DNA of 60,408 nucleotides from a virus, in the IMG/VR virus record IMGVR_UViG_3300021961_000099, positions 1-60,408 of that record. The stretch is one strand, 5' to 3'. The notes under the pieces were generated by a model. The model was not told where the DNA came from, made no database searches, and was given only the letters and a program-made list of their open reading frames with translations. Below are positions 1-60,408 of this stretch, piece by piece (position 1 is the first letter of the stretch; each line of letters begins with the position of its first letter). The translations under genes and the position numbers were made by a program.

Positions 1-231
1 TTTTTCAACAGAGTCTTTAAATCTTTTTGATGATACCAATTCAACAAAGTCTCTATCCATTTTTGGCATTGCAGGAAAATTAGAATAGGGTGTTTGTTTC
101 CCTAATATTTTTCTTTCTACATCACCAGCCATTCTTTCAGGACCTTCGTAGTCAATTGGTGCTTCCATCAATTTGATGAACTCTTTTTTGGAAATTCCTT
201 CCGTATATAATTTCTTTTTGATATTTTTCAT
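1..231 (-). CDS. Hypothetical protein, 3' part cut by window edge
   Basis: This open frame starts at an ATG at 229-231 and runs off the left edge without a stop, so only the first 77 residues are visible. It begins MKNIKKKLYTEGISKKEF and continues as a charged, probably helical protein. The N-terminus carries LYTE-G, an L-x-E motif of the kind seen at the start of several neighbours, which may be a prohead protease site. Only one base separates it from the stop of the gene to its right, so the two are probably one transcript under the late-type motif at 625. No family recognised; the reading frame itself is convincing from codon use and spacing. Confidence 0.6.
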   Translation of the reverse strand, partial: MKNIKKKLYTEGISKKEFIKLMEAPIDYEGPERMAGDVERKILGKQTPYSNFPAMPKMDRDFVELVSSKRFKDSVEK

Positions 232-232
232 G

Positions 233-610
233 TTATTCAAATTCTATTCCAAGTTCATCAAAGGTCAACCAATCTGGCATGTCACTTTTTCTTCTGGCTT
301 TGGGATCAGGTTTTGGACCTGGTTTTGGTTTGTAAGGAGTCTTAGGTTGTTTAGGTTTAGTTCCCGGATCAATTTTAATTCTTTCTTTTTCTTTTGTCCC
401 CGGTGACATGGTTGGCATGTCAAACTCTTCATCCATTTCACCTTTTAAATAATTAAAATCTTCGTCCTCATCTTCGTAATCTTCAATATCCGTGTCATCA
501 ATTTCCAAATTGTCTGACTCAAATTTTTCTTGTTCAGATATAACTCTACCTCTGTTGTAATTAAATAGATATTTGATATCTTTAATTTCCTCTATAATTT
601 GTTTTTTCAT
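233..610 (-). CDS. Hypothetical acidic protein with VISE-Q motif; candidate head protein
   Basis: A 125-residue protein with three visible parts: an N-terminal helix containing YNRGRVISEQ at about residues 18-27, an acidic middle rich in Asp/Glu, and a Pro/Lys-rich stretch (KPKQPKTPYKPKPGPKPDPK) before a short C-terminal segment. I do not recognise a domain. The VISE-Q site matches the L/I/V-x-E pattern shared with neighbouring genes and suggests, by analogy with T4 internal proteins, cleavage in the prohead. A TATTTAT motif lies 14 bases before the ATG, so it probably heads a late transcript that continues into the partial gene at the window edge. Function unknown. Confidence 0.7.
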   Translation of the reverse strand: MKKQIIEEIKDIKYLFNYNRGRVISEQEKFESDNLEIDDTDIEDYEDEDEDFNYLKGEMDEEFDMPTMSPGTKEKERIKIDPGTKPKQPKTPYKPKPGPKPDPKARRKSDMPDWLTFDELGIEFE

Positions 611-624
611 CTTAGTTTTTTTTT

Positions 625-631
625 ATAAATA
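625..631 (-). promoter_or_regulatory. Candidate late promoter element (TATTTATAA)
   Basis: On the coding strand the sequence reads GATATTTATAAA, 14 bases before the ATG at 610. It matches the TATTTATNA consensus found before most putative structural genes in this window. Confidence 0.5.
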
Positions 632-641
632 TCAAGGTTTT

Positions 642-926
642 TTATTCAGGCACCATATAGTACTGATAACCTAAAGAATAATATAAGAATTGTCCTTTAT
701 TCTTTAGTACAGAATTAATATCGGCTTGTTTTGTAACCTTAACCCCAACAATTTTTTTGTCTTTAGGTATTTTTCTTCCAGGATGTGTATTCAAAACATC
801 TTCAATTGGGTCAAGAAAGTATTTGAGTTTTTTGATTAAAGTTTTTTTATCACCTACAACACCAATTCCGTATTGTTTACAAAGTGATTTGATTTCGGGT
901 AGTTCAAGTTTATTTAAGTCTTCCAT
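642..926 (-). CDS. Small protein with SAP-like helix-extended-loop-helix motif
   Basis: A 94-residue protein. Residues about 1-35 (MEDLNKLELPEIKSLCKQYG..., with GDKKTLIKKL) look like a SAP-type fold, in which two short helices around a glycine-containing turn bind AT-rich DNA. The rest is basic and ends with a Tyr-rich tail. The function is unclear; a DNA-binding role is an inference from this weak motif. Its promoter may be of host Bacteroidota type: TTTG at 959-962 and TATCTTTG at 931-938, 20 bases apart on the coding strand, only four bases before the ATG. This would give a leaderless or nearly leaderless message. Confidence 0.6.
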   Translation of the reverse strand: MEDLNKLELPEIKSLCKQYGIGVVGDKKTLIKKLKYFLDPIEDVLNTHPGRKIPKDKKIVGVKVTKQADINSVLKNKGQFLYYSLGYQYYMVPE

Positions 927-930
927 ATTA

Positions 931-962
931 CAAAGATACGAAATTAAACTCTATTTTCCAAA
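931..962 (-). promoter_or_regulatory. Candidate Bacteroidota-type promoter (TTTG-N20-TAnnTTTG)
   Basis: On the minus strand TTTG (959-962) is followed after 20 bases by TATCTTTG (931-938), close to the Bacteroidota primary-sigma consensus of TTTG, about 19 bases, TAnnTTTG. It lies inside the 3' end of the upstream gene, four bases before the ATG of the SAP-like gene. Confidence 0.4.
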
Positions 963-1184
963 TGCGTCCGTTTTGAAGTAGTTGTTGTATTTTGATGAGT
1001 GTTGGTCCCAAACAGGTTTTTTACCTCTTTCTTTATCGGTATAACCCTGATCGTAAGAAGAGTTAACTATTTGTTTTTCTAAGGGTTTGATCTCCTTTTG
1101 AAGATTTTCTAAAACTAAAAGTGTTTCTTGTGAAAGTCCTTCAGTTTTCAAATATTGGTCTATTTTTTTTACGATTGGTCCCAT
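951..1184 (-). CDS. Hypothetical small helical protein
   Basis: A 77-residue protein starting MGPIVKKIDQYLKTEGLSQE. The first 45 residues are predicted by eye to be helical and amphipathic; the C-terminal half is polar with KERGKKPVWDQHSSKYNNYF. YLKTEG near residue 15 is another possible L-x-(x)-E site but does not match the exact L-x-E pattern, so I do not count it. The gene lies 13 bases downstream of its neighbour on the right, in the same direction. No recognisable family and no predicted membrane segment. Confidence 0.6.
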   Translation of the reverse strand: MGPIVKKIDQYLKTEGLSQETLLVLENLQKEIKPLEKQIVNSSYDQGYTDKERGKKPVWDQHSSKYNNYFKTDAFGK

Positions 1185-1197
1185 GTTGTTAAATATA

Positions 1198-1806
1198 CTA
1201 ATCTAAATTTTCTAATTCCACTTCCACATCAATAGGAATTCCATATTTTTCTAATAATTTGTAGAAAAAATTATAACAGTGATAGTTTAGACCACCAAAA
1301 AAGTCTCCTGTTTCATAGGCTTGTTGAGCTTCGAAAAGAGCGTCCCAAAGACTTCCATTAACTAAACTTTGTTCTTCGGTTTCAGGATCAAGAAACTCAT
1401 AACTTACTGTTCCGTTACCGTCAATGTCTATTTGTAAATCAGCAACATCATACTTATAACCACCCATTGCGGTATTAGTCACATCAATAACTTTAACTGA
1501 AGTTTCTAAATCTAGTTCAGGAACAACAAGATCAAAAGTATTTCCTAGAACTTCTTCTTTTAGTTTTCCATATAGATTATTAAATCCACCGTTATATCTA
1601 TACCAAATAGGTCTGATTGTTGTAAAATCTTCGGTTGTGTTTTTTTTTATTCCTGAAATATCATAAATAACATCATCAAGATGAGGTTCTTCACCCATCT
1701 TTTTTTGTTTGTCCCAAACACTATAACACAACTTACGAAGATTTTCTTCGGTTATATTTTCTGTTATTAGTTTTTGTTGTCTTTCTGATATTATTATTTT
1801 CATCAT
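1198..1806 (-). CDS. Hypothetical protein with N-terminal IISE-R / LITE-N motifs; candidate internal head protein
   Basis: A 202-residue protein beginning MMKIIISERQQKLITENITEENLRKL. The first 20 residues contain two L/I-x-E sites (IISE, LITE), the same kind found in the next gene and in others here. The body (about residues 30-200) includes conserved-looking Trp/Tyr and acidic residues such as IRPIWYRYNGGFNNLYGKL and is otherwise unrecognised. It starts within the end of the right-hand gene: ATGATG overlaps the TGA stop, implying translational coupling. A head-packaged role with removal of the first residues is an inference from the motif. Confidence 0.7.
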   Translation of the reverse strand: MMKIIISERQQKLITENITEENLRKLCYSVWDKQKKMGEEPHLDDVIYDISGIKKNTTEDFTTIRPIWYRYNGGFNNLYGKLKEEVLGNTFDLVVPELDLETSVKVIDVTNTAMGGYKYDVADLQIDIDGNGTVSYEFLDPETEEQSLVNGSLWDALFEAQQAYETGDFFGGLNYHCYNFFYKLLEKYGIPIDVEVELENLD

Positions 1807-2177
1807 CCTATGTTTGCACCAGTAACCTCTTTTATCTCTACATCAGGGAACAATTCTTTGAAGTAGTCATATACAGCATTTTTTATATGTCTTGATACTA
1901 TGTGATTAGGTATTGATTCCTCAATCTCATTTTCAATCGAATAATTATAGTATAAGGTTTTAGACCCCAACATATGAATAAATAAAATATCACCATCAGC
2001 ATTTTTTAATTGTATAGATTGATGCCCTTCATAAGAATCGTCAACATCTTGTTTCAACATCTTTATAAACAACTTTTTATACTTTGGGTATTCGTCACGA
2101 TACTCAGCATCCCAACGATCTCTTTTATATTCCTCGTTGATTAAATGTAACTGATCTTCCGTGATTATGATTTTCAT
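1803..2177 (-). CDS. Hypothetical protein with N-terminal IITE-D motif; candidate internal head protein
   Basis: A 124-residue protein beginning MKIIITEDQLHLINEEYKRD. Its start is nearly the same as that of the gene to its left (MKIIISERQQKLITEN), although the bodies differ, which suggests a shared N-terminal targeting or processing signal rather than simple gene duplication. The body is a mixed alpha/beta sequence with no recognised motif. It is preceded by a terminator at 2197-2227 and then by a TATTTAT motif only four bases before the ATG. It is therefore likely to be the first gene of a transcript and possibly leaderless. Confidence 0.7.
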   Translation of the reverse strand: MKIIITEDQLHLINEEYKRDRWDAEYRDEYPKYKKLFIKMLKQDVDDSYEGHQSIQLKNADGDILFIHMLGSKTLYYNYSIENEIEESIPNHIVSRHIKNAVYDYFKELFPDVEIKEVTGANIG

Positions 2178-2181
2178 AATA

Positions 2182-2188
2182 ATAAATA
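2182..2188 (-). promoter_or_regulatory. Candidate late promoter element (TATTTATTA)
   Basis: The coding strand reads GGTATTTATTATT directly before the ATG at 2177. It sits between a terminator and the gene start, where a promoter is expected. Spacing of only four bases to the ATG implies a leaderless message if this is the -10 element. Confidence 0.5.
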
Positions 2189-2196
2189 CCTTCTAA

Positions 2197-2227
2197 AACA
2201 AAAAACCCACCGATCAAGGTGGGTTTT
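2197..2227 (-). terminator. Rho-independent terminator
   Basis: On the minus strand a perfect AAAACCCACC / GGTGGGTTTT stem with a 6-base loop is followed by a T-rich run. It ends the transcript of the gene at 2248-2595. Confidence 0.85.
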
Positions 2228-2247
2228 ACATTAATTGTAAAGTAATA

Positions 2248-2595
2248 TTATTGTTCAAACATTTTTGAAGTATATGTGTTTAACATTTTTCTCAAACGAG
2301 GTGCATCATTCGGATGTTCATCCAAATAATCCATAATAATTTCCAACAGTTCCGAAAATTGTGAATCTTCATCATAAGACTTCATATCTTGTCTTTGTTT
2401 AGTATAGTCGGCAAATTGAGATGGGTCTTGATCGTAAAGAATTCTCATATTTTCAAGATCTTCTTGAGAGTATGCACTTCCATATTCGTCAAGTTCTTGT
2501 TCTTGATTTTCCACTAAATAATTTTTTGAAGTGTAGAACTTGTGCATGTTCAAAATTCTGTCGGCTTCGTTTTCTGTTATTAAAAAATTTTTCAT
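2248..2595 (-). CDS. Hypothetical protein with N-terminal LITE-N motif; candidate internal head protein
   Basis: I choose the ATG at 2593-2595, because it falls one base after the stop of the upstream gene and gives the start MKNFLITENEADRILNMHKF, matching the LITE-N signal of neighbours. An upstream in-frame ATG at 2628 would overlap that gene by 32 bases. The 115-residue protein has a second site, YLVE-N, near residue 25, then an acidic, Gln-rich helical body ending in MLNTYTSKMFEQ. No family recognised. It is the last gene before a strong terminator. Confidence 0.7.
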   Translation of the reverse strand: MKNFLITENEADRILNMHKFYTSKNYLVENQEQELDEYGSAYSQEDLENMRILYDQDPSQFADYTKQRQDMKSYDEDSQFSELLEIIMDYLDEHPNDAPRLRKMLNTYTSKMFEQ

Positions 2596-2596
2596 A

Positions 2597-3979
2597 TTAT
2601 ACAAATAAATTAAAGTCTTCATCTTCATCAGCTCTTCTTAAAACTGAATCAGGGATTATGTTTTTACCTTCAGCACCTGGTATATTTAACACCATTAGAT
2701 TTGGCATATCTCCAATACACTCAGGTAATCTTTGTAGATTTTTATTATCAACTAATGATAAATATTGTAGATTAGGTAATTGACAAACCGCTTCAGGAAG
2801 TGTCGCAATACAATTAACAAAGTTAAGTGCTTGTAATTGTTTGAATCTACTGATATCTTCAGGGATGTTTAGACTTATATTGTCACCACCTCTAGACGAG
2901 TTTTTGAATGTAAATCTTTTAAGGTTTTCAGGTAATGTTGCAAATAACTCATCAAACCCATAAAGTGCAACAAACTTAGACGCTGAGTCGCCAGGGTAAT
3001 CAATAACAACTTTATCACCTTTTTCACCCGCTAAGGATTTCATGAATTCAGGTTTGAAGAATTGTTTTAGTCCTTCCTCATTTGTATTTAAGAAGTCAAC
3101 AAGGTTAATTTGTCTATCGTCAGCATCCATGAATTGATTATCAGGGAAGTGGAATTGATATCTGTTTGCTGGTAATCCTGAAACTTCACCTGTTTCTTTT
3201 CCGTATGATTTGAATGTTGTTGGTTTGTTTGGAATTACAACATATAAAGGTCCTCTATTAATATATCTATCAAACCAACTTAATCCTGGTGATGATGTAC
3301 ACCATGTTGTTTCTCCTCTTCTTCCTTCACTGTGAGATCCACCATAAAAACAAGCTGCGTCTTTACCAAGTTGTCCTTTGTCTGAAATTTTAGCAACAGT
3401 CCAATCTTGACCTCTATAAACAATATCAGCACCAGGGTGAGCATATGTTTTAGAAGCCTCTTTTTTCTCCTCTTTAGTTGCTTTAGTTTTTTCCAAACTG
3501 AAATCTTTTACATTGTCATAAAGTGTTTCGATTGTCAAATTGTCGATGTTACGAAGTTCTAGTGGTAGTCTATTTTTAAACCTTTCGTACTTCTGTAGAT
3601 TGGTCGTAACTTTATACAAATCTTCCATGAACAAGTCTTGGAATTGTTTAAGTGCTGATCTATACTGACCTGATTGAGGATCTACAATATTTAATGGGTG
3701 ATCTGCAGGTAACTTTGGTGTTACATAGTTTTTCAATAACCACTGAGTGTATTTACCGATCTTAACTCGGTCCATATCTTGTGGTTTAAGATTATTAACA
3801 TCCATCCCTTCCGGAAGTTTTGAGGTTGGGTCTGCCGCAATCAAGGCCAACAATGTTTCAAACGGCATGATACCTTTTTTTCCCTTTTCTTTTGGTTTTA
3901 CAAACTTATCAAAAAGTACTTGAAATCTTGAACTTTCAACAATGAGATCTCTTAATAGACTGGTAAATCTAAGTGACAT
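2597..3979 (-). CDS. Leucine-rich-repeat protein with WCTS motif; candidate virion or effector protein
   Basis: A 460-residue protein. The N-terminus (SLLRDLIVES at about residues 7-16) carries the LIVE-S site seen in other candidate head proteins. A central domain at about residues 190-300 includes CFYGGSHSEGRRGETTWCTS, then FDRYINRGPLYVVIPN and YQFHFPDNQFMDADD. I know this WCT...F..Y...GPLY arrangement from hypothetical phage and bacterial proteins of unknown activity. About residues 350-450 form leucine-rich repeats (LPEAVCQLPNLQYLSLVDN, LPECIGDMPNLMVLNI). LRRs usually bind other proteins. A late-type TATTTAT lies 16 bases before the ATG. Delivery into the host with the DNA is possible but inferred. 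Confidence 0.75.
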   Translation of the reverse strand: MSLRFTSLLRDLIVESSRFQVLFDKFVKPKEKGKKGIMPFETLLALIAADPTSKLPEGMDVNNLKPQDMDRVKIGKYTQWLLKNYVTPKLPADHPLNIVDPQSGQYRSALKQFQDLFMEDLYKVTTNLQKYERFKNRLPLELRNIDNLTIETLYDNVKDFSLEKTKATKEEKKEASKTYAHPGADIVYRGQDWTVAKISDKGQLGKDAACFYGGSHSEGRRGETTWCTSSPGLSWFDRYINRGPLYVVIPNKPTTFKSYGKETGEVSGLPANRYQFHFPDNQFMDADDRQINLVDFLNTNEEGLKQFFKPEFMKSLAGEKGDKVVIDYPGDSASKFVALYGFDELFATLPENLKRFTFKNSSRGGDNISLNIPEDISRFKQLQALNFVNCIATLPEAVCQLPNLQYLSLVDNKNLQRLPECIGDMPNLMVLNIPGAEGKNIIPDSVLRRADEDEDFNLFV

Positions 3980-3995
3980 ATATAATTATTTCTTA

Positions 3996-4002
3996 ATAAA
4001 TA
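3996..4002 (-). promoter_or_regulatory. Candidate late promoter element (TATTTATTA)
   Basis: The coding strand reads AATATTTATTAA, 16 bases before the ATG at 3979 of the leucine-rich-repeat gene. Confidence 0.5.
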
Positions 4003-4020
4003 TTTGAATGTATAAAAAAA

Positions 4021-4860
4021 TTAGTAATTCATGATAAGTAATTCTTCCCCCATGTTTTGTTTCTCTCCCTTTTTAGCCGCTGCTGCTTTTGCAAACTCTT
4101 TTCTTATCCAAGTGTACTGATCTTCGGGAAACCATTCATGGAGCAAGTCAAAGTCATAATATGATAACGAAAACTTACCTTGAACCCCATGTAAAACCTT
4201 TGCTAACCTTTCATGATCCTGTCTATCAAAATCATGATTTGAATAATAATTTTCTGTTTTCCAATAAGGTGGATCAAGATAAATGTATGTTGAAGGTGAA
4301 TCGTATTTTTGTATTACATCGGAGAAGTCCATATTCTCAACATCGGTAATTTTCAAAAAGTGATCTACCCACTCGGGTTTAGATAACTTATCACGAAATG
4401 TAAGATACTTCGATTTATACTTTCCTTTAAGATCAATAAAGTTGGATGTCTCAGGTTTTGATCCACTAAACACCTGAGTCAGAATATAAACATATTTAGC
4501 AGCAACCTCGTAATCGCCAGGTTCAAGGCTGAAACCTTGATTAAAAATTTCAGCCTGAAAGCTTACGAATTGTTCACGATAAATTTCAGGGGTAATATCA
4601 ACACCTTGTTTTTGACAATCAATATTATTAATTGCTCTTAATAATTCAGTTGGGTTTTGGACGCACTTGAATAGGTTGTAATTGAGTGGATTGAAGTCGT
4701 TATAGACAACTTTTTTTAGATTTGGGAATTGTTTGAGGTCCATATTATAAAAACACCAAAACATTCCTCCAAAAGTCTCTAAATAGACTTCCATATTCTT
4801 ATCATAGAAAGGGACAATCCACTTTCCAATTTTACTTTTTCCTCCAATATAACTTAACAT
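4021..4860 (-). CDS. Dam-like DNA adenine N6-methyltransferase (D12 class)
   Basis: A 279-residue protein of normal length for phage Dam-type enzymes. Near the N-terminus, LSYIGGKSKIGKWIVPFYDK is the SAM-binding motif region of the D12 class and is followed by ETFGGMFWCFYN. The catalytic motif DPPYW occurs in TYIYLDPPYWKTENYY near residue 197. The enzyme would transfer a methyl group from SAM to the N6 of adenine, probably protecting phage DNA from restriction or acting in regulation. Recognition sequence cannot be read from the protein. A TTGAAA-N17-TATATT promoter sits directly upstream, unlike the late motif of its left neighbour. No restriction partner is adjacent, so it is likely an orphan methylase. 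Confidence 0.85.
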   Translation of the reverse strand: MLSYIGGKSKIGKWIVPFYDKNMEVYLETFGGMFWCFYNMDLKQFPNLKKVVYNDFNPLNYNLFKCVQNPTELLRAINNIDCQKQGVDITPEIYREQFVSFQAEIFNQGFSLEPGDYEVAAKYVYILTQVFSGSKPETSNFIDLKGKYKSKYLTFRDKLSKPEWVDHFLKITDVENMDFSDVIQKYDSPSTYIYLDPPYWKTENYYSNHDFDRQDHERLAKVLHGVQGKFSLSYYDFDLLHEWFPEDQYTWIRKEFAKAAAAKKGEKQNMGEELLIMNY

Positions 4861-4866
4861 AGTTCT

Positions 4867-4895
4867 AATATACTATTTTTGATATTTATTTTCAA
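4867..4895 (-). promoter_or_regulatory. Sigma70-like promoter TTGAAA-N17-TATATT
   Basis: On the minus strand TTGAAA (4890-4895) and TATATT (4867-4872) are separated by exactly 17 bases, six bases before the ATG of the methylase gene. Confidence 0.5.
4883..4889 (+). promoter_or_regulatory. Possible late element (TATTTAT) for the plus-strand small gene
   Basis: On the plus strand GATATTTATT occurs 30 bases before the ATG at 4920. The same bases form part of the spacer of the minus-strand methylase promoter, so this match may be coincidental. Confidence 0.25.
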
Positions 4896-4919
4896 CTAAC
4901 TAATAATTAAATTATAGGT

Positions 4920-5081
4920 ATGGAAAAAGAAAAAGCAACAGAAGTGAAATGTCACACATGTGATGAAAGTAAGCAAGTTAAAAATACTCAAAGATTTGTT
5001 TTAATTTTTGGTTCTATATTCACCTTTTTTGGAATTTACGGAATCATATCTTTTGTGAAAGATATAATTTCTATGTTTTAG
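4920..5081 (+). CDS. Small single-span membrane protein with CxxC
   Basis: A 53-residue plus-strand frame ([20 protein letters not shown]...). It has a CHTC pair at residues 11-14 and then one hydrophobic segment at about residues 26-46 ([20 protein letters not shown]). The layout, a small metal-binding or redox head plus a membrane anchor, is seen in many small phage proteins of unknown role. It overlaps the 3' end of dnaJ on the other strand by 11 bases. The frame is short, but its composition and clean start support it. Function unknown. Confidence 0.5.
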
Positions 5082-5997
5082 TTTTCGAAAACTTAACAAA
5101 TTGGTTAATAATTAAATCTCCTACAGTTTCTAATCTAAACCCTTTTAATTTGACTCTCAAAGGTATTGATGTGTCTATATTTTCTGGTAGTTTAACATTT
5201 AAAGCACCTTCAGGATGTGGAACATTGATTGATCCTTGAAGTAGTTCGTCTAAAGTCATGAAAGCGTTAAACACCAAATTATTACCTAATTTGTCAAAGT
5301 TTTTTTCAGGTTTTAGATCAATTCTCACAATCAAATCACCGTGAATACCATTTTTGAAGTCCCCCATACCATTAACCCTCAAAAATTGACCATTATCTAC
5401 ACCGTGAGGTAAATTTATTTCTATTGTTTTCATTTCGGTGGAAGAACCATTACCGTTACATGAGAAACACATTTCTTTGAAATGGAATCCTCTACCTGAA
5501 CAACTTTCACAAGGTGTTTGGACAATCTGAACAAACATTCCACTTCCCATCTGTCTTACAACCATTCCCGATCCGTTACAAACTCTACAAGAAATTTTTT
5601 CACCACCAGTACCGTTACATGGTTCACATTTATTTTGTCTACGATAAGTTATATTTTGTTTTCCTCCTTTGTAAGATGTTAGAACACCAATTGGTATGGA
5701 TATATTTGTAGTATGTACTGGTCTTTGTGTATTTCTTCTTTGCCCAAACATAGAATTGAAAGCGTCATTGAAATTAAACCCTCCTCCGAAAGGGTTATTT
5801 TTGGAATTATCGTATTCTTTTCTTTTATTTTCATCTCCAAGTACATCATATGCTTGTGATATTTTTTTGAATTTGTTTTCGTCACCACCTGCGTCTGGAT
5901 GATTTTCTTTAGCCAACTTTCTATAAGTTTTTTTAATTTCTTCTTGAGAGGCGTTTTCTTTTACTCCTAAAACATCGTATAGATTTTCAGTATTCAT
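5071..5997 (-). CDS. dnaJ: DnaJ/Hsp40 co-chaperone
   Basis: A 308-residue DnaJ of the type I class, slightly shorter than the usual 370 or so. A J domain at about residues 4-68 carries the HPD triad (ENHPDAGG), followed by a short Gly/Phe segment ([13 protein letters not shown]). Four zinc-finger repeats follow: [24 protein letters not shown] and CFSCNGNG. The C-terminal substrate-binding region is present. It would stimulate host DnaK ATPase and pass on client proteins, for example during capsid or tail assembly or DNA replication. No DnaK or GrpE gene is visible in the window, so it must act with a host (or distant) partner. The ATG at 5997 is only 29 bases from the divergent gene at 6027. 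Confidence 0.93.
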
Positions 5998-6014
5998 TTA
6001 CTATTTTTGATTTG

Positions 6015-6020
6015 TATAAT
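6015..6020 (+). promoter_or_regulatory. Perfect TATAAT -10 before the plus-strand gene
   Basis: TTTGTATAAT lies six bases before the ATG at 6027. No clear TTGACA-like -35 is seen 16-18 bases upstream. An overlapping TATTTTTG (6002-6009) fits the Bacteroidota TAnnTTTG element. Either reading places the transcript start at or near the ATG. Confidence 0.35.
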
Positions 6021-6026
6021 TTAGTT

Positions 6027-6662
6027 ATGGATTATTTAATTGTTTTATTTAAAAATAAAAAAAGAAAAAAAATAATAAACAAGTTTAAAACATTGGATCG
6101 TGCGAAACTTTTTTTCCAAAAAAAAATTGAGGAGAGTAACTCAGTGGTTTTCGAAAAATCGGTTGAAAACGCGTCTCCTTGTGATTACGAATTAGGATTA
6201 TTAAGTTCGTCGATTGAGGATTTTGAAAGTTACTTTATAAAGGATTCATTAGGTAGACAAATTAAAGTTGATATTGATAGTGGTTACAAAGTAATTGATC
6301 TAAAACCTTTTAAAGTTCCTGAAAGTTTATATGATGTAAATTTAAAAACTAAAATTACATTCGAAAAATTTATGAATCTATATCTTAAAGATAAGTCAAT
6401 AAAGTTGTTATCGAAATTAAACAACAAAGTTGTTTTACAAAATGATTCAGATGTTAAACTTTTTTCACTTAAAAATGAAATTGAGTCAAATCGATTTTTA
6501 AAAGAGTTAAATGATTATTTAATTTCTGAAAATAGAATGGATTGTATTATTGTCAATGACACTTCTAAATCACAAAAAAAATATCTTTATGATATTTTGA
6601 GTGATATGGGTTTGGAAAAAAAATTACTTTACAGAAGAACTACTACTTTTAAACCAAGATAG
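6027..6662 (+). CDS. Hypothetical plus-strand protein
   Basis: A 211-residue protein starting MDYLIVLFKNKKRKKIINKF. I use the ATG at 6027 rather than an upstream in-frame TTG, because a TATAAT ends at 6020. The N-terminus is basic, the middle includes SLGRQIKVDIDSGYKVIDL, and the C-terminal 50 residues (CIIVNDTSKSQKKYLYDILSDMGLEKKLLYRR) look like a small alpha/beta fold. No family recognised and no membrane segment. It is divergent from dnaJ and its last 39 bases overlap the end of the convergent gene at 6624. One of few plus-strand genes in the window. Confidence 0.65.
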   Translation: MDYLIVLFKNKKRKKIINKFKTLDRAKLFFQKKIEESNSVVFEKSVENASPCDYELGLLSSSIEDFESYFIKDSLGRQIKVDIDSGYKVIDLKPFKVPESLYDVNLKTKITFEKFMNLYLKDKSIKLLSKLNNKVVLQNDSDVKLFSLKNEIESNRFLKELNDYLISENRMDCIIVNDTSKSQKKYLYDILSDMGLEKKLLYRRTTTFKPR

Positions 6663-6950
6663 TATTTTACTTCTTAGTGATTTTTTGTTTTGATATTCTT
6701 TTTTTGGTTCTTCGATCGGAGGTACATAATCTACATTAATAAATACATGTTCCGTACCAGACATGTCTACTGAGAACCTATTAAAATTATTATCTATTTT
6801 TCTGAAGTTACTTTGTACTTTTTTATAGTCTTCAGAATTTAATTCATAAACACAAATCATTTTACCTTGAGGGAAAAGCGTTTGCATCGCATCAGTGACC
6901 AAAGCTAAGTTTTCTATTATGTTAATAGGACTTTCTTGATTTTCTCCCAT
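6624..6950 (-). CDS. Hypothetical protein
   Basis: A 108-residue protein starting MGENQESPINIIENLALV. The central part (PQGKMICVYELNSEDYKKVQSNF and VFINVDYVPPIEEP) looks alpha/beta, and the C-terminus is basic and Ser-rich. No recognised domain. Its start overlaps the end of the gene to its right by 34 bases, so it probably belongs to the small operon 6624-7487. The converging plus-strand gene overlaps its last 39 bases. Confidence 0.55.
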   Translation of the reverse strand: MGENQESPINIIENLALVTDAMQTLFPQGKMICVYELNSEDYKKVQSNFRKIDNNFNRFSVDMSGTEHVFINVDYVPPIEEPKKEYQNKKSLRSKILSWFKSSSSSVK

Positions 6951-7117
6951 AATGTTTTTTTAGTAACAGGTTTGACAATTTTTTCTTTATCAATTTGTTT
7001 AATAGATTCAATTAAATCTTTTTTTTGTTTTTCTAACTCAACTTTGTCTTTTTCCACTTCACTTTTCAGCCATTCCATCGCCTGTTCCTCTCTCATTGAA
7101 ATCTTCTTCTCCATCAT
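6917..7117 (-). CDS. Hypothetical small coiled-coil protein
   Basis: Up to 66 residues, dominated by a Lys/Glu-rich coiled coil (SEVEKDKVELEKQKKDLIESI) with a basic tail (KKTLWEKIKKVLLT). The start is uncertain: the first ATG overlaps the upstream gene by 59 bases, while Met-14 (start codon 7076-7078) would overlap by only 20. No function can be assigned. Confidence 0.45.
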   Translation of the reverse strand: MMEKKISMREEQAMEWLKSEVEKDKVELEKQKKDLIESIKQIDKEKIVKPVTKKTLWEKIKKVLLT

Positions 7118-7487
7118 TCAATTTTTCTTCAAATAATTCAAATTTTAGTGTTTGTAAACTTTCAAGTTTTCCGCCTTCAAAAAGTCTTTTCAGTTCGTCT
7201 ATTTTTTGTTTAAGTAGTCTTTCTTTTAACTCAATTTCTTTGTTGTAAGATATTATGTTTTTTATATTATTTACAGTTCTGTCTAAGTTTACCTGATTGA
7301 ACTCACTTACGAAAGAAAAAAATCTTTTATCATCGGTAACTTTATTGTTTTCCACAATTTTATCTTCCTCAACAAATCTTTTTGGTATTTTCCAAGTAGA
7401 TGGAAATTCTATATCAACACTCAAATAATTTTTTAATTTTCTTATTGATACTAAATATGTAAATATGTCTTTGAATTCGTTATACAT
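7059..7487 (-). CDS. Hypothetical protein
   Basis: A 142-residue protein starting MYNEFKDIFTYLVSIRKLKN. It has a short folded-looking N-terminus with DIEFPSTWKIPKRF, then a long helical segment (about residues 65-125) rich in Lys/Glu/Leu, and a polar tail. It overlaps the next gene downstream by 59 bases, which is unusually long here. No family recognised. Confidence 0.55.
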   Translation of the reverse strand: MYNEFKDIFTYLVSIRKLKNYLSVDIEFPSTWKIPKRFVEEDKIVENNKVTDDKRFFSFVSEFNQVNLDRTVNNIKNIISYNKEIELKERLLKQKIDELKRLFEGGKLESLQTLKFELFEEKLNDGEEDFNERGTGDGMAEK

Positions 7488-7494
7488 TCTGTGT

Positions 7495-7680
7495 TTAAGT
7501 AAAAAGATAAGTTATTAGATAGGAAAGGAAAAAGTAATTGGATATTTTTTCCCAAGTACTAAAAGTTATTTGTTTAGGTTCATCACTGAAAATTGATCTT
7601 ACAAAAATCAGTATAAGGTTCGTTGCGTAAAGTATTGACAAAACGAAAACGAACAGAAAAAAAATATCCAATTTAAACAT
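7495..7680 (-). CDS. Small two-span membrane protein
   Basis: A 61-residue protein with a strongly hydrophobic N-terminus (IFFLFVFVLSILYATNLILI, about residues 6-26) and a second hydrophobic stretch at the C-terminus (YFFLSYLITYLF). It could be a small inner-membrane protein such as a holin or superinfection-exclusion factor, but nothing in the sequence decides this. It lies six bases downstream of the Hc1-like gene. Confidence 0.5.
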   Translation of the reverse strand: MFKLDIFFLFVFVLSILYATNLILIFVRSIFSDEPKQITFSTWEKISNYFFLSYLITYLFT

Positions 7681-7686
7681 CTCTGA

Positions 7687-7860
7687 TTACTTTTTTCTTT
7701 CTTCTAAAATTTCTGATCTCAACTGTTGGAGTAAATTTTTTAAGTCTTGTGATGACTTTCTTGCTCTAGTTCCTGCACTTTTGTTACCAGAGTAAAATTT
7801 ATTAACATCAACACTGAGTTGTTCAGTCAATTCTTTGATTTGTTCAATTGTACTACTCAT
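7687..7860 (-). CDS. Histone H1-like (Hc1-type) small basic protein
   Basis: A 57-residue protein that starts MSSTIEQIKELTEQ and contains FYSGNKSAGTRARKSSQDL followed by KNLLQQLRSEILEERKK. The GNKxAGxRARKxSxxL core is the hallmark of the Hc1-type histone H1-like proteins that are common in Bacteroidota chromosomes. Those proteins are thought to bind and compact DNA. Here it may compact phage DNA or modulate host nucleoid structure. The gene is short and easily missed; it fits between 7495-7680 and 7921-8394 with a 60-base leader on its right. The family call is strong from the motif; the role is inferred. Confidence 0.75.
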   Translation of the reverse strand: MSSTIEQIKELTEQLSVDVNKFYSGNKSAGTRARKSSQDLKNLLQQLRSEILEERKK

Positions 7861-7920
7861 TTTTAATAAAAATTATGGTTTATTAATGATAAGTTAGAAT
7901 CTATACTCTAAATGTAAAGG

Positions 7921-8394
7921 TTATAGTACAAGATTTTTATCAAGTGTTTTGTAGATATTATATATTAAATCTAAATCAACTTGAGTGAATGGTTTTTCTC
8001 GATTGAATAAATCATTGAAGAAAATGTCTATGGAGTTACGAACTACTTCTTTTTGTTGGTTGTAATATATTTCTTGGAAAAGTGAATAAAAGTAATCTTT
8101 ATGTTCTCCTTCTTTTTCGAATGATATATTTTCCTTTTGGAAGTTATCTAATATTTTATTCCAACACCATTCGAAATGTTTTTTATTGTCTTCAGTTGTC
8201 ATTTCTACTTTAGTTTCTGTACTATTTTCTGAACTTCCCAAATATGTTGATTTTATAAGAAAAAAAAGACTGAATGATAAATCATAATATAATTCCATTT
8301 TTTCGGGTATTATATTATTAACACGAAACCAAATGTCAACTTCTTCGGGATCTAAATTTTTGGTGATATAATTAAAAAAATTATCCATAGTCAT
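7921..8394 (-). CDS. Hypothetical protein
   Basis: A 157-residue acidic, mostly helical protein. Visible features are HFEWCWNKILDNFQKENISF near the middle and a Phe/Tyr-rich region KDYFYSLFQEIYYNQQKEVV. No family is recognised. Translation could begin at the ATG at 8392-8394 or at Met-3 (8386-8388). Both lie in an 11-base inverted repeat (8381-8410), and the first is in its loop. A TTTACA-N16-TATAAT promoter lies just upstream, so the gene is likely independently regulated and not part of the late set on either side. Confidence 0.6.
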   Translation of the reverse strand: MTMDNFFNYITKNLDPEEVDIWFRVNNIIPEKMELYYDLSFSLFFLIKSTYLGSSENSTETKVEMTTEDNKKHFEWCWNKILDNFQKENISFEKEGEHKDYFYSLFQEIYYNQQKEVVRNSIDIFFNDLFNREKPFTQVDLDLIYNIYKTLDKNLVL

Positions 8395-8410
8395 GTCTAA
8401 CTATGGATAA
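8381..8410. repeat. 11-bp perfect inverted repeat over the start codon: possible operator or RNA hairpin
   Basis: TTATCCATAGT (8381-8391) and its exact complement ACTATGGATAA (8400-8410) flank an 8-base loop that contains the first ATG of the minus-strand gene ending at 7921. The right arm touches the -10 hexamer at 8410-8415. Confidence 0.7.
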
Positions 8411-8437
8411 TTATAGGGGTATAGAGTTTTTTGTAAA
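8410..8437 (-). promoter_or_regulatory. Sigma70-like promoter TTTACA-N16-TATAAT
   Basis: On the minus strand TTTACA (8432-8437) and TATAAT (8410-8415) are 16 bases apart. The -10 abuts the inverted repeat at 8381-8410, consistent with a repressible promoter. Confidence 0.5.
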
Positions 8438-10318
8438 TTATTGAGTTTTTCTACTATAGTCCATCAATTTTTGCATTCTATCGAATTCCTCATTTAATTG
8501 ATTTTCTTTTTTTGAATTTACAGATTCTTCAACTTTGTTCAAAACTGATTTAGAAGTTTTTTTACCTCTTTTTGATTTCAAAGATCCTCTTTCGGTTGTT
8601 TCGCCAGCTTGATCAACAGGTTGAGGTTGTCTTTTATATGATGCATCTTGTTGTTCTTGTCCATAAAGATTTTCTTCAAAGTTTTTGTAAAATCTATCTC
8701 CAGTTTTACTTGGAACAACATTACCTAACGCATTTCCGTCTTTGTCAACCTGAGCATTACCATTGGTGCTATGACCTTTAATTTGTTTTTCAATCATTTC
8801 ATCATTTGGTTTAATCTCATCATAAACTAAATTTGTTTGACCAGGATATGAAAATGCTTCAATATAATCGTCTACAGCTTGTGATGGTGTATATTTTTTT
8901 CTTTTAGCATTAAGACCACCATTTTCAGTTGGGAACTTTTGTGTTCCTTTCATCTCGTATTTAGAGTCTTTATCTGAAGACATATCTTTCAAATAGTCAG
9001 TCATTTTTTTTGTGACAAGCTTCAAATAATCCTCGTTTTCTTTTTTGTCATTTTTGTGTACTCTTTCATATTCTCTATAACCTTTTGGTTCTTTCATTTT
9101 GAAAGAATTTTTTTCTGTGATGACTAATTTTTCAATTAAATCAATCAAATCTGATTCTGTGTATAGAATTGATTCAGTAACTTTAGCTTTACCTTTTTCT
9201 TTCCAACCTTGTTTAGCTCTCTTAGCAAAATATAACTGACTCATTTTTGTTTTGTCGGCGTGTGAAACTTTTTTCCCTGAATCCATTGTTTTGTCATTTT
9301 TAGCCTTTTGTTTTTTAATAGCCGCGTTCAATTCTTCAATTGACATGTCAGAGTATTCACCCGTTTGTTTAACATCAACTTCTTTATTCCATTTTTCCTC
9401 AAGTGAAGATCTGTCTTTATATTCTTTACCACCTAATTTGAAGGAATGCCCTTTAGGTGTTTTTTTCAACATACCTGTAAAAGCATTACCTTCTTCAGTT
9501 TCACCTTCTTTTTCAAATTCAACTTCATAAAGTTGTTCCTCATCTTGTTGTTTCCTCAACATTTTGAAGTCTTCTTTATCAAGTCTACCATTTTTATTTT
9601 TGTCTAACTTATGTTGTTTACCATGAAGTTTTTCTGTTATTTCATCTTCTTCACGATATCGGTATTTAGTTTTATAGGAGGGCATATCGTCAGGTATATT
9701 CAAACCATAATCTTCATCATCATCATCATCTTCTTTCTCTCCACCACTTACAAGTTTGTCTTGATATGCCTGTAATTCATCTTCATCACCTAAATTACGC
9801 ATTCTCTCATATTCATCATGTGAATACCAACTTTCATCTAATTCTAGATCAAACTCAACATCTTCAGTATCATCATTATGTTTTCTTTTTTTACTACGCG
9901 ATTTTTTAAGATCTGAATCATCATCATAATCTGAGAATGAAATTTCTTCAAAGTCATCATCAAATTTTTTTGATCTCATTTCATATGATCTATCGTTCAT
10001 CAAATCTTCTTTTTCTCTACGAGTCATTTTATTTAGATTTTTGTTACCAAATCTTGGGTGACCATCTTCCATTCCACCTAATTCCATAATTTCAGCCTCG
10101 TTTCTATATCCACATTCCGAACACTCACCTTCTCTCATTTCACCACCACACGACTCACACATACCCTTACCTTCTTGCACATAATCAAAAGAATTGTCTG
10201 AATAAAGATCTGTTTCTTTATCTAAATTTAATTTGTTCATAAGAGAGTGGGCTTTTTCTTGTAGGTCTTCCTTCAAAATTTTTCTGAAAGTTCTTGCTAT
10301 ATAATCTTTTTTGTCCAT
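8438..10318 (-). CDS. Large acidic protein with zinc ribbon and EF-hand-like loop; candidate internal head or scaffold protein
   Basis: A 626-residue, highly charged protein that looks largely disordered. Near the N-terminus are ILKE-D and LQE-K, possible prohead protease sites. A CxxC...CxxC zinc ribbon follows at about residues 54-71 (CESCGGEMREGECSEC). Several Asp/Glu runs come next (DDDDDED). Around residue 238 DKNKNGRLDKEDF closely matches the 12-residue calcium loop of an EF-hand. The C-terminal half is Lys/Gln-rich and ends in EEFDRMQKLMDYSRKTQ. A late-type TATTTAT lies 14 bases before the ATG. The size, charge and promoter suggest a scaffold or packaged head protein; the function is not established. 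Confidence 0.65.
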   Translation of the reverse strand: MDKKDYIARTFRKILKEDLQEKAHSLMNKLNLDKETDLYSDNSFDYVQEGKGMCESCGGEMREGECSECGYRNEAEIMELGGMEDGHPRFGNKNLNKMTRREKEDLMNDRSYEMRSKKFDDDFEEISFSDYDDDSDLKKSRSKKRKHNDDTEDVEFDLELDESWYSHDEYERMRNLGDEDELQAYQDKLVSGGEKEDDDDDEDYGLNIPDDMPSYKTKYRYREEDEITEKLHGKQHKLDKNKNGRLDKEDFKMLRKQQDEEQLYEVEFEKEGETEEGNAFTGMLKKTPKGHSFKLGGKEYKDRSSLEEKWNKEVDVKQTGEYSDMSIEELNAAIKKQKAKNDKTMDSGKKVSHADKTKMSQLYFAKRAKQGWKEKGKAKVTESILYTESDLIDLIEKLVITEKNSFKMKEPKGYREYERVHKNDKKENEDYLKLVTKKMTDYLKDMSSDKDSKYEMKGTQKFPTENGGLNAKRKKYTPSQAVDDYIEAFSYPGQTNLVYDEIKPNDEMIEKQIKGHSTNGNAQVDKDGNALGNVVPSKTGDRFYKNFEENLYGQEQQDASYKRQPQPVDQAGETTERGSLKSKRGKKTSKSVLNKVEESVNSKKENQLNEEFDRMQKLMDYSRKTQ

Positions 10319-10332
10319 TTTTACTTTTTTTT

Positions 10333-10339
10333 ATAAATA
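10333..10339 (-). promoter_or_regulatory. Candidate late promoter element (TATTTATAA)
   Basis: The coding strand reads AGATATTTATAAAA, 14 bases before the ATG at 10318, nearly identical to the element before the gene ending at 233. Confidence 0.5.
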
Positions 10340-10342
10340 TCT

Positions 10343-11092
10343 TTATTTTTGTCTTTTTCTAATTTCGTTGAATATAATCTCCGAAATAAAATTTCTATCA
10401 ATATTGTAACTGCTCGAGACACTATCAATAGCATTTTGGACAGACTCATTTTCAAATATTTTCAGAGCCCTTATATCTCCTTGATTACAATAAGGAAATT
10501 TTTTACATTTTTTCTTTACTTGAACTCTTTTAGCTCCCGGCATGTATTTTGTCGAAGCTCCTTTCCAATTTTTTTTACTCATCGACTTTGCCCAAATTGC
10601 TGGTTGTGAATACTGACCAGCGGATGCCGATGATGTTGCTTCAGTCGCCTCAACTTTTTCAACTTGTTCTCTAACAGTTTTAATTATATCCTTTTTTGCA
10701 ACTGATGATTCAGATTCGGATGAAAATAATGGCATACTATATCCACCTGCGGAAGCTGCCCCTGTTGCTTCAGTATTTTCTTCTTTTTTTTTCGTATTGG
10801 TATTTAATATTTTTTTGAAGAAGTTATTTAGTTCTTCGGGGTCTTTGAGGAATTCTTTAATTTTGGTTCTTTTTTCTCTTACTGAGTGTTTGGGACTTTT
10901 AATAATCTTATAAACATCAACGATGTCTTTTTTATCTTTCAAAAATTCTGTGTAGTGTTTTTTTTCTGAAGTTTCCTCCATTTGTTCTGACTTTTCAATT
11001 TGTTGGATCGCATTTCTCCTTTCATCAGGTGGTAACCCCGTAAATTTAGAAGTGATTGCGTCTTTCAATTTGCCTGTAACATTTGTTTCCAT
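10343..11092 (-). CDS. Basic protein with two ASAGxYSxP repeats; candidate virion protein
   Basis: I start the protein at METNVTGKLKDAITSKF (ATG 11090-11092), because that ATG overlaps the upstream stop as TAATG; an earlier TTG is possible. It is about 249 residues long. The N-terminal half is helical and charged. Two similar segments follow, EATGAASAGGYSMPLF and EATSSASAGQYSQPAI, about 40 residues apart. A basic Cys-containing stretch (VQVKKKCKKFPYCNQGDIRA) and a helical C-terminus end the protein. The repeated short module may be a binding tag; I do not know its role. It lies directly downstream of 11092-11337. Confidence 0.6.
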   Translation of the reverse strand: METNVTGKLKDAITSKFTGLPPDERRNAIQQIEKSEQMEETSEKKHYTEFLKDKKDIVDVYKIIKSPKHSVREKRTKIKEFLKDPEELNNFFKKILNTNTKKKEENTEATGAASAGGYSMPLFSSESESSVAKKDIIKTVREQVEKVEATEATSSASAGQYSQPAIWAKSMSKKNWKGASTKYMPGAKRVQVKKKCKKFPYCNQGDIRALKIFENESVQNAIDSVSSSYNIDRNFISEIIFNEIRKRQK

Positions 11093-11337
11093 TATATATT
11101 TCTGAATTTTTGTTCCCAAAAACCTCTTTGTTGATACATCACCGTAAAGTACTCTTGGAAGGATTTAATTACAATATCTTTTACATTTTTTTTCAGTCCG
11201 CCTTTATTCATATCTTCAGAAACTTTATCTAAAAGTTTTTTTTCAAACTGTTTGGCGCTACTTGAATCAAAAAAGTCTTTTATTTCTTTTCTGATGAGAA
11301 CCTCTATCTCTTTTTTTTCTGCAGATGTTAAAGCCAT
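11092..11337 (-). CDS. Hypothetical small helical protein
   Basis: An 81-residue protein starting MALTSAEKKEIEVLIRKEIK, entirely helical in appearance and ending FTVMYQQRGFWEQKFRNI. No domain recognised. It is coupled on both sides: its ATG overlaps the TAA of the upstream spanin-like gene at 11337, and its own TAA overlaps the next ATG (TAATG at 11090-11094). The tight coupling suggests a shared role with the gene at 10343. Confidence 0.6.
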   Translation of the reverse strand: MALTSAEKKEIEVLIRKEIKDFFDSSSAKQFEKKLLDKVSEDMNKGGLKKNVKDIVIKSFQEYFTVMYQQRGFWEQKFRNI

Positions 11338-11756
11338 TATTTAAAGATTGCAATGTATGTTAATGGTGCTATAATGAGCCCTGAAATTATGTTATATAAT
11401 GTGTTTTTTGTTTTGAGTCTTTTATTTTCTTTTGCAAGATTTTTATTTTCTTCTTTATAAATTTCTAATTTTTCTTCAGTTTTAATTAATATTTGATTAC
11501 TTAACGAATCTTTTTGTTCCCAAGATTGGTTGATTTTTTCCAAAAACAAAACTTTATTGTTTAGTTCAATTATTTCTTGTTTGTCTAGTTTTGTTAATTC
11601 TTTTAGTTTATCATAATCATTCAACTCGATCAACATTTTTTTTGCAACATCGTATGGTATACAAACCTCACTTGTATCTTTTACATTTTTTGAATTTTGT
11701 GCCGAGAGATTGAACCCAACCAAAAAAAATAATATTATAATTAGTTTTGTTTTCAT
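11337..11756 (-). CDS. Exported coiled-coil protein with C-terminal anchor; spanin-like candidate
   Basis: A 139-residue protein. The first 20 residues are a typical Bacteroidota signal peptide (KLIIILFFLVGFNLSAQN). A long coiled coil follows at about residues 45-115, and the last 20 residues (YNIISGLIIAPLTYIAIF) are hydrophobic. One cysteine sits just after the signal region in EVCIPYDVAKK. This topology suits a periplasmic protein that bridges membranes, such as a spanin. It sits with another membrane/coiled-coil gene and an amidase in one operon, which is a lysis-cassette arrangement. The exact spanin assignment is an inference. Confidence 0.55.
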   Translation of the reverse strand: MKTKLIIILFFLVGFNLSAQNSKNVKDTSEVCIPYDVAKKMLIELNDYDKLKELTKLDKQEIIELNNKVLFLEKINQSWEQKDSLSNQILIKTEEKLEIYKEENKNLAKENKRLKTKNTLYNIISGLIIAPLTYIAIFK

Positions 11757-11757
11757 T

Positions 11758-12111
11758 CTAAAAGTTATATCGTTTCCTTAACAAACTATCAATTTGACCT
11801 TTATTAGCGTTTTGTATTTCCTCTTTTTTTTGAATGTAGTAATTGTTAACTTGTTTTTTTTCAAATTTGATGTTTGATATTTTTTCATCAATCTCTTTGA
11901 TTTTTTTTTCGTATGATTCTATGGAATCAGATAGTTGTTTTTGAAGTGTTTTAATTTCTTGAACTTTTTTGTCTATTTGTTCTAATTTATATTTGTTGAG
12001 TTCTGACATGTCTTTGATAGGTGTGAAAACACGCACTAACAAATAAAGAAAAATCCCACCCAAAATGATGAGAACAATAGATTTCCAATTTTTATTTAAA
12101 AACTCTGTCAT
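11758..12111 (-). CDS. N-terminally anchored coiled-coil protein; inner-membrane spanin-like candidate
   Basis: A 117-residue protein with a single transmembrane helix at about residues 10-30 (KSIVLIILGGIFLYLLVRVF), then a coiled coil to about residue 90, ending QIDSLLRKRYNF. This type II membrane layout, with the coiled coil outside the cytoplasm, is that of i-spanins such as Rz. It overlaps the upstream gene by four bases and is separated from the next by one. With the signal-peptide partner at 11337-11756 it could form a two-component spanin pair, although neither is clearly a lipoprotein. Confidence 0.55.
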   Translation of the reverse strand: MTEFLNKNWKSIVLIILGGIFLYLLVRVFTPIKDMSELNKYKLEQIDKKVQEIKTLQKQLSDSIESYEKKIKEIDEKISNIKFEKKQVNNYYIQKKEEIQNANKGQIDSLLRKRYNF

Positions 12112-12674
12112 TTTTTTTCCTGTCTTGATGCCACTATTTTACTCCACTTAATTTTGAACTTTTCGTAATAAGTTTGTAATTTGTTTATCATTTCTAAATA
12201 TTCTTCATCAACTTTGATCATTTGTCCATTGATGTAAATTCCGTTAGGTTCGTTGATTGTAAAAAAGAATTCAAGATCCAATTCCAAAATTTGGCCTGAC
12301 CATTCAACATTTTCAGAAAAAACATTCATTTTATCAAATTTTACAAGTTCCGCAACACCCGTCCTGAATTCGTCAACACTTTCAACAAATGCGTTTTTTT
12401 CATCAGTAGTAAGTTGTAAGTTAACTTCACTTTCCCCATGTAAGATCAAAACATTTCCTTGGATTTTATATCCCTTTTGTTTATCATGTTTTTTACCTAT
12501 CTCGTCAGAATCTTTTTTTTCATTTGCAGTTTCCATACTGTCTTTTTCCATTACAGGTTGTTCTGTGAGTAATGAGTATTTTTTTCTTATTTCGGATTTA
12601 GTTGACTCATTAATATTCGAAAATATTTTTCTAGAGCTATCAACTAATTTTTTTATTTCTTCGTAGTTATTCAT
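12108..12674 (-). CDS. Hypothetical protein with LLTE-Q motif
   Basis: A 188-residue protein. The first 40 residues are helical and end in KKYSLLTEQP, an L-x-E site like those at the N-termini of candidate head proteins. A Lys/Asp-rich linker follows, then a folded domain at about residues 75-188 (YKIQGNVLILHGESEVNLQL, NEPNGIYINGQMIKVDEEYL). No family recognised. It overlaps the amidase gene upstream by eight bases and the spanin-like gene downstream by four. The motif suggests a processed virion protein, although its neighbours are lysis genes. Confidence 0.6.
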   Translation of the reverse strand: MNNYEEIKKLVDSSRKIFSNINESTKSEIRKKYSLLTEQPVMEKDSMETANEKKDSDEIGKKHDKQKGYKIQGNVLILHGESEVNLQLTTDEKNAFVESVDEFRTGVAELVKFDKMNVFSENVEWSGQILELDLEFFFTINEPNGIYINGQMIKVDEEYLEMINKLQTYYEKFKIKWSKIVASRQEKK

Positions 12675-13260
12675 TTTCTAACAGTTTTTTAAATTTTTCA
12701 AAATCAAATGCGGGACTCAAATCAGTTGTGAACTCGTCAAAGTTAGATCTCGTTAGTATACCTAAAAATGACTCTACTCCTTTCACTTTGGTATTATGTC
12801 CTATACAGTTCAAACTAATTTCAAATTCTTCGGACAACTTTTTACAAAGTTCTGCAGTTTTTTCTAACTGTAGATCTGTGTAAGGTTGCCAAAAAAAATA
12901 GTCCCTCCATTTTTTGTCTACAACATTTCCTTTATAAATATTACCAATCCAGTTAATATGATAATTTTTGAGTGGAACCTTTTCCAACCAACCCAAATTT
13001 TCCAAACAAATTACTATTGATTTGGCGTTTACCCTCTCATTTGTTGTGAATTTCCCATTTTTCATGTCATCCATAACTTTGATCACTTTACCTTCTCGAT
13101 CAACTAAATAATGAGGTAACTTGAGAGGGTTCCCTGAAAATCTATATTTTAGAGAAACCATATAATCAATAATGTTTCTCGATGTGTGAGTAAGAAGAAT
13201 TTGAGACTTTTCTTTTTCCTCTAAGAAATTTGAATGTTTTATTTTTTCTATTATCTCCAT
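12667..13260 (-). CDS. N-acetylmuramoyl-L-alanine amidase-like endolysin
   Basis: A 197-residue single-domain protein resembling the amidase_2/PGRP fold. Candidate zinc ligands are His-25 (ILLTHTS), His-155 (CIGHNTKV) and Asp-180 (TTDLSPAFDF). LPHYLVDREGKVIKV at about residues 48-62 and ICLENLGWL at 84-91 fit the central strands. Such enzymes cut the bond between muramic acid and L-alanine in peptidoglycan, releasing progeny at the end of infection. There is no signal peptide, so a holin or other export is required. It is grouped with spanin-like genes at 11337-12111. The family call is moderately strong; the metal ligands are assigned by eye. Confidence 0.7.
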   Translation of the reverse strand: MEIIEKIKHSNFLEEKEKSQILLTHTSRNIIDYMVSLKYRFSGNPLKLPHYLVDREGKVIKVMDDMKNGKFTTNERVNAKSIVICLENLGWLEKVPLKNYHINWIGNIYKGNVVDKKWRDYFFWQPYTDLQLEKTAELCKKLSEEFEISLNCIGHNTKVKGVESFLGILTRSNFDEFTTDLSPAFDFEKFKKLLENE

Positions 13261-13263
13261 ACA

Positions 13264-14433
13264 TTATTTTGTGTATTTTAATACTTTTTTTTCTATTTCT
13301 TCTAACTTTTGGTTGAATAGTTTTTCGTCAACCATCTGACCCTTGTCGTCAAATATTTGTCCATTGTCATTAACATAGTACTTGAATGGGACTTCAACTG
13401 GTACCTCAACTACTTTTTCGACAGGTACTTCCCTTACCAATTCAACTAACTTTTCGACAGGTACTTCTCTTACCACTTCAACTGGTACTTCAACATATTT
13501 TACAACCTCAACTACTTTTTCTACAGTTTTTGGTTCTGAATTTGTAATGTCTTCAGGTTTAGTTAAATCGTATAAATAACTTTCTGGAACTTCAATTTCA
13601 TCATAAAAATCTTCAACTTTGTCTTCTTCTTTTCTTCTGAAATTTTTGAATGCTTGGTTTGTCGAAATTACAAGTGCTATTGCTAACGGGTCAAAAACAA
13701 AAATTAATGTAAGAATAAAAAAGTTTGCCGTTTTTTTGATATCCCAACCTGTAATTTCGCTCAAATATTTTATAGCTCCTAATTCTCCTGATTCTATTTC
13801 CTGTGATGTCAGATCTAAAACTTGTAAATCCAATTTTGTAATACTATCATTTAAGTATTCTATTTTTTTTGAAATGGTGTCTTTACTGGTCTGTGCCACT
13901 TTCAACTGTAGTTCAAATGCCTTTCTATTACCGCCATTAGCCCTTGTAATCACTTGACCTGTGGTCCTATCTACCGTTTGAGTTGTAGTGTTTGTTGAAA
14001 GCGCGTTTCTTAGATTTGTTATGTCTTTATCTAAAGATTCCTTTTCTTTTTGATATTCCCCTTTTATTTCCTCAAATCTTGTTTTTTTGATTTCTATGTT
14101 TTCAATTTTTTTATTATTAATCTCAAGTCCTGCGATGTTTTTTTGAAACCCTGTTGATAGTAAACCATATATACCTATCGAAGTAAGGATAGAAAGGGTT
14201 ACTAATGCTATTGTTAGATATATTTTAAGTATACCATATGTTTCCTTCCATTTGTCATGAAGATAAGTTGCGATCGCGATTTTTGAAATTTCCAAAAAAG
14301 ATCCCATTATAATAACAGGAAGAGCGACTGCTGAGAAAATTATTGATAAACCTACGACACTATAATAAGCCGCAGTTCCTGATAGTCCTATTGCACAAAA
14401 CAACAAAAACCAAGGTAAAAATTTTTTATTCAT
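13264..14433 (-). CDS. Polytopic membrane protein with coiled coil and VPVEK repeats
   Basis: A 389-residue protein. The N-terminus has about three membrane helices within residues 5-95 (WFLLFCAIGLSGTAAYYSVV, then VALPVIIMGSFLEI and TIALVTLSILTSIGIYGLL). A coiled coil spans about residues 105-205, and a further helix at about 238-258 contains FFILTLIFVFDPLAIALVIS. The cytoplasmic tail holds a Val-Pro-Val-Glu-Lys repeat array (13387-13530). I have seen similar proteins in other large phages, role unknown; one could speculate on a holin-like or infection-exclusion role because the amidase lies three bases downstream. A late-type TATTTAT lies 16 bases before the ATG. Confidence 0.6.
   Translation of the reverse strand: MNKKFLPWFLLFCAIGLSGTAAYYSVVGLSIIFSAVALPVIIMGSFLEISKIAIATYLHDKWKETYGILKIYLTIALVTLSILTSIGIYGLLSTGFQKNIAGLEINNKKIENIEIKKTRFEEIKGEYQKEKESLDKDITNLRNALSTNTTTQTVDRTTGQVITRANGGNRKAFELQLKVAQTSKDTISKKIEYLNDSITKLDLQVLDLTSQEIESGELGAIKYLSEITGWDIKKTANFFILTLIFVFDPLAIALVISTNQAFKNFRRKEEDKVEDFYDEIEVPESYLYDLTKPEDITNSEPKTVEKVVEVVKYVEVPVEVVREVPVEKLVELVREVPVEKVVEVPVEVPFKYYVNDNGQIFDDKGQMVDEKLFNQKLEEIEKKVLKYTK
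13387..13530 (-). repeat. Protein-level VPVEK/VVEV repeat array
   Basis: The coding strand encodes about seven alternating units such as VEVPVEVVREVPVEKLVE. A very similar array occurs in an otherwise unrelated protein at 20125-20330. Confidence 0.75.
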
Positions 14434-14449
14434 TGATTCAGTTTATTAG

Positions 14450-14456
14450 ATAAATA
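14450..14456 (-). promoter_or_regulatory. Candidate late promoter element (TATTTATCT)
   Basis: The coding strand reads AATATTTATCTA, 16 bases before the ATG at 14433 of the membrane-protein and lysis gene cluster. Confidence 0.45.
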
Positions 14457-14498
14457 TTAAAATAACTGAATTGGGGTCAAATATAAACCCTATTAAAA

Positions 14499-14528
14499 TA
14501 ATAAAACCCCCACCGGTACCAGTGGGGG
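14499..14528 (-). terminator. Rho-independent terminator after the sigma-factor gene
   Basis: On the minus strand CCCCCAC (14522-14528) and GTGGGGG (14507-14513) pair around an 8-base loop that holds the palindrome GGTACC. It is followed by TTTTATTATTTT. It ends the sigma-factor transcript about 105 bases beyond the stop codon. Confidence 0.85.
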
Positions 14529-14631
14529 AGTGTAGTTTCATCCTACCGTATAGATAGAATTGAGGAGTTGCACCTTGGTGACTTCAGGCACCTTCTGCCG
14601 AGTTATAAGGGTAATCTCGGTTCAACCCTTT
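14529..14631 (-). ncRNA. Structured 3' untranslated region with candidate H-type pseudoknot
   Basis: This noncoding stretch begins one base after the sigma-factor stop codon. On the minus strand AAGGGT (14625-14630) can pair with ACCCTT (14607-14612), and CCGAG (14616-14620) with CTCGG (14598-14602), in an interleaved order with loops of 4, 3 and 4 bases: an H-type pseudoknot. Further hairpins are GGTG/CACC around 14575-14592 and GTAG/CTAC at 14532-14546. A terminator closes it at 14499. It could be a 3'-derived small RNA or a regulatory element. The stems pair on both strands, so strand is uncertain. On the plus strand ACCCTT is followed by TTTTT, so an independent plus-strand RNA is also possible. 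Confidence 0.45.
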
Positions 14632-15432
14632 TTATAGATAGTCAAACAATTCGGAAGATTCGTTTCGTAGTCTTCGTAAAGCTTTTTCTTTAATCTGACG
14701 AACTCGTTCTTTCGTCAATCCGAAGTCTGATCCGATATCTTCTAATGTTCGGGGCGTTCCTGTTAACCCAAAGTAATCCGCAACTATAATTCTTTCACGA
14801 TCGTCTAACACATCCAACAATCCAACAAGTTTTTGTTTTAAGATATCTTTAGTGTCAAACACAGCGTCAGGCAACTCAGCATCTTTATTTTCAATCATAT
14901 CTAAGAGTGTATCACCATCTTCATTGATGTTCATATCAAGATCGATAATTGATGGTAGTGTCGAGAATTTATCATCAAGTTTTTTTCCTGACTGTTCTAC
15001 TTCTTTTTTAGCTTTATGTAAATCTTGCACTACATTAACCGGTAGTCGAATTGTTCTTGCGTTATCGTTTAGTGACTGAATTATTGACTGTTTGATCCAC
15101 CACACTCCGTAAGAAATAAATCGTAAATCTTTTTCCCAATCAAAGTTTTTTATTGCCTTCATTAAACCAAGATTACCCTCAGCAATTAAATCAGACAAAT
15201 CAAGTCCTTGATTTTGATATTGTTTTGCAACCGTGATCACAAAACGAAGATTACCCTGAATCAATTCTTGTTCAATTCGTTTCCTTTCCGACATTGGTGT
15301 GTCGTCTGACTTCATTTTTTTTGCTAGTTCTCTTTCACGCTCTGCGGTCATTACCTTAATCTTTCTGATGTCTTTAAGGTAGTGAGCAATTTCTTCTTGA
15401 TTGATAGGTGCACCTGTGTTTTTGTCCTTCAT
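14632..15432 (-). CDS. Phage-encoded RNA polymerase sigma factor (RpoD-like, short)
   Basis: A 266-residue sigma70-family protein lacking region 1.1. Region 1.2 lies at about residues 8-38. Region 2 (about 50-115) has NLRFVITVAKQYQNQGLDLS, then LIAEGNLGLMKAI and RFISYGVWWIKQSIIQSL for core binding and -10 recognition. A shortened region 3 follows, and region 4 ends with LEDIGSDFGLTKERVRQIKE for -35 binding. It looks like the short primary sigma of Bacteroidota, unlike the much-reduced T4 gp55. It would redirect host RNA polymerase to phage promoters; whether it reads the TATTTATNA late motif or the TTGAnn/TATAAT class is unknown. A TATAAT lies 9 bases before the ATG. It is followed by a structured 3' region. 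Confidence 0.92.
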   Translation of the reverse strand: MKDKNTGAPINQEEIAHYLKDIRKIKVMTAERERELAKKMKSDDTPMSERKRIEQELIQGNLRFVITVAKQYQNQGLDLSDLIAEGNLGLMKAIKNFDWEKDLRFISYGVWWIKQSIIQSLNDNARTIRLPVNVVQDLHKAKKEVEQSGKKLDDKFSTLPSIIDLDMNINEDGDTLLDMIENKDAELPDAVFDTKDILKQKLVGLLDVLDDRERIIVADYFGLTGTPRTLEDIGSDFGLTKERVRQIKEKALRRLRNESSELFDYL

Positions 15433-15442
15433 ATATGTATAA

Positions 15443-15973
15443 TTATAGTGTTTTGGAATATTCGTCTAACTTTTGTTTTTCAATCTCAGATAATGAATCC
15501 ATACCATTGATACTAATTTTGTCTAACAACTCATCTAGTGTCATGTTACAAGTTTTTGGTTTTCTCAAGTTGAGTAATAGGTCTGCAATGTCCATAAAAG
15601 ACTCTTCACCTTTTGATGGTTTAAACTCGTAATTAATTTTTGGTGGTGTTGGTTTGTGCTTTGTTGGTTTGGTTTTTCTCAACGACAATAAATGTTTAAG
15701 GTTGTCTTTTGGCATGTTTGATTCATTACTTTTTGGTTTTGGAACTAAAAAGTACTGAAAACAGTCAAGTTCATCATTAATTATATTGATCCAATCTGCA
15801 AATTCAGTGATTGTCAAATCTGACGCAAAATGAAAAATTGCATGTTTGTCTCCGAACATAAATTTAGCCTCTTTTGAAGACATTTGTTCGGCAATTCGTG
15901 TTGCAATTTCATTAGTTGTGATTTCTGAGTTTTCAACTGTACTATCAAAATAAACAAAAAGTAAGTAATTCAT
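15443..15973 (-). CDS. Hypothetical protein with DUF6576-like C-terminal helix pair
   Basis: A 176-residue protein. The N-terminal 90 residues (MNYLLFVYFDSTVENSEITT...) look like a small alpha/beta domain. A basic Pro/Lys linker follows at about residues 100-120. The C-terminus, TLDELLDKISINGMDSLSEI, resembles the short helical motif found at the end of Bacteroidota rhomboid proteases (LDxILDKIxxxGxxSLxxxE). Its role there is poorly known and no rhomboid domain is present here. It lies ten bases upstream of the sigma-factor gene and is probably cotranscribed with it. Function unknown. Confidence 0.6.
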   Translation of the reverse strand: MNYLLFVYFDSTVENSEITTNEIATRIAEQMSSKEAKFMFGDKHAIFHFASDLTITEFADWINIINDELDCFQYFLVPKPKSNESNMPKDNLKHLLSLRKTKPTKHKPTPPKINYEFKPSKGEESFMDIADLLLNLRKPKTCNMTLDELLDKISINGMDSLSEIEKQKLDEYSKTL

Positions 15974-16002
15974 ATGTGATTTTAAAATGTTCTACAAATA
16001 TA

Positions 16003-16009
16003 ATAAATA
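16003..16009 (-). promoter_or_regulatory. Weak TATTTAT match upstream of 15973 gene
   Basis: TATTTAT occurs 29 bases before the ATG at 15973 and overlaps a TATATTTG that fits the Bacteroidota TAnnTTTG element better. It is not a clear member of the late set. Confidence 0.2.
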
Positions 16010-16011
16010 AA

Positions 16012-16650
16012 CTAACAATAAACCCAATTACCATCAAATTTATTTTTTAATGCAATTGTTTCACCTTTTTTGTTGAATTTCCTTTTGTCTTTAGAGGCCC
16101 CATTACAATATTGACATTGGGGTATGGTATTAGAGAGGTCTAATGGTAACTCGGGATCCATATGTCCTTTTTCTAGTTTACAAATCCCATTTGCTCTACT
16201 CATAGGTTCACCTTCTTTTGACCCGCAACAAGCGCATTCAAAATGATATTGAGATTTAAGAGTTGCCCATTCCTGTTCGGTGAGCGTCTCACTTTTTCTC
16301 AGTATAAATTCTGTATATGTTTTGTCAACTAAAGAATATCCCCTAATTCCATGATGATAATTAGATATATTATACCCAGTCCTATTTCCTATGTGCCTTC
16401 CCGCTTGGAAATCACTTCTATATTCAGGAAACAAATGTCTATACCCATCCGTAAGTTCTGCTTTAGAAACAGTTTGACCCAAATTAATCCATAAAAAAAG
16501 AAAAGCAAATGTGGTTTGTGATACACTTTTATTTATAACATTAGGTTTAGGAAATAAAACTATACCTTTCGATTCGAGTTCTTCCTGATTATACCACTCG
16601 GAATATTCATTCCAAACAGATTCTATGTTTTCCCAAGATAGATAATTCAT
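16012..16650 (-). CDS. HNH-type nuclease, restriction- or homing-enzyme-like
   Basis: A 212-residue protein. The C-terminal half (about residues 135-195) has the layout CACCGSKEGEP...CKLEKGHMDPELPL...NTIPQCQYCNGASKDKRKF: four cysteines in two CxxC pairs plus a His and an Asn that suit an HNH (beta-beta-alpha-metal) active site. The N-terminal half (about 1-130) has no known motif and probably gives DNA specificity. The GHMDP...IPQCQ.CN arrangement resembles some type II restriction enzymes as well as free-standing HNH endonucleases. It is directly adjacent to the gp46-like gene (one base between stop and ATG), so it may have inserted into the DNA-metabolism operon. No cognate methylase is adjacent. 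Confidence 0.7.
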   Translation of the reverse strand: MNYLSWENIESVWNEYSEWYNQEELESKGIVLFPKPNVINKSVSQTTFAFLFLWINLGQTVSKAELTDGYRHLFPEYRSDFQAGRHIGNRTGYNISNYHHGIRGYSLVDKTYTEFILRKSETLTEQEWATLKSQYHFECACCGSKEGEPMSRANGICKLEKGHMDPELPLDLSNTIPQCQYCNGASKDKRKFNKKGETIALKNKFDGNWVYC

Positions 16651-19026
16651 TTAATTAAGTACTTTCGAAATGTTGTTTTCTTTTTTGATTTTAACTATGT
16701 TGTCCGCCCAATTATTGATTAGTGGATTATGCGAAATTACAAAAACTTTTTCAAAATAATCTTTAATCTTGATAAAAAATTCTGATACCATTTCTAAATT
16801 TTCATTTGATATCTTTCCAAAAACTTCGTCCATAACTACAAGATTAGGTTTTGGTAAGGTACAAATCTTAGTCAGTACCGATCTAAGAGCGAGTGATGCT
16901 ATTGTTTTTTCATAACCCGAACCACTTGTCATAAGTTTTTCAATACCAGTACTATTGTCAATCATCATAAACTCAACCTCATTCTTATCGTTGATTCTAA
17001 TTTCAAGTTTGAAGTAACAAGAATCTTCCATAAGTCTTTGAAGTTCGGAATTAATTAGTGGCATCATGGTTTTCATTATTATTTTTGAAACTCCATTTTT
17101 ACCATAAGCCTCGAGATAAATTTTATAAATTTTTTCCCTTTCCTCTTCTTCTTTGATTTTGACAATCATCTTTTTGTTGTTTTCAATCTTTTCTTCTAAC
17201 GAAGTAATTGAAACTTTGTTACCTGAAATCACAGAATTAATTTTTGTTTTTTCTCTTTCGAGTTCTTCAAGTCTCAAGTCGGCTTTAATCAACTGACCAT
17301 CAATCTTTTGATTTTCTTGAATCTTATCTTGGATCTCTTCCCACCTTTTGAGTTTGTCTTTCAACGCACTTATTTTCAAATCACAACTTTCAACTAAGAT
17401 CTCATATTTTTCTTTAACAAGTTTGTTTTTTTCATATTCGTCAAACTCCTTCTTTAACTGAACAAAACTTTGTTCTTTGCGGGATAAATCCTGCATAAGT
17501 GTTGTTTTTGTGGTTTTATGCACGATAAGTCCATCAAGTTCTGCGATTTTGGCATTGGTAATTGCCGCGTTCATTAACTCAATTCCACAGTGTTCACATT
17601 TGATTCCACCTTCAACCTCAGACTTTAGTTTGTTGATTGATGAAATTTCTGTATCAATCTGAACCACTTCTTTATAGATCTCGTTGTATTGTTCTTTAAC
17701 CTCATCGTGTTTATCCTCATGATAATACTCACTTGGTTCAAAAACTTTTAGTTCATTAATTTTAGAAATGTAACCTTTCTTTTCAAAGTCAATCGTGTTG
17801 ATTTCTTCTTGAACTTGAGTCGGATTTAATCTACTAATTTCTTGATCAATGTTGGAGTGTTTCTTTTTCAACATGTCGTCTCGGTAGTTTTTACCTTTAA
17901 AAATCGCTTCCTCAACATTTGTTAATTCTTTTGTATTATCTTCAATTTGAGTATTCAGTGTTTGTATTGACTCTTGGTGAGTTGTGATGTCATCTTTTAA
18001 TTGTTCAGATGAATACACATTTGACAACTTTTGTTTTGAAAACTCCCCGTAGATTTCTTTTGCAACCTCTTCTTTTTTCTTCAGGAACTCAAGACCCATA
18101 AATCTTGATAACACCTGACCACGAGCGGTTGGTTTCGACTCTAACAATTCTTCGAGGTTTGACCCTGTTGTTAAAATTGTCATTAAGAAGTCTTCTTTGG
18201 TTCCAATTGAAGTTTTAATAAACGCTTCAGTTTCTCTTCTTTGTTCTCCTGTAAAGTTCAATAATGTTCCATCAGATAGTTTTTTAAAGAAGTCCAACTC
18301 GGTTTTAACATTCCATTCACCTTTTTTGGACATCTTTCTTTCAATGTTTCTTACAATAACATATTCTTCACCATCAATTGTGATTTCACCTTTGACATGA
18401 ACTTTGTCTTTGTTTGAAAATCTATTGAATATTTCTTCAGCCTTTGTTGTCTTGGTTGTTTCATTAAAGAACAAGAACATTAAAAGATCCACCGTCAACA
18501 CGGTCTTACCACCAAAGTTAGGTGGATCTGACTCTACCACCACAATACCACTCAACTTATCAAAATCTAACTTTTGATTATCACCATACGATAAAAAGTT
18601 TGAGAACTCAATGTTTCTAATATACCACTTTTTAAACTGAGATTGGTTTTCTTCATCACCATTCATTTTGTTCTCAACCATTTTGTTGATTGACAAAATA
18701 TCATCAGTTTTTTCTTTGTAACCTTTCGACTCAATAAAATTCTTCAACAAGTCCAACTGGTAGTTTGCATCACTAATGTTTACTGAAACATCAATTGATT
18801 GCATGTCCTCAGTTTGAGTTTGTTTTGCCTTGGTTAAAACATTTACATTAGTTGTGTTATACTTTTTTGAAAAGTAATGTTTAACACTTTTAATTTTATC
18901 TTGTGTAAAGTTTTCTGGTAAATCTTCCCAAACAACTTGTATAATTGGGTTTTCGTATGAAGAAAAGTCCAAATCTTTTATCATAATTTTATAATTGTAT
19001 TGTTTTGGTGGATTGAATAAATCCAT
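16651..19026 (-). CDS. 46: Recombination nuclease ATPase subunit, T4 gp46 / SbcC-Rad50 like
   Basis: A 791-residue SMC-type ATPase. After an N-terminal extension of about 134 residues with no known motif come the Rad50-like start (YIRNIEFSNFLSYGDNQKL) and a Walker A region SDPPNFGGKTVLT, which lacks the usual first glycine. Long coiled coils flank a zinc hook CEHC at about residue 477. Near the C-terminus are the signature TSGSGYEKTIASLAL and Walker B NLVVMDEVFGKIS. With the gp47-like subunit it would resect DNA ends for recombination-dependent replication and degrade host DNA. T4 gp46 is about 560 residues, so this one is longer. Located in an operon with the HNH gene and gp47. Confidence 0.88.
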   Translation of the reverse strand: MDLFNPPKQYNYKIMIKDLDFSSYENPIIQVVWEDLPENFTQDKIKSVKHYFSKKYNTTNVNVLTKAKQTQTEDMQSIDVSVNISDANYQLDLLKNFIESKGYKEKTDDILSINKMVENKMNGDEENQSQFKKWYIRNIEFSNFLSYGDNQKLDFDKLSGIVVVESDPPNFGGKTVLTVDLLMFLFFNETTKTTKAEEIFNRFSNKDKVHVKGEITIDGEEYVIVRNIERKMSKKGEWNVKTELDFFKKLSDGTLLNFTGEQRRETEAFIKTSIGTKEDFLMTILTTGSNLEELLESKPTARGQVLSRFMGLEFLKKKEEVAKEIYGEFSKQKLSNVYSSEQLKDDITTHQESIQTLNTQIEDNTKELTNVEEAIFKGKNYRDDMLKKKHSNIDQEISRLNPTQVQEEINTIDFEKKGYISKINELKVFEPSEYYHEDKHDEVKEQYNEIYKEVVQIDTEISSINKLKSEVEGGIKCEHCGIELMNAAITNAKIAELDGLIVHKTTKTTLMQDLSRKEQSFVQLKKEFDEYEKNKLVKEKYEILVESCDLKISALKDKLKRWEEIQDKIQENQKIDGQLIKADLRLEELEREKTKINSVISGNKVSITSLEEKIENNKKMIVKIKEEEEREKIYKIYLEAYGKNGVSKIIMKTMMPLINSELQRLMEDSCYFKLEIRINDKNEVEFMMIDNSTGIEKLMTSGSGYEKTIASLALRSVLTKICTLPKPNLVVMDEVFGKISNENLEMVSEFFIKIKDYFEKVFVISHNPLINNWADNIVKIKKENNISKVLN

Positions 19027-19029
19027 TTT

Positions 19030-19311
19030 TTATTCTTCTGTTGGTAATTCTTCTTCAAATTCTTTATTAATTTTTGCAGATTCTTCTTCATTTGGAATGA
19101 ACATGAATGGGTTATCTACTATTCTATCTTGAACTATTTCCATGTTCAATTCTTGGTCTCCAAGTTGAGCCTTTAATTCATCTTCTTTTAGTTTCAATAG
19201 TTGTTCTTGAAATAACATGTCAAATGCTTTTTGCATTCCGGACTTTTGTTGTTTAAGTCTAGCGTTTCTTGCTGCAACTTTTTTTCTGTGTTCTTTAGCT
19301 TTCTTACCCAT
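19030..19311 (-). CDS. Hypothetical charged helical protein
   Basis: A 93-residue protein, basic at the N-terminus (MGKKAKEHRKKVAARNARLK) and acidic at the C-terminus (EEESAKINKEFEEELPTEE). It is likely one long helix followed by a disordered tail. It lies three bases upstream of the gp46-like gene and may be a small partner of the DNA-processing complex, but no motif supports a specific role. Confidence 0.6.
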   Translation of the reverse strand: MGKKAKEHRKKVAARNARLKQQKSGMQKAFDMLFQEQLLKLKEDELKAQLGDQELNMEIVQDRIVDNPFMFIPNEEESAKINKEFEEELPTEE

Positions 19312-19322
19312 TTTTTTAGTTT

Positions 19323-19676
19323 TTAATTATTATTCGGTCTATTTTCTTCAAACCATTCAATGACACTGTTGATTGCCCATACGGCACCTGCAGATAACAT
19401 TCCATCGAAGAATACTGAAAAATATTTATTAAGTCCAATCATTTCATACCAAGGAGCAAAAAGTGTTAATGATAGGAAAAACCCTACCCATGTGGATGTG
19501 CATAACACACACTGTATCAAACTTGATACAAACTCAAATACTGGTCTTAAAATTAACCATCCCACATTTGGTTGTGCGTTTTTATGTATCCAATTTCTCA
19601 ACCCATTAAAGATTGATCCGTAAACTAGAATGTTTGTCATTCCATAGGCCGCGATAACCCACATTAATATAATCAT
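19323..19676 (-). CDS. Small polytopic membrane protein, DUF1360-like
   Basis: A 117-residue protein with about three hydrophobic segments: the N-terminal MIILMWVIAAYGMTNILVYG, a central VLCTSTWVGFFLSLTLFA, and MLSAGAVWAINSVI near the C-terminus. The CTSTWVG motif after the first segments resembles the DUF1360 family of unknown function. The protein ends in a polar EENRPNNN tail. Its frame overlaps the next upstream gene's end by four bases. Function unknown; the family link is tentative. Confidence 0.55.
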   Translation of the reverse strand: MIILMWVIAAYGMTNILVYGSIFNGLRNWIHKNAQPNVGWLILRPVFEFVSSLIQCVLCTSTWVGFFLSLTLFAPWYEMIGLNKYFSVFFDGMLSAGAVWAINSVIEWFEENRPNNN

Positions 19677-20518
19677 ATTCGTCTATTTAAATTTGATCCC
19701 CTCAGAAGGTAAGCTTGATTCGGTCCATTCAGAAGTTCTCGGTTTATTTTTTCTAATTCTTTTAATTGTTCATTCTTTTGTTGCAATTCACTTCTTAAAT
19801 TTTGTAAAGTTTCTTGAAGTAATTTAAGTTTTTCATTTAGTTGATTTTCTGAGTTTTCATCACGAACATATTCAATATTTGTGACAATTTTTTCAACAGG
19901 TACCTCGACTATTTTTTCTACTTCCTTGATTATTTCAATAGGTGGTTTATCTAAAAGTTCGTCTAAAGAATGTCTAAGTTCATCTATTTCCTCATCCTTT
20001 TTAGACATTCTATTTTGGAAAATATTTTCCATTTCTTCCATTTTAGTGGAAAATTCTTGTTTGTCAGATTCCAACTGTTGTATTTTTAACAACAGTTCAT
20101 TTACTTGTTTGTCATCTGTTATGTAAACTTCTTTTTCAACTACCTTTTCAACGGGAACTTCTTTGACAACTTCCTTAACCACGACTTTGTCTACAGGTAC
20201 TTCTTTTACTATCTCAACTACCTTTTCAACAATTTTTTCAACAGGAACTTCAACAATTTTTTCAACCTCTTTGATGACTTCAACAGGAATTTCTACTCGT
20301 TTTTCAACAATTATCTCTTTTTCCACCCATTTTTCTTGAACTCCGCTCGTTTTTAAGTCTTTTTCACCTTCATTAAGTGTTTTTTCCAAAAGTCCGTACT
20401 TCTTTATATCATAACCTTGTTTGAAGCAATCTTGTACAAATTTATTTATATCTGTAATGCCATTGTGCATACAGTACTCATAAATCTCCTTGTTATTTTT
20501 TATATCAATGGAGTACAT
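19673..20518 (-). CDS. Coiled-coil protein with VPVEK repeats
   Basis: A 281-residue protein. The first 60 residues form a small helical region (MYSIDIKNNKEIYEYCMHNG). Then come a VPVEK/IVEKV repeat array at about residues 62-130, a coiled coil at about 135-185, a second short repeat block (EVEKIVEVPVEKIV) at about 195-210, and another coiled coil to near the end (NEKLKLLQETLQNLRSELQQ). There is no transmembrane segment. The repeat array nearly matches the tail of the membrane protein at 13264-14433, which suggests a shared structural or interaction role. The gene lies between the DUF1360-like and gp47-like genes. Function unknown. Confidence 0.6.
   Translation of the reverse strand: MYSIDIKNNKEIYEYCMHNGITDINKFVQDCFKQGYDIKKYGLLEKTLNEGEKDLKTSGVQEKWVEKEIIVEKRVEIPVEVIKEVEKIVEVPVEKIVEKVVEIVKEVPVDKVVVKEVVKEVPVEKVVEKEVYITDDKQVNELLLKIQQLESDKQEFSTKMEEMENIFQNRMSKKDEEIDELRHSLDELLDKPPIEIIKEVEKIVEVPVEKIVTNIEYVRDENSENQLNEKLKLLQETLQNLRSELQQKNEQLKELEKINRELLNGPNQAYLLRGSNLNRRI
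20125..20330 (-). repeat. Protein-level VPVEK repeat array (second copy type)
   Basis: The coding strand encodes repeats such as KIVEVPVEKIVEKVVEIVKE followed by VPVDKVVVKEVV. A shorter block lies at 19875-19945 in the same gene. Compare 13387-13530. Confidence 0.75.
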
Positions 20519-20524
20519 TGAATA

Positions 20525-21304
20525 TTACAGATTTGCAAGTTTTTCACTTCCTTCGGTTATGTCATCAAATGACTTGATTGTAAATTTTAAAAATGGTTTT
20601 GGGTTTGGTAGATCAACATAAGAATATTCTTTTTTTTCAACATCATAAATTCCATAACCGTGTCGTCCAACACTTTCTCCGATATTCTGTTGAATTGGTG
20701 AACCAATCATATACCCTTTACCTGTCTTGAATTTAAACTCTTGTCGTTTGTGAATATCTCCACATAATACGGTTTCAAGTCCATCGAATTTTTCAACATC
20801 ATATGCTTCTTCACCGAAGTCAAATCCAAGATCTGTTTTCATTCCCTGTATTGGTCCGTGAAACAAACCGATTCTCTTACCTTTTGATTCTGTAATGTCA
20901 GGTGGAATGTTTCCTTGGTATTGTGAATATACACACCAACTGATGTTTTCGTCTTCATACACACCTCTGTCTTTATAATATTTTATGTCAGGGTCACTTA
21001 AAGAATCAATGATTGGCGTAAGAGCGTCTAATCTCTCAGTGTTATTCACCAAGAAGTCGTGGTTACCGGGTATAATGATTGTTTTAGCAATAAAAGAACA
21101 TTCTGTTAGAACCCATCTAACCATCTCAATAAGTTCTGGTGTCATTTGGTTTTTAGAGTGTACTAAATCACCTGTAAACACGATACGATCAGGTTCTAAC
21201 TCTCTCCACTGATTAATAGCGGTTTTTAATATTGACTTATAAAGATCGTGATCCTTGAATAGTCGAATATGTAAATCAGAAAAATGTATTAGCTTTTTAA
21301 TCAT
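20525..21304 (-). CDS. 47: Recombination nuclease subunit, T4 gp47 / SbcD-Mre11 like
   Basis: A 259-residue calcineurin-type phosphoesterase. The metal-binding motifs appear in order: HFSDLHIRLF (residues 7-16), IVFTGDLVHS (about 40-50), IIPGNHDFLV (about 78-87), GLFHGPIQG (about 146-154) and VLCGDIHKRQEF (about 178-189). It would form the nuclease of the gp46/gp47 complex, which processes double-strand breaks for recombination-primed replication. T4 gp47 is about 340 residues, so the C-terminal capping domain may be reduced here. The two subunits are separated by three small genes rather than adjacent as in T4. Confidence 0.92.
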   Translation of the reverse strand: MIKKLIHFSDLHIRLFKDHDLYKSILKTAINQWRELEPDRIVFTGDLVHSKNQMTPELIEMVRWVLTECSFIAKTIIIPGNHDFLVNNTERLDALTPIIDSLSDPDIKYYKDRGVYEDENISWCVYSQYQGNIPPDITESKGKRIGLFHGPIQGMKTDLGFDFGEEAYDVEKFDGLETVLCGDIHKRQEFKFKTGKGYMIGSPIQQNIGESVGRHGYGIYDVEKKEYSYVDLPNPKPFLKFTIKSFDDITEGSEKLANL

Positions 21305-21305
21305 A

Positions 21306-21527
21306 TTACTTTTCGATTCTCATGTTTGTATTTGCAATTGGTACTCTGAAGACAGGAATTGATGTATATGATTCATCGTCAACTTTTTGCATTACTTCGT
21401 AGAAACCAAGTTCACTACATTTAACTGTTGATATATTACCAAAACTTTGTAATACATTTGATTTTCCTATTGAACCCTCTAATAGAGTTACTTCTTTTGT
21501 TGTTGTGTTAAAAATTAATGTTTGCAT
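21306..21527 (-). CDS. Hypothetical small protein
   Basis: A 73-residue protein (MQTLIFNTTTKEVTLLEGSI...) that looks all-beta with VFRVPIANTNM near its end. It is one base downstream of 21529-21780 and one base upstream of the gp47-like gene, a compact operon. I recognise no domain; similar short proteins occur next to replication genes in other large phages. Confidence 0.55.
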   Translation of the reverse strand: MQTLIFNTTTKEVTLLEGSIGKSNVLQSFGNISTVKCSELGFYEVMQKVDDESYTSIPVFRVPIANTNMRIEK

Positions 21528-21528
21528 T

Positions 21529-21780
21529 TTAATCGTTTAATTGTTGTTTATCCCCACAATATATTTCGTAAGGTTTATAAAAAGGATCGTCACTTGGAAT
21601 AGGATTTACCGGAAAAGGATTCATTGGTATTGGGATTCTGAAAGGTTCTGTAATACCAAGTTTGGGTTCATCTTTAACTTGTCCCATTTTTTCAACGATC
21701 GGTGAAATATCAATGTGTTTGTTTTCAAGTTTACCATGAAGGTATCCTTCTAACCAAATATAAAATTCTTTATGTGTCAT
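21529..21780 (-). CDS. Hypothetical small protein with proline-rich tail
   Basis: An 83-residue protein. The N-terminus EFYIWLEGYLHGKLENKHI looks like a short helical motif that I have seen at the start of small phage proteins of unknown role. A Pro-rich segment with PIPMNPFPVNPIPSDDPFY follows. Its ATG overlaps the TGA of the 48-codon gene upstream (ATGA), showing translational coupling. Function unknown. Confidence 0.55.
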   Translation of the reverse strand: MTHKEFYIWLEGYLHGKLENKHIDISPIVEKMGQVKDEPKLGITEPFRIPIPMNPFPVNPIPSDDPFYKPYEIYCGDKQQLND

Positions 21781-21923
21781 GCTGTTTCTCTACAATATAA
21801 TGTTGCAAGAATCATTCTTGCAAATCTGAAATGTTTAACTCTACCCAAATTAAGACCGTAGAGTAATGCGATACTTTCTAAGTATGGTTCAGCTTCGCTG
21901 ATGGTCATTTTACCAATTTCCAT
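21777..21923 (-). CDS. Short coupled gene, 48 residues
   Basis: This small frame begins MEIGKMTISEAEPYLESIAL and ends ARMILATLYCRETA. Both of its ends overlap neighbours in the way coupled phage genes do: its ATG overlaps the TAA of the zinc-ribbon gene (TAATG at 21921-21925) and its TGA overlaps the next ATG (ATGA at 21777-21780). Without it there would be a 140-base gap in an otherwise gapless operon. It looks helical with one cysteine. No function assigned. Confidence 0.65.
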   Translation of the reverse strand: MEIGKMTISEAEPYLESIALLYGLNLGRVKHFRFARMILATLYCRETA

Positions 21924-22141
21924 TAGTCAATGAATAGTTCGAAGTCTTCGTTCACATGACCACACTCATTACACATATAGGTTGGGAATGGTACAATCGT
22001 GTCTTCAGCACTTCCTGTTAATAACTTAGGAACTTTTTTTAACATGGTCACTTCTTTGAAGAATCGTGAATCACATTTTTCACATTTGATAGTCTGTTGT
22101 TCTTTCAAATTAATTTTTGGTCTAATAATCTCGTCGCTCAT
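21923..22141 (-). CDS. Small zinc-ribbon protein
   Basis: A 72-residue protein with two CxxC pairs: IKCEKCDSRFF near residue 20 and YMCNECGHVNEDF near residue 60. They probably form a single zinc ribbon, with a loop containing LLTGSAEDTIVPFP between. Proteins of this kind are widespread in T4-like and marine phages, with no established role; nucleic-acid binding or a structural part is possible. It lies 22 bases after the nuclease gene and heads the run of small coupled genes leading to gp47. Confidence 0.65.
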   Translation of the reverse strand: MSDEIIRPKINLKEQQTIKCEKCDSRFFKEVTMLKKVPKLLTGSAEDTIVPFPTYMCNECGHVNEDFELFID

Positions 22142-22163
22142 AATTTTTTATTTTTAATATAGT

Positions 22164-23027
22164 TTATTTTTTTAGTTTAGTCAAATATTGTTTCATGTCC
22201 ATTTCAAGTATTGTATTCATAGTTTTCTTTGATACTCGATACTCGTGGAACTCTCTTTCTTCAGTTAAAAGGACCACAATACAACCTAAAAGTGGTGTAC
22301 CCTCATACTTGGTCCCTTCCAACATTTTTAATAACAATTTACCATAAAAAGGTAATTGTGTTTGATAGTGACCTAAAGCATTATCAGGTAAATCCTCAAA
22401 TGGTTTTTTCATATTCTTGGTATATCTTGTAACAGCAAAGTTTTTTGGTTTGTTTGTTTTCCAGTCTGTTATTAAAATACCTAACTTACCATTAGTCCCA
22501 ACAACCAACCAAACTTTATCGGGTTGTCCAGTATAACCAAGTTCGGGATGACCTAATACCATCTCAGTATCAATCAAGACACATCCTCTATCTTTAATTA
22601 GATCGATATATCTTTTTCCTGTGACAATCATAGTATCACTTTTAATTATTTGTTCAGCATCACATTCAAAGATCGGTTGACGAACTTCCTTCTCAACACC
22701 AAATTCTTTCAAAGTATGTTCTTCTAAAAAGAAGTGACATCGTGATCCGAGGTTGGTTGATATTCTACCAGCCTCAGCCCACTCTTCCATTAGTCTTTCT
22801 GCTTCATCAGGGTCTCCACCAGCCTTACTATATGCCGCTTGTTCTGTTGGAAATTCTTCGTAGAACAATTTCATTACTTTGGAAACTGATGGGAAGTCGC
22901 TTCTTAGATTTCCTTTATCATCCAACATGGTGTATTTATGTGACTCTTCCTCAAATGTTAATTGAAACTCTTTTTGTTTTTGTTCAATTATATCTCGTAT
23001 TTCTTGTGCAATCTGTTTTAAATCCAT
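22164..23027 (-). CDS. PD-(D/E)XK nuclease, RecB/exonuclease-like
   Basis: A 287-residue protein with the RecB-type nuclease core: His-98 (SRCHFFLEE), Asp-170 (YTGQPDKVWLV), Asp-188 and Lys-190 (ILITDWKTNKPKN), and Gln-222 with the following HYQTQLPFYGKLLL. These are the classic PD-(D/E)XK residues plus the downstream QxxxY-type motif. It probably degrades or resects DNA and may act with the gp46/gp47-like complex or with the primase encoded next to it (its ATG overlaps the primase stop). The precise substrate cannot be read from sequence. Confidence 0.8.
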   Translation of the reverse strand: MDLKQIAQEIRDIIEQKQKEFQLTFEEESHKYTMLDDKGNLRSDFPSVSKVMKLFYEEFPTEQAAYSKAGGDPDEAERLMEEWAEAGRISTNLGSRCHFFLEEHTLKEFGVEKEVRQPIFECDAEQIIKSDTMIVTGKRYIDLIKDRGCVLIDTEMVLGHPELGYTGQPDKVWLVVGTNGKLGILITDWKTNKPKNFAVTRYTKNMKKPFEDLPDNALGHYQTQLPFYGKLLLKMLEGTKYEGTPLLGCIVVLLTEEREFHEYRVSKKTMNTILEMDMKQYLTKLKK

Positions 23028-23926
23028 TATCTTATTATATAGTAATATTCATCTTTTATTTCACCCCTAAGATCCGCGATGTCCTTTTCATCAGGTAACT
23101 TTATTAATTTAATTCTTCCCCATAACTCACCACCGTGTAACTCGTGATATAGGTTTACGGCGTTTTCCCAAGCGTCAGCATCTAAACAGATGATAATATC
23201 ACCTTTAGCCTTTTTGTAGATTGTATCAAACAAAAGTTCTGACATATGTTTACCTAACATGGGAATTGAGTTGTCCAAAAATAATCCGTCAAAGGCACCT
23301 TCAACTAAAAATATATCTTTATTCCAATCAATCAGACTTTCCCAAAAGATGATTTTGTCTTTTTCTGCTTCAGGGTTTTTATATTTGGCTCGGGACATTG
23401 GGTTCCAACTTCTTGCAATATAATAGTTCAATTCACCCTTACTGTCGTATGATGGAATTACAATACGACCAGCGTGATCACCTTTATCACAGAAACCAAT
23501 TTGATATTTTTCAATCATATAATCGGAAATTCCCCGATTATGTAGATAATTTATAGCCTGTTTTCTTACCGGATATACTGTGCTAGAATCTTTAAACAAA
23601 GTGTATCCATTTGGAAGTTTGAGTGTCTTTTTCTTTTTTTCTCTTTTAATAACGGTTTCTGGTTTGAAAACTTGATATAATTTTTTTTGTTTTTTGTTAC
23701 CATATTTGTCAAATATCTTACCTAAAGCTCCATGGGTTCCCTCACTATCACCGCAGGACCAACACTTATAGACATTGTCTATGTAGTTAACTTCCAAATT
23801 GTGTTTATTTCTTCCATCGTCACACACAGGACAGTTGAAAGAAATTTGTCCTCGGTTGGGGTAGTGAAGTCCATGGTCACCCAAAACTTCCTCTAATAAC
23901 TCAACCAATGCTTCATTTTCATCCAT
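23027..23926 (-). CDS. DnaG-type DNA primase (gp61-like role)
   Basis: A 299-residue primase. The N-terminal zinc finger has Cys-32/Cys-35 (CPVCDDG) and Cys-55/Cys-58 (CWSCGDS). The TOPRIM catalytic domain has the glutamate in IFLVEGAFDGLF (Glu-209) and the DxD pair in IIICLDADAWENA (Asp-249, Asp-251). It makes RNA primers for lagging-strand synthesis and would work with the DnaB-like helicase encoded at 54924-56306. It is shorter than bacterial DnaG and lacks an obvious helicase-binding domain. A TTGATT-N17-TATATT promoter lies just upstream, so it probably heads the DNA-metabolism operon running to gp46. Confidence 0.88.
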   Translation of the reverse strand: MDENEALVELLEEVLGDHGLHYPNRGQISFNCPVCDDGRNKHNLEVNYIDNVYKCWSCGDSEGTHGALGKIFDKYGNKKQKKLYQVFKPETVIKREKKKKTLKLPNGYTLFKDSSTVYPVRKQAINYLHNRGISDYMIEKYQIGFCDKGDHAGRIVIPSYDSKGELNYYIARSWNPMSRAKYKNPEAEKDKIIFWESLIDWNKDIFLVEGAFDGLFLDNSIPMLGKHMSELLFDTIYKKAKGDIIICLDADAWENAVNLYHELHGGELWGRIKLIKLPDEKDIADLRGEIKDEYYYIIR

Positions 23927-23933
23927 CCCTTAT

Positions 23934-23962
23934 AATATAAACATAAACTTTCAATCAATCAA
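23934..23962 (-). promoter_or_regulatory. Sigma70-like promoter TTGATT-N17-TATATT
   Basis: On the minus strand TTGATT (23957-23962) and TATATT (23934-23939) are 17 bases apart, directly before the primase ATG at 23926. Confidence 0.55.
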
Positions 23963-23987
23963 CTACACAAAGTTTTGTAAGTTTTTA

Positions 23988-23994
23988 TATTTAT
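23988..23994 (+). promoter_or_regulatory. Candidate late promoter element on the plus strand (TATTTATTA)
   Basis: TATATTTATTACTGAT directly precedes the ATG at 24002, seven bases away. It matches the minus-strand motif but in plus orientation, so the motif follows gene direction. Confidence 0.55.
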
Positions 23995-24001
23995 TACTGA
24001 T

Positions 24002-24223
24002 ATGCCAACACAAATAGTCATTTCTAGTATTAATGGAGTCGCACCATTTGATGTATATACCTGTGACACTGGTTACACCACATGTGTGTATATTGATACA
24101 ATTATGAGTTTAAGTGATATTCCATATTCATTTTTCATCCCTGTGTTCATGGAACCTATGCCATCATGGGGTATAAAAGTCGTTGATGACACTAAATGTG
24201 TGATATCTCAAATTGTAACATAA
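24002..24223 (+). CDS. Small structural protein, paralogue of 33233-33463
   Basis: A 73-residue protein starting MPTQIVISSINGVAPFDVYT. It aligns by eye over its length with the minus-strand protein at 33233-33463 (MPTQIVLTGTTGLTPPFSGV), sharing the MPTQIV start, paired Cys, a central F-hydrophobic strand and a C-terminal C-x-x-x-QI. It is probably a small beta-rich tail component. It sits with the adhesin gene one base downstream on the plus strand and has its own late-type motif. The exact role is unknown. Confidence 0.65.
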   Translation: MPTQIVISSINGVAPFDVYTCDTGYTTCVYIDTIMSLSDIPYSFFIPVFMEPMPSWGIKVVDDTKCVISQIVT

Positions 24224-24224
24224 T

Positions 24225-25799
24225 ATGTCTTGTAGTACTTTAGGTTTATTTTCATCGGCTAGTGATCCAGTAATTTCTTGTAACACGATTGTTACGACAC
24301 CTTTATATGGAAGCGGTTTAACTATCGGTGATGTTGTATACACAGATTCGGGTTGTACAACACCATCTTTACTTTCTTTTTGGTCAAATGGTGTAAATGT
24401 TTATGATGTTGATGGTTCAGGTATTATCCAAGGTACATCGGGTTGTTCATGTAGTCAGTTTTTTTGTGTGGAAAATGACACAACATATGAAGATACTTAT
24501 CAATTAGCGGGTACTTATAGTGGTTATAATTATTTTACGGGTCAGTCAACAAATTATTTTATATTTTATTCAACAGGCGAAACACGATGGTGTTTAGCGC
24601 AAAATTTGGGAGATCCTTGTGATCAATTTGGGCCTTATGGTAGTACTTCAACATGTCCTAATTTAGATGATTCAGTTGCTTATAGTGGTTTTTGTGTAAC
24701 AACAACTACAACTATCAATCCATGTGCAACCTTTGACTACGAAGCAATTTTCGATTGTTATGTTCAACCAACACCTACAATTACAACAACACCTTCTCCC
24801 ACCCCAACTTTTACCCCAACACCGTCACCAACGGAAATATGTGGAGGAAAAACTATGTTATTAGTTGTTAACAAACTTTCACCCACACCTACCCCTACTC
24901 CCACACCTACCCCATCCGCAACTCCACAGGTAACAAGACCATGTAACTTCTCAGGTGAAGTAATTTTTAATTCTATAAACGAGATTATACAATGTGCGAA
25001 TAGTAAAAAATTCAGAGACTGTTTTACAGGTATTGAATATTATACTTCTGATATGGTTTTAGTTTCTGGAACAACTTCGCCTAAAGAAGGTTATGTTTAT
25101 AACGCAACAATTAACGGTCTAAACTATTGTGTAATATTTGAAGGTCTTTTTGAGAACATAAGTGGTGTTGACAATATTGAACTCACAAATGAAGTTGGTG
25201 CCTCCAACTTAGGGGCTTGTTTGGATTGTACTCCAATAGAACCGAGTCCAATTTTGGAGTGTATTGTCGTTCATTCAACTTGTGGTGTTGTGAATGTGAG
25301 CCCAAGTGGTTATTTAAACGGTAAACTTTTCTATCAGTGGTATTTTCCGTCTTTACCAGGAACTGTTTATAAAATATATTGGGATTCAATAAATTTGAGA
25401 TGGAATGCCGCTAACAATTTTTCAAGTATACCTGGATCTTACTTATACATTGATTCTCAGACACCTGTAGGTTCTACACTTGAATGGGTTGATTCTCCAT
25501 TGAATCAGAATTGTATCAAGAGTGTTAATAATTTTTATACAACTTTACTTGAGGTTCCTTGTCCTTCATTAACACCGACTCCAACACCAACCCCAAGTCC
25601 AACTCCTTGTGTTCAATATCAATATAGAGTTACTAACAATAGCCCTTCCAAATTAAGCGTTCAGTATACAAGTTGTCAAACGGGTTCTGAAAGTGTATCA
25701 CTAGCGGGTAATGTTTCCATAATAGTTTGTTCATCAACAACTCCTACATCAAACAATCCTCAGAATGTAGAAATTTCACAACTACCATATGTGTGTTAA
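24225..25799 (+). CDS. Cysteine-rich tail adhesin with Thr-Pro linkers
   Basis: A 524-residue plus-strand protein. Cys-containing beta-rich segments are separated by three Thr/Pro linkers (24770-24836, 24883-24926 and 25571-25609), for example [11 protein letters not shown] module at about residues 345-440 (GYLNGKLFYQWYF, VYKIYWDSINLRWNA, LEWVDSP) resembles repeated units in 29217-31289 and may bind carbohydrate, but I know no named family. It is probably a receptor-binding or decorative tail protein. It is on the opposite strand from the tail cluster and is followed by a terminator belonging to the convergent RuvC-like gene. Confidence 0.65.
   Translation: MSCSTLGLFSSASDPVISCNTIVTTPLYGSGLTIGDVVYTDSGCTTPSLLSFWSNGVNVYDVDGSGIIQGTSGCSCSQFFCVENDTTYEDTYQLAGTYSGYNYFTGQSTNYFIFYSTGETRWCLAQNLGDPCDQFGPYGSTSTCPNLDDSVAYSGFCVTTTTTINPCATFDYEAIFDCYVQPTPTITTTPSPTPTFTPTPSPTEICGGKTMLLVVNKLSPTPTPTPTPTPSATPQVTRPCNFSGEVIFNSINEIIQCANSKKFRDCFTGIEYYTSDMVLVSGTTSPKEGYVYNATINGLNYCVIFEGLFENISGVDNIELTNEVGASNLGACLDCTPIEPSPILECIVVHSTCGVVNVSPSGYLNGKLFYQWYFPSLPGTVYKIYWDSINLRWNAANNFSSIPGSYLYIDSQTPVGSTLEWVDSPLNQNCIKSVNNFYTTLLEVPCPSLTPTPTPTPSPTPCVQYQYRVTNNSPSKLSVQYTSCQTGSESVSLAGNVSIIVCSSTTPTSNNPQNVEISQLPYVC
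24770..24836 (+). repeat. Thr-Pro linker-coding repeat
   Basis: Low-complexity DNA of ACA/ACC/CCA-type codons encoding alternating Thr/Pro. Two similar stretches occur at 24883-24926 and 25571-25609 in the same gene. Confidence 0.7.
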
Positions 25800-25828
25800 A
25801 AAAAAATATCGTCCCGAAAGACGATATT
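25798..25828 (-). terminator. Rho-independent terminator of the RuvC-like gene
   Basis: A 9-bp perfect stem, AATATCGTC (25805-25813) with GACGATATT (25820-25828), has a 6-base loop and is followed on the minus strand by at least eight T. It lies between convergent genes. Confidence 0.85.
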
Positions 25829-25854
25829 CACAATTATTGGTTATTTGACCGATA

Positions 25855-26460
25855 TTATTTCCATATACCTTTTGATCTCATAAACCCTAACGCACATGTA
25901 TACGCATCTGTTTGATCAAAATTTTCCTTCTTAAGGGTGTTATTTCTTGTGTATAACCACTTAATTTGTGGTTCTCTTTTGGCCACTTTATCCCAAATTA
26001 TCATTTTTTTATCCACATCTTTAGGTAAGCCACCAAACAAGACATGTTTTTTCTTATCGTTTTCTTGAACTAATTCGGGGAATGCAAATTTTCTAGAGTT
26101 ATAAGTCGAAATAAACTCAGGAACTATATCCAAGATATTATAAATCTCTTTGAATATAAAACTATTGAATCGAAGTAATGTTTGAATTGTATAAATATTA
26201 TTCGAATTCAACAACGGCTCCTCAATTATTACTCTAACAATACCCAAATTTTTATATTGTTTAAGTTTTTCTGAAAAGATTTCAGATTTCAAAAGTAATT
26301 CTTTCAATTTATCTTCATCTTTATCTACTTTCGGTCTTGGTGAAACATGTGTTAGTTCGAGTAATTCTTCTGTTTGGATGTCAAACAACGCCCAACCTAT
26401 GGTTTTAGTTGAAATGTCAAGACCCAAAACCTTGGGGGAGTTTTTAATATTTTTTGCCAT
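25855..26460 (-). CDS. RuvC-like Holliday-junction resolvase
   Basis: A 201-residue RNase H-fold nuclease. Candidate catalytic acids are Asp-15 (KVLGLDISTKTIGWALFD), the glutamates in VRVIIEEPLL (about residue 79) and a late Asp in FDQTDAYTCALGFM near residue 190. This order fits RuvC-type resolvases, which cut four-way DNA junctions before packaging. T4 uses a different enzyme (endonuclease VII) for this step, so this would be a functional replacement. It is 60 bases from the end of the adhesin gene on the plus strand and ends at a strong terminator. Confidence 0.82.
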   Translation of the reverse strand: MAKNIKNSPKVLGLDISTKTIGWALFDIQTEELLELTHVSPRPKVDKDEDKLKELLLKSEIFSEKLKQYKNLGIVRVIIEEPLLNSNNIYTIQTLLRFNSFIFKEIYNILDIVPEFISTYNSRKFAFPELVQENDKKKHVLFGGLPKDVDKKMIIWDKVAKREPQIKWLYTRNNTLKKENFDQTDAYTCALGFMRSKGIWK

Positions 26461-26512
26461 AAGATTCTTTAATTAATTAATATATAAACAGATTGTTAAA
26501 AAATTGAATAGT

Positions 26513-29188
26513 TTAGAAATCTAACTTAATAACATACTGTTGTATACCTTGTCTGAGGACTGGCGATTGTAGTTTAGACATAACTAAAATATCTTCGTTT
26601 TCATCAAGTAACGCGATTTCGGTAACATATGATTGTGTACCAAATGTCCAAGTAGGATTTTGAGAAACCAAAAATTCAGAAGAACTAAGATTTATTTTGT
26701 ATTTCATCTCATAAATTGTGGCTTGAATGTCAGTTTCTAAATTACCATAGAAATAATATTCGTCACCAAAATTAAGTGATGTCGCACTATAATTTAAAGG
26801 TACTAAATCAATATAGTCATTCAAATTATAATACGGTGCTGCAGAATAATTCTGATCAGAAATAACAAATGTAGTCGCCGTAAGCGATTGTTGAGTAACA
26901 TATCCGTTAATGAACGAAGAACTAATCTGACTTGTGAAATCAATTAACTTCCAATTTTCAGGTACAGGCCTTTGACCAACAGGAACTTTTTGAGCTAAAA
27001 TTTGGAATTGTGTTGCGTAAAAACCTTGTGGTACAACACATGTTGGGCAGAAAGTTGGTGTCGGTGAAGGGGTGAATGTAGGAGTTTGAGTAGGTGTTGA
27101 TGTCGCAGTTGTAAATGGTGTATCTGTCGGAGTTTGAGTTGGGGTTAAAGTATTAGTTGGAGTAACTGTTTGAGTTGAGGTAATGGTTGGTGTTGGTGTT
27201 GGTGAAGAAAATGGTGACTCTGTTATTGATGGTGTTGGTGTATTAGTTGGTGTTGATGTATTTGTTGGTGTAACCGTTGGTGTTTCGTTTGGTGGCGGAT
27301 AAAATCCTGGTTGTACTAAACAAGGGAAATCACCACCAAACCTTACTGCAACATTCTTTGGTGTTTCAGGAGAACAGATGTTTTCCGTACCAACTATGTT
27401 AATATAATAATTACAGTGTAAAGAATTTGTAAAACCATTAGGATTAGACAATCGATAAGTAACCCACAGTGTTTCCGCTCCACCTGTTAGAACTCCTGTT
27501 GTGTCTGAAGTTCCACAAGTATTAGGTGTAATTAAAGAAACTTGAGGGGCGGGCAATGTCCAATTTCTATTTGACTTATAAGAAAGTGCCGCAATAATTT
27601 CTTCATCATCAATTACTATCATTTGTGAATCAGGATAAACCTTCCCTATTCTACTTGGAAGTCCGTTAGGTTGTGCAAATGTATCCCAAAGGTTGTAATA
27701 TCTCAAACCAGGTTGGTTCATATTTTCCGAAATTGACGATTTGGTATACTGTACTTGAAATAAGTTTTTGTTATCAAATCCTGGAGGATCAACATAAAAA
27801 GTTTGACCAAAGCAGCATTCAGGATTTTTATGCCACATTAGAGTTGGGATGTGTAGTCTAAAGTTTCTAGCCTGACCCTGTGTGTTAAGAGGGTTGGACG
27901 CATCGTATGGTTGCATTGCAAATTTTTCACCATAGAAGAAATCAATTGTTTGATTAGTATAATGAATAATAGCAATAGCCTTTTGGTTTGCCGGTGTAAC
28001 TACTTGTTTTTCACCAAATGAATTATAAAAATACACATCGTCCGTAGATGTCTGTGCACTTGTTGTATATCCCAAATATTCTTTAGATCCAAGATATTCT
28101 ATGGATCCAAATTTTGTATAGTTTTCAAATTGATTAGAAATTAAACCAGCGGGGCTTTCACTCCATGGAATATTCATATTCCATATTTTCACATCGAATT
28201 GGTCGGTATCACATACTGATTCAAAATCTATCACACTTTGACTCCAATGAGGTTCAGGAGTAAAACTATCGTACAATGGAACCATCTGTGGTGGATAGAT
28301 CAAAGCTCTTGCAACACATTCGCTAGATAATTCTGTAAAATCGGGAGTTGTTCTGTCTAGCGTTAATATGTTTCCACAAACAGCAACTATTCTATAAGTA
28401 AGGATTGGAAAGCAACTATAAATAACTTTTTGACAATCCGCTGCTGGTGGTACAGGACATATCGGACTGTTAGAAGGTGTTACACAAGGTGTTTTGGTAG
28501 GTGACGGTGTTGGTGTAAATGATGCACAAGGATCATCTAATGTAACCGATGGTGTTGGAGTAGATGTAGGTGTAAGATTAATTGTTGCTGTTGGTGTGGG
28601 TGTAGGTGTTGGGGTAGGTAAATTTTGACATGAACAATCACTTGCCGCATAACCATCATAATAAATTGTAATAAACTCCCCAACTTGTGGTGTATTATCT
28701 ATTGTTGGGTTGCAATCCAATCTATAAACTTCTATTTCGTTTGACCCACTCAAACTTGCCATATTTACAACATAATTTGGTGTAGATACATATTGACTTC
28801 CAGTGTGTGCACTCCAATTTATTGTTGTTGCGGTTGTATTACCTGTGAAAAAACCTCTTGGGGCCGCTCTGTTAAATACAGAATCAACTACAGAGTCCAT
28901 AAACGGAATACCATAAATATTTGTTTGTCCTTGATCGACAAGATAAGGGTATTTAATATATTGTCTGTTTGATTCTGGAACTCCACTACTATTTTGAGCG
29001 TTAAACTGAGGTTCCAAAATCATGGTATTTGATTGGTTATAAGTTGGGGGAAGAGTGTTATATGAAACTTCACTATCTCCTATCGCAAAATAAGCAATAT
29101 TGAACCTACCTTCAGACATTCTTTGTCTTCCTGTATCTGTTACTCTTGTGTTAACTAACCCCGAAGTGTTTTTAATTATGTAAGCCAT
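26513..29188 (-). CDS. Long tail-fibre/baseplate-attached protein with Thr-Pro linkers
   Basis: An 891-residue protein starting [20 protein letters not shown] and [17 protein letters not shown], an N-terminus I associate with phage tail or baseplate attachment. About residues 190-235 and 640-715 are Thr/Pro-rich linkers (for example [19 protein letters not shown]). Between them lie beta-rich regions with Cys (for example [10 protein letters not shown]). The long Pro/Thr segments would make extended stalks exposing globular receptor-binding domains. A late-type TATTTAT lies six bases before the ATG. It is the last gene of the tail cluster before the plus-strand island. Family not identified. 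Confidence 0.65.
27051..27291 (-). repeat. Thr-Pro linker-coding repeat
   Basis: The plus strand shows a GGTGTTGGTGTAGGTGTT-like pattern over about 240 bases, coding Thr-Pro linkers on the minus strand. A shorter one of the same kind occurs at 28475-28620. Confidence 0.75.
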
Positions 29189-29194
29189 TTTATG

Positions 29195-29201
29195 ATAAAT
29201 A
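29195..29201 (-). promoter_or_regulatory. Candidate late promoter element (TATTTATCA)
   Basis: The coding strand reads GAATATTTATCATAAA, six bases before the ATG at 29188. Confidence 0.5.
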
Positions 29202-29216
29202 TTCTTTACTCAATTT

Positions 29217-31289
29217 TTATGGGAAAATTGTTGGTTGATTTGGAATTGGGTTATTCAAAGCCACAAGACAACATTGACAATTAGACACCACAGGATTTGT
29301 TATATATACATCATAGTAACCTACAGCGTCTTTACACTTACCTGCGGTAAATCCTGTAATAATATCTGTTACACTTCCTGTGACCACTTGATTACTTGTT
29401 AATGTAATTGTGTTACTGTAAACTCTGTTAATTTGGAAGTAGTTCATTGGTGTTAAAGTTGTACATGGACCCGAAAGTGGTAATAAGTTTGTAGATGTAT
29501 TTACTAAGGTCATTTGATACGAACCATTTATAGTTGCGATATTATTATAAACAGGAACTGGATTCAAAGTTGTTGGATAATAACTTAACCATGATGACAT
29601 TCCGAGATCTACACTTATTGTCACACCCACAGGAAGGGTCGGTGCTGTAACGGTAAATGTGTCGTTAGCATAATTTGCATTCAAACTTACTGTATAAAGT
29701 GTAGGTGCGGTTCCATTTATTACAGTCTGAACAACTTGACTTGTTACTGAATTAGAATCTTTAACGATCACATAATATGTACCAGGTAGTAATCCATTAA
29801 ATATTGTTGAAAGTTGATAACTTTGTCCTCCGTTTATTGAGTATTCATATGGACCTACTCCGCCATCGGCATTCACTATTATACTTCCCTGTTGTTGACA
29901 TATCGCATCATTTGCGGAAATAGATAAATTGATTGTGTAGGCTGAAAAACATTCCCCCGATAAAACTAACATTTCATAAACAATCGGTGATCCTAAATTT
30001 TGCCAGTTTGTTAATGGTGGTGTTGTTGAGTCATAGTTGATCAAACTCACCCCGGGATATCCAGTCATAACCCACTGTACTGGTGTTGCACCTGAATTCC
30101 AATAAATAACATACTGTCCTGTAGACGAAGTCCAACTTGGTTGTCCATTGATTTCATTACTTGGGTCCATAGGTATCAACAAGTTTTCAGTCAGATAACC
30201 TGGTTTACTACTTCTTACAACTAAATTTACACAAAGTTCGCTGTCTACTTGAGGTTGTTCAGGTGGATTACATGGTCCTATGTAAGATTCTGTAATGTAA
30301 TACAGACTGTCGGCAATAATCTCCCAATCTCCTGTATTACCCGTCGCATAAAAGTTTTGTCCGTTGTCTAAAGTGTTATAAGCCGATCCTTGACATTGTA
30401 AATCAACACAGAAAGTCCATAAACCATTTGCACCATTCCAAAATACATACCCGAGATCTTCCAATCCGTTTTGTAAAAAATAATAAGGTTTACCATTTAA
30501 CAATCCTTGAGGTTGACTTGTTATGTACTCAACTTCACCAGTGAATAAAGTTTCAACAACAAAACACATTGCCGATAAAACTGTTGTTTCGGCACTTAGT
30601 ACACAGGTAGTAGTTGCCGTAAAATCACCATAATAATCAGTTACCGTAGCTGTATATGACCCAACTCCTAAATTTATTAGTGCTGGTGCAAAACTACCTA
30701 CTTCCCAAAAAACAGTGTATGGTGGGGTTCCACCCGTTATAATCAAGGTAGTTGACCCATCGAATGATTCACTATCGGAAGGTTGTTGTATCAAACACTC
30801 TACTGACATTGGAAATAATGTAATTACATCACATTCATTTGAAGGTTTAACTGAAGGGATTGTCGGTGGACATTGATTGTCTATACAGAAATCTGTAAGC
30901 TTTAATGGTATTTGAGTGTTAGTGTCAAATTGTGGATATACTTTACTACAAATATTGTAAGTGAATCCCTCTTCTATTGTTTCAACAACCAAATCATCAT
31001 TACAATCTACATATGTAACATCTGTGGTTTCATTAGCGGACCTTATGAAGTAACAATAACATGGACAATCACATGTCCCACCTGTCACTGAAGGGATTGA
31101 TTCTGTAACATCACATTCAATTTCACCCAATCCAAGAACATAAAAACATGTTTCAGGAACGACATTTGTAGAACCTGATATTGTGATTTGCACATATGAT
31201 GAAGAATGTGCACTCAAACCTGTATAGTTTGAAACTATTGGTTCGTAAGATCCATCACAAGAATATAATATATAACAATTTTCTACCAT
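29217..31289 (-). CDS. Tail adhesin with SprB-like repeats and a recurring LNGKPYY module
   Basis: A 690-residue protein. The N-terminal 170 residues are Cys-rich (CDCPCYCYFIR). Two units resemble SprB adhesin repeats: about residues 175-232 (IITGGTPPYTVFWEVGSFAP...LGVGSYTATVTDYYG) and about 470-525 (NADGGVGPYEYSI...GLLPGTYYVIVKDSNS). Two other units (about 240-345 and 355-450) share a GxLNGKPYYF ... YVFWNG/YVIYWNSG ... W pattern also seen in the plus-strand adhesin. SprB is the gliding adhesin of flavobacteria, so these domains suggest contact with a Bacteroidota surface. A late-type motif lies nine bases before the ATG. Confidence 0.7.
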   Translation of the reverse strand: MVENCYILYSCDGSYEPIVSNYTGLSAHSSSYVQITISGSTNVVPETCFYVLGLGEIECDVTESIPSVTGGTCDCPCYCYFIRSANETTDVTYVDCNDDLVVETIEEGFTYNICSKVYPQFDTNTQIPLKLTDFCIDNQCPPTIPSVKPSNECDVITLFPMSVECLIQQPSDSESFDGSTTLIITGGTPPYTVFWEVGSFAPALINLGVGSYTATVTDYYGDFTATTTCVLSAETTVLSAMCFVVETLFTGEVEYITSQPQGLLNGKPYYFLQNGLEDLGYVFWNGANGLWTFCVDLQCQGSAYNTLDNGQNFYATGNTGDWEIIADSLYYITESYIGPCNPPEQPQVDSELCVNLVVRSSKPGYLTENLLIPMDPSNEINGQPSWTSSTGQYVIYWNSGATPVQWVMTGYPGVSLINYDSTTPPLTNWQNLGSPIVYEMLVLSGECFSAYTINLSISANDAICQQQGSIIVNADGGVGPYEYSINGGQSYQLSTIFNGLLPGTYYVIVKDSNSVTSQVVQTVINGTAPTLYTVSLNANYANDTFTVTAPTLPVGVTISVDLGMSSWLSYYPTTLNPVPVYNNIATINGSYQMTLVNTSTNLLPLSGPCTTLTPMNYFQINRVYSNTITLTSNQVVTGSVTDIITGFTAGKCKDAVGYYDVYITNPVVSNCQCCLVALNNPIPNQPTIFP

Positions 31290-31298
31290 TAATTTATA

Positions 31299-31305
31299 AT
31301 AAATA
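31299..31305 (-). promoter_or_regulatory. Candidate late promoter element (TATTTATTA)
   Basis: The coding strand reads TTATTTATTATAAA, nine bases before the ATG at 31289. Confidence 0.5.
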
Positions 31306-31306
31306 A

Positions 31307-32287
31307 TCAGGATTCATATTTTTGTAGGTAAGATTTCATAACTTCTATATATTTTACCGTTGAGCTACTTTTTTCTATGTAATCAAAACAATTAGAATCT
31401 TGTTTAAGTTTATCTAATGGATCTACTTGTATAAAGTCTCCTTTAAAAAACTTTGTGTTTCTTTGGTCTGCAGTAACTCCTGCCATATGTAAAATTTGTT
31501 TTTTCTCGTAAATTTTAATATCATCAGTTGCCCAAGAAAAAGATAAATCATCAACAATTTCTGTTTTGTGTCCATGTGACCATAAATTCCAAAGAAGACT
31601 CCACATTTCTGCAGTCCAAAATTGAATCTCTCCTGGTGAGATTGGGAATCTTTGTTGGTAATCTAACATCTGAAGGTAAAGTTTAAATGAGTCTTCATAT
31701 ATTTTATCCCAAATCTTGAAGTCGGTATTTTTTATAATATATTGTCCACCACCAGAGTTTAATTGATTTTCTTTTATTAAATTTACATCAATACCAACAA
31801 CATTTGCCATTTCATTTATCAATTGATCTTTTTCAGAGGTTGGGTGGTGATGTTCGTATCTTCTACAACAATCTATTATATAGTCATAACCAATATACCC
31901 TATTGTGTCAGATAAATAAATCACATCGTCATTTATAAGTTTTTCAAAATCTGGTAACCGCCTGAAAATTATATCAGCATCATGGAGAAAAAAAAGTTTT
32001 CCATAATCAGGATTAGATTCAATCCATTTAGAAATTAAATAAGGTTTTACCGATGGAATATAGTTTTTCTTTGACCTGTCGTCATTAAAATGGTGGATGT
32101 TGACTCCTAATTCTTTCAATTTTAGGGACTCTTCGGAGGGTTTTCGGTCCCTATTAACAATTCCGTAAACAACATGAATTTGGTTTGGTTTAATTCCTTT
32201 TTCAATAAAATTATGGATGTAAATTTTTGTTTGCCAAATGAAATAAGGAACATCTGGTTGTGCTGTAACAAATAATATATCTTCCAT
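31307..32287 (-). CDS. Glycosyltransferase-like protein in the tail cluster
   Basis: A 326-residue protein of GT-A type appearance: an N-terminal alpha/beta region (MEDILFVTAQPDVPYFIWQT), a DxD-like metal motif LFFLHDADIIFRRL at about residues 100-108, and later GEIQFWTAEMWSLLWNLWSH and a HMAG motif (about 270) near the C-terminus. It would transfer a sugar from a nucleotide sugar. Its neighbours are virion fibre genes rather than sugar or DNA-modification genes, so it may glycosylate a Ser/Thr-rich fibre such as the Gly-Ser-Ser protein encoded just upstream. It could instead modify the host surface. There is no signal peptide. Confidence 0.7.
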   Translation of the reverse strand: MEDILFVTAQPDVPYFIWQTKIYIHNFIEKGIKPNQIHVVYGIVNRDRKPSEESLKLKELGVNIHHFNDDRSKKNYIPSVKPYLISKWIESNPDYGKLFFLHDADIIFRRLPDFEKLINDDVIYLSDTIGYIGYDYIIDCCRRYEHHHPTSEKDQLINEMANVVGIDVNLIKENQLNSGGGQYIIKNTDFKIWDKIYEDSFKLYLQMLDYQQRFPISPGEIQFWTAEMWSLLWNLWSHGHKTEIVDDLSFSWATDDIKIYEKKQILHMAGVTADQRNTKFFKGDFIQVDPLDKLKQDSNCFDYIEKSSSTVKYIEVMKSYLQKYES

Positions 32288-32321
32288 GTAAAAAGTATAT
32301 TTGTAAACTAATCAAAGTGAA

Positions 32322-33212
32322 TTAATAAACTTTATTCAATACTAAAAATTCTGAATAAATGAAATTTGATGCGTTTGTAGAACTGAATTGTGCCGTGATA
32401 TCCAAGGTGTTTGGAATTGTAGTGTTAAATGTTGTATTGTTTAATGTACTAAAACTAGCCGCTTCTAAATTACCAGAAGCATTTTGTGTGAAAGTAAAAA
32501 ATCCTGACGAGTTGATTGAGGCGACTCCTGCGGAACCAATTGATCTAATTGTAAATCCTATATCCAAATTAAAATGTGAGTTAGAAACTGAAGGCATCGT
32601 TATTGCACCTGTTGTACCAAGTATAACACTCCCACTTTTTATTTGAATGGTCAAAGTATTACCATTTTGTGCTCCTACATCACCAAACATTTTTACCGTG
32701 AATGAATCACCAACAGAAAATCCATTTGCAGGAACACTCAGACTACCTAAACCATTTCCAATTATAGTTGTTTCTGATGTTGTACCAGACACAGTGACAC
32801 TATTACCTGTTTGAGAAAATAATCCGTAAACATATGGGTATGGACTTACGGGTGAAGTACCGCTTGTTCCAGCACTACCACTAGATCCTGAACTACCACT
32901 AGAACCTGATGATCCCGAGCTACCACTAGTTCCGTTTGATCCAGAGGTACCACTTGATCCTGATGTACCATTTTGTCCACTCGTACCCGAAGAGCCACTT
33001 GATCCTGTCAAACCTGAAGATCCTGAACTACCTGAAGTTCCCGCTGGTCCTGTAGATCCGCTAAGAAGAGTTTTGATACCTTCAATTGGTGTGTAATAAG
33101 ATGACCCTTGAGGACTTTGACTTGTATCTCCTGTTATTACAATATGAATTATATCATTCAGAGTTACTCCTGAAGCTGGCTGTCGGTCCGTTAATCTTTG
33201 GTATACTGGCAT
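32322..33212 (-). CDS. Tail fibre protein with collagen-like Gly-x-y repeats
   Basis: A 296-residue protein with an N-terminal part (MPVYQRLTDRQPASGVTLND ... TPIEGIKTLL, about residues 1-50), a run of about 23 Gly-x-y triplets, mostly GSS or GTS (about residues 51-120), and a beta-rich C-terminal domain with repeated NTTFNTTIPN-like patterns. Gly-x-y repeats form collagen-like trimeric stalks, so this is probably a short trimeric fibre with a C-terminal receptor-binding tip. The late-type motif is eight bases before the ATG, and the glycosyltransferase follows 34 bases downstream. Confidence 0.75.
   Translation of the reverse strand: MPVYQRLTDRQPASGVTLNDIIHIVITGDTSQSPQGSSYYTPIEGIKTLLSGSTGPAGTSGSSGSSGLTGSSGSSGTSGQNGTSGSSGTSGSNGTSGSSGSSGSSGSSGSSGSAGTSGTSPVSPYPYVYGLFSQTGNSVTVSGTTSETTIIGNGLGSLSVPANGFSVGDSFTVKMFGDVGAQNGNTLTIQIKSGSVILGTTGAITMPSVSNSHFNLDIGFTIRSIGSAGVASINSSGFFTFTQNASGNLEAASFSTLNNTTFNTTIPNTLDITAQFSSTNASNFIYSEFLVLNKVY
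32852..33062 (-). repeat. Gly-Ser-Ser / Gly-Thr-Ser coding repeat (collagen-like)
   Basis: About 23 consecutive Gly-x-y triplets coded on the minus strand, seen on the plus strand as ACCACTTGATCC-like units. Confidence 0.75.
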
Positions 33213-33220
33213 CTTAATTT

Positions 33221-33227
33221 ATAAATA
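33221..33227 (-). promoter_or_regulatory. Candidate late promoter element (TATTTATAA)
   Basis: The coding strand reads AAGTATTTATAAATT, eight bases before the ATG at 33212. Confidence 0.5.
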
Positions 33228-33232
33228 CTTTA

Positions 33233-33463
33233 TTATGTAATTATTGAACAGTAAATTATTTGTGTCAAAGTACACCCCGATGAATCAGTTATAGTAAGAT
33301 TGATAGATGGTGCCGTGTCAAATTGTGACGGTAAAACAAAAGTTATTGGTGTTGTTGTTCCACTTCCAACATAGGAACAATTATTCCCATAATAATCACA
33401 AGCAACTCCACTAAATGGTGGTGTCAAACCTGTAGTTCCTGTTAATACAATTTGTGTTGGCAT
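33233..33463 (-). CDS. Small structural protein, paralogue of the plus-strand gene at 24002
   Basis: I place the start at the ATG at 33461-33463 (MPTQIVLTGTTG), because it follows the upstream TAA by one base and aligns with the paralogue at 24002. A start six codons earlier would overlap that gene. The 76-residue protein is beta-rich with four Cys and ends DSSGCTLTQIIYCSIIT. DSSGCT is also the final motif of the SprB-like repeats, so it may be a trimmed repeat unit. Likely a minor tail component. Confidence 0.6.
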   Translation of the reverse strand: MPTQIVLTGTTGLTPPFSGVACDYYGNNCSYVGSGTTTPITFVLPSQFDTAPSINLTITDSSGCTLTQIIYCSIIT

Positions 33464-33464
33464 T

Positions 33465-35654
33465 TTAAGTACACTCGACACAAGATATGTCGTAGTCTAT
33501 TATTAAATTTACTATGACCTGTGTATCTTGTAATGGATTTATTGTTTCTGTTGTACATGCCTTGGGTATTTGTTCACAGTTTGTAGTTATCAATACTCTG
33601 TTATTTGATATACTTACAGTTACTCCTGAAATACCGACATAAGATTCCAACGAATCTGTTATTGTTTGTGCCCATAAAACATCACTTGGAAAATCATCAG
33701 CAGTGGTTCCTGTATAAAACGCGGTCTGTGCCGATTGACTTCCTACTTGTGTATAAATTGAAAATATCGCCTCATTAACAATACAATTCGTATCTCCACT
33801 TGTAAGATCGTTGAATCCTTCATAATACATTGCTCTCATGTTCCTATAACCCAAAGTATTAGAGTTTTGAAACTGATCTTCGCAAATGTTAAAATATCTG
33901 TAAGATGTGAATTTTTTAGTACCTGCTAAACTAATACTTTTTGTAAGTGTACACCCACTAGAATCAGTTACCTCTAAAGAATAGACACCAGAAGTTAATC
34001 CTGTGACTGTCGATCCTGTTTGTCCACTTGCAACACCTCCTGACCACGAGTAAGAAAAAGGTGGTTCTCCTTGTGTTACATAAGCCGATATTGACCCATC
34101 ATTACCATCGAAAGGTTGGATAACTAAAAGATTAAAAAATACACTTTCACTTTGATCAATAAAAATCGCTTCTTGTTGTATACAACTTGGTGTGTTTGAA
34201 TCTTGAACACTTAAAATGTAGTTTCCATATTCCAAATTAGTAAAGATACCTATTGGTGAAACAACAGTGGTTGGATTTTGATTAGGCCCTTCCAATGTAT
34301 AAGTCATCGGTAATGTTCCACCTGTCGATACTACAACTTCTAATCTACCGTTACTCGATCCACATGTTGTTCCAGTTGTAGATGCAGTAAAGGTATATAA
34401 ATTTGTCGAAGATATTGTAGTAGTCGCCGTATAAGTACATCCTGGTGTTTGGACACTTATTTTGTAATTATCATTCGGTAAACCAAAGAATGTTTGATTA
34501 GCATCACCTAAAGTACCTATCTGTTGTGTACCTGAATCTCCTGTTAAAGAAATAAGAAGGTTAGGTTCAATAAGTAATCCTCCATCAACAATTACTTGTA
34601 TCGTACCATTATCGACGGAACAAGTTGATGGTGTTGTTACGATCTGAACTTCATTGAAGGAACTTGGTGTAACCACAGATACAGAATCATAAATTGTGCA
34701 CAGTCCTGCATCTGTAACCATAAAATTGTAACTTCCCGATGATAAATTAGTAAAAACACTTGATTGACTAAAAGTTATTTCTACCTGACCTGTTGATGCA
34801 CTAAAAAAATATGGTGGAGTTCCGCCTGATATTATAAACTCAACAGACCCATCAGAGTTGAAACATGTGGGTTGTTGTAATACTATAAAACCAGCCGATC
34901 CTAATGGGTCTACAACATTTACATCAAATATATTCGAGGTTAAACATCCTCTTGGATCGGTTATTTCTACACTATATGGCCCTGATGTTAAACCTGTAAC
35001 TGTAGTACCTGTTTGACCATTTACATCACTCAACCATGTTATTGTATAATCTGTTACGGGAAAAGTTAAACCTGTTATAAAAATTTTACCACTCGGGCCT
35101 CCAATACAACTACCGTCATCTACAACATAAGCTCCATATGTAAATGCTGAAGAAGGATCAATTATTACTGATGCCGTGATTCCCGAACAACCTCCCCCGT
35201 CATCTGCAACTATGTAATAAGTTCCCGCAGATAAACTACCAAAATCAAAATAATTATTTGGTGTTTCTCCTGAAGATATGTAGTTTGATGATCCATCGTA
35301 TAGATAATATGTACCTTTACCGTAAACAGCCGATGTAAATCCTGTAATTGAACCATTGTCCAAACCACAAGTTGTGGTTGTTGAATCTATAGTAACATTT
35401 GTTCCAGAAGAAATATAAACACTTACTACTATTTTGTTTGATGCCCCATCAACTACTTCTAAGAAATATGTGTCGGCGGATAAACTACTAGCACTGTAAC
35501 TATATGTAGATGCGGATGTTGGTAGTGGACATGATGTGTTCAAACAGTTAACCGCAAAAGGTCCTGTTGTTCCTGTAATATCAAATGATACTGAACCTGC
35601 CGATGTATTGGAACAATCGCCAGTAAGAATGTAATTATATATTGATATACTCAT
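33465..35654 (-). CDS. Tail adhesin with about seven SprB-like repeats
   Basis: A 729-residue protein. Roughly the first 570 residues contain about seven repeats of 75-90 residues that start with C-x-x-x-(D/N)G-S and end in G-x-Y-x-(V/I)-x-V-x-D-x-x-G-C. The clearest are ISGGTPPYFFSA ... LSSGSYNFMVTDAGLC and VTQGEPPFSYSWSGG ... LTSGVYSLEVTDSSGC. This matches the SprB repeat of flavobacterial gliding adhesins. The last 150 residues are a distinct domain (FTSYRYFNICEDQFQNSN). SprB repeats in a phage fibre could mimic or bind host surface adhesins. Its ATG overlaps the stop of the large upstream baseplate gene. Confidence 0.75.
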   Translation of the reverse strand: MSISIYNYILTGDCSNTSAGSVSFDITGTTGPFAVNCLNTSCPLPTSASTYSYSASSLSADTYFLEVVDGASNKIVVSVYISSGTNVTIDSTTTTCGLDNGSITGFTSAVYGKGTYYLYDGSSNYISSGETPNNYFDFGSLSAGTYYIVADDGGGCSGITASVIIDPSSAFTYGAYVVDDGSCIGGPSGKIFITGLTFPVTDYTITWLSDVNGQTGTTVTGLTSGPYSVEITDPRGCLTSNIFDVNVVDPLGSAGFIVLQQPTCFNSDGSVEFIISGGTPPYFFSASTGQVEITFSQSSVFTNLSSGSYNFMVTDAGLCTIYDSVSVVTPSSFNEVQIVTTPSTCSVDNGTIQVIVDGGLLIEPNLLISLTGDSGTQQIGTLGDANQTFFGLPNDNYKISVQTPGCTYTATTTISSTNLYTFTASTTGTTCGSSNGRLEVVVSTGGTLPMTYTLEGPNQNPTTVVSPIGIFTNLEYGNYILSVQDSNTPSCIQQEAIFIDQSESVFFNLLVIQPFDGNDGSISAYVTQGEPPFSYSWSGGVASGQTGSTVTGLTSGVYSLEVTDSSGCTLTKSISLAGTKKFTSYRYFNICEDQFQNSNTLGYRNMRAMYYEGFNDLTSGDTNCIVNEAIFSIYTQVGSQSAQTAFYTGTTADDFPSDVLWAQTITDSLESYVGISGVTVSISNNRVLITTNCEQIPKACTTETINPLQDTQVIVNLIIDYDISCVECT

Positions 35655-38641
35655 TACCCTTTACAAAATACATCAAAGTTTATCCCAACATTGATCTGTA
35701 AGTCATCAAAGTTTGGTTGACAATCGTTAGTAAATACAACTATTTCATTAGCGGTTGTATCAATATTATAACCATACCCTGATGTTTGTAAACCATCGAA
35801 AGTTGTCTCTAATGCCGTTAACCACTGAGCGGCTGTTGGGTATTGGTTTGGTCCAACCCCATTAAAGAATTGGTATTGTGCTAAAGATACATTGTTTAAT
35901 CTAACATCTACAATCCACGAACTTTGTACTGTGTTCAATTGACAATTTACAGGTATATAACCTTGTTCAATAAAGTATTCATTCAATAAGGTATTCATTA
36001 CTACACCAAAATTTACCATGTTTGGATCAACATCCCATGGGTAAATTGCACATGTAACTTCTTGTGTTGGGCAGTCCAACACATAAAGTTGAGTAGTAAG
36101 TATACAAGGTTTACATGGTACAGGTGCAAACTTACAACCTTCTTGTCTTCTCCAAACAAATTTTTGTCTATGGAAAATTGAGTTTTCTAATCTTGTACCC
36201 GTATTCCATATTGTTGTTGCTGGTACCATCTGCTCAACTAGTCGGATCCAATAATCACCCATACCATTAACAAAATCAATCATAGTTTGATATGTAAAAT
36301 TATCGTTTGGTATTCCCGCCTGAGTTAAAGAATCTAAATATTTCCAATAGATTGATTGCAGAGTAGGATATCCACCAGTTTTACCATCTGTAATAAATTG
36401 ACGGTTTCTTGTGTTTATCATGTTTCTCCAAAAAGTTTGAGCGAATTCAAAAAATGTTTTTTGTTTTGGTTTTGGTATTATTACAGTCCAATCTATTCCA
36501 CCTAATTTAGGATAGGGATTTGGTATGTTACATGGTGAAGGTGGTGTATAAAATAATCCTTGTTCAGGTATTGGGTAGTTATATTGTCTAGACATTGTCC
36601 AAACATCATAAGCCAACCCTTGAGCAGGATTCATCATGATGTCAACATTTTTAACATTCAACACCAAACATTCCTCACTAACAGTGTAGTATGCATTGAA
36701 ATTACCTTCAAAACTTGTTCTTAAGAAAGGTGTCGTATCCACCCAACTTTTTTTGTTGTCTTGAAGTTTTCTAAGTTTATACCCTAAGGACATATAAGGA
36801 AAATACCTATATCTGAATAGATACTCCTCTCCATAATTGAATGGTAAAAGTTGTGTTTGATAATTAGGATTGTTGCCTGTGAAAACTAAATTTGTTGGTA
36901 CTGCAAATTCGGGCATCCTATGTTGTGGTGTCGATTCAAACCAACCTCCTCCAATTTGGAAGAAATAACTTTCATTAGGTATTGGCATTCTAGGACATCC
37001 GAATTCATCAACAGGATAATCATCTCTTGTTGTTGTTACTGTGAAATTTGTAGATGTTGTGGTAAACCCTGTATATTGAACTCCCTGAATTGAATAAACA
37101 TTACTTGTTTCCAAAACTGGAAGTTGTAGTGTCACATTACCTGTACTAATTTCTGCGAACTGTTGGTTGAATTCTGACATGTTAATTCTTTGATCCGCAA
37201 CATAAACATGTTCATTAAAATCGATTAAGGCTTCGGGAGCACCAACCATTCTTAACAAACATTCTATAGATTTTCTGGTACCTTTGGATTTGAACAGGTA
37301 AGCCGAATTAAGAATTAAATTTCTGTAAAATTGGTAATTAATTTCTTCGGGTGTTGGTCCAATCTGTAAACCCGTAAAAGTATTTGGTTGAGTTGTAAAA
37401 ACCGCTTGTAATAATTCGTCTTGAGATATTGGTGAAAAGTTTGTGACCCAACCTAAAGTTTGAGCTAAATTTTTTAAAAGTTGTGATGGTATATCATTTC
37501 CAACATTATAATTGACACTTGTCATATTACCAAGTGCGCTTATGAATGCCTTTGTTTCGTCAAAACTTCGTCCATATAATTGTAAAAGTTTTTCGAATCT
37601 TTGGTCAGGTGTGTCAAATTCTTTAAGAGCACCTGTTGTCAGGAATCTCGATATAATATTTGTACTATAGGTATCTAAACTTGCTGCATACTCATTTATT
37701 TTCGCCAAATAATTATCAAAACTTATTGATCTTATGTCTAAATTCCAAGGACCCGCTAAAGGCCAGCTAGCCAGCTCTTTTGTTATGATATAACTACCGT
37801 CTTCCTGTTCTCTTGGGACATAAAATTGTGCGGTGTAAGGTGGTGTAACTCTTCTGTTTAATAAAAAGTTTTCAACTTTATCTAAGTCCATGTTGAACAC
37901 CTTATTAGCCTCAAAATCGTTTGGTCTAATAACCAAATAATCCAAAGAGTAAGAGGCTCCTGTAAAAGGGTTACCGTCAACAATTAATTTAAGTGATGTT
38001 GAGGCACTTGTAGTTGGATATAAAAAGTTTACAGGGTATTGTAATCCATTAACATATAAGACATATTTTTTATAATTAACTTTCATGTTTCTCAAAGGAG
38101 AAACTTGAAACTCGTTGAATAAAAGATTTGTTTCCGCATTATCACTATAATCCAATTCGAATGGATTTTGTATTGATGAAAGGTATATTTCAAAAGTGGT
38201 ATCGTTTTCTATTGAATCATAAGCAATATTAAAAGCGGTTGCTTGTGTTTCAAATTTTGGAGTTTGTGGGTTTACCTCTAATCCTCCAGGAAAGAAGTTT
38301 ATAATTCTTGTGATAGAAACTGACATTCTTTTCACTAATGAACCATACTCTGTAAAGTTTGTTACTTGTGAAAGATCATAGTTTGGATAAACTCTGTAGT
38401 TGTTGGCTAAAATATCGGCAGCTTCGATATTGTTTTCAATATTAATACTTTCTAAATTTATAGGTTCAGAAAATGTACCGATATTGAAAATTCGATCTTG
38501 TTTCTCGCTTATTCCTGTAGTGAAGTTGAAATTCGCTTGCGTCAAACCTCCGCCAGTTACTAACTGAACTCCGACTAAATTGTTTGAGAACGAATTAGCG
38601 GCACTACTTTGAGGGGGGCAAGTGAATTTTGTTATAGCCAT
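35654..38641 (-). CDS. Large baseplate or tail structural protein, gpI-like core
   Basis: A 995-residue protein. About residues 410-480 (LILNSAYLFKSKGTRKSIEC then LLRMVGAPEALIDFNEHVYV) resemble the core motif of tail-protein-I-type baseplate components, in which SKGT is conserved. The C-terminal 200 residues are Cys-rich (FAPVPCKPCILTTQLYVLDC) and a long beta-rich middle is present. It probably sits at the baseplate rim, connecting to the fibres encoded downstream. It shares a stop/start overlap with both neighbours (38641 and 35654), suggesting tight coupling. Exact T4 equivalent not identified. Confidence 0.6.
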   Translation of the reverse strand: MAITKFTCPPQSSAANSFSNNLVGVQLVTGGGLTQANFNFTTGISEKQDRIFNIGTFSEPINLESINIENNIEAADILANNYRVYPNYDLSQVTNFTEYGSLVKRMSVSITRIINFFPGGLEVNPQTPKFETQATAFNIAYDSIENDTTFEIYLSSIQNPFELDYSDNAETNLLFNEFQVSPLRNMKVNYKKYVLYVNGLQYPVNFLYPTTSASTSLKLIVDGNPFTGASYSLDYLVIRPNDFEANKVFNMDLDKVENFLLNRRVTPPYTAQFYVPREQEDGSYIITKELASWPLAGPWNLDIRSISFDNYLAKINEYAASLDTYSTNIISRFLTTGALKEFDTPDQRFEKLLQLYGRSFDETKAFISALGNMTSVNYNVGNDIPSQLLKNLAQTLGWVTNFSPISQDELLQAVFTTQPNTFTGLQIGPTPEEINYQFYRNLILNSAYLFKSKGTRKSIECLLRMVGAPEALIDFNEHVYVADQRINMSEFNQQFAEISTGNVTLQLPVLETSNVYSIQGVQYTGFTTTSTNFTVTTTRDDYPVDEFGCPRMPIPNESYFFQIGGGWFESTPQHRMPEFAVPTNLVFTGNNPNYQTQLLPFNYGEEYLFRYRYFPYMSLGYKLRKLQDNKKSWVDTTPFLRTSFEGNFNAYYTVSEECLVLNVKNVDIMMNPAQGLAYDVWTMSRQYNYPIPEQGLFYTPPSPCNIPNPYPKLGGIDWTVIIPKPKQKTFFEFAQTFWRNMINTRNRQFITDGKTGGYPTLQSIYWKYLDSLTQAGIPNDNFTYQTMIDFVNGMGDYWIRLVEQMVPATTIWNTGTRLENSIFHRQKFVWRRQEGCKFAPVPCKPCILTTQLYVLDCPTQEVTCAIYPWDVDPNMVNFGVVMNTLLNEYFIEQGYIPVNCQLNTVQSSWIVDVRLNNVSLAQYQFFNGVGPNQYPTAAQWLTALETTFDGLQTSGYGYNIDTTANEIVVFTNDCQPNFDDLQINVGINFDVFCKG

Positions 38642-39546
38642 TAAGCAGTAATATTATTAAAAGCTTTAGAGAAATCGATATTATCACCACGATCCTGTCT
38701 AACCTCATAAAGAAGAGTATTGAACTGATCTTTAATTTCATAAAGATTGTACTGTTTGTAAATGTTGTTGTCAGCATCGTAAATGGTGTAGATACCATCC
38801 TCCATAGATTTAGTTTGGTTACCGTAAAGTGCAATTGCTAAAGTAGATATATCTTGATCCACAATTTCAATTTCAGTTGAGATTGGGTTGAAATAGGTGT
38901 TTGTTATGATTATACTTTGGTTTGGTTGGCCAATAAACGGAGTTGCACTTGGTTTGTTGGTAGGTGATGAAGAAGGTGAAAGCGTACAAAATAAAAGATT
39001 TGTTGCCCCTTCAACATAACGATATCTAATTGATTTTTGAATTGTGTTCGTTAGATTTTGGACTACAGGTTCACAATAAAAAGATGATGTTATTATCCTG
39101 AAAAAATTTGGTATTTTAGTACCGTCAGGATTCAAGTATTCAACTCTGAATCCCACTAATCCTTGATTTACAAATTTATTTCTATATTCTGTAGGAACAT
39201 TATTGAGGTCTATTACAATACCTTTAACATTTGGTAAAGCAGATAAAACCCCACAATCAGTAATTATAGTTCTAATTTCCGCAGGTCTTATCATGAGTGT
39301 ATATATACCTAGTCGAGTAAATTGATCTGCAGGTAATTTTAGATTGTACAACCCCCCTAAAATTTCAACCGAACTACCGCCAGTCTCCGCATTGTTAAAA
39401 TAGGGTCTCAGTACATCTTGAGCATTAAGCGTTGTTAATGTGAAGTTTTGTGTGTCATCTCTTGATTCTGTATAAACCAAAACGATTTGTACATCCTCAG
39501 GACTAACATCTGCTGGTCTTATCGTTCCGTAATTTCCTGTTGCCAT
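38641..39546 (-). CDS. Putative baseplate/tail structural protein
   Basis: A 301-residue protein starting MATGNYGTIRPADVSPEDVQ, predominantly beta-rich with an alpha-rich C-terminus. It contains a short Ser/Pro stretch (SPSSSPTNKPSATP) at about residues 191-205 that may link two domains. No named family recognised. A late-type TATTTAT lies 19 bases upstream, in the gap after the gene at 39574. It therefore probably heads a transcript including the large genes 35654 and 33465. Confidence 0.55.
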   Translation of the reverse strand: MATGNYGTIRPADVSPEDVQIVLVYTESRDDTQNFTLTTLNAQDVLRPYFNNAETGGSSVEILGGLYNLKLPADQFTRLGIYTLMIRPAEIRTIITDCGVLSALPNVKGIVIDLNNVPTEYRNKFVNQGLVGFRVEYLNPDGTKIPNFFRIITSSFYCEPVVQNLTNTIQKSIRYRYVEGATNLLFCTLSPSSSPTNKPSATPFIGQPNQSIIITNTYFNPISTEIEIVDQDISTLAIALYGNQTKSMEDGIYTIYDADNNIYKQYNLYEIKDQFNTLLYEVRQDRGDNIDFSKAFNNITA

Positions 39547-39565
39547 TGTAAGTTTCTACTTTTTA

Positions 39566-39572
39566 ATAAATA
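39566..39572 (-). promoter_or_regulatory. Candidate late promoter element (TATTTATTA)
   Basis: The coding strand reads AATATTTATTAAAA, 19 bases before the ATG at 39546. Confidence 0.45.
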
Positions 39573-39573
39573 T

Positions 39574-40749
39574 TTATGTTGATACTTTTTCTATCGTGAA
39601 AAACTTGTATCCGTATTTTTCTAAATCCCCAATGTTGTCAACTTCCCCCAATCTCATAACATATTCTAAAGGAGAATTTTTTCCTCTTTCAATAAAAACA
39701 TTAGTTATAACTTCGAGTTGGTCAATAACATTAATCAAAGCTTCATTTTTTGTTATCGCAGTTAGTTCCAAATCACCAGGAACTAAACCGTATGAATCCG
39801 CAAAATAAATTGTAAAATTTTCGTAATCGTGATAAATTACACCATTTATTGTATAAGCCGTATAGGTGTTTGTAATGTCGGGTCCATAATAAGTTCCCAC
39901 AACTCCTGTTGTTCCTGTAACTTGTATACCTAATTTAAATTTACCTTCGGCTAAATTGACTTTTGGTCCAAATTGTTCTAAGTCGTTGACTGTTGAAATT
40001 GTGAATCCTGTCACGGGAAATGGCACCGAGGTATAGTTGTAAGAATAATAATCAACTATGTTAGTGTTTGAGTCCCCAGTAAAAATGAAATCATAACTTA
40101 TAGGAGTTGCACTCCAACTGCCACCTGCAGGGTAAAAAGTCATATTACCAAACTGATTACTAATTACAACATTTGTGTAAGGAACTGTTATTGGTTTTTG
40201 AATTTTGGAAATGCCCCAAGGAGAATTTGCGGTTAAGGTTATTGTATAATCCGTCTGTGCACTTGGGTAAGTGTGTGTGATTGGGGTAATCCCTAAAACC
40301 GCCTGAGGTGGGGTTCCATCTCCCCAATCCAAAGTATATGTTACAAGTTGTAAAAATTTTATAAATTCTAAATCAGATGTGTTATAAAATGTATAAGTGT
40401 AGGGGTTCAGTGTACTACCCGTGACAATGAAATTGTTTAGAACATCTAATTGTAGAATCATGCCGTCTGTTGGGGTGTAATAACCTAAATCCACGGCAGA
40501 TTCTGTAATCATGATATTAACAGATAAACCAGTTAAAAAAGATGTCCCTCCTGTGTTTCCACTTAATAGATATGACATTGGTAAATACACACCTGTGGTT
40601 CCTGTGGTAACAGTAGTTGCCGTAGTGGCGGTTAAACAACAAGGATCTAAAATTGTTGTAATGTTTGTGTCACCAGTATATGGGACAAACACAATATCAC
40701 TTTTGATATTTTCAGGAGATACAATAAATTTATATTGTTGCAGTTCCAT
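39574..40749 (-). CDS. Tail/baseplate protein with a PKD-like domain
   Basis: A 391-residue protein. About residues 138-190 (VTYTLDWGDGTPPQAVLG ... THTYPSAQTDYTITLTAN) match the PKD (polycystic-kidney-disease) fold: WGDGT followed by HTY and a TITLT strand. PKD domains are Ig-like modules in surface proteins. The N- and C-terminal parts (MELQQYKFIVSPENIKSDIV and GYKFFTIEKVST) are unassigned. Placement between baseplate genes suggests a decoration or connector protein. It is coupled to its neighbours by overlaps or very short gaps. Confidence 0.6.
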   Translation of the reverse strand: MELQQYKFIVSPENIKSDIVFVPYTGDTNITTILDPCCLTATTATTVTTGTTGVYLPMSYLLSGNTGGTSFLTGLSVNIMITESAVDLGYYTPTDGMILQLDVLNNFIVTGSTLNPYTYTFYNTSDLEFIKFLQLVTYTLDWGDGTPPQAVLGITPITHTYPSAQTDYTITLTANSPWGISKIQKPITVPYTNVVISNQFGNMTFYPAGGSWSATPISYDFIFTGDSNTNIVDYYSYNYTSVPFPVTGFTISTVNDLEQFGPKVNLAEGKFKLGIQVTGTTGVVGTYYGPDITNTYTAYTINGVIYHDYENFTIYFADSYGLVPGDLELTAITKNEALINVIDQLEVITNVFIERGKNSPLEYVMRLGEVDNIGDLEKYGYKFFTIEKVST

Positions 40750-41555
40750 TATGGATTAACATATTCAAAAAAGATTATCGGTGAACTATTACTTCCAACT
40801 CTAAGTCCTGTAGATGTTGAGAACACTTCGTATGTTTTTTTACTGTAATCTAATTTCACTTTATAATAATAATAGTCGTTATGACTGAAGGTAAATTTGT
40901 CGGGTAAAATTAAATCTTGTCTTTTATTGGTCATTTGTTTGAAATTTCCTGTAATTGCGTCAAAAAATCTAGCAGACATGTAAAAAGTGTCAACATCAAT
41001 AAAATTTCTTTTTCTCAACCAATATATATAAAATCCTTCTTTATCTGTTCCAATGTAGTCTAATACCATTTCTGATTTCTTTATTTCTACAGGTGGTACC
41101 AAAGCAGAAAGAATTGCCGATTGAGTGAGTCCTTGTTGTACAGGTAATATAATTGATAAATAAAGATTTTGCACACTTTCATCGGGACTGTCATATAAAT
41201 CAAGTTTGAAAAATGATTTAGTAAAAGATTTCGAATAGTAATAAACATCTTGAACTGAAAACCCATTATTAAGGTAGCTTGTTGTCCAAGAACCTACGGT
41301 ATTTGCCGTAATTGGTACTGAGTAGTCATAAAAATTAAATATATATTTTATTGAGCTTTCTAAATTTGGATATATGTTATGAGCAAATCTTATGATTTCA
41401 AAATCCTGTGGTGATCCAATAACCTCATTTATAGCCTCAACTTGATATTCTTCGATACTGTCATCCCTACCCATGAAATCCCATTGCATGTTTACAGGAA
41501 TATTAACATATTTGTCAATATCTTGTTTTACAATTTTTATTCTAGTCGCATCCAT
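40749..41555 (-). CDS. Putative baseplate-associated protein
   Basis: A 268-residue protein starting MDATRIKIVKQDIDKYVNIP. It is beta-rich with a YYYYKVKLDYSKKTYEVFST C-terminal region. No domain recognised. It overlaps the genes on both sides (14 bases with 41542; one base at 40749), so it is part of a coupled structural operon beginning at 49055. Confidence 0.55.
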   Translation of the reverse strand: MDATRIKIVKQDIDKYVNIPVNMQWDFMGRDDSIEEYQVEAINEVIGSPQDFEIIRFAHNIYPNLESSIKYIFNFYDYSVPITANTVGSWTTSYLNNGFSVQDVYYYSKSFTKSFFKLDLYDSPDESVQNLYLSIILPVQQGLTQSAILSALVPPVEIKKSEMVLDYIGTDKEGFYIYWLRKRNFIDVDTFYMSARFFDAITGNFKQMTNKRQDLILPDKFTFSHNDYYYYKVKLDYSKKTYEVFSTSTGLRVGSNSSPIIFFEYVNP

Positions 41556-43377
41556 CTATTGTAGGTTCTGCTATGGCGTTTATGATTGGTGGTATCTTCC
41601 CTCCTTGATAAGTACTATACTGTGAAGGATTTGTTGGGGTTGCGTAATCGTTTGGTATATTAAAGTTTTCAGGTGTGATTCTGAATATTGTATTTACGAA
41701 AGGATAATGAGCATTATTTAAAAAAGGATAATCAACGCCAACTCCGTCTGTACTTATAAAACCATATGAATACAGATCTCTCCATCTAAAAGAGGAAATC
41801 AAAGTTGAGTAATATGCATAGTCAGGTATACCCACAACATTTTCTGAGTTTGCTTCTTCTACATAATTTGAAAAAACTCTGAGTTGGATTGGATTGTGTG
41901 GTCTATAAAAATATCCATACTGATTTGTTGCTGTAAGAGTATTTGCAGATAGACTGAACCAAGTATTATTGTATGTTATTTTGTGTTGGTATATTGAAAT
42001 TACTCTTTCTAGTTGTTCAAAATTATTCCACTCACAATAGTCTCCATCCAAAGTATCACCACTACTATAAAAATCATTATAAAAAAATGGTCCTTGATTT
42101 AACAACGAATTGTATTGTAACTGTGGTATAGTTGTATTAGAATCTACATTATTTTGGTTCCACCATGTCTGTGGTTTACCATCGTCTAAATAATTATTAA
42201 ATTCCCAACCTTGTTTTACTTTCTGAGTCCAACCGAAATATCCCCTCCAAATTGTTGTAAAAAATAATTGAGTCAAAGGTCTATTTTGATTGTCTCTTAG
42301 ACCATTTATATCTATATCACAATTAAATGAAAGAGTATACGATCTCGACCCTTCTTTAACAGAGGTTCTTTTTCTTTGATTAGGAGTCAAAACTTTTTGT
42401 TCACACTTTGTTTTGTCACCATAAATATTCAATTCATATCCAGCATTTACTAAAACCGCACAATCTTGATTAGTAAGAATTTTATGTTGTCTGACATAGT
42501 ACTGACTAACAGTATCTGCAGAATTTGTGGCATCTAAAACTCTTCTGAAGGTACCCTGAATTGCAGTAATGAAAGTTGATCCCGTATAACCAACATTTCT
42601 GATATTGAAAATGTATTCTTCGGATCCTGAACCATTGTCTCCAAGACCATTGACTTGGAAAAAAGAATTCCCATTATAGTTAGTGGAAAGTAATACATAT
42701 TCACCGACCTGAAGTCCGTGTGCAACTGGGCATTTAAATTGAATAATATCGGTTACTTTCTCACTTCCAATTGTTATAATAAATGGGATTCCATCTGAAG
42801 CAACCCAATTCCAAGATATTTGTGTGTTGGGGATCAAGGCATACATTTTTTTGTTCGGTTCATTTTTATAAGGATAACTCATATAATGAGACCAATTATA
42901 TGTTGTCGCACTTACAGATCTGAAATTTAGATGTCTACCATTTCCAAAGGTATATCCCGATACATAGTTATCAGTTCTTATAAAATCAAATTCGGGATAT
43001 TGTGGAAACCCATCCCATGGAAGGTTCGGATTTGCCGGCTGAGGTGGTGATTGTGTAAAATTACCTGTTGGGAAATATGCTTGTGTGTTTTCTAATTCGT
43101 TGGTATAATATAGATTGTCTCTAAACGGAGGGTAAGAAGTTGATCCTGTATATGCGTTCTCGAATAGAATAGTAAACTTTGTAACGGGTCTTATAATTGA
43201 TGATGCTTGTCTTTCTTCATCAAACACGGCAAGTAAACTTAAATCTACAGTTCTGTCAAACTCAACCAATTCTTTCATGGTTTGAGCAAAAGGCACATTC
43301 AACTGTTGGTCACTCAAAGGTGCTGATTTATACCTCTGAGTAGATTCAATAATATTTGTTGTTGGGTCTACTATCAT
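41542..43377 (-). CDS. Putative baseplate/tail structural protein
   Basis: A 611-residue, aromatic-rich, beta-rich protein with many Tyr/Trp/Asn. Recognisable patches are QTWWNQNNVDSNTTIPQLQY and RWRDLYSYGFISTDGVGVDY. It carries no named domain that I can recognise. The length and the location between the giant gp7-position gene and the smaller gene at 40749 suggest a wedge or peripheral baseplate component. Its start is two bases after the stop of the 1,891-residue gene. Confidence 0.55.
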   Translation of the reverse strand: MIVDPTTNIIESTQRYKSAPLSDQQLNVPFAQTMKELVEFDRTVDLSLLAVFDEERQASSIIRPVTKFTILFENAYTGSTSYPPFRDNLYYTNELENTQAYFPTGNFTQSPPQPANPNLPWDGFPQYPEFDFIRTDNYVSGYTFGNGRHLNFRSVSATTYNWSHYMSYPYKNEPNKKMYALIPNTQISWNWVASDGIPFIITIGSEKVTDIIQFKCPVAHGLQVGEYVLLSTNYNGNSFFQVNGLGDNGSGSEEYIFNIRNVGYTGSTFITAIQGTFRRVLDATNSADTVSQYYVRQHKILTNQDCAVLVNAGYELNIYGDKTKCEQKVLTPNQRKRTSVKEGSRSYTLSFNCDIDINGLRDNQNRPLTQLFFTTIWRGYFGWTQKVKQGWEFNNYLDDGKPQTWWNQNNVDSNTTIPQLQYNSLLNQGPFFYNDFYSSGDTLDGDYCEWNNFEQLERVISIYQHKITYNNTWFSLSANTLTATNQYGYFYRPHNPIQLRVFSNYVEEANSENVVGIPDYAYYSTLISSFRWRDLYSYGFISTDGVGVDYPFLNNAHYPFVNTIFRITPENFNIPNDYATPTNPSQYSTYQGGKIPPIINAIAEPTIDGCD

Positions 43378-43379
43378 TC

Positions 43380-46300
43380 TTATTCTTCAAATGCAACATA
43401 TAGTTTATAGAATCTATCTATCGCGGTTTTTCCGTTGTTCAAACCAAAATAGAAATGGTAAGGAGCTCCAACGACTATTGCATCCGCAGGGTTTAAACTA
43501 GGATCCCCTTGTAAAATAGAGGAAAGTGGTGTGTAAGGTAATGGATTTCCGTTTAAGTCGTAACTTGCAATAAAACCTAGTTTAGTATTTGTTGTTTGAT
43601 ATTTCTGTTGACCTGATGTAAAGTCAAGTTCTTGATATTTCTTATTGAAGAATCCATTACCTCCATTTGCTGGTTGAGGTAGGACATTTGTAACCCAATT
43701 ATTATCTTCAGATCCAAATATATTGTTTAACCCAATTGACTGCGTTGGTTTAGCTATTTGCCATTTGTAATGAGGAACGACTTGAGATTTTGGGTATCCG
43801 AACAATTCTTGTATAAGTGGTGTTGTACTGTAAGTTTCAATCCCTGGTGACATTATTTTTCTGTATCTAGATTCAGAGGTAGATGAAGAAAAGAATAATC
43901 CAAAAACTGGTTTCACATCTATTGGTGATAGTGCACCTAATGACGCATTATTTGTGTTGTCACCAAAATAAATGTATTGATTTGGGTTTGGCTGTGGTAA
44001 GTTTTCTGTAATGAAAGGTGAAACTTCCCATTCAGAGTTTATTGACAACATTTGAGAAAAATCGCCGTCAATTCTTGAACCTCCTCTTGTACTATTGAAG
44101 AACTGTATAATTCCAAAACCTTCAGTTTGATTTTCTATGTTTTGTTTTGGTTGCATTCTAAATCTCGTACCTTCATTAAGAATTCGAGAAAGGAACCCTA
44201 ATTGGATTATGTCAGAGTTATCTTGATAGGATGTGGTTTTTAATTCATTTGCGTAATATGATCCAAATCCTTTTTCGGAGCTAGAACAACATATTTCGTT
44301 TATAAATGAATCTCTCGGTCCCAAATCTGTGATAGTCGTTGGGAATTGAATTTGTTTTTTATTGTACCCCCACATATCGGTTGTTAAACTTAAAGAATTA
44401 GTTAAAGGGGTTGCCGTTATGGTTGGCGAATCTTTACCTATAAAATTAACTCCATTCCAAGGAGAACTTCTATAGTGGAAAGTGTTTGTAATCTCGTTAA
44501 ACATGATTACATCATCACAGTAATCATATACAGGTTGAGCAAAAATATTGAAAGTAGTTTTTTTGTTGAAATTGAACATGTATAGAACACCATTTATCCA
44601 ATTGTTTTGAAACACTTGTCCAAAAACTCCTCTACAAGCAGCAAAGTTCAGAGTAAATCTTACTTTCCACTCCAAGAATAGTCTTAAATCATCCCAATAA
44701 GCATCTCTGATTAAATAGAAATTTCTTGGACCTAAAAATGGAATGTTTATTGGTGGTTTTGAGTCCTTATTCAGAAGACAATAACAACCATTGATCATCC
44801 TGTCTTCAGGTACAACACAGTCGCCTTGAGGTACAATTCCTACATTTGTCCCACTTCCTGTATAACATTGTAAAGGTACCATTCCCTCACAACTTAGAGT
44901 TTCAGTAAGTGCCGATAATACAGGATCTGAATCGACAGACTCACCATTAAATATGTCAAAACCAACGGAGAATGTCGGTTGAATCTCAGCACCGTTTGTT
45001 AGGTAAATTGCAAAATTATCATTTTGATGAAGGGCATAACCTGTGTTTGTTCCAGTAGGTCCATTTTGTACATATGTTGATGTTGGTAATCTATCACTTC
45101 TCATCACAATTCTACTTGATGAAGTGAAATTAACACCTGGTAGGGTGTATCTATAGTAAGCAGGTGAGTACAGTGCCGTCAAATTACCACCATTTTGACC
45201 GTTTAGTCCCGTATAAAAAGTATATTGTGTGTTAAAGTATTGTCCTTCTTGACAAGAAGCATTACATGGTGGTGTACTTGAGCTATTTCCTGTTTGTAAA
45301 AACATTTGTGTTGAGGTAGTTATTGAGTTAACCCACCTAATATAGGTTCCACCTACGGTATAGTAAGATACAGGACTTATAGGTAATTGATAATTACCTG
45401 TCAATAATGTTTGTTGTAAGTTAATTGTACTTTGTGCATTTGTTTGCCATTGTAATGGATAAGGACTATATGTTGCTGACAAACTATCATCAGTACTCAA
45501 ATAATAATATGGGTAGTTTGATGTAAATGCGGTATAACTTGAAGGGTTTGGCGTAAAAGTAAATGAGTTGAAATATAGGTTGTTTACAATGTTTGTTGTG
45601 GAGTCATGTTGTACAGGTTTTACACCCGTTGATAACCCTTGGATCGGGTAATTCAGATAGTAACTTCCACTCACAATTGGTCCTGATCCGAATGATTTAC
45701 CAAAAATTCTTGATAAGTCATATTCTATTGTAGGTTGTTTTGCGGTATGAGGATCTACCCCTCTTACAAAAATACAAATTTCATAATTTTGATAGTTGGG
45801 TAAAGAACTTATAATGTTTGGGTAAGTCAATGAGGATACACCACATCCATTTACTTGACAGGTTATATCATGGAGAAGATAGCTTGCCGGAAAGAAACCT
45901 GTATTTCCCGTATTTGACTGTGCAATAAAATTTGTGTAAGTCATTCCCGTTATAAGTTGGAAATACTCGGTATCGGTTGGGTACTGTAAGTATGATTGTT
46001 CCACATTCACATTTCCTTGAACGGGTAATTGACTAACTTGAGGAGAAACAATAATAACATTAGCAGCCAATGAACCTTGAGTTGGTCCTGCTGGATTTGC
46101 ATAATTTATTACAATTCCTGTTGTACCTGTAATTGTTGTACCAGTAATTGCATTATTTTCAAATTGGTTTATCGTTGCACCTGTTAAATTTGTTAATCGA
46201 TTCGCTGGGGTTGAAAAGTTTGGGTCAACATAGTTAGGGTCTTGGAAGACTACTAAGTTTCCAACACCGAGTTGTAATGTCGTACCTTGGGTCATCAACA

Positions 46301-49055
46301 TAACAACAACTTGGTCATAAAAAGGTTGGGAGCCAGGAATTTGTGGATTTACTAAAGTTTTTATTTTATTTACACCTGTGTTAGGTCCACTTTGTGTTGT
46401 GGAATAAAAATATTTATCCCGAGTGTTAAATTCGTTTAGTTTCTGAGAGAAGGTTACCGAAGTTGGGAATGCAAAAAGTCTGTCGTCAGCACCTGAGTTT
46501 TTATCAGCACCGAATAAGAATGGTTGTGGTGCTTTCAATAAATAAGCCTCGTTTGGTATGTATCTATTTGGATCTGTGGAACTTAATACATCATATCCTG
46601 AAGCAATTCTTTTAAAATCAACAACTGCCTTGGTAACCACTTCAACTGTAATATCACCACCGCTAAATGTTGTAAGGAGTGAATCACATGAAAAAGGTTG
46701 ACCTTCAAAATTTGGGTGCTCTAAGTCATATGATCCTGAATAATTTATTGGAGCTATAAGACTATTAGGTGTTGATAAAACCGTATCGAAATTGTCTATT
46801 GATTCTTGTGATGCGGCGTAGTCAGCTGCCGCAATATTCAATTGATTAGTAATACTATTAGTATCAAAGTCATCTCCTAAATCCAAATTATTACAACTAC
46901 ACTCACAACTATTACAATCAGGATATGAAATCATGGGTAATCCAATTCTTGGGAAACCTTTTACTTTTATCGCCAAAATTATTGTAAATGCGGTGAATAG
47001 CGCTGCCAAAACCACTGAAAATGCTGCCCTTAATACTAAAACAAATTGTTGTAATATTAACCTAATAGATTTTATTAAAGCCCCAACATCTACTGTTGGT
47101 CCACCTAAGTTTGCCGAAATTATACTTGCTTGAGCTTCTATAACATTTGCCGCGTTATCAATTGCGGTCGCAGTATCTACAATTGCATTTCTTGTTAATA
47201 CAATACCTAATATTATTAAAACAAATTTGAGAATTGGCCAAGTGAATGCGACAAAATGTGATACATATAATAAAACAATTAATGGTACCACTAAAATGTT
47301 GATCAACAAATTGAACGCAAAAAATAGAGGGTCAAAATTTCTAATAATATCATTAACAGGAAATGTATTAACCGTCGATTTACAAGTCCTATTATCTATT
47401 TCTTTAATTCCCAAATGTTTACCCCTACCAAATCCGTTCTTATATCTGTCCAAAAACATCGCGGTAGTATACACTTTATTGTAACCAAATTCATAAAATG
47501 TGTCCTCACAATCGATCGCTTCCTGTACATTTACATAATCATCCCAATCAGTACTAAACGCATAAGACCTCAATAAATCAAAATAGTCTTGAGGTACATA
47601 GTTAAACTTGATTATTTGAGATTGAAGAGGATTCAAAGGGGTTGCAACAATTAAAAAAGTATCCCCCGCGGTAACAGGAATTGATTGTATTGATCCCGTA
47701 TAATTTACACCATTAATATAAACCGTATAACTTTCAGTATTGTCTAAAATAGGATTAATGAAACCACCTGAAATAGGAACTGTCACAGTAGATCCTGTCG
47801 TTTGTCCGGCAGGTATTGCGGGGTATGTGTAAATAGATGTACTATTCGGGTCAAATGGATCTTGACTTGAATTAGTCCAACCGTATTCTTTTATGTTAGG
47901 TACCAAAAAATCAGCCCTTTGATAGTTATTTTGAAGTCCTTGTTGATTTTGCCATTTGAATTTAAATCTATATTTTCCTTTTGTTGGAATACCTAATTTT
48001 GGATCGGTAGATATAACTTGTTGTCCAAATTCGTTTGTATAAATGTAATCCAAATTCATCGGTACATTAAGTAAATAAGTTCCATCTCCATCTATAACTT
48101 TACCACCATTTTCAATATCCCACCTTTCGAGTATTGGTAAACCGTTAGTGTCTGAATAGATTGTTTGTCTTATTGCCTGAATTTGTCCTGGTCCTGCGAC
48201 TAATTCACATAAATTACCGGTGTCATTTTTAGGTTTACAACTTACTTTGAGAGCATCGTCGTTGATGTTTGAGATTATGGATCCCATAAAAACTGCCGAT
48301 GGTTGTATTGTAACATTCGCCAATTTACTCAAGTCAAAATCAACTCTTGTTATACCAATCTGACAAAGATCTTCACTACCCCAAAAAGGACGAACATCGA
48401 CATCGTAAACTAAATTTTTAATTTGTGGTAAATTGACTAAATTTGTTGAAGACTGAAATCTTGCACCATTAACTTGAGATTCGGTTGCTAAACCTTGTAA
48501 AATAAGATCCTGTGGTGACAATGAAAAACAACCCATATCAGATAGGTCGATATCCATAACTAATGTTTGTTCACCCACAGGAACACCAAAGATCATAAAA
48601 TCACCACTCTCATTGGTCGTTACTGTAAATCTATAATATTTATCATACACTTCAATGTACGACGAATCCATCAAAATATCTGATTTGTTTGGGAAACTTC
48701 CAGTTGAGACATGCCCATTGTATGATGGTAGTTTTGGTAGTAGGTTGTATCTATAACCCTCCTCTGTTGTCGTTGTAATCGTTTTGAACGGGTAAAGTTC
48801 TGAAATTACGGGATCAAGTTCATCATTCGTATCCAAAGGAATAAAAACAGAAACTTTAGCATTTGGTAATCCGTAACCCCCATTTACAAAAACTCTACCT
48901 GTTACAACACCATAATCAGCACAAAATCTTGTGTAGACATTATTAGCAAGGATCTTCAAAGAAAGGATTTCCAAAGAGTCCCAATCTTGTTCTAAATTTA
49001 CATTGATATACTTATCAACACCGACTTCGGTTCTTATTCTATATGATTTAGGCAT
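43380..49055 (-). CDS. Giant structural protein (1,891 residues) with internal membrane segments, gp7-like position
   Basis: The largest gene here. The N-terminus (MPKSYRIRTEVGVDKYINVN) is followed by a carboxypeptidase-regulatory-like module (GYGLPNAKVSVFIPL ... FTVTTNESGDFMIFGVPVGE) at about residues 50-190. Around residues 570-620 and 668-698 there are long hydrophobic segments (LVVPLIVLLYVSHFVAF and VVLAALFTAFTIILAI). They enclose a polar, helical stretch and are followed by a Cys cluster (CNSCECSC) near residue 715. The remainder is aromatic-rich and beta-rich. It lies directly after gp6-like, the position of gp7 in T4, so it may be a baseplate wedge protein, but membrane helices in such a protein are unusual. 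Late motif 17 bases upstream. Confidence 0.65.
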   Translation of the reverse strand: MPKSYRIRTEVGVDKYINVNLEQDWDSLEILSLKILANNVYTRFCADYGVVTGRVFVNGGYGLPNAKVSVFIPLDTNDELDPVISELYPFKTITTTTEEGYRYNLLPKLPSYNGHVSTGSFPNKSDILMDSSYIEVYDKYYRFTVTTNESGDFMIFGVPVGEQTLVMDIDLSDMGCFSLSPQDLILQGLATESQVNGARFQSSTNLVNLPQIKNLVYDVDVRPFWGSEDLCQIGITRVDFDLSKLANVTIQPSAVFMGSIISNINDDALKVSCKPKNDTGNLCELVAGPGQIQAIRQTIYSDTNGLPILERWDIENGGKVIDGDGTYLLNVPMNLDYIYTNEFGQQVISTDPKLGIPTKGKYRFKFKWQNQQGLQNNYQRADFLVPNIKEYGWTNSSQDPFDPNSTSIYTYPAIPAGQTTGSTVTVPISGGFINPILDNTESYTVYINGVNYTGSIQSIPVTAGDTFLIVATPLNPLQSQIIKFNYVPQDYFDLLRSYAFSTDWDDYVNVQEAIDCEDTFYEFGYNKVYTTAMFLDRYKNGFGRGKHLGIKEIDNRTCKSTVNTFPVNDIIRNFDPLFFAFNLLINILVVPLIVLLYVSHFVAFTWPILKFVLIILGIVLTRNAIVDTATAIDNAANVIEAQASIISANLGGPTVDVGALIKSIRLILQQFVLVLRAAFSVVLAALFTAFTIILAIKVKGFPRIGLPMISYPDCNSCECSCNNLDLGDDFDTNSITNQLNIAAADYAASQESIDNFDTVLSTPNSLIAPINYSGSYDLEHPNFEGQPFSCDSLLTTFSGGDITVEVVTKAVVDFKRIASGYDVLSSTDPNRYIPNEAYLLKAPQPFLFGADKNSGADDRLFAFPTSVTFSQKLNEFNTRDKYFYSTTQSGPNTGVNKIKTLVNPQIPGSQPFYDQVVVMLMTQGTTLQLGVGNLVVFQDPNYVDPNFSTPANRLTNLTGATINQFENNAITGTTITGTTGIVINYANPAGPTQGSLAANVIIVSPQVSQLPVQGNVNVEQSYLQYPTDTEYFQLITGMTYTNFIAQSNTGNTGFFPASYLLHDITCQVNGCGVSSLTYPNIISSLPNYQNYEICIFVRGVDPHTAKQPTIEYDLSRIFGKSFGSGPIVSGSYYLNYPIQGLSTGVKPVQHDSTTNIVNNLYFNSFTFTPNPSSYTAFTSNYPYYYLSTDDSLSATYSPYPLQWQTNAQSTINLQQTLLTGNYQLPISPVSYYTVGGTYIRWVNSITTSTQMFLQTGNSSSTPPCNASCQEGQYFNTQYTFYTGLNGQNGGNLTALYSPAYYRYTLPGVNFTSSSRIVMRSDRLPTSTYVQNGPTGTNTGYALHQNDNFAIYLTNGAEIQPTFSVGFDIFNGESVDSDPVLSALTETLSCEGMVPLQCYTGSGTNVGIVPQGDCVVPEDRMINGCYCLLNKDSKPPINIPFLGPRNFYLIRDAYWDDLRLFLEWKVRFTLNFAACRGVFGQVFQNNWINGVLYMFNFNKKTTFNIFAQPVYDYCDDVIMFNEITNTFHYRSSPWNGVNFIGKDSPTITATPLTNSLSLTTDMWGYNKKQIQFPTTITDLGPRDSFINEICCSSSEKGFGSYYANELKTTSYQDNSDIIQLGFLSRILNEGTRFRMQPKQNIENQTEGFGIIQFFNSTRGGSRIDGDFSQMLSINSEWEVSPFITENLPQPNPNQYIYFGDNTNNASLGALSPIDVKPVFGLFFSSSTSESRYRKIMSPGIETYSTTPLIQELFGYPKSQVVPHYKWQIAKPTQSIGLNNIFGSEDNNWVTNVLPQPANGGNGFFNKKYQELDFTSGQQKYQTTNTKLGFIASYDLNGNPLPYTPLSSILQGDPSLNPADAIVVGAPYHFYFGLNNGKTAIDRFYKLYVAFEE

Positions 49056-49072
49056 TAAAAAATCGTTTTTTC

Positions 49073-49079
49073 ATAAATA
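49073..49079 (-). promoter_or_regulatory. Candidate late promoter element (TATTTATGA)
   Basis: The coding strand reads AACTATTTATGAAAA, 17 bases before the ATG at 49055. The surrounding 77-base gap (49056-49132) holds nothing else that I can identify. Confidence 0.45.
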
Positions 49080-49132
49080 GTTTATTTCCTATTTTCCTAG
49101 AAAAATACATCTATTACTGAAAAAATAAATCA

Positions 49133-50974
49133 CTATGAGAAATTAACAGATTTTAAATTAAGAACTCGTATATTAATGTCCTTGTTTGGGTATCTAATTT
49201 GATAAATTTGAGTTGGTGTTGCAAATAAGGTATCAGCTGACGGTTGAATTTGTCTTGTAAGTGGGTCTGAATAAGGCATAGATGTTTGACTTGATGAATA
49301 CTGGCCTCCAACTTGATTAAAAAACGAAATGTCGTTAATTGATACAATACCATTTTCAGATTGTATTAATCTTCTCAATTCCGATATATTAACATTTTGT
49401 CCTAAATTTCTGACTAAAGGGTTGAAAAACTCACTTACAATTTGGATTGTTTTTGCAATTATTGCACCTTGGTTTTGACTATTATCCAACACAACATCTA
49501 CGGTCACCGCTAAATCAATTGTTTCCGCAGCCTCGATAGATATGTAATCATTTATCATTCTGTAATTTGATAAATAGTTTGCAACATTTTGTTTCAAAGT
49601 GTTTGATACAACATTAGTCAAAGTACCACTTGAGTCATATGATAACATTTTGATTCTAATCTTATTATTTTCTTCTGTAATCGCAACCTTAGCAGGTGCT
49701 CCAAACTGAGCGGGCATTGTTCTCAAAATAGAGTTGTAGTCGTTAACAGTAACCGCTCGATTTTGCGCCGCGAAGTTGAACGAAACCATGTTTCTAACAT
49801 CTTCAGTTGTTGGTGGATTAGCACCTCCAATAGCTGCAGTTACATTATTACATTGGAGACTGTTGATTACATTCACATTTGCACTTTGAGACGGTCCATT
49901 TACCGCAAATGACACCGTTCCAATTTGATTAATTGTATTAATACCAACATTACTTGATAGTCCTCCACCGATTCTGTATTGAACAAACAAAGTCGAGTTA
50001 GAGGTTAAAGCAGCTCCCATAGCATAGTTATTTGTGTATCGACTTAAATCGAAACCCTTACCATCTCGAGCAAATTCTCTTAATTGTTCTTCGGCCGAAA
50101 TATTACCACCCCCAAAAGTTAATTTACAGAAACCTTGTGGTGTATATTCAGAGATAAACTTATTCGATGTGGTTATGTATGTTCCAACTTTTATACCCGG
50201 TTGATCAGAAACTTTTGTTGGGTCTTCAACAAATACTCTGTCCTGAACTAGTGCATCCACTTCAAACCATCTTTCAGGTCCTATAGTTAAGAAATCTTGA
50301 GGATTAGGGATTGTTGAGTATTGTGTGCCAGGTTTTAACAATGCACTTGTAATACCTAATACATTTTTTTCAGGAAGAAATAGTTCCAAGTATGGTCTCA
50401 CATCATTAGGTGTGATTACTCTTTTAAATACTTTTGTAATACCGTTTACAACTACCTCCCTTTTAACAATCGTATAACTCAGAAGTTTACCGCTTGAATC
50501 AAAATTAGGGATTTTTACTCTATTGGGAGATCCCTCCGCATTTATAGGTGATGCAAAATCAATATCATAAACGGTTTCAAATGGTTGACCGGCACCATTT
50601 ACTTGTGATCCTCTCCTTAAAACACCACAATATCTAAGGTCTTCTCTATCTCCAAAAGCAGGTACCGTGATTGAAAAATCAACCAAAGCAACTGATGGTC
50701 TTTGTCCTGGTACTTTTAGACCATAAGTTCTCGCAATATTGAATACAGAATTTTTTTGTTGAGCAAACTGAAGTACGGTTTCCTGAATACTTCTATCGAT
50801 TTGATAATTAAGATTATCAGTTACCGCCGCATTCAAATCTAACATCACAGAAAAAATACCTGCGTCGTTGAAGTTTTGAACTAAATCTGGGTAGTAAGTT
50901 CTTGTAAAATTTATAAGTTCTGTTCTTACCCCTTGGAAGTCCCTAACAGTATAGGAAATCTTTTTTTCAGCCAT
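49133..50974 (-). CDS. 6: Baseplate wedge protein, T4 gp6-like (baseplate J family)
   Basis: A 613-residue protein. I start it at MAEKKISYTVRDFQGV (ATG 50972-50974); the in-frame TTG two codons upstream is less likely. The N-terminal YPDLVQNFNDAGIFSVMLDL and QIDRSIQETVLQFAQQKNSV followed by ARTYGLKVPGQRPS are typical of gp6/baseplate J proteins. gp6 forms the inner wedge ring that joins wedges around the hub. The gp25-like gene lies six bases upstream, keeping the T4-like 25-6 partnership of the wedge core. The protein is within the normal size for gp6 (660 in T4). Confidence 0.85.
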   Translation of the reverse strand: MAEKKISYTVRDFQGVRTELINFTRTYYPDLVQNFNDAGIFSVMLDLNAAVTDNLNYQIDRSIQETVLQFAQQKNSVFNIARTYGLKVPGQRPSVALVDFSITVPAFGDREDLRYCGVLRRGSQVNGAGQPFETVYDIDFASPINAEGSPNRVKIPNFDSSGKLLSYTIVKREVVVNGITKVFKRVITPNDVRPYLELFLPEKNVLGITSALLKPGTQYSTIPNPQDFLTIGPERWFEVDALVQDRVFVEDPTKVSDQPGIKVGTYITTSNKFISEYTPQGFCKLTFGGGNISAEEQLREFARDGKGFDLSRYTNNYAMGAALTSNSTLFVQYRIGGGLSSNVGINTINQIGTVSFAVNGPSQSANVNVINSLQCNNVTAAIGGANPPTTEDVRNMVSFNFAAQNRAVTVNDYNSILRTMPAQFGAPAKVAITEENNKIRIKMLSYDSSGTLTNVVSNTLKQNVANYLSNYRMINDYISIEAAETIDLAVTVDVVLDNSQNQGAIIAKTIQIVSEFFNPLVRNLGQNVNISELRRLIQSENGIVSINDISFFNQVGGQYSSSQTSMPYSDPLTRQIQPSADTLFATPTQIYQIRYPNKDINIRVLNLKSVNFS

Positions 50975-50980
50975 ATACAA

Positions 50981-51439
50981 TTAAATATTTAATATTATAA
51001 AATCTTGTGATTCGAAAGCCGAGTCTGTAATTTTATAGTCAATTTTTATTCTTGCGGTGTGTTCCAAAGTTGATATGTTTGTGACCTTAAATTCTCTTTC
51101 ACCGTATTGGTTGAGTGTGTATCCTTTATTTTCTAATCCTAAAGATGCTGGTTCAACAGTAATATTTGTAACTTGTAAATTCGGCATATAAGTTGCTACA
51201 GTATCTCTAATTTCTGATTCTATATCGGAAAAAGTTGGTCCATCTAAAGGTTCAAAAATATATTCATACAACCTCGTACCAAAATCAGGTAAAAAATATC
51301 TACTACCTTTACGAGTTAATAATAGATGTACAAGATTAGATCTTATTTCACCCTCAGTAGTGTTTGTTACATCCAAATATCTTCCAGTGAATGAATCCAC
51401 GAAAGGAAAAGAAATACCATAAGTAATACCATTTGACAT
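50981..51439 (-). CDS. 25: Baseplate wedge protein, T4 gp25-like
   Basis: A 152-residue protein matching the GPW/gp25 family of lysozyme-like wedge subunits. The conserved core is EGEIRSNLVHLLLTRKGSRY then FLPDFGTRLYEYIFEPLDGP, which includes the EPR-like turn region of the family (here ...TRLYEYIFE). It initiates sheath assembly on the baseplate in contractile phages, so its presence shows a contractile (myovirus) tail. A late-type TATTTAT lies seven bases before the ATG and a strong terminator of the nrd operon precedes it. Confidence 0.9.
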   Translation of the reverse strand: MSNGITYGISFPFVDSFTGRYLDVTNTTEGEIRSNLVHLLLTRKGSRYFLPDFGTRLYEYIFEPLDGPTFSDIESEIRDTVATYMPNLQVTNITVEPASLGLENKGYTLNQYGEREFKVTNISTLEHTARIKIDYKITDSAFESQDFIILNI

Positions 51440-51446
51440 ATTACTT

Positions 51447-51453
51447 ATAAATA
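51447..51453 (-). promoter_or_regulatory. Candidate late promoter element (TATTTATAA)
   Basis: The coding strand reads TTATATTTATAAGTAAT, seven bases before the gp25-like ATG at 51439, just after the nrd terminator. Confidence 0.55.
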
Positions 51454-51474
51454 TAAGTCAGGCTTTTTTTAAGT

Positions 51475-51506
51475 AAAAAAAAAATCACTACTTTGATAGT
51501 GATTTT
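51475..51506 (-). terminator. Rho-independent terminator of the replication/nrd operon
   Basis: A perfect 10-bp stem, AAAATCACTA (51481-51490) with TAGTGATTTT (51497-51506) and a 6-base loop, is followed on the minus strand by a T run. It separates the nrd genes from the tail genes. Confidence 0.88.
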
Positions 51507-51517
51507 AATTTGAGATT

Positions 51518-53947
51518 TTAAGATGAACATCCAAAACATTCGAAATCAGAATTTTCAGGTCTTGGTGGTAAATTCAAATGTGAATAATCAATTTTTGGTA
51601 CTTCAATACTAGGTTTTGGTTTTTCTTTTTTGGATATATCTACAGCTAAATGTTTTGCCCCTGTTGAAATCGCTTTGGTTCTAACATAGTAACAAAGAGT
51701 CTTTAAACCACTTTCCCAAGAATGAAAATGTGATGAGGTTATTTTCGATAGTGTTGGATTGGACATATAGATATTCATTGATTGTGATTGATCTATAAAT
51801 GGTGCCCTATCTGCCGCCATATCAATTAATTGTTTTTGAGATATCTCCCAAATTGTTTTGTACTTAGGAATTAAATGTTCGATTCTTTTAACTTTTTTGT
51901 TATAATTCTTGTCCTCAGGATCTAAATAATTGTTGAAATTAATATTTTGAATAGACCCTTCGTTTAGAATTATTTCATTCTTGAGATCTTCACTCCAAAT
52001 ACCAATCTTTTCGAAATCATTAATTAGGTACTTATTAACAATCATAATTTCTCCACCAACAACTCTTCTATTGAAGATTGCTGAATGAGCCGGTTCTGTC
52101 ATTTCATAAGAACCTGTAATTTTAGCTGAAGACGCCACAGGCATTTGTGCTGTAAATAATGAATTACAAACCCCATAATTTTTAACATTTTCTTTCAACT
52201 TACTCCAATCCCATAATCCTGATAGATTTGATTCATCAACACCCCACATGTCAAACTGAAATTTTCCTTGCGACATTGGTGATCCATCAAAGAAGGAATA
52301 AGGTTTGTACTTGTTATTAATACAAAGTTGATTACTTTCATAAATTGCCGCGTAATAGATTGTTTCAAATATATCACGATTAAGTTTTTTTGCATCTTCA
52401 GAGGTAAAAATATAATCCATGAGATAGAAGACATCCGCCAAACCTTGCGTACCAATAGCAATTGCCCTTTGTTCCAAACCTCCTTTTCTACCTTTATCTG
52501 TAGAATAATTGTTTATATCAACAACTTTATTCAAAGATCTTACAACTTTTCTTACTTCAGTAAAAAGTAATTCAAAATCAAATTTTCCTGATTTTATGAA
52601 ATTTTTTAACACCATAGAAGAAAGTGTACAAATTGCTGTAGTTTCTTCATCAGTGTATTGGTAAATTTCATTACACAAGTTTGATTGTTTTATTACACCA
52701 ATGTTTTGATGGTTGGATTTTTTGTTGGCGTTGTCTTTAGAACATAAATAAGGTACACCAGTTTCAACTTGTGATTCAATAATTTTGGTCCAAATATCTT
52801 GAGCTTTAACTTTCTTACCTAAACCCATTAATACCGCTTGATTATAAACATTTTCATATTCATCACCATAACATTCTTGTAGTGGTTTTAAACCTGACTT
52901 TTTAATGTCATTTGGGCAAAATAGATACCAGTCTGAGTTATTTTTTACCGACCTCATAAAATTGTCAGGAATCCAAAGTGCCGTAAAAAGATCTCGTGCT
53001 CTCAACTCTTCAGCCCCCGTGTTCTTTTTTATGTCCAACAAATCAAAAATATCTTTGTGCCAAGGCTCAATGTAAATTGCTGCTGAGCCAGGTCTTCGAC
53101 CTTGTTGATTAAAGAATCTCAATGATTCGTTCACTATTTTTAGATATTTTAATAATCCACCTGCATATCCTCCTGAACTTGATATTCTACTTTCTTTACT
53201 ACGGATATTAGACATTGATAATCCAATACCAGCGGCATCAGATGAAAAAGTTGAGATATCTGTTAGTGTGTCCAACAAACCTTTTCTTGAATCCGCATCG
53301 TTATAATGTAATACACAAGATGCCAACTGAGGAACTTTCGTGCCTGAGTTAATCATGATAGGTGTTGCCTTTGAAATCAATTGGTTTGATAATGATTGGT
53401 AGTACTCAAGGGCATCTGTAATGTTTGTAGTGACCCACAACGCAACTCTCATATACATGTGTTGTGGTCTTTCGATTACTCTACCATTAGGTTTTTTTAA
53501 CAAGTACATTTCTTGTAAGGATCTCCATGCAAAATAATCAAAATTGTAATCATTATCATGATTAATTGCTGCGTCAATAGTATCTTCACCATATTCTTTG
53601 ATTGTCTCAATTAATTTTTCATTAATTATACCATCACTATATAATTCAAACATAGTTTCAGAAAAACTATCTTTAGTTTCTTTGTGATATGATGAAATTG
53701 CAACAGAAGATGCTAACCTTGAGTAGTCGTGGTGGCTACCAGTGTAAGATGCCGCAATCTCGTAAACAAGTTTATCTAACTCTTTTGTGGTAACTTCACC
53801 TTCTGTGGGTACTGATGTAATTACTTTGATGAATATTTCATCTGAATTAACATTTAAACCCTTAGATGATCTTTTAACTCTGTTATAAATTTTTTGAGGA
53901 TTGAATGATACTACCTCACCGTTTCTTTTGATTATTTTTAATGACAT
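51518..53947 (-). CDS. nrdA: Ribonucleotide reductase class I, large subunit
   Basis: An 809-residue NrdA. The N-terminal ATP-cone (LKIIKRNGEVVSFNPQKIYN) at about residues 1-90 suggests allosteric control. The catalytic core has Cys in LASCVLHYN, and the NLCNEI site (SNLCNEIYQ) with Cys-x-Glu, plus a later Cys in TAICTLSSMV. The C-terminus ends ECFGCSS with the CxxC pair that transfers electrons from thioredoxin or glutaredoxin. With NrdB it turns ribonucleoside diphosphates into deoxy forms for phage DNA synthesis. It lies ten bases downstream of nrdB and is the last gene before a terminator. No glutaredoxin gene is seen. Confidence 0.95.
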   Translation of the reverse strand: MSLKIIKRNGEVVSFNPQKIYNRVKRSSKGLNVNSDEIFIKVITSVPTEGEVTTKELDKLVYEIAASYTGSHHDYSRLASSVAISSYHKETKDSFSETMFELYSDGIINEKLIETIKEYGEDTIDAAINHDNDYNFDYFAWRSLQEMYLLKKPNGRVIERPQHMYMRVALWVTTNITDALEYYQSLSNQLISKATPIMINSGTKVPQLASCVLHYNDADSRKGLLDTLTDISTFSSDAAGIGLSMSNIRSKESRISSSGGYAGGLLKYLKIVNESLRFFNQQGRRPGSAAIYIEPWHKDIFDLLDIKKNTGAEELRARDLFTALWIPDNFMRSVKNNSDWYLFCPNDIKKSGLKPLQECYGDEYENVYNQAVLMGLGKKVKAQDIWTKIIESQVETGVPYLCSKDNANKKSNHQNIGVIKQSNLCNEIYQYTDEETTAICTLSSMVLKNFIKSGKFDFELLFTEVRKVVRSLNKVVDINNYSTDKGRKGGLEQRAIAIGTQGLADVFYLMDYIFTSEDAKKLNRDIFETIYYAAIYESNQLCINNKYKPYSFFDGSPMSQGKFQFDMWGVDESNLSGLWDWSKLKENVKNYGVCNSLFTAQMPVASSAKITGSYEMTEPAHSAIFNRRVVGGEIMIVNKYLINDFEKIGIWSEDLKNEIILNEGSIQNINFNNYLDPEDKNYNKKVKRIEHLIPKYKTIWEISQKQLIDMAADRAPFIDQSQSMNIYMSNPTLSKITSSHFHSWESGLKTLCYYVRTKAISTGAKHLAVDISKKEKPKPSIEVPKIDYSHLNLPPRPENSDFECFGCSS

Positions 53948-53957
53948 ATTATTTAAA

Positions 53958-54905
53958 TTAGAAGTCGTCTGTAAATGTTATTGTTTCGTTTAACTTAGCT
54001 TTTTGGTATTCCATGGTTCTCGATTCGAAAAAATTTCCTTTAGTTTCAACAGCAATTTGTTCCATGAACTTGAATGGTTGATCAACATTGAACTGTTTTG
54101 AGCAACCCATTTTGACAAGTAGTCCATCAACCACAAATTCAAGATATTGTTTCATAAGGTTTGAATTCATACCAATTAAAGAAACTGGTAGTGATTCAGT
54201 AATAAATTCTTTCTCAATCTCTAATGCGGATAATAAAATTTCTTTTATCTTTTTTTCAGATGGTTTATTTTCTAAATGATTATTCAACAAATGAATTGCA
54301 AAATCACAATGTAAATTTTCATCTTTGAAAATTAAGGAATTAGCGTTACACAAACCTTGCATGATACCTCTTGATTTTAACCAAAAAATTGAACAGAAAG
54401 AACCTGAAAAGAATATACCTTCGACTGCGGCAAAGGCCACTAACCTTTCAGCAAAAGAAGCTTTTTCAATCCAATCTAACGCCCACTTTGCCTTTTTTTG
54501 AACCGCCGGCAGTCTATCAATTGCGTTGAAACACTCGTCTTTTTCTTTAGGGTTACTAATGTAAGTATCAATTAATAATGAATACATCAATGAGTGAATG
54601 TTCTCCATTGCCAACTGAAAACCATAGAAGAACTTTGCTTCAGGATATTGGACTTCTCTATAGAAATTTTCTGCCAAATTTTCATTCACAATACCATCAG
54701 AAGCTGCGAAGAATGATAAAACATTTTTAACAAAATATTTTTCGTTTTCTGTTAAGTTTTCCCAATCTCTGATGTCATTAGTTAAATCTACCTCTTCGGC
54801 AGTCCAAAACGCTGCTTGGTGTTGTTTGTAATATTCCCAAATATCATTATGTTCGATAGGGAAGATGACGAACCGACCAGGATTTTCAACTAGTATTTTT
54901 TCCAT
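53958..54905 (-). CDS. nrdB: Ribonucleotide reductase class I, small subunit
   Basis: A 315-residue NrdB. The diiron and radical-site residues appear as the Glu-x-x-His-x-x-x-Tyr motif in [17 protein letters not shown] (Tyr would carry the radical) and the second set in [16 protein letters not shown]. The N-terminal [16 protein letters not shown] is typical. It supplies the tyrosyl radical that starts catalysis in NrdA. Length is somewhat below the E. coli enzyme (375) but normal for phage. Unusually, nrdB lies upstream of nrdA and directly downstream of the helicase gene. Confidence 0.95.
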
Positions 54906-54923
54906 TTTATTAAATTTTTTTTG

Positions 54924-56306
54924 TTAATTAGTTTGTGTTTCTTTTTGTTTTCTTTTTTCAAGAAGCTCTCTAACTCTTTGTCGTTGTCTTTCTTCTTTTT
55001 GCTCTTCTAAACCAAGGAAGGTCATTGAGCTTTCAGTATCAATATCAATCATAGCGTTGTCAAACTTACAATTTTCAAATACAACACCATCATCACCGAT
55101 ACGAGATTTAGTAATTGCAATAGTCGCCAACTTAAGTTCTTTTTGTTGTAGTGTTTTAGCCACCGATATGATGACATGACCTACTTGTGCTTTTTTGATG
55201 GATCCACCCATTTGATCTGTGGTTACCACTTCAGACGATATTGATGATCGGTTACCTTGTGTTGCGGTCCAACCAACTATATTCATCTCGTGACACATTG
55301 CTTCGAATGCTCTCATTACCGATCCCTCACTTTTCCATTCATCACCAAGATTCTTATCAGGAACAACACAGTCAATATAGTCTAATACTACCATATCAAT
55401 CTTAATTCCGTCAGAAACCATTTTTCTAATTTGATTTTTAATTTGTAACATCGTCATCGTATCAGATGGAAGTTTTTTCAAAATCAACTTATTCGGCATT
55501 GAGTCTTCAATCTCTTTTACTTTAGCCATGACCTCATCCTTTTTTTCTGACAAATCGTCAGGATGTATTTTGGTCCAAAGGGTAAAGTGTTTTCTTTGGA
55601 TTACCTTTGAGTTATCCTCAAAAAAGATTTGAAGGACATTAAAACCAAGATTAAATGCGTGATTTGCCATCTTAGTTAAAATTGTTGACTTACCAACACC
55701 CGTAGGAGCTAAGATAACGCCAATTTCTCCTTTTGCCAAACCTCCTTTCAATAATCTGTCGATACCTGGTATACCCATTGGGACAGGGTGTCTATAGTCC
55801 TCTTCAAGAACTTGATCGAGGTTTGAGAATACATCCAATATTGATGTATCTTTTGATCCCACTTGAAGTGCGGTTTTTACCATTTCTTCAAGGGTGTCAT
55901 AACTTTCAAACTCACCTCCATCGATTATCTTTTGAGCTTTACTCATAACCTTTTGAAGTTCTTGTTGTTTACAGAACTTTAAAGCCTTTTCTTGGACAAA
56001 ACCTACTCCGTCGATAGGAGCATCTTTAATTTTCTTAATTGTATCCAAAACAATCTTGGATGCGGTTGCTTGTTGTAACTCAGACTTAGTAATTTGTTCT
56101 AATGTTTCGAACGATGGTGTGTGATCATATTTAAGATAATACTCTTTCACCATTTGTATAATTATTTTGAAGTACTTGTTTTCAAAATAATTGTTTTCAA
56201 TAACATCAAGAATTGAGTGTGAAAAGTCTTTATCTACAACAATTTGATTTAATAATTGTAACTGAAATGTGTTCCCTAAATATTCAAAGTTTTTGCTAGT
56301 CGCCAT
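54924..56306 (-). CDS. 41: Replicative DnaB-like helicase, T4 gp41-like
   Basis: A 460-residue RecA-fold hexameric helicase. The N-terminal helical domain occupies about residues 1-150, then the core follows with Walker A IGVILAPTGVGKSTILTKMA (about residues 195-213), a Walker B-like VVLDYIDCVV near 310, and GWTATQGNRSS near 345. It unwinds the fork ahead of the phage polymerase and would partner the DnaG-like primase at 23027. A purine-rich GGAG lies before the ATG, one of few Shine-Dalgarno-like sites here. A TATTTAT is 24 bases upstream but may be accidental, because this is a replication gene. Confidence 0.9.
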   Translation of the reverse strand: MATSKNFEYLGNTFQLQLLNQIVVDKDFSHSILDVIENNYFENKYFKIIIQMVKEYYLKYDHTPSFETLEQITKSELQQATASKIVLDTIKKIKDAPIDGVGFVQEKALKFCKQQELQKVMSKAQKIIDGGEFESYDTLEEMVKTALQVGSKDTSILDVFSNLDQVLEEDYRHPVPMGIPGIDRLLKGGLAKGEIGVILAPTGVGKSTILTKMANHAFNLGFNVLQIFFEDNSKVIQRKHFTLWTKIHPDDLSEKKDEVMAKVKEIEDSMPNKLILKKLPSDTMTMLQIKNQIRKMVSDGIKIDMVVLDYIDCVVPDKNLGDEWKSEGSVMRAFEAMCHEMNIVGWTATQGNRSSISSEVVTTDQMGGSIKKAQVGHVIISVAKTLQQKELKLATIAITKSRIGDDGVVFENCKFDNAMIDIDTESSMTFLGLEEQKEERQRQRVRELLEKRKQKETQTN

Positions 56307-56330
56307 ATTTTTTTTTCTCCTTTAGTAAAG

Positions 56331-56337
56331 ATAAATA
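56331..56337 (-). promoter_or_regulatory. TATTTAT match before the helicase gene (uncertain)
   Basis: The coding strand reads TACTATTTATCTTTA, 24 bases before the ATG at 56306. The helicase is a replication gene, so this is an exception to the late pattern or a chance match. Confidence 0.25.
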
Positions 56338-56340
56338 GTA

Positions 56341-56790
56341 CTAGTTTTTGATAAAGTTAGGATAAAAATAATTAAATTTTTGACCTGAAAAAATGTCAGT
56401 CAACTCGGCCATAATAGCTTTTAACTTTGGCCGTAGGTCTACGGTGTATCTGACCTTCGGAGGGTAGGGTTTAGCGTCAAACTGTCTATGACAAATTGTC
56501 ATATCACCAACCTTAATTATTAAATTAAAATTTTCGGGACCATCCGTAATTGATGTGTTTAAAAGTTCTGGGTTTTCTAAAATTTCGTATTGGTTGTCTA
56601 ACATATAAACCACAGATCTCATTTTTAAATCGTATTTCAACTCTCTTGAAAGTCTGTCAATATGGTCATAAAACTCTTCTGACTTATGGGCATTTTTGTT
56701 ATAACCTCTTACATTGAAGAACCTTTGAACTACAATGTTATCATTACACATTAACAAGAATTCTACTTTTGTTATATCCTGTTCTCTCAT
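56341..56790 (-). CDS. Conserved-looking hypothetical protein in the replication operon
   Basis: A 149-residue mixed alpha/beta protein starting MREQDITKVEFLLMCNDNIV, with ENFNLIIKVGDMTICHRQFD and KVRYTVDLRPKLKAIMAELT. No motif identifies a function. Small genes of this size next to phage exonuclease and helicase genes are common. It is 11 bases downstream of the exonuclease and 34 bases upstream of the helicase. Confidence 0.55.
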   Translation of the reverse strand: MREQDITKVEFLLMCNDNIVVQRFFNVRGYNKNAHKSEEFYDHIDRLSRELKYDLKMRSVVYMLDNQYEILENPELLNTSITDGPENFNLIIKVGDMTICHRQFDAKPYPPKVRYTVDLRPKLKAIMAELTDIFSGQKFNYFYPNFIKN

Positions 56791-56801
56791 TTGTTTTTTT
56801 T

Positions 56802-57812
56802 TTAATTTTTTTTGTTTCTAAATTTTGATTTTTCTTTTCTTGTTAGTTTGAGAAATGGTTTCAAGAAACTTACCCAAGCGTCGTCACCCTTTGGTAAGTA
56901 CTTGAAAAACCCGTCCTCCATCATCATTCGAATTAGATTTCTATGTCCTCTTCCGTCGGGATCCAACGACTCAGAGTAATATAGTCCAACTAACTCTTTT
57001 TCCTCTTCATTCAAAAGTGGGTTTTCCAAGTTAACAAGTTTTTCATTTATAGTGAAAAACTCATCACCAAAAATTCCCTCTTTTGTTTTCCCAGTCAATA
57101 GGTTTTGAAGAGCAATGTTTCCTTTTTCTTCTTTCAAGAGTTGTTCACTCTTTTGTAAAATATAAGACAATTCTACCCTTTCTTCAAGTAGTTCAGGAAA
57201 CATTTTCACCAAAGTCTTCTCACCTAGATAAAATATTCCGTCAATGTTGTCGGAACTATCACCGGTAAGAATTTTGATTGTTTTAACATTATAGTGAGGA
57301 ACTTCAATATCGTGAAGTTTAATTTTATCCCCAAACTTATAATATTGTTTTGTGGATGGTGAATAAATAGATACCTTTTCCCCAATTAATTGAGTTAAAT
57401 CTCTATCACTTGAGAAGATTGTTTTTTCTTCATCTGATGACACTTTACAGTAATGAGCAATCAAGTCATCAGCTTCTGCGTGTTCTGTCTCTAGCTGTCT
57501 TACAAACATCTCTTCAAGGTACTGTTTAACCCTTTGTTTTTGTTCCGCAAAAGATTCCTCTTTTGATTCTGTTTCAGATGATTTACGATTTAACTTATAC
57601 TTGGGGTATATTAACCTTCTCTGTACTGATGAGGTTTTGGAATCCCAACAAACTACAACTTTATTGTAGTTGTGTTCTTCTAAGAATTTTCGAAGAGTGT
57701 TTAGAAAGTGCCAAACTCCGCCCACATGTTTTCCATTGTGATAGAATTCTCTAACACCATGAAATCCAATCTTCAATAAATTATTTCCGTCTACTAATAA
57801 TGTTTTGGACAC
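56802..57812 (-). CDS. 5'-3' exonuclease / RNase H (FEN-like, T4 rnh role)
   Basis: A 336-residue FEN-family nuclease. The acidic active-site residues appear as TLLVDGNNLL (residues 4-13), VVVCWDSKT (about 53-61), EHAEADDLIAHY (about 109-120), IFSSDRDLTQL (about 132-142) and ILTGDSSDNIDG (about 183-194). Typical R-x-x-YPxYKxNRK appears as RRLIYPKYKLNRK. It would remove RNA primers from lagging strands. It is slightly longer than T4 RNase H (305). The uvsX gene lies 21 bases upstream, so they are probably cotranscribed. Confidence 0.9.
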   Translation of the reverse strand: MSKTLLVDGNNLLKIGFHGVREFYHNGKHVGGVWHFLNTLRKFLEEHNYNKVVVCWDSKTSSVQRRLIYPKYKLNRKSSETESKEESFAEQKQRVKQYLEEMFVRQLETEHAEADDLIAHYCKVSSDEEKTIFSSDRDLTQLIGEKVSIYSPSTKQYYKFGDKIKLHDIEVPHYNVKTIKILTGDSSDNIDGIFYLGEKTLVKMFPELLEERVELSYILQKSEQLLKEEKGNIALQNLLTGKTKEGIFGDEFFTINEKLVNLENPLLNEEEKELVGLYYSESLDPDGRGHRNLIRMMMEDGFFKYLPKGDDAWVSFLKPFLKLTRKEKSKFRNKKN

Positions 57813-57833
57813 TTCCTAAAACTTAAATGATTT

Positions 57834-58841
57834 CTACTCTACTTCTTCTTTTTCTGTTTTCAAATCAAAGTCACCATCAACTCCGATTATATCTTTCCAA
57901 TAGTCAGCATATTCTTTCTTATACTTTTCTATTGATACCTTCTCCTCAGTTGTGTCTTTACCAGGTAAAAATCCGTGTGGAGTTACAATGATTCTTCCGT
58001 CTTCAAAACCAAGTCCATTGATGTGGTTTTTCATAACCGACACTTTTGTCCTTGAAGCAAACTTCACAGTTCTCTTGTCTTTTGTTGCCGTGATCTTTGT
58101 TGTTCCCGCACCTTTCTGATTACCAAATAAGAATACCAAAGAAGAGTTTAACCAAATTGCTTCACCACCTTTTGCTTTGATCTTAGGTTGACCAAATGGA
58201 TTGTCAGGTAATTCTACCCAAGGTTGGTTAACAATGATTAGGGTATTTTCGTATTTAGAATCTGCTTTACGAGATCCCGAAATTCTTTGGTTAATACCCA
58301 TACCAATTTTGTCGGCCAAAACACTTGCATTGTGTTGTTTACCTCCTTTACCCTCGTAGGTCATCTTACAAGGAACCGATCCTACCGAATCCCACATAAT
58401 ACAAAGAGAATAATCTAATTCACCTTTTTCTTGAGCATCTAATAAGTCATTGATGTATTCTGTAATTTGTTCGATGTAGTCAAAATTATTATTGAAGAGG
58501 AAGAATCCGTCCCATGTTAATTCTCCTGTTTCTTCATCTACAACTTCTTCGCATTCAAGACCCATAAGTTTAGAGTGTTCAAAAGACCACTTTTGTTCTG
58601 TAATAATAAAAACAGGAAGGATCCCTTTTTTCTGAGCATCAACCGCAGTTTTAATAAGTGCCGTTGTTTTTCCTGTGTCAGAGTGACCAAGTAACATGTT
58701 TAAATGTCCAATTGCAGGACCAGGTAGTCCAACCGCATCAAGAAATTCGGACCCAAGATCAAAAAATCTCTGTGGTTTGTATTTTGCGTCCGTGGAGAAC
58801 TTTTTTTTGATTGAACTAAAGTCGTTTTTTTTGAGTGCCAT
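57834..58841 (-). CDS. uvsX: UvsX/RecA-like recombinase
   Basis: A 335-residue RecA-fold protein. Walker A is MLLGHSDTGKTTALIKTAVD (about residues 49-68) and Walker B is SLCIMWDSVGSV (about 146-157). The later PKIKAKGGEAIWLNSSLVFL and the L2-like region agree with UvsX. It forms filaments on single-stranded DNA and drives strand exchange for recombination-dependent replication, together with the gp32-like and gp46/gp47-like proteins. UvsY was not identified. Its ATG overlaps the stop of the small gene on its right. Confidence 0.92.
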   Translation of the reverse strand: MALKKNDFSSIKKKFSTDAKYKPQRFFDLGSEFLDAVGLPGPAIGHLNMLLGHSDTGKTTALIKTAVDAQKKGILPVFIITEQKWSFEHSKLMGLECEEVVDEETGELTWDGFFLFNNNFDYIEQITEYINDLLDAQEKGELDYSLCIMWDSVGSVPCKMTYEGKGGKQHNASVLADKIGMGINQRISGSRKADSKYENTLIIVNQPWVELPDNPFGQPKIKAKGGEAIWLNSSLVFLFGNQKGAGTTKITATKDKRTVKFASRTKVSVMKNHINGLGFEDGRIIVTPHGFLPGKDTTEEKVSIEKYKKEYADYWKDIIGVDGDFDLKTEKEEVE

Positions 58842-59062
58842 TATAGTTCGTATATTTTGAAGTTTGTAATTGTTTCTAATTTATCTTTAGCATCTGTTAG
58901 TTGCCCGACTAAATTATCCATTTCCTCCGTGTGTTGTGGGTGTTCCCCAATACCAACAGGATTGGTAAAATAAACATAAAGTCTTGCTTCAGCATCTGCG
59001 ATTTCTGCCTCGTACTTTTTAACAAGGGCTTCTTTTAATTTTTCAGCAATGAAAGGTTTCAT
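58841..59062 (-). CDS. Hypothetical small helical protein upstream of uvsX
   Basis: I use the ATG at 59060-59062 (MKPFIAEKLKEALVKKYEAE), because the earlier TTG start would fall inside the terminator at 59086-59118. The resulting 73-residue protein is a helical hairpin with a short turn (FTNPVGIGEHPQHTEEM). It shares one base with the uvsX start. It could be a UvsX accessory factor; there is no sequence evidence beyond position. Confidence 0.6.
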   Translation of the reverse strand: MKPFIAEKLKEALVKKYEAEIADAEARLYVYFTNPVGIGEHPQHTEEMDNLVGQLTDAKDKLETITNFKIYEL

Positions 59063-59085
59063 AATTTGTTTTTTTAAAAATATAG

Positions 59086-59118
59086 ACAAAAAAACGGGAA
59101 CAATAAACTGCTCCCGTT
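59086..59118 (-). terminator. Rho-independent terminator after the gp32-like gene
   Basis: On the minus strand a 7-bp AACGGGA/TCCCGTT stem (59112-59118 with 59093-59099) with a 12-base loop is followed by a T run. Confidence 0.85.
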
Positions 59119-59136
59119 ATACTTTTTTTTTAAAAA

Positions 59137-59997
59137 TTAAAATGGTAAATCTTCATCAACTTCGTTATTCGCCTGAGGGTCTTCAATCTCGGTAATCGAC
59201 ACTGATTTTGATCCTCCCATAGAAACTTCAGAAGTTTCGTCGTTGGAATAAACATAGCCACCTTTTTCGGAATCCCATCTTGGTGTTTCTCCCCTTGCGA
59301 TTGCTTCCAAATATTCAACAGGTTTTTTAGAATAAACATCTTCCCATGTCATTTCATCTCCAACCCATTCAGACATTTGACTTTCGTCTTTTGAAATTGG
59401 TGATGGATCATCGTACATTACAGTTTGTATTACTGTGTAAGTCGCACCTTTTGGAGTTTTTGCCTTTGTTAATTCCAAAATTAAGTCACGACCATTGTCA
59501 GGATCGGTAATGTCACCTTTAGCTTTCCATATAGGAATAATTTTATCAAGAATACCTTCTTGTTTGTAATTGTGTTTGAAACGCCAAAATTTAACTCCGT
59601 CTTGTTCATTGTCACGGTCAATAACTTTAACAATATAAAACTTTCGAGCTTTGTATTGTTTTGCAAGTTCTTTATCGGATTCTTTACCTGTAGACATTAG
59701 TTCTTCGTAAACCTCGTTCAACGGTGATCTTTCATTATCGTTTTTCGAAGGGTCGTAAAATTTTTGCCATTTACCATCAACTTGAATTTCATGAAACCAT
59801 ACTTCTTTGAATGGTGAAGATCCGTCAGTTGTAGGTAAAATACGGATTTTTCTTTGTCCTTGTTTTTCATTGTCTTTGAGAAGTGCCGCGAAATACTTTT
59901 TCATTCGGTCTTCAGAAGACATTTTTGATGTAGTGTTTGAACTACTTTGTGATTTCTCGTACTGTGCTAGTACTGCGTCTAATGAATTTGTCGCCAT
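59137..59997 (-). CDS. 32: Single-stranded DNA-binding protein, T4 gp32-like
   Basis: A 286-residue protein. The N-terminal basic/polar part (MATNSLDAVLAQYEKSQSSS) is followed by an OB-like core (KIRILPTTDGSSPFKEVWFH) and, near residue 120, KFYIVKVIDRDNEQDGVKFW. The C-terminus is acidic and ends NEVDEDLPF, the charged tip through which SSB-type proteins bind partners. It would coat single strands during replication and recombination and organise UvsX and helicase loading. The zinc-binding Cys/His cluster of T4 gp32 is absent. A TTGACT-N17-TATAAT promoter lies upstream and a terminator downstream, so it is likely highly expressed on its own. Confidence 0.85.
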   Translation of the reverse strand: MATNSLDAVLAQYEKSQSSSNTTSKMSSEDRMKKYFAALLKDNEKQGQRKIRILPTTDGSSPFKEVWFHEIQVDGKWQKFYDPSKNDNERSPLNEVYEELMSTGKESDKELAKQYKARKFYIVKVIDRDNEQDGVKFWRFKHNYKQEGILDKIIPIWKAKGDITDPDNGRDLILELTKAKTPKGATYTVIQTVMYDDPSPISKDESQMSEWVGDEMTWEDVYSKKPVEYLEAIARGETPRWDSEKGGYVYSNDETSEVSMGGSKSVSITEIEDPQANNEVDEDLPF

Positions 59998-60030
59998 GTG
60001 TAATTAAAAATTTAAAGTTTATGTGTTAGA

Positions 60031-60059
60031 ATTATAATTGTATTAAAAGTATTAGTCAA
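60031..60059 (-). promoter_or_regulatory. Strong sigma70-like promoter TTGACT-N17-TATAAT
   Basis: On the minus strand TTGACT (60054-60059) and a perfect TATAAT (60031-60036) are exactly 17 bases apart. This matches the canonical sigma70 consensus at 11 of 12 positions, ahead of the gp32-like gene at 59997. Confidence 0.7.
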
Positions 60060-60070
60060 ATAGTGTCGCC

Positions 60071-60104
60071 AAAAAAAAATTAAGGTCGATTTTATCGACC
60101 TTAA
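60071..60104 (-). terminator. Rho-independent terminator
   Basis: A perfect 11-bp stem TTAAGGTCGAT (60080-60090) with ATCGACCTTAA (60094-60104) and a 3-base loop is followed on the minus strand by T9. It ends the transcript of the gene at 60108. Confidence 0.9.
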
Positions 60105-60107
60105 AAA

Positions 60108-60398
60108 TTATGAATTATATCTGTTAAGTAGTAAATCATCTTCATCTTCCATAGGTTCGTTAAATGTTTTTTCTATTTCAGATGGGCTGTAATTTTCTAC
60201 TTCGTCTTTTGTAAGAACATATTCATTCTTACCTGTTTTTTCCATTTCTACCTCTTTGTCTTTGAAAAAGTCTGCCAAGTTTTGTTTAAATGGTCCTGAA
60301 TCCAAACTTCTAAGTTCTAATTTTTCTTGAGCTGTTTTAGGTCTGTATCTTTCAACTTTTGCGTCCAAAACATCTATTTTTTGAACTAGACTATCCAT
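60108..60398 (-). CDS. Hypothetical protein, possibly incomplete at the window edge
   Basis: A 96-residue frame starting MDSLVQKIDVLDAKVERYRP and ending DEDDLLLNRYNS. It is charged and helical at the start, with a core LRSLDSGPFKQNLADFFKDK and EKTGKNEYVLTKDEVENYSP. The frame stays open for the last ten bases before the edge, so the true start may lie beyond the window. A terminator follows at once. Function unknown. Confidence 0.55.
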   Translation of the reverse strand: MDSLVQKIDVLDAKVERYRPKTAQEKLELRSLDSGPFKQNLADFFKDKEVEMEKTGKNEYVLTKDEVENYSPSEIEKTFNEPMEDEDDLLLNRYNS

Positions 60399-60408
60399 TT
60401 CGGCTAGT

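Follow-up and report, generated by a model that had tools for sequence, protein, structure and literature searches.

A predicted pseudoknot-bearing small RNA at the sigma-factor locus of lake phages

A structured RNA of approximately 125 nt, here called RNA A, is encoded on the minus strand directly behind a phage sigma-factor gene in a 60,408-base virus record (hereafter the window, i.e., the whole stretch of DNA that was analysed). It is very probably a real, previously uncatalogued small RNA, encoded by a conserved small-RNA gene. Comparison of its homologues shows a conserved order of predicted elements, namely a 5′ H-type pseudoknot, the hairpins P3, P4 and P5, and an intrinsic terminator. 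The secondary structure is maintained through compensatory changes, as is expected of a structured RNA. With some confidence, RNA A can be read as an independent, accessory, trans-acting small-RNA gene of lake phages. The features of the locus are listed below.

14632..15432, minus strand: gene of a phage sigma-70-type factor (Pfam regions 1.2, 2 and 4); in the window, RNA A forms the end of the transcript of this upstream gene
14634-14632, minus strand: sigma stop codon UAA, followed by a single A and then stem 1
14507..14631, minus strand: predicted RNA A, from the pseudoknot domain through the end of the terminator stem; supported by covariance model and homologues
14625..14630, minus strand: 5′ strand of stem 1, AAGGGT; GGGU invariant in 64 of 64 copies
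14616..14620, minus strand: 5′ strand of stem 2 (pseudoknot), CCGAG; invariant in 64 of 64
14607..14612, minus strand: 3′ strand of stem 1, ACCCTT; same covariation basis as the 5′ strand
14598..14602, minus strand: 3′ strand of stem 2 (pseudoknot), CTCGG; invariant in 64 of 64, pairing proposed from complementarity and geometry
14577..14592, minus strand: hairpin P3, GGTG/CACC plus a closing C-G pair, 5-nt loop and one bulged base; covariation
14563..14575, minus strand: hairpin P4 (AGG/CCT); covariation
14540..14560, minus strand: hairpin P5; covariation
14497..14528, minus strand: predicted intrinsic terminator, CCCCCACTGGTACCGGTGGGGG + TTTTATTATT, with a 9-bp stem, a GTAC loop and a U-rich tail
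13264..14433, minus strand: downstream membrane-protein gene coding for 389 aa (MNKKFLPWFLLFCAIGLSG...), with a hydrophobic N-terminus and without a Pfam match

Structure and covariation of RNA A

On the minus strand, the pairings AAGGGU/ACCCUU and CCGAG/CUCGG are interleaved in the manner of an H-type pseudoknot, with the loops UGAA, AUU and AUAA. A sequence-only reading had described these two stems one base past the sigma stop codon, with loops of 4, 3 and 4 bases, and this layout is indeed found in the sequence. The small hairpins and the terminator that it placed further on are present as well, the terminator on the minus strand. It had also drawn attention to a noncoding region of 135 bases rich in structure; the structure is borne out by comparison, but the gap to the next gene (start at 14433) measures 198 nt.

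Such a pseudoknot is rare by chance. When both strands of the 60,408 bases were scanned for H-type pseudoknots with 6+5 Watson–Crick pairs, at least 7 G/C and similar loops, the sigma-adjacent pseudoknot was the sole match, and dinucleotide shuffles of the 136-nt region gave one of equal criteria in 3 of 2000 cases. The nested folding energy is unimpressive and only mildly better than that of shuffles (z of -1.75 for the minus and -2.25 for the plus strand), and therefore the case for RNA A rests on comparison. The covariance model R1 matches the window at 14490-14631 on the minus strand with 155 bits, the window sequence itself being part of the model's training set. Weak R1 matches below approximately 23 bits, in the window and in the long records, look like chance.

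Covariation was assessed in two alignments, one of 47 sequences aligned freely with MAFFT and one of 59 distinct sequences fitted to the covariance model. The latter leans towards the structure because of this fitting, and the free alignment agrees with it. Among the 59 distinct sequences, 94.2% of the cells are paired, and 208 cells are changed on both sides, compared to 60 in shuffles. Over the two alignments, 17–19 pairs are altered on both sides (19 in the 59-sequence set), and the covariation score amounts to 0.295–0.381 vs. 0.164–0.185 in column shuffles (0.381 vs. 0.185 in the 59-sequence set). With the partners slid, the score is 0.07–0.11 (0.07–0.10 in the 59-sequence set). The changes were counted on the sigma-gene tree. 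P4 pair 61-75, which alternates between A-U, G-U and G-C, underwent 15 changes on this tree. In P3, five pairs are altered on both sides, e.g., A-U/G-C at 44-58, with 8–9 independent changes at several pairs; P5 has four such pairs, two of them with 10 independent changes, and the terminator has changes on both sides at all 8 modelled stem pairs.

The earlier expectation of covariation in both pseudoknot stems holds for stem 1, where pair 3-25 switches between A-U and U-A at least seven times on the sigma tree, whereas stem 2 is identical in 64 of 64 copies. Search patterns that leave stem 2 free retrieve CCGAG/CTCGG only; as no other version is found, stem 2 is fixed in sequence. Because of this invariance, covariation cannot test the pseudoknot pairing, and we infer the pairing of stem 2 from complementarity and geometry. 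Altogether, the pseudoknot domain is the most conserved part of RNA A, and the linker before the terminator is also well conserved.

Several candidates were rejected along the way. An alternative closing helix proposed by RNAalifold, GGUU/AAAC (columns 5-8/101-104), has changes on a single side and is disrupted in loci L038 and L039, so that stem 1 is preferred. An altered stem 2 in L273 (one match) lies in an unrelated, apparently coding stretch and is due to chance; a match in L315 is likewise judged a chance one. A conserved small peptide (MKLHSPTGTGGGF, with its ATG at the 3′ side of P5) was discarded as well: the start is absent in 8 of 57 copies, some of which lack it owing to a compensatory change in P5, and other copies have a disrupted frame.

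Diverged copies of RNA A occur at L184:2927, L225:220, L135:1071 (minus strand), L191 and L236, and also at L083 and L108. One diverged subfamily has approximately 55 extra nt before the terminator and another a changed, shorter P5; in the parts read, no sigma gene is among the nearest upstream genes of the diverged copies. The terminator loop (window 14507-14528 and homologues) is often a self-complementary tetranucleotide, i.e., GUAC, GCGC or AUAU, which could let two copies of RNA A kiss.

Distribution, neighbours and promoters

Homologues downstream of sigma genes were found in related phages. A scan with the sigma protein yielded 80 viral loci, and RNA A is easily recognised behind many of their sigma genes. 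Of these first 80 loci, 45 carry it, and a second sigma query found it at 18 of 40 loci, partly on contigs shared with the first query. The core pattern of RNA A occurs in 92 viral stretches, at least one of them by chance, and approximately 90 related IMG/VR contigs carry the RNA, many of them at a distance from sigma. The same pattern has no copy in 84,980 prokaryote genomes, and blastn gave no copy among the INPHARED phages and the PLSDB plasmids. Rfam contains no match to RNA A at the gathering score and nothing convincing at relaxed E-values; ARAGORN detected no tRNA or tmRNA. Long records have one strong copy or none. RNA A is missing from several long relatives of 270–296 kb, and it is therefore not essential to the group. 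The sigma tree needs 11 gain or loss changes of RNA A, at least seven of which are required by well-supported branches.

The membrane-protein gene is the usual right-hand neighbour of the RNA A locus. Among 110 complete sigma-to-membrane-gene intervals, 64 carry RNA A, always between both genes, and 41 lack a small RNA of any type that could be recognised. Stem 1 begins 1–10 nt past the sigma stop codon in the window and in many relatives. In others the distance reaches 3.8 kb (2.9 kb in L061 and 3.8 kb in L063). Where extra genes have been inserted, RNA A usually keeps to the side of the membrane gene, L019 being an exception. RNA A is often separated from the next co-directional gene by an antisense gene, and many loci have an opposite-strand gene between RNA A and the membrane gene.

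RNA A also has transcription signals of its own. Its terminator covaries, and 13 of 70 distinct copies are preceded by a candidate promoter of the type TTTGG-N19-TATATTTG, or similar, ending 11–23 nt before GGGU; the background rate is 0.008 per 100 nt. In several further copies only the -7 part is present, and in the window a promoter adjoining RNA A was not found. This promoter type corresponds to the consensus of the Bacteroidota primary sigma factor (PMC7366714; PMC2483708) and suggests Bacteroidota as the host phylum; the large lake-phage family carrying RNA A probably infects Bacteroidota. As judged from the compared loci, positions and predicted promoters show that the placement of RNA A does not depend on sigma.

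Candidate roles and competing explanations

In the window, RNA A would be made together with the sigma mRNA, whose 3′ end it would form, and it may be cut out or left there as a stable end. Release of a small RNA from the sigma 3′ end, as was proposed earlier, is plausible here; terminator and position are shared with the sigma mRNA. In other phages, transcription would start at the RNA's own host-type promoter just upstream. Action in trans is the most likely reading. Whether it does so through a protein is in our estimate an even matter. The invariant pseudoknot domain (GGGUUGAACCGAGAUUACCC...CUCGGC), the short purine-rich loops and the lack of a long open seed make a protein- or RNP-binding role fit better than that of a base-pairing small RNA. 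The RNA might serve as a decoy, scaffold or inhibitor, e.g., against a host RNase, a defence protein or a transcription or translation factor. One point against the reading as an independent trans-acting gene is that, wherever the interval is complete, RNA A lies upstream of one and the same membrane-protein gene, an arrangement with which a local role would be compatible.

RNA A could also act in trans as an antisense small RNA, its loops and pre-terminator linker (UGAAACUACAC) pairing with phage or host mRNAs while the pseudoknot merely blocks decay. In its size, and in having promoters of its own and an intrinsic terminator, RNA A is like a typical small RNA, and the linker UGAAACUACAC is well conserved, but conservation peaks in the pseudoknot domain rather than in an open seed, and pairing with the start regions of the sigma or membrane gene is near background, which leaves this explanation unlikely. 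Pairing near background at the sigma start likewise speaks against feedback on sigma, one of the roles first envisaged, as do the copies that lie kilobases away or behind their own promoter and the 41 of 110 intervals without a recognised small RNA. A cis-acting 3′ element of the sigma mRNA, with pseudoknot and terminator shielding this transcript or bringing it to its end, would account for the start of stem 1 within 1–10 nt of the sigma stop codon in the window and many relatives. The idea of a stability element, also raised in the sequence-only reading, conflicts with the observation that other genes or an own promoter can separate RNA A from sigma. Moreover, relatives lacking RNA A can end sigma by a plain terminator hairpin (L010 and L021), and a stability element has no need of an invariant sequence core; we give this explanation a low probability.

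The position of RNA A on the side of the membrane gene, the terminator at its end and an ordered pseudoknot resembling aptamer folds would suit a leader or riboswitch that controls the membrane-protein gene by switching at the terminator. This is very improbable, as an opposite-strand gene often intervenes, the terminator arms vary freely with no matching antiterminator seen, and the promoter-like element ATATTTAT lies between terminator and membrane gene with or without RNA A. Less probable still is a separate RNA or terminator on the plus strand, which had been offered because stem 1 is followed by TTTTT on that strand in the window. The T-run corresponds to a variable stretch of A's ahead of stem 1 (33 of 57 copies have AAAA) and is gone in 24 of 57 distinct copies, whereas the terminator helix kept by covariation and the promoters are all directed along the minus strand.

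Some known RNAs resemble RNA A in part. RNA C and RNA D of T4 are stable small RNAs of a large lytic phage, of unknown role and located in a tRNA cluster. RNA A may be likened to them as a small phage RNA, but it has no tRNA at its locus. The GOLLD and ROOL RNAs are linked to phages. Like RNA A, they are structured noncoding RNAs from metagenomics, GOLLD occurring in lakes, yet they are large and ornate (PMC12286853), compared to approximately 125 nt and no Rfam match for RNA A. The 3′-UTR-derived and intergenic small RNAs of Bacteroidota, e.g., the B. thetaiotaomicron set, share with RNA A the size range, a TAnnTTTG/TTTG promoter, an intrinsic terminator and the occurrence in both UTR-embedded and free-standing forms (PMC7366714). 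RNA A differs from them in being phage-encoded, in its rigid invariant pseudoknot and in having no relative found in bacterial genomes. ToxI, the RNA of a type III toxin–antitoxin system, and its mimic in phage phiTE have an H-type pseudoknot as their unit and illustrate that a phage RNA can neutralise a host toxin (PMC3475682; PMC5086642). RNA A shares the H-type pseudoknot, but ToxI is a tandem repeat array, whereas RNA A is a single copy with three further hairpins. A type III antitoxin RNA was rejected for RNA A, as no tandem repeat was found and the scanned neighbour genes have no Pfam toxin match.

Other small RNAs between sigma and the membrane gene

The interval between the sigma and membrane-protein genes contains at least three further conserved noncoding RNA families (B, C and D), several of them with the same promoter type and a terminator. 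RNA B is a highly conserved noncoding sequence of approximately 120 nt (GTCGGGAAGCTTACTCCTGGGGTCGTAAGTCGTCGTGACACCGCGG...); most copies have a terminator and a promoter of Bacteroidota type, and the loci scanned gave no Rfam match (L007:6023-6230, L019:6046, L280:5880, L289:5909, L299:5908, L303:5909 and L043:7595). RNA C (GGGTAAA...GTAGAAGTGGCTTGGGA...) directly follows sigma and has its own TTTGG/TATCTTTG promoter (L006:5695, L007:5888, L278:2877, and probably L284 and L292). RNA D consists of two consecutive short hairpins, the second being a terminator, with GUCAGAAUAC or a close variant in both loops, which suggests a repeated binding motif (L276:5879, L290:5879, L295:5879, L296:4689, L144:4288 on the minus strand, and L023:5815). 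In L007, C, B and A are found in succession. From these sequences, the locus appears to be an island of small RNAs, comprising four or more RNA families.

If so, host control or counter-defence based on RNA would seem to be a regular module of Bacteroidota phages. More speculatively, the phage small RNAs of this sigma-side island might form an exchangeable set, with RNA A as the first of its members to be described, its pseudoknot domain neutralising a conserved host protein of the defence or RNA-decay machinery during takeover; such RNA-based counter-defence in Bacteroidota phages is a tentative proposal and rather unlikely as a whole. Most noncoding RNAs of large environmental phages have yet to be mapped, and RNA A lends itself to direct testing: its covariation is strong, its genomic address is fixed, it has promoters of host type, and phages with and without it form natural pairs.

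Two minor observations concern the surroundings. The minus strand of the window has 12 copies of the element ATATTTAT, e.g., at 14457, 29202, 39573 and 51454; 7 of the 12 precede the start of a minus-strand gene by no more than 70 nt, making the element a candidate for a phage (late) promoter. Several loci (L063, L174, L222, L167 and others) encode, directly downstream of RNA A and on the strand opposite to it, a small-protein family starting with M-S-L-L-R-E-S-I-R-K-x-L-L-x-E-K-x-I-A. Similar protein starts are found on other nearby genes and possibly represent a shared targeting or packaging signal.
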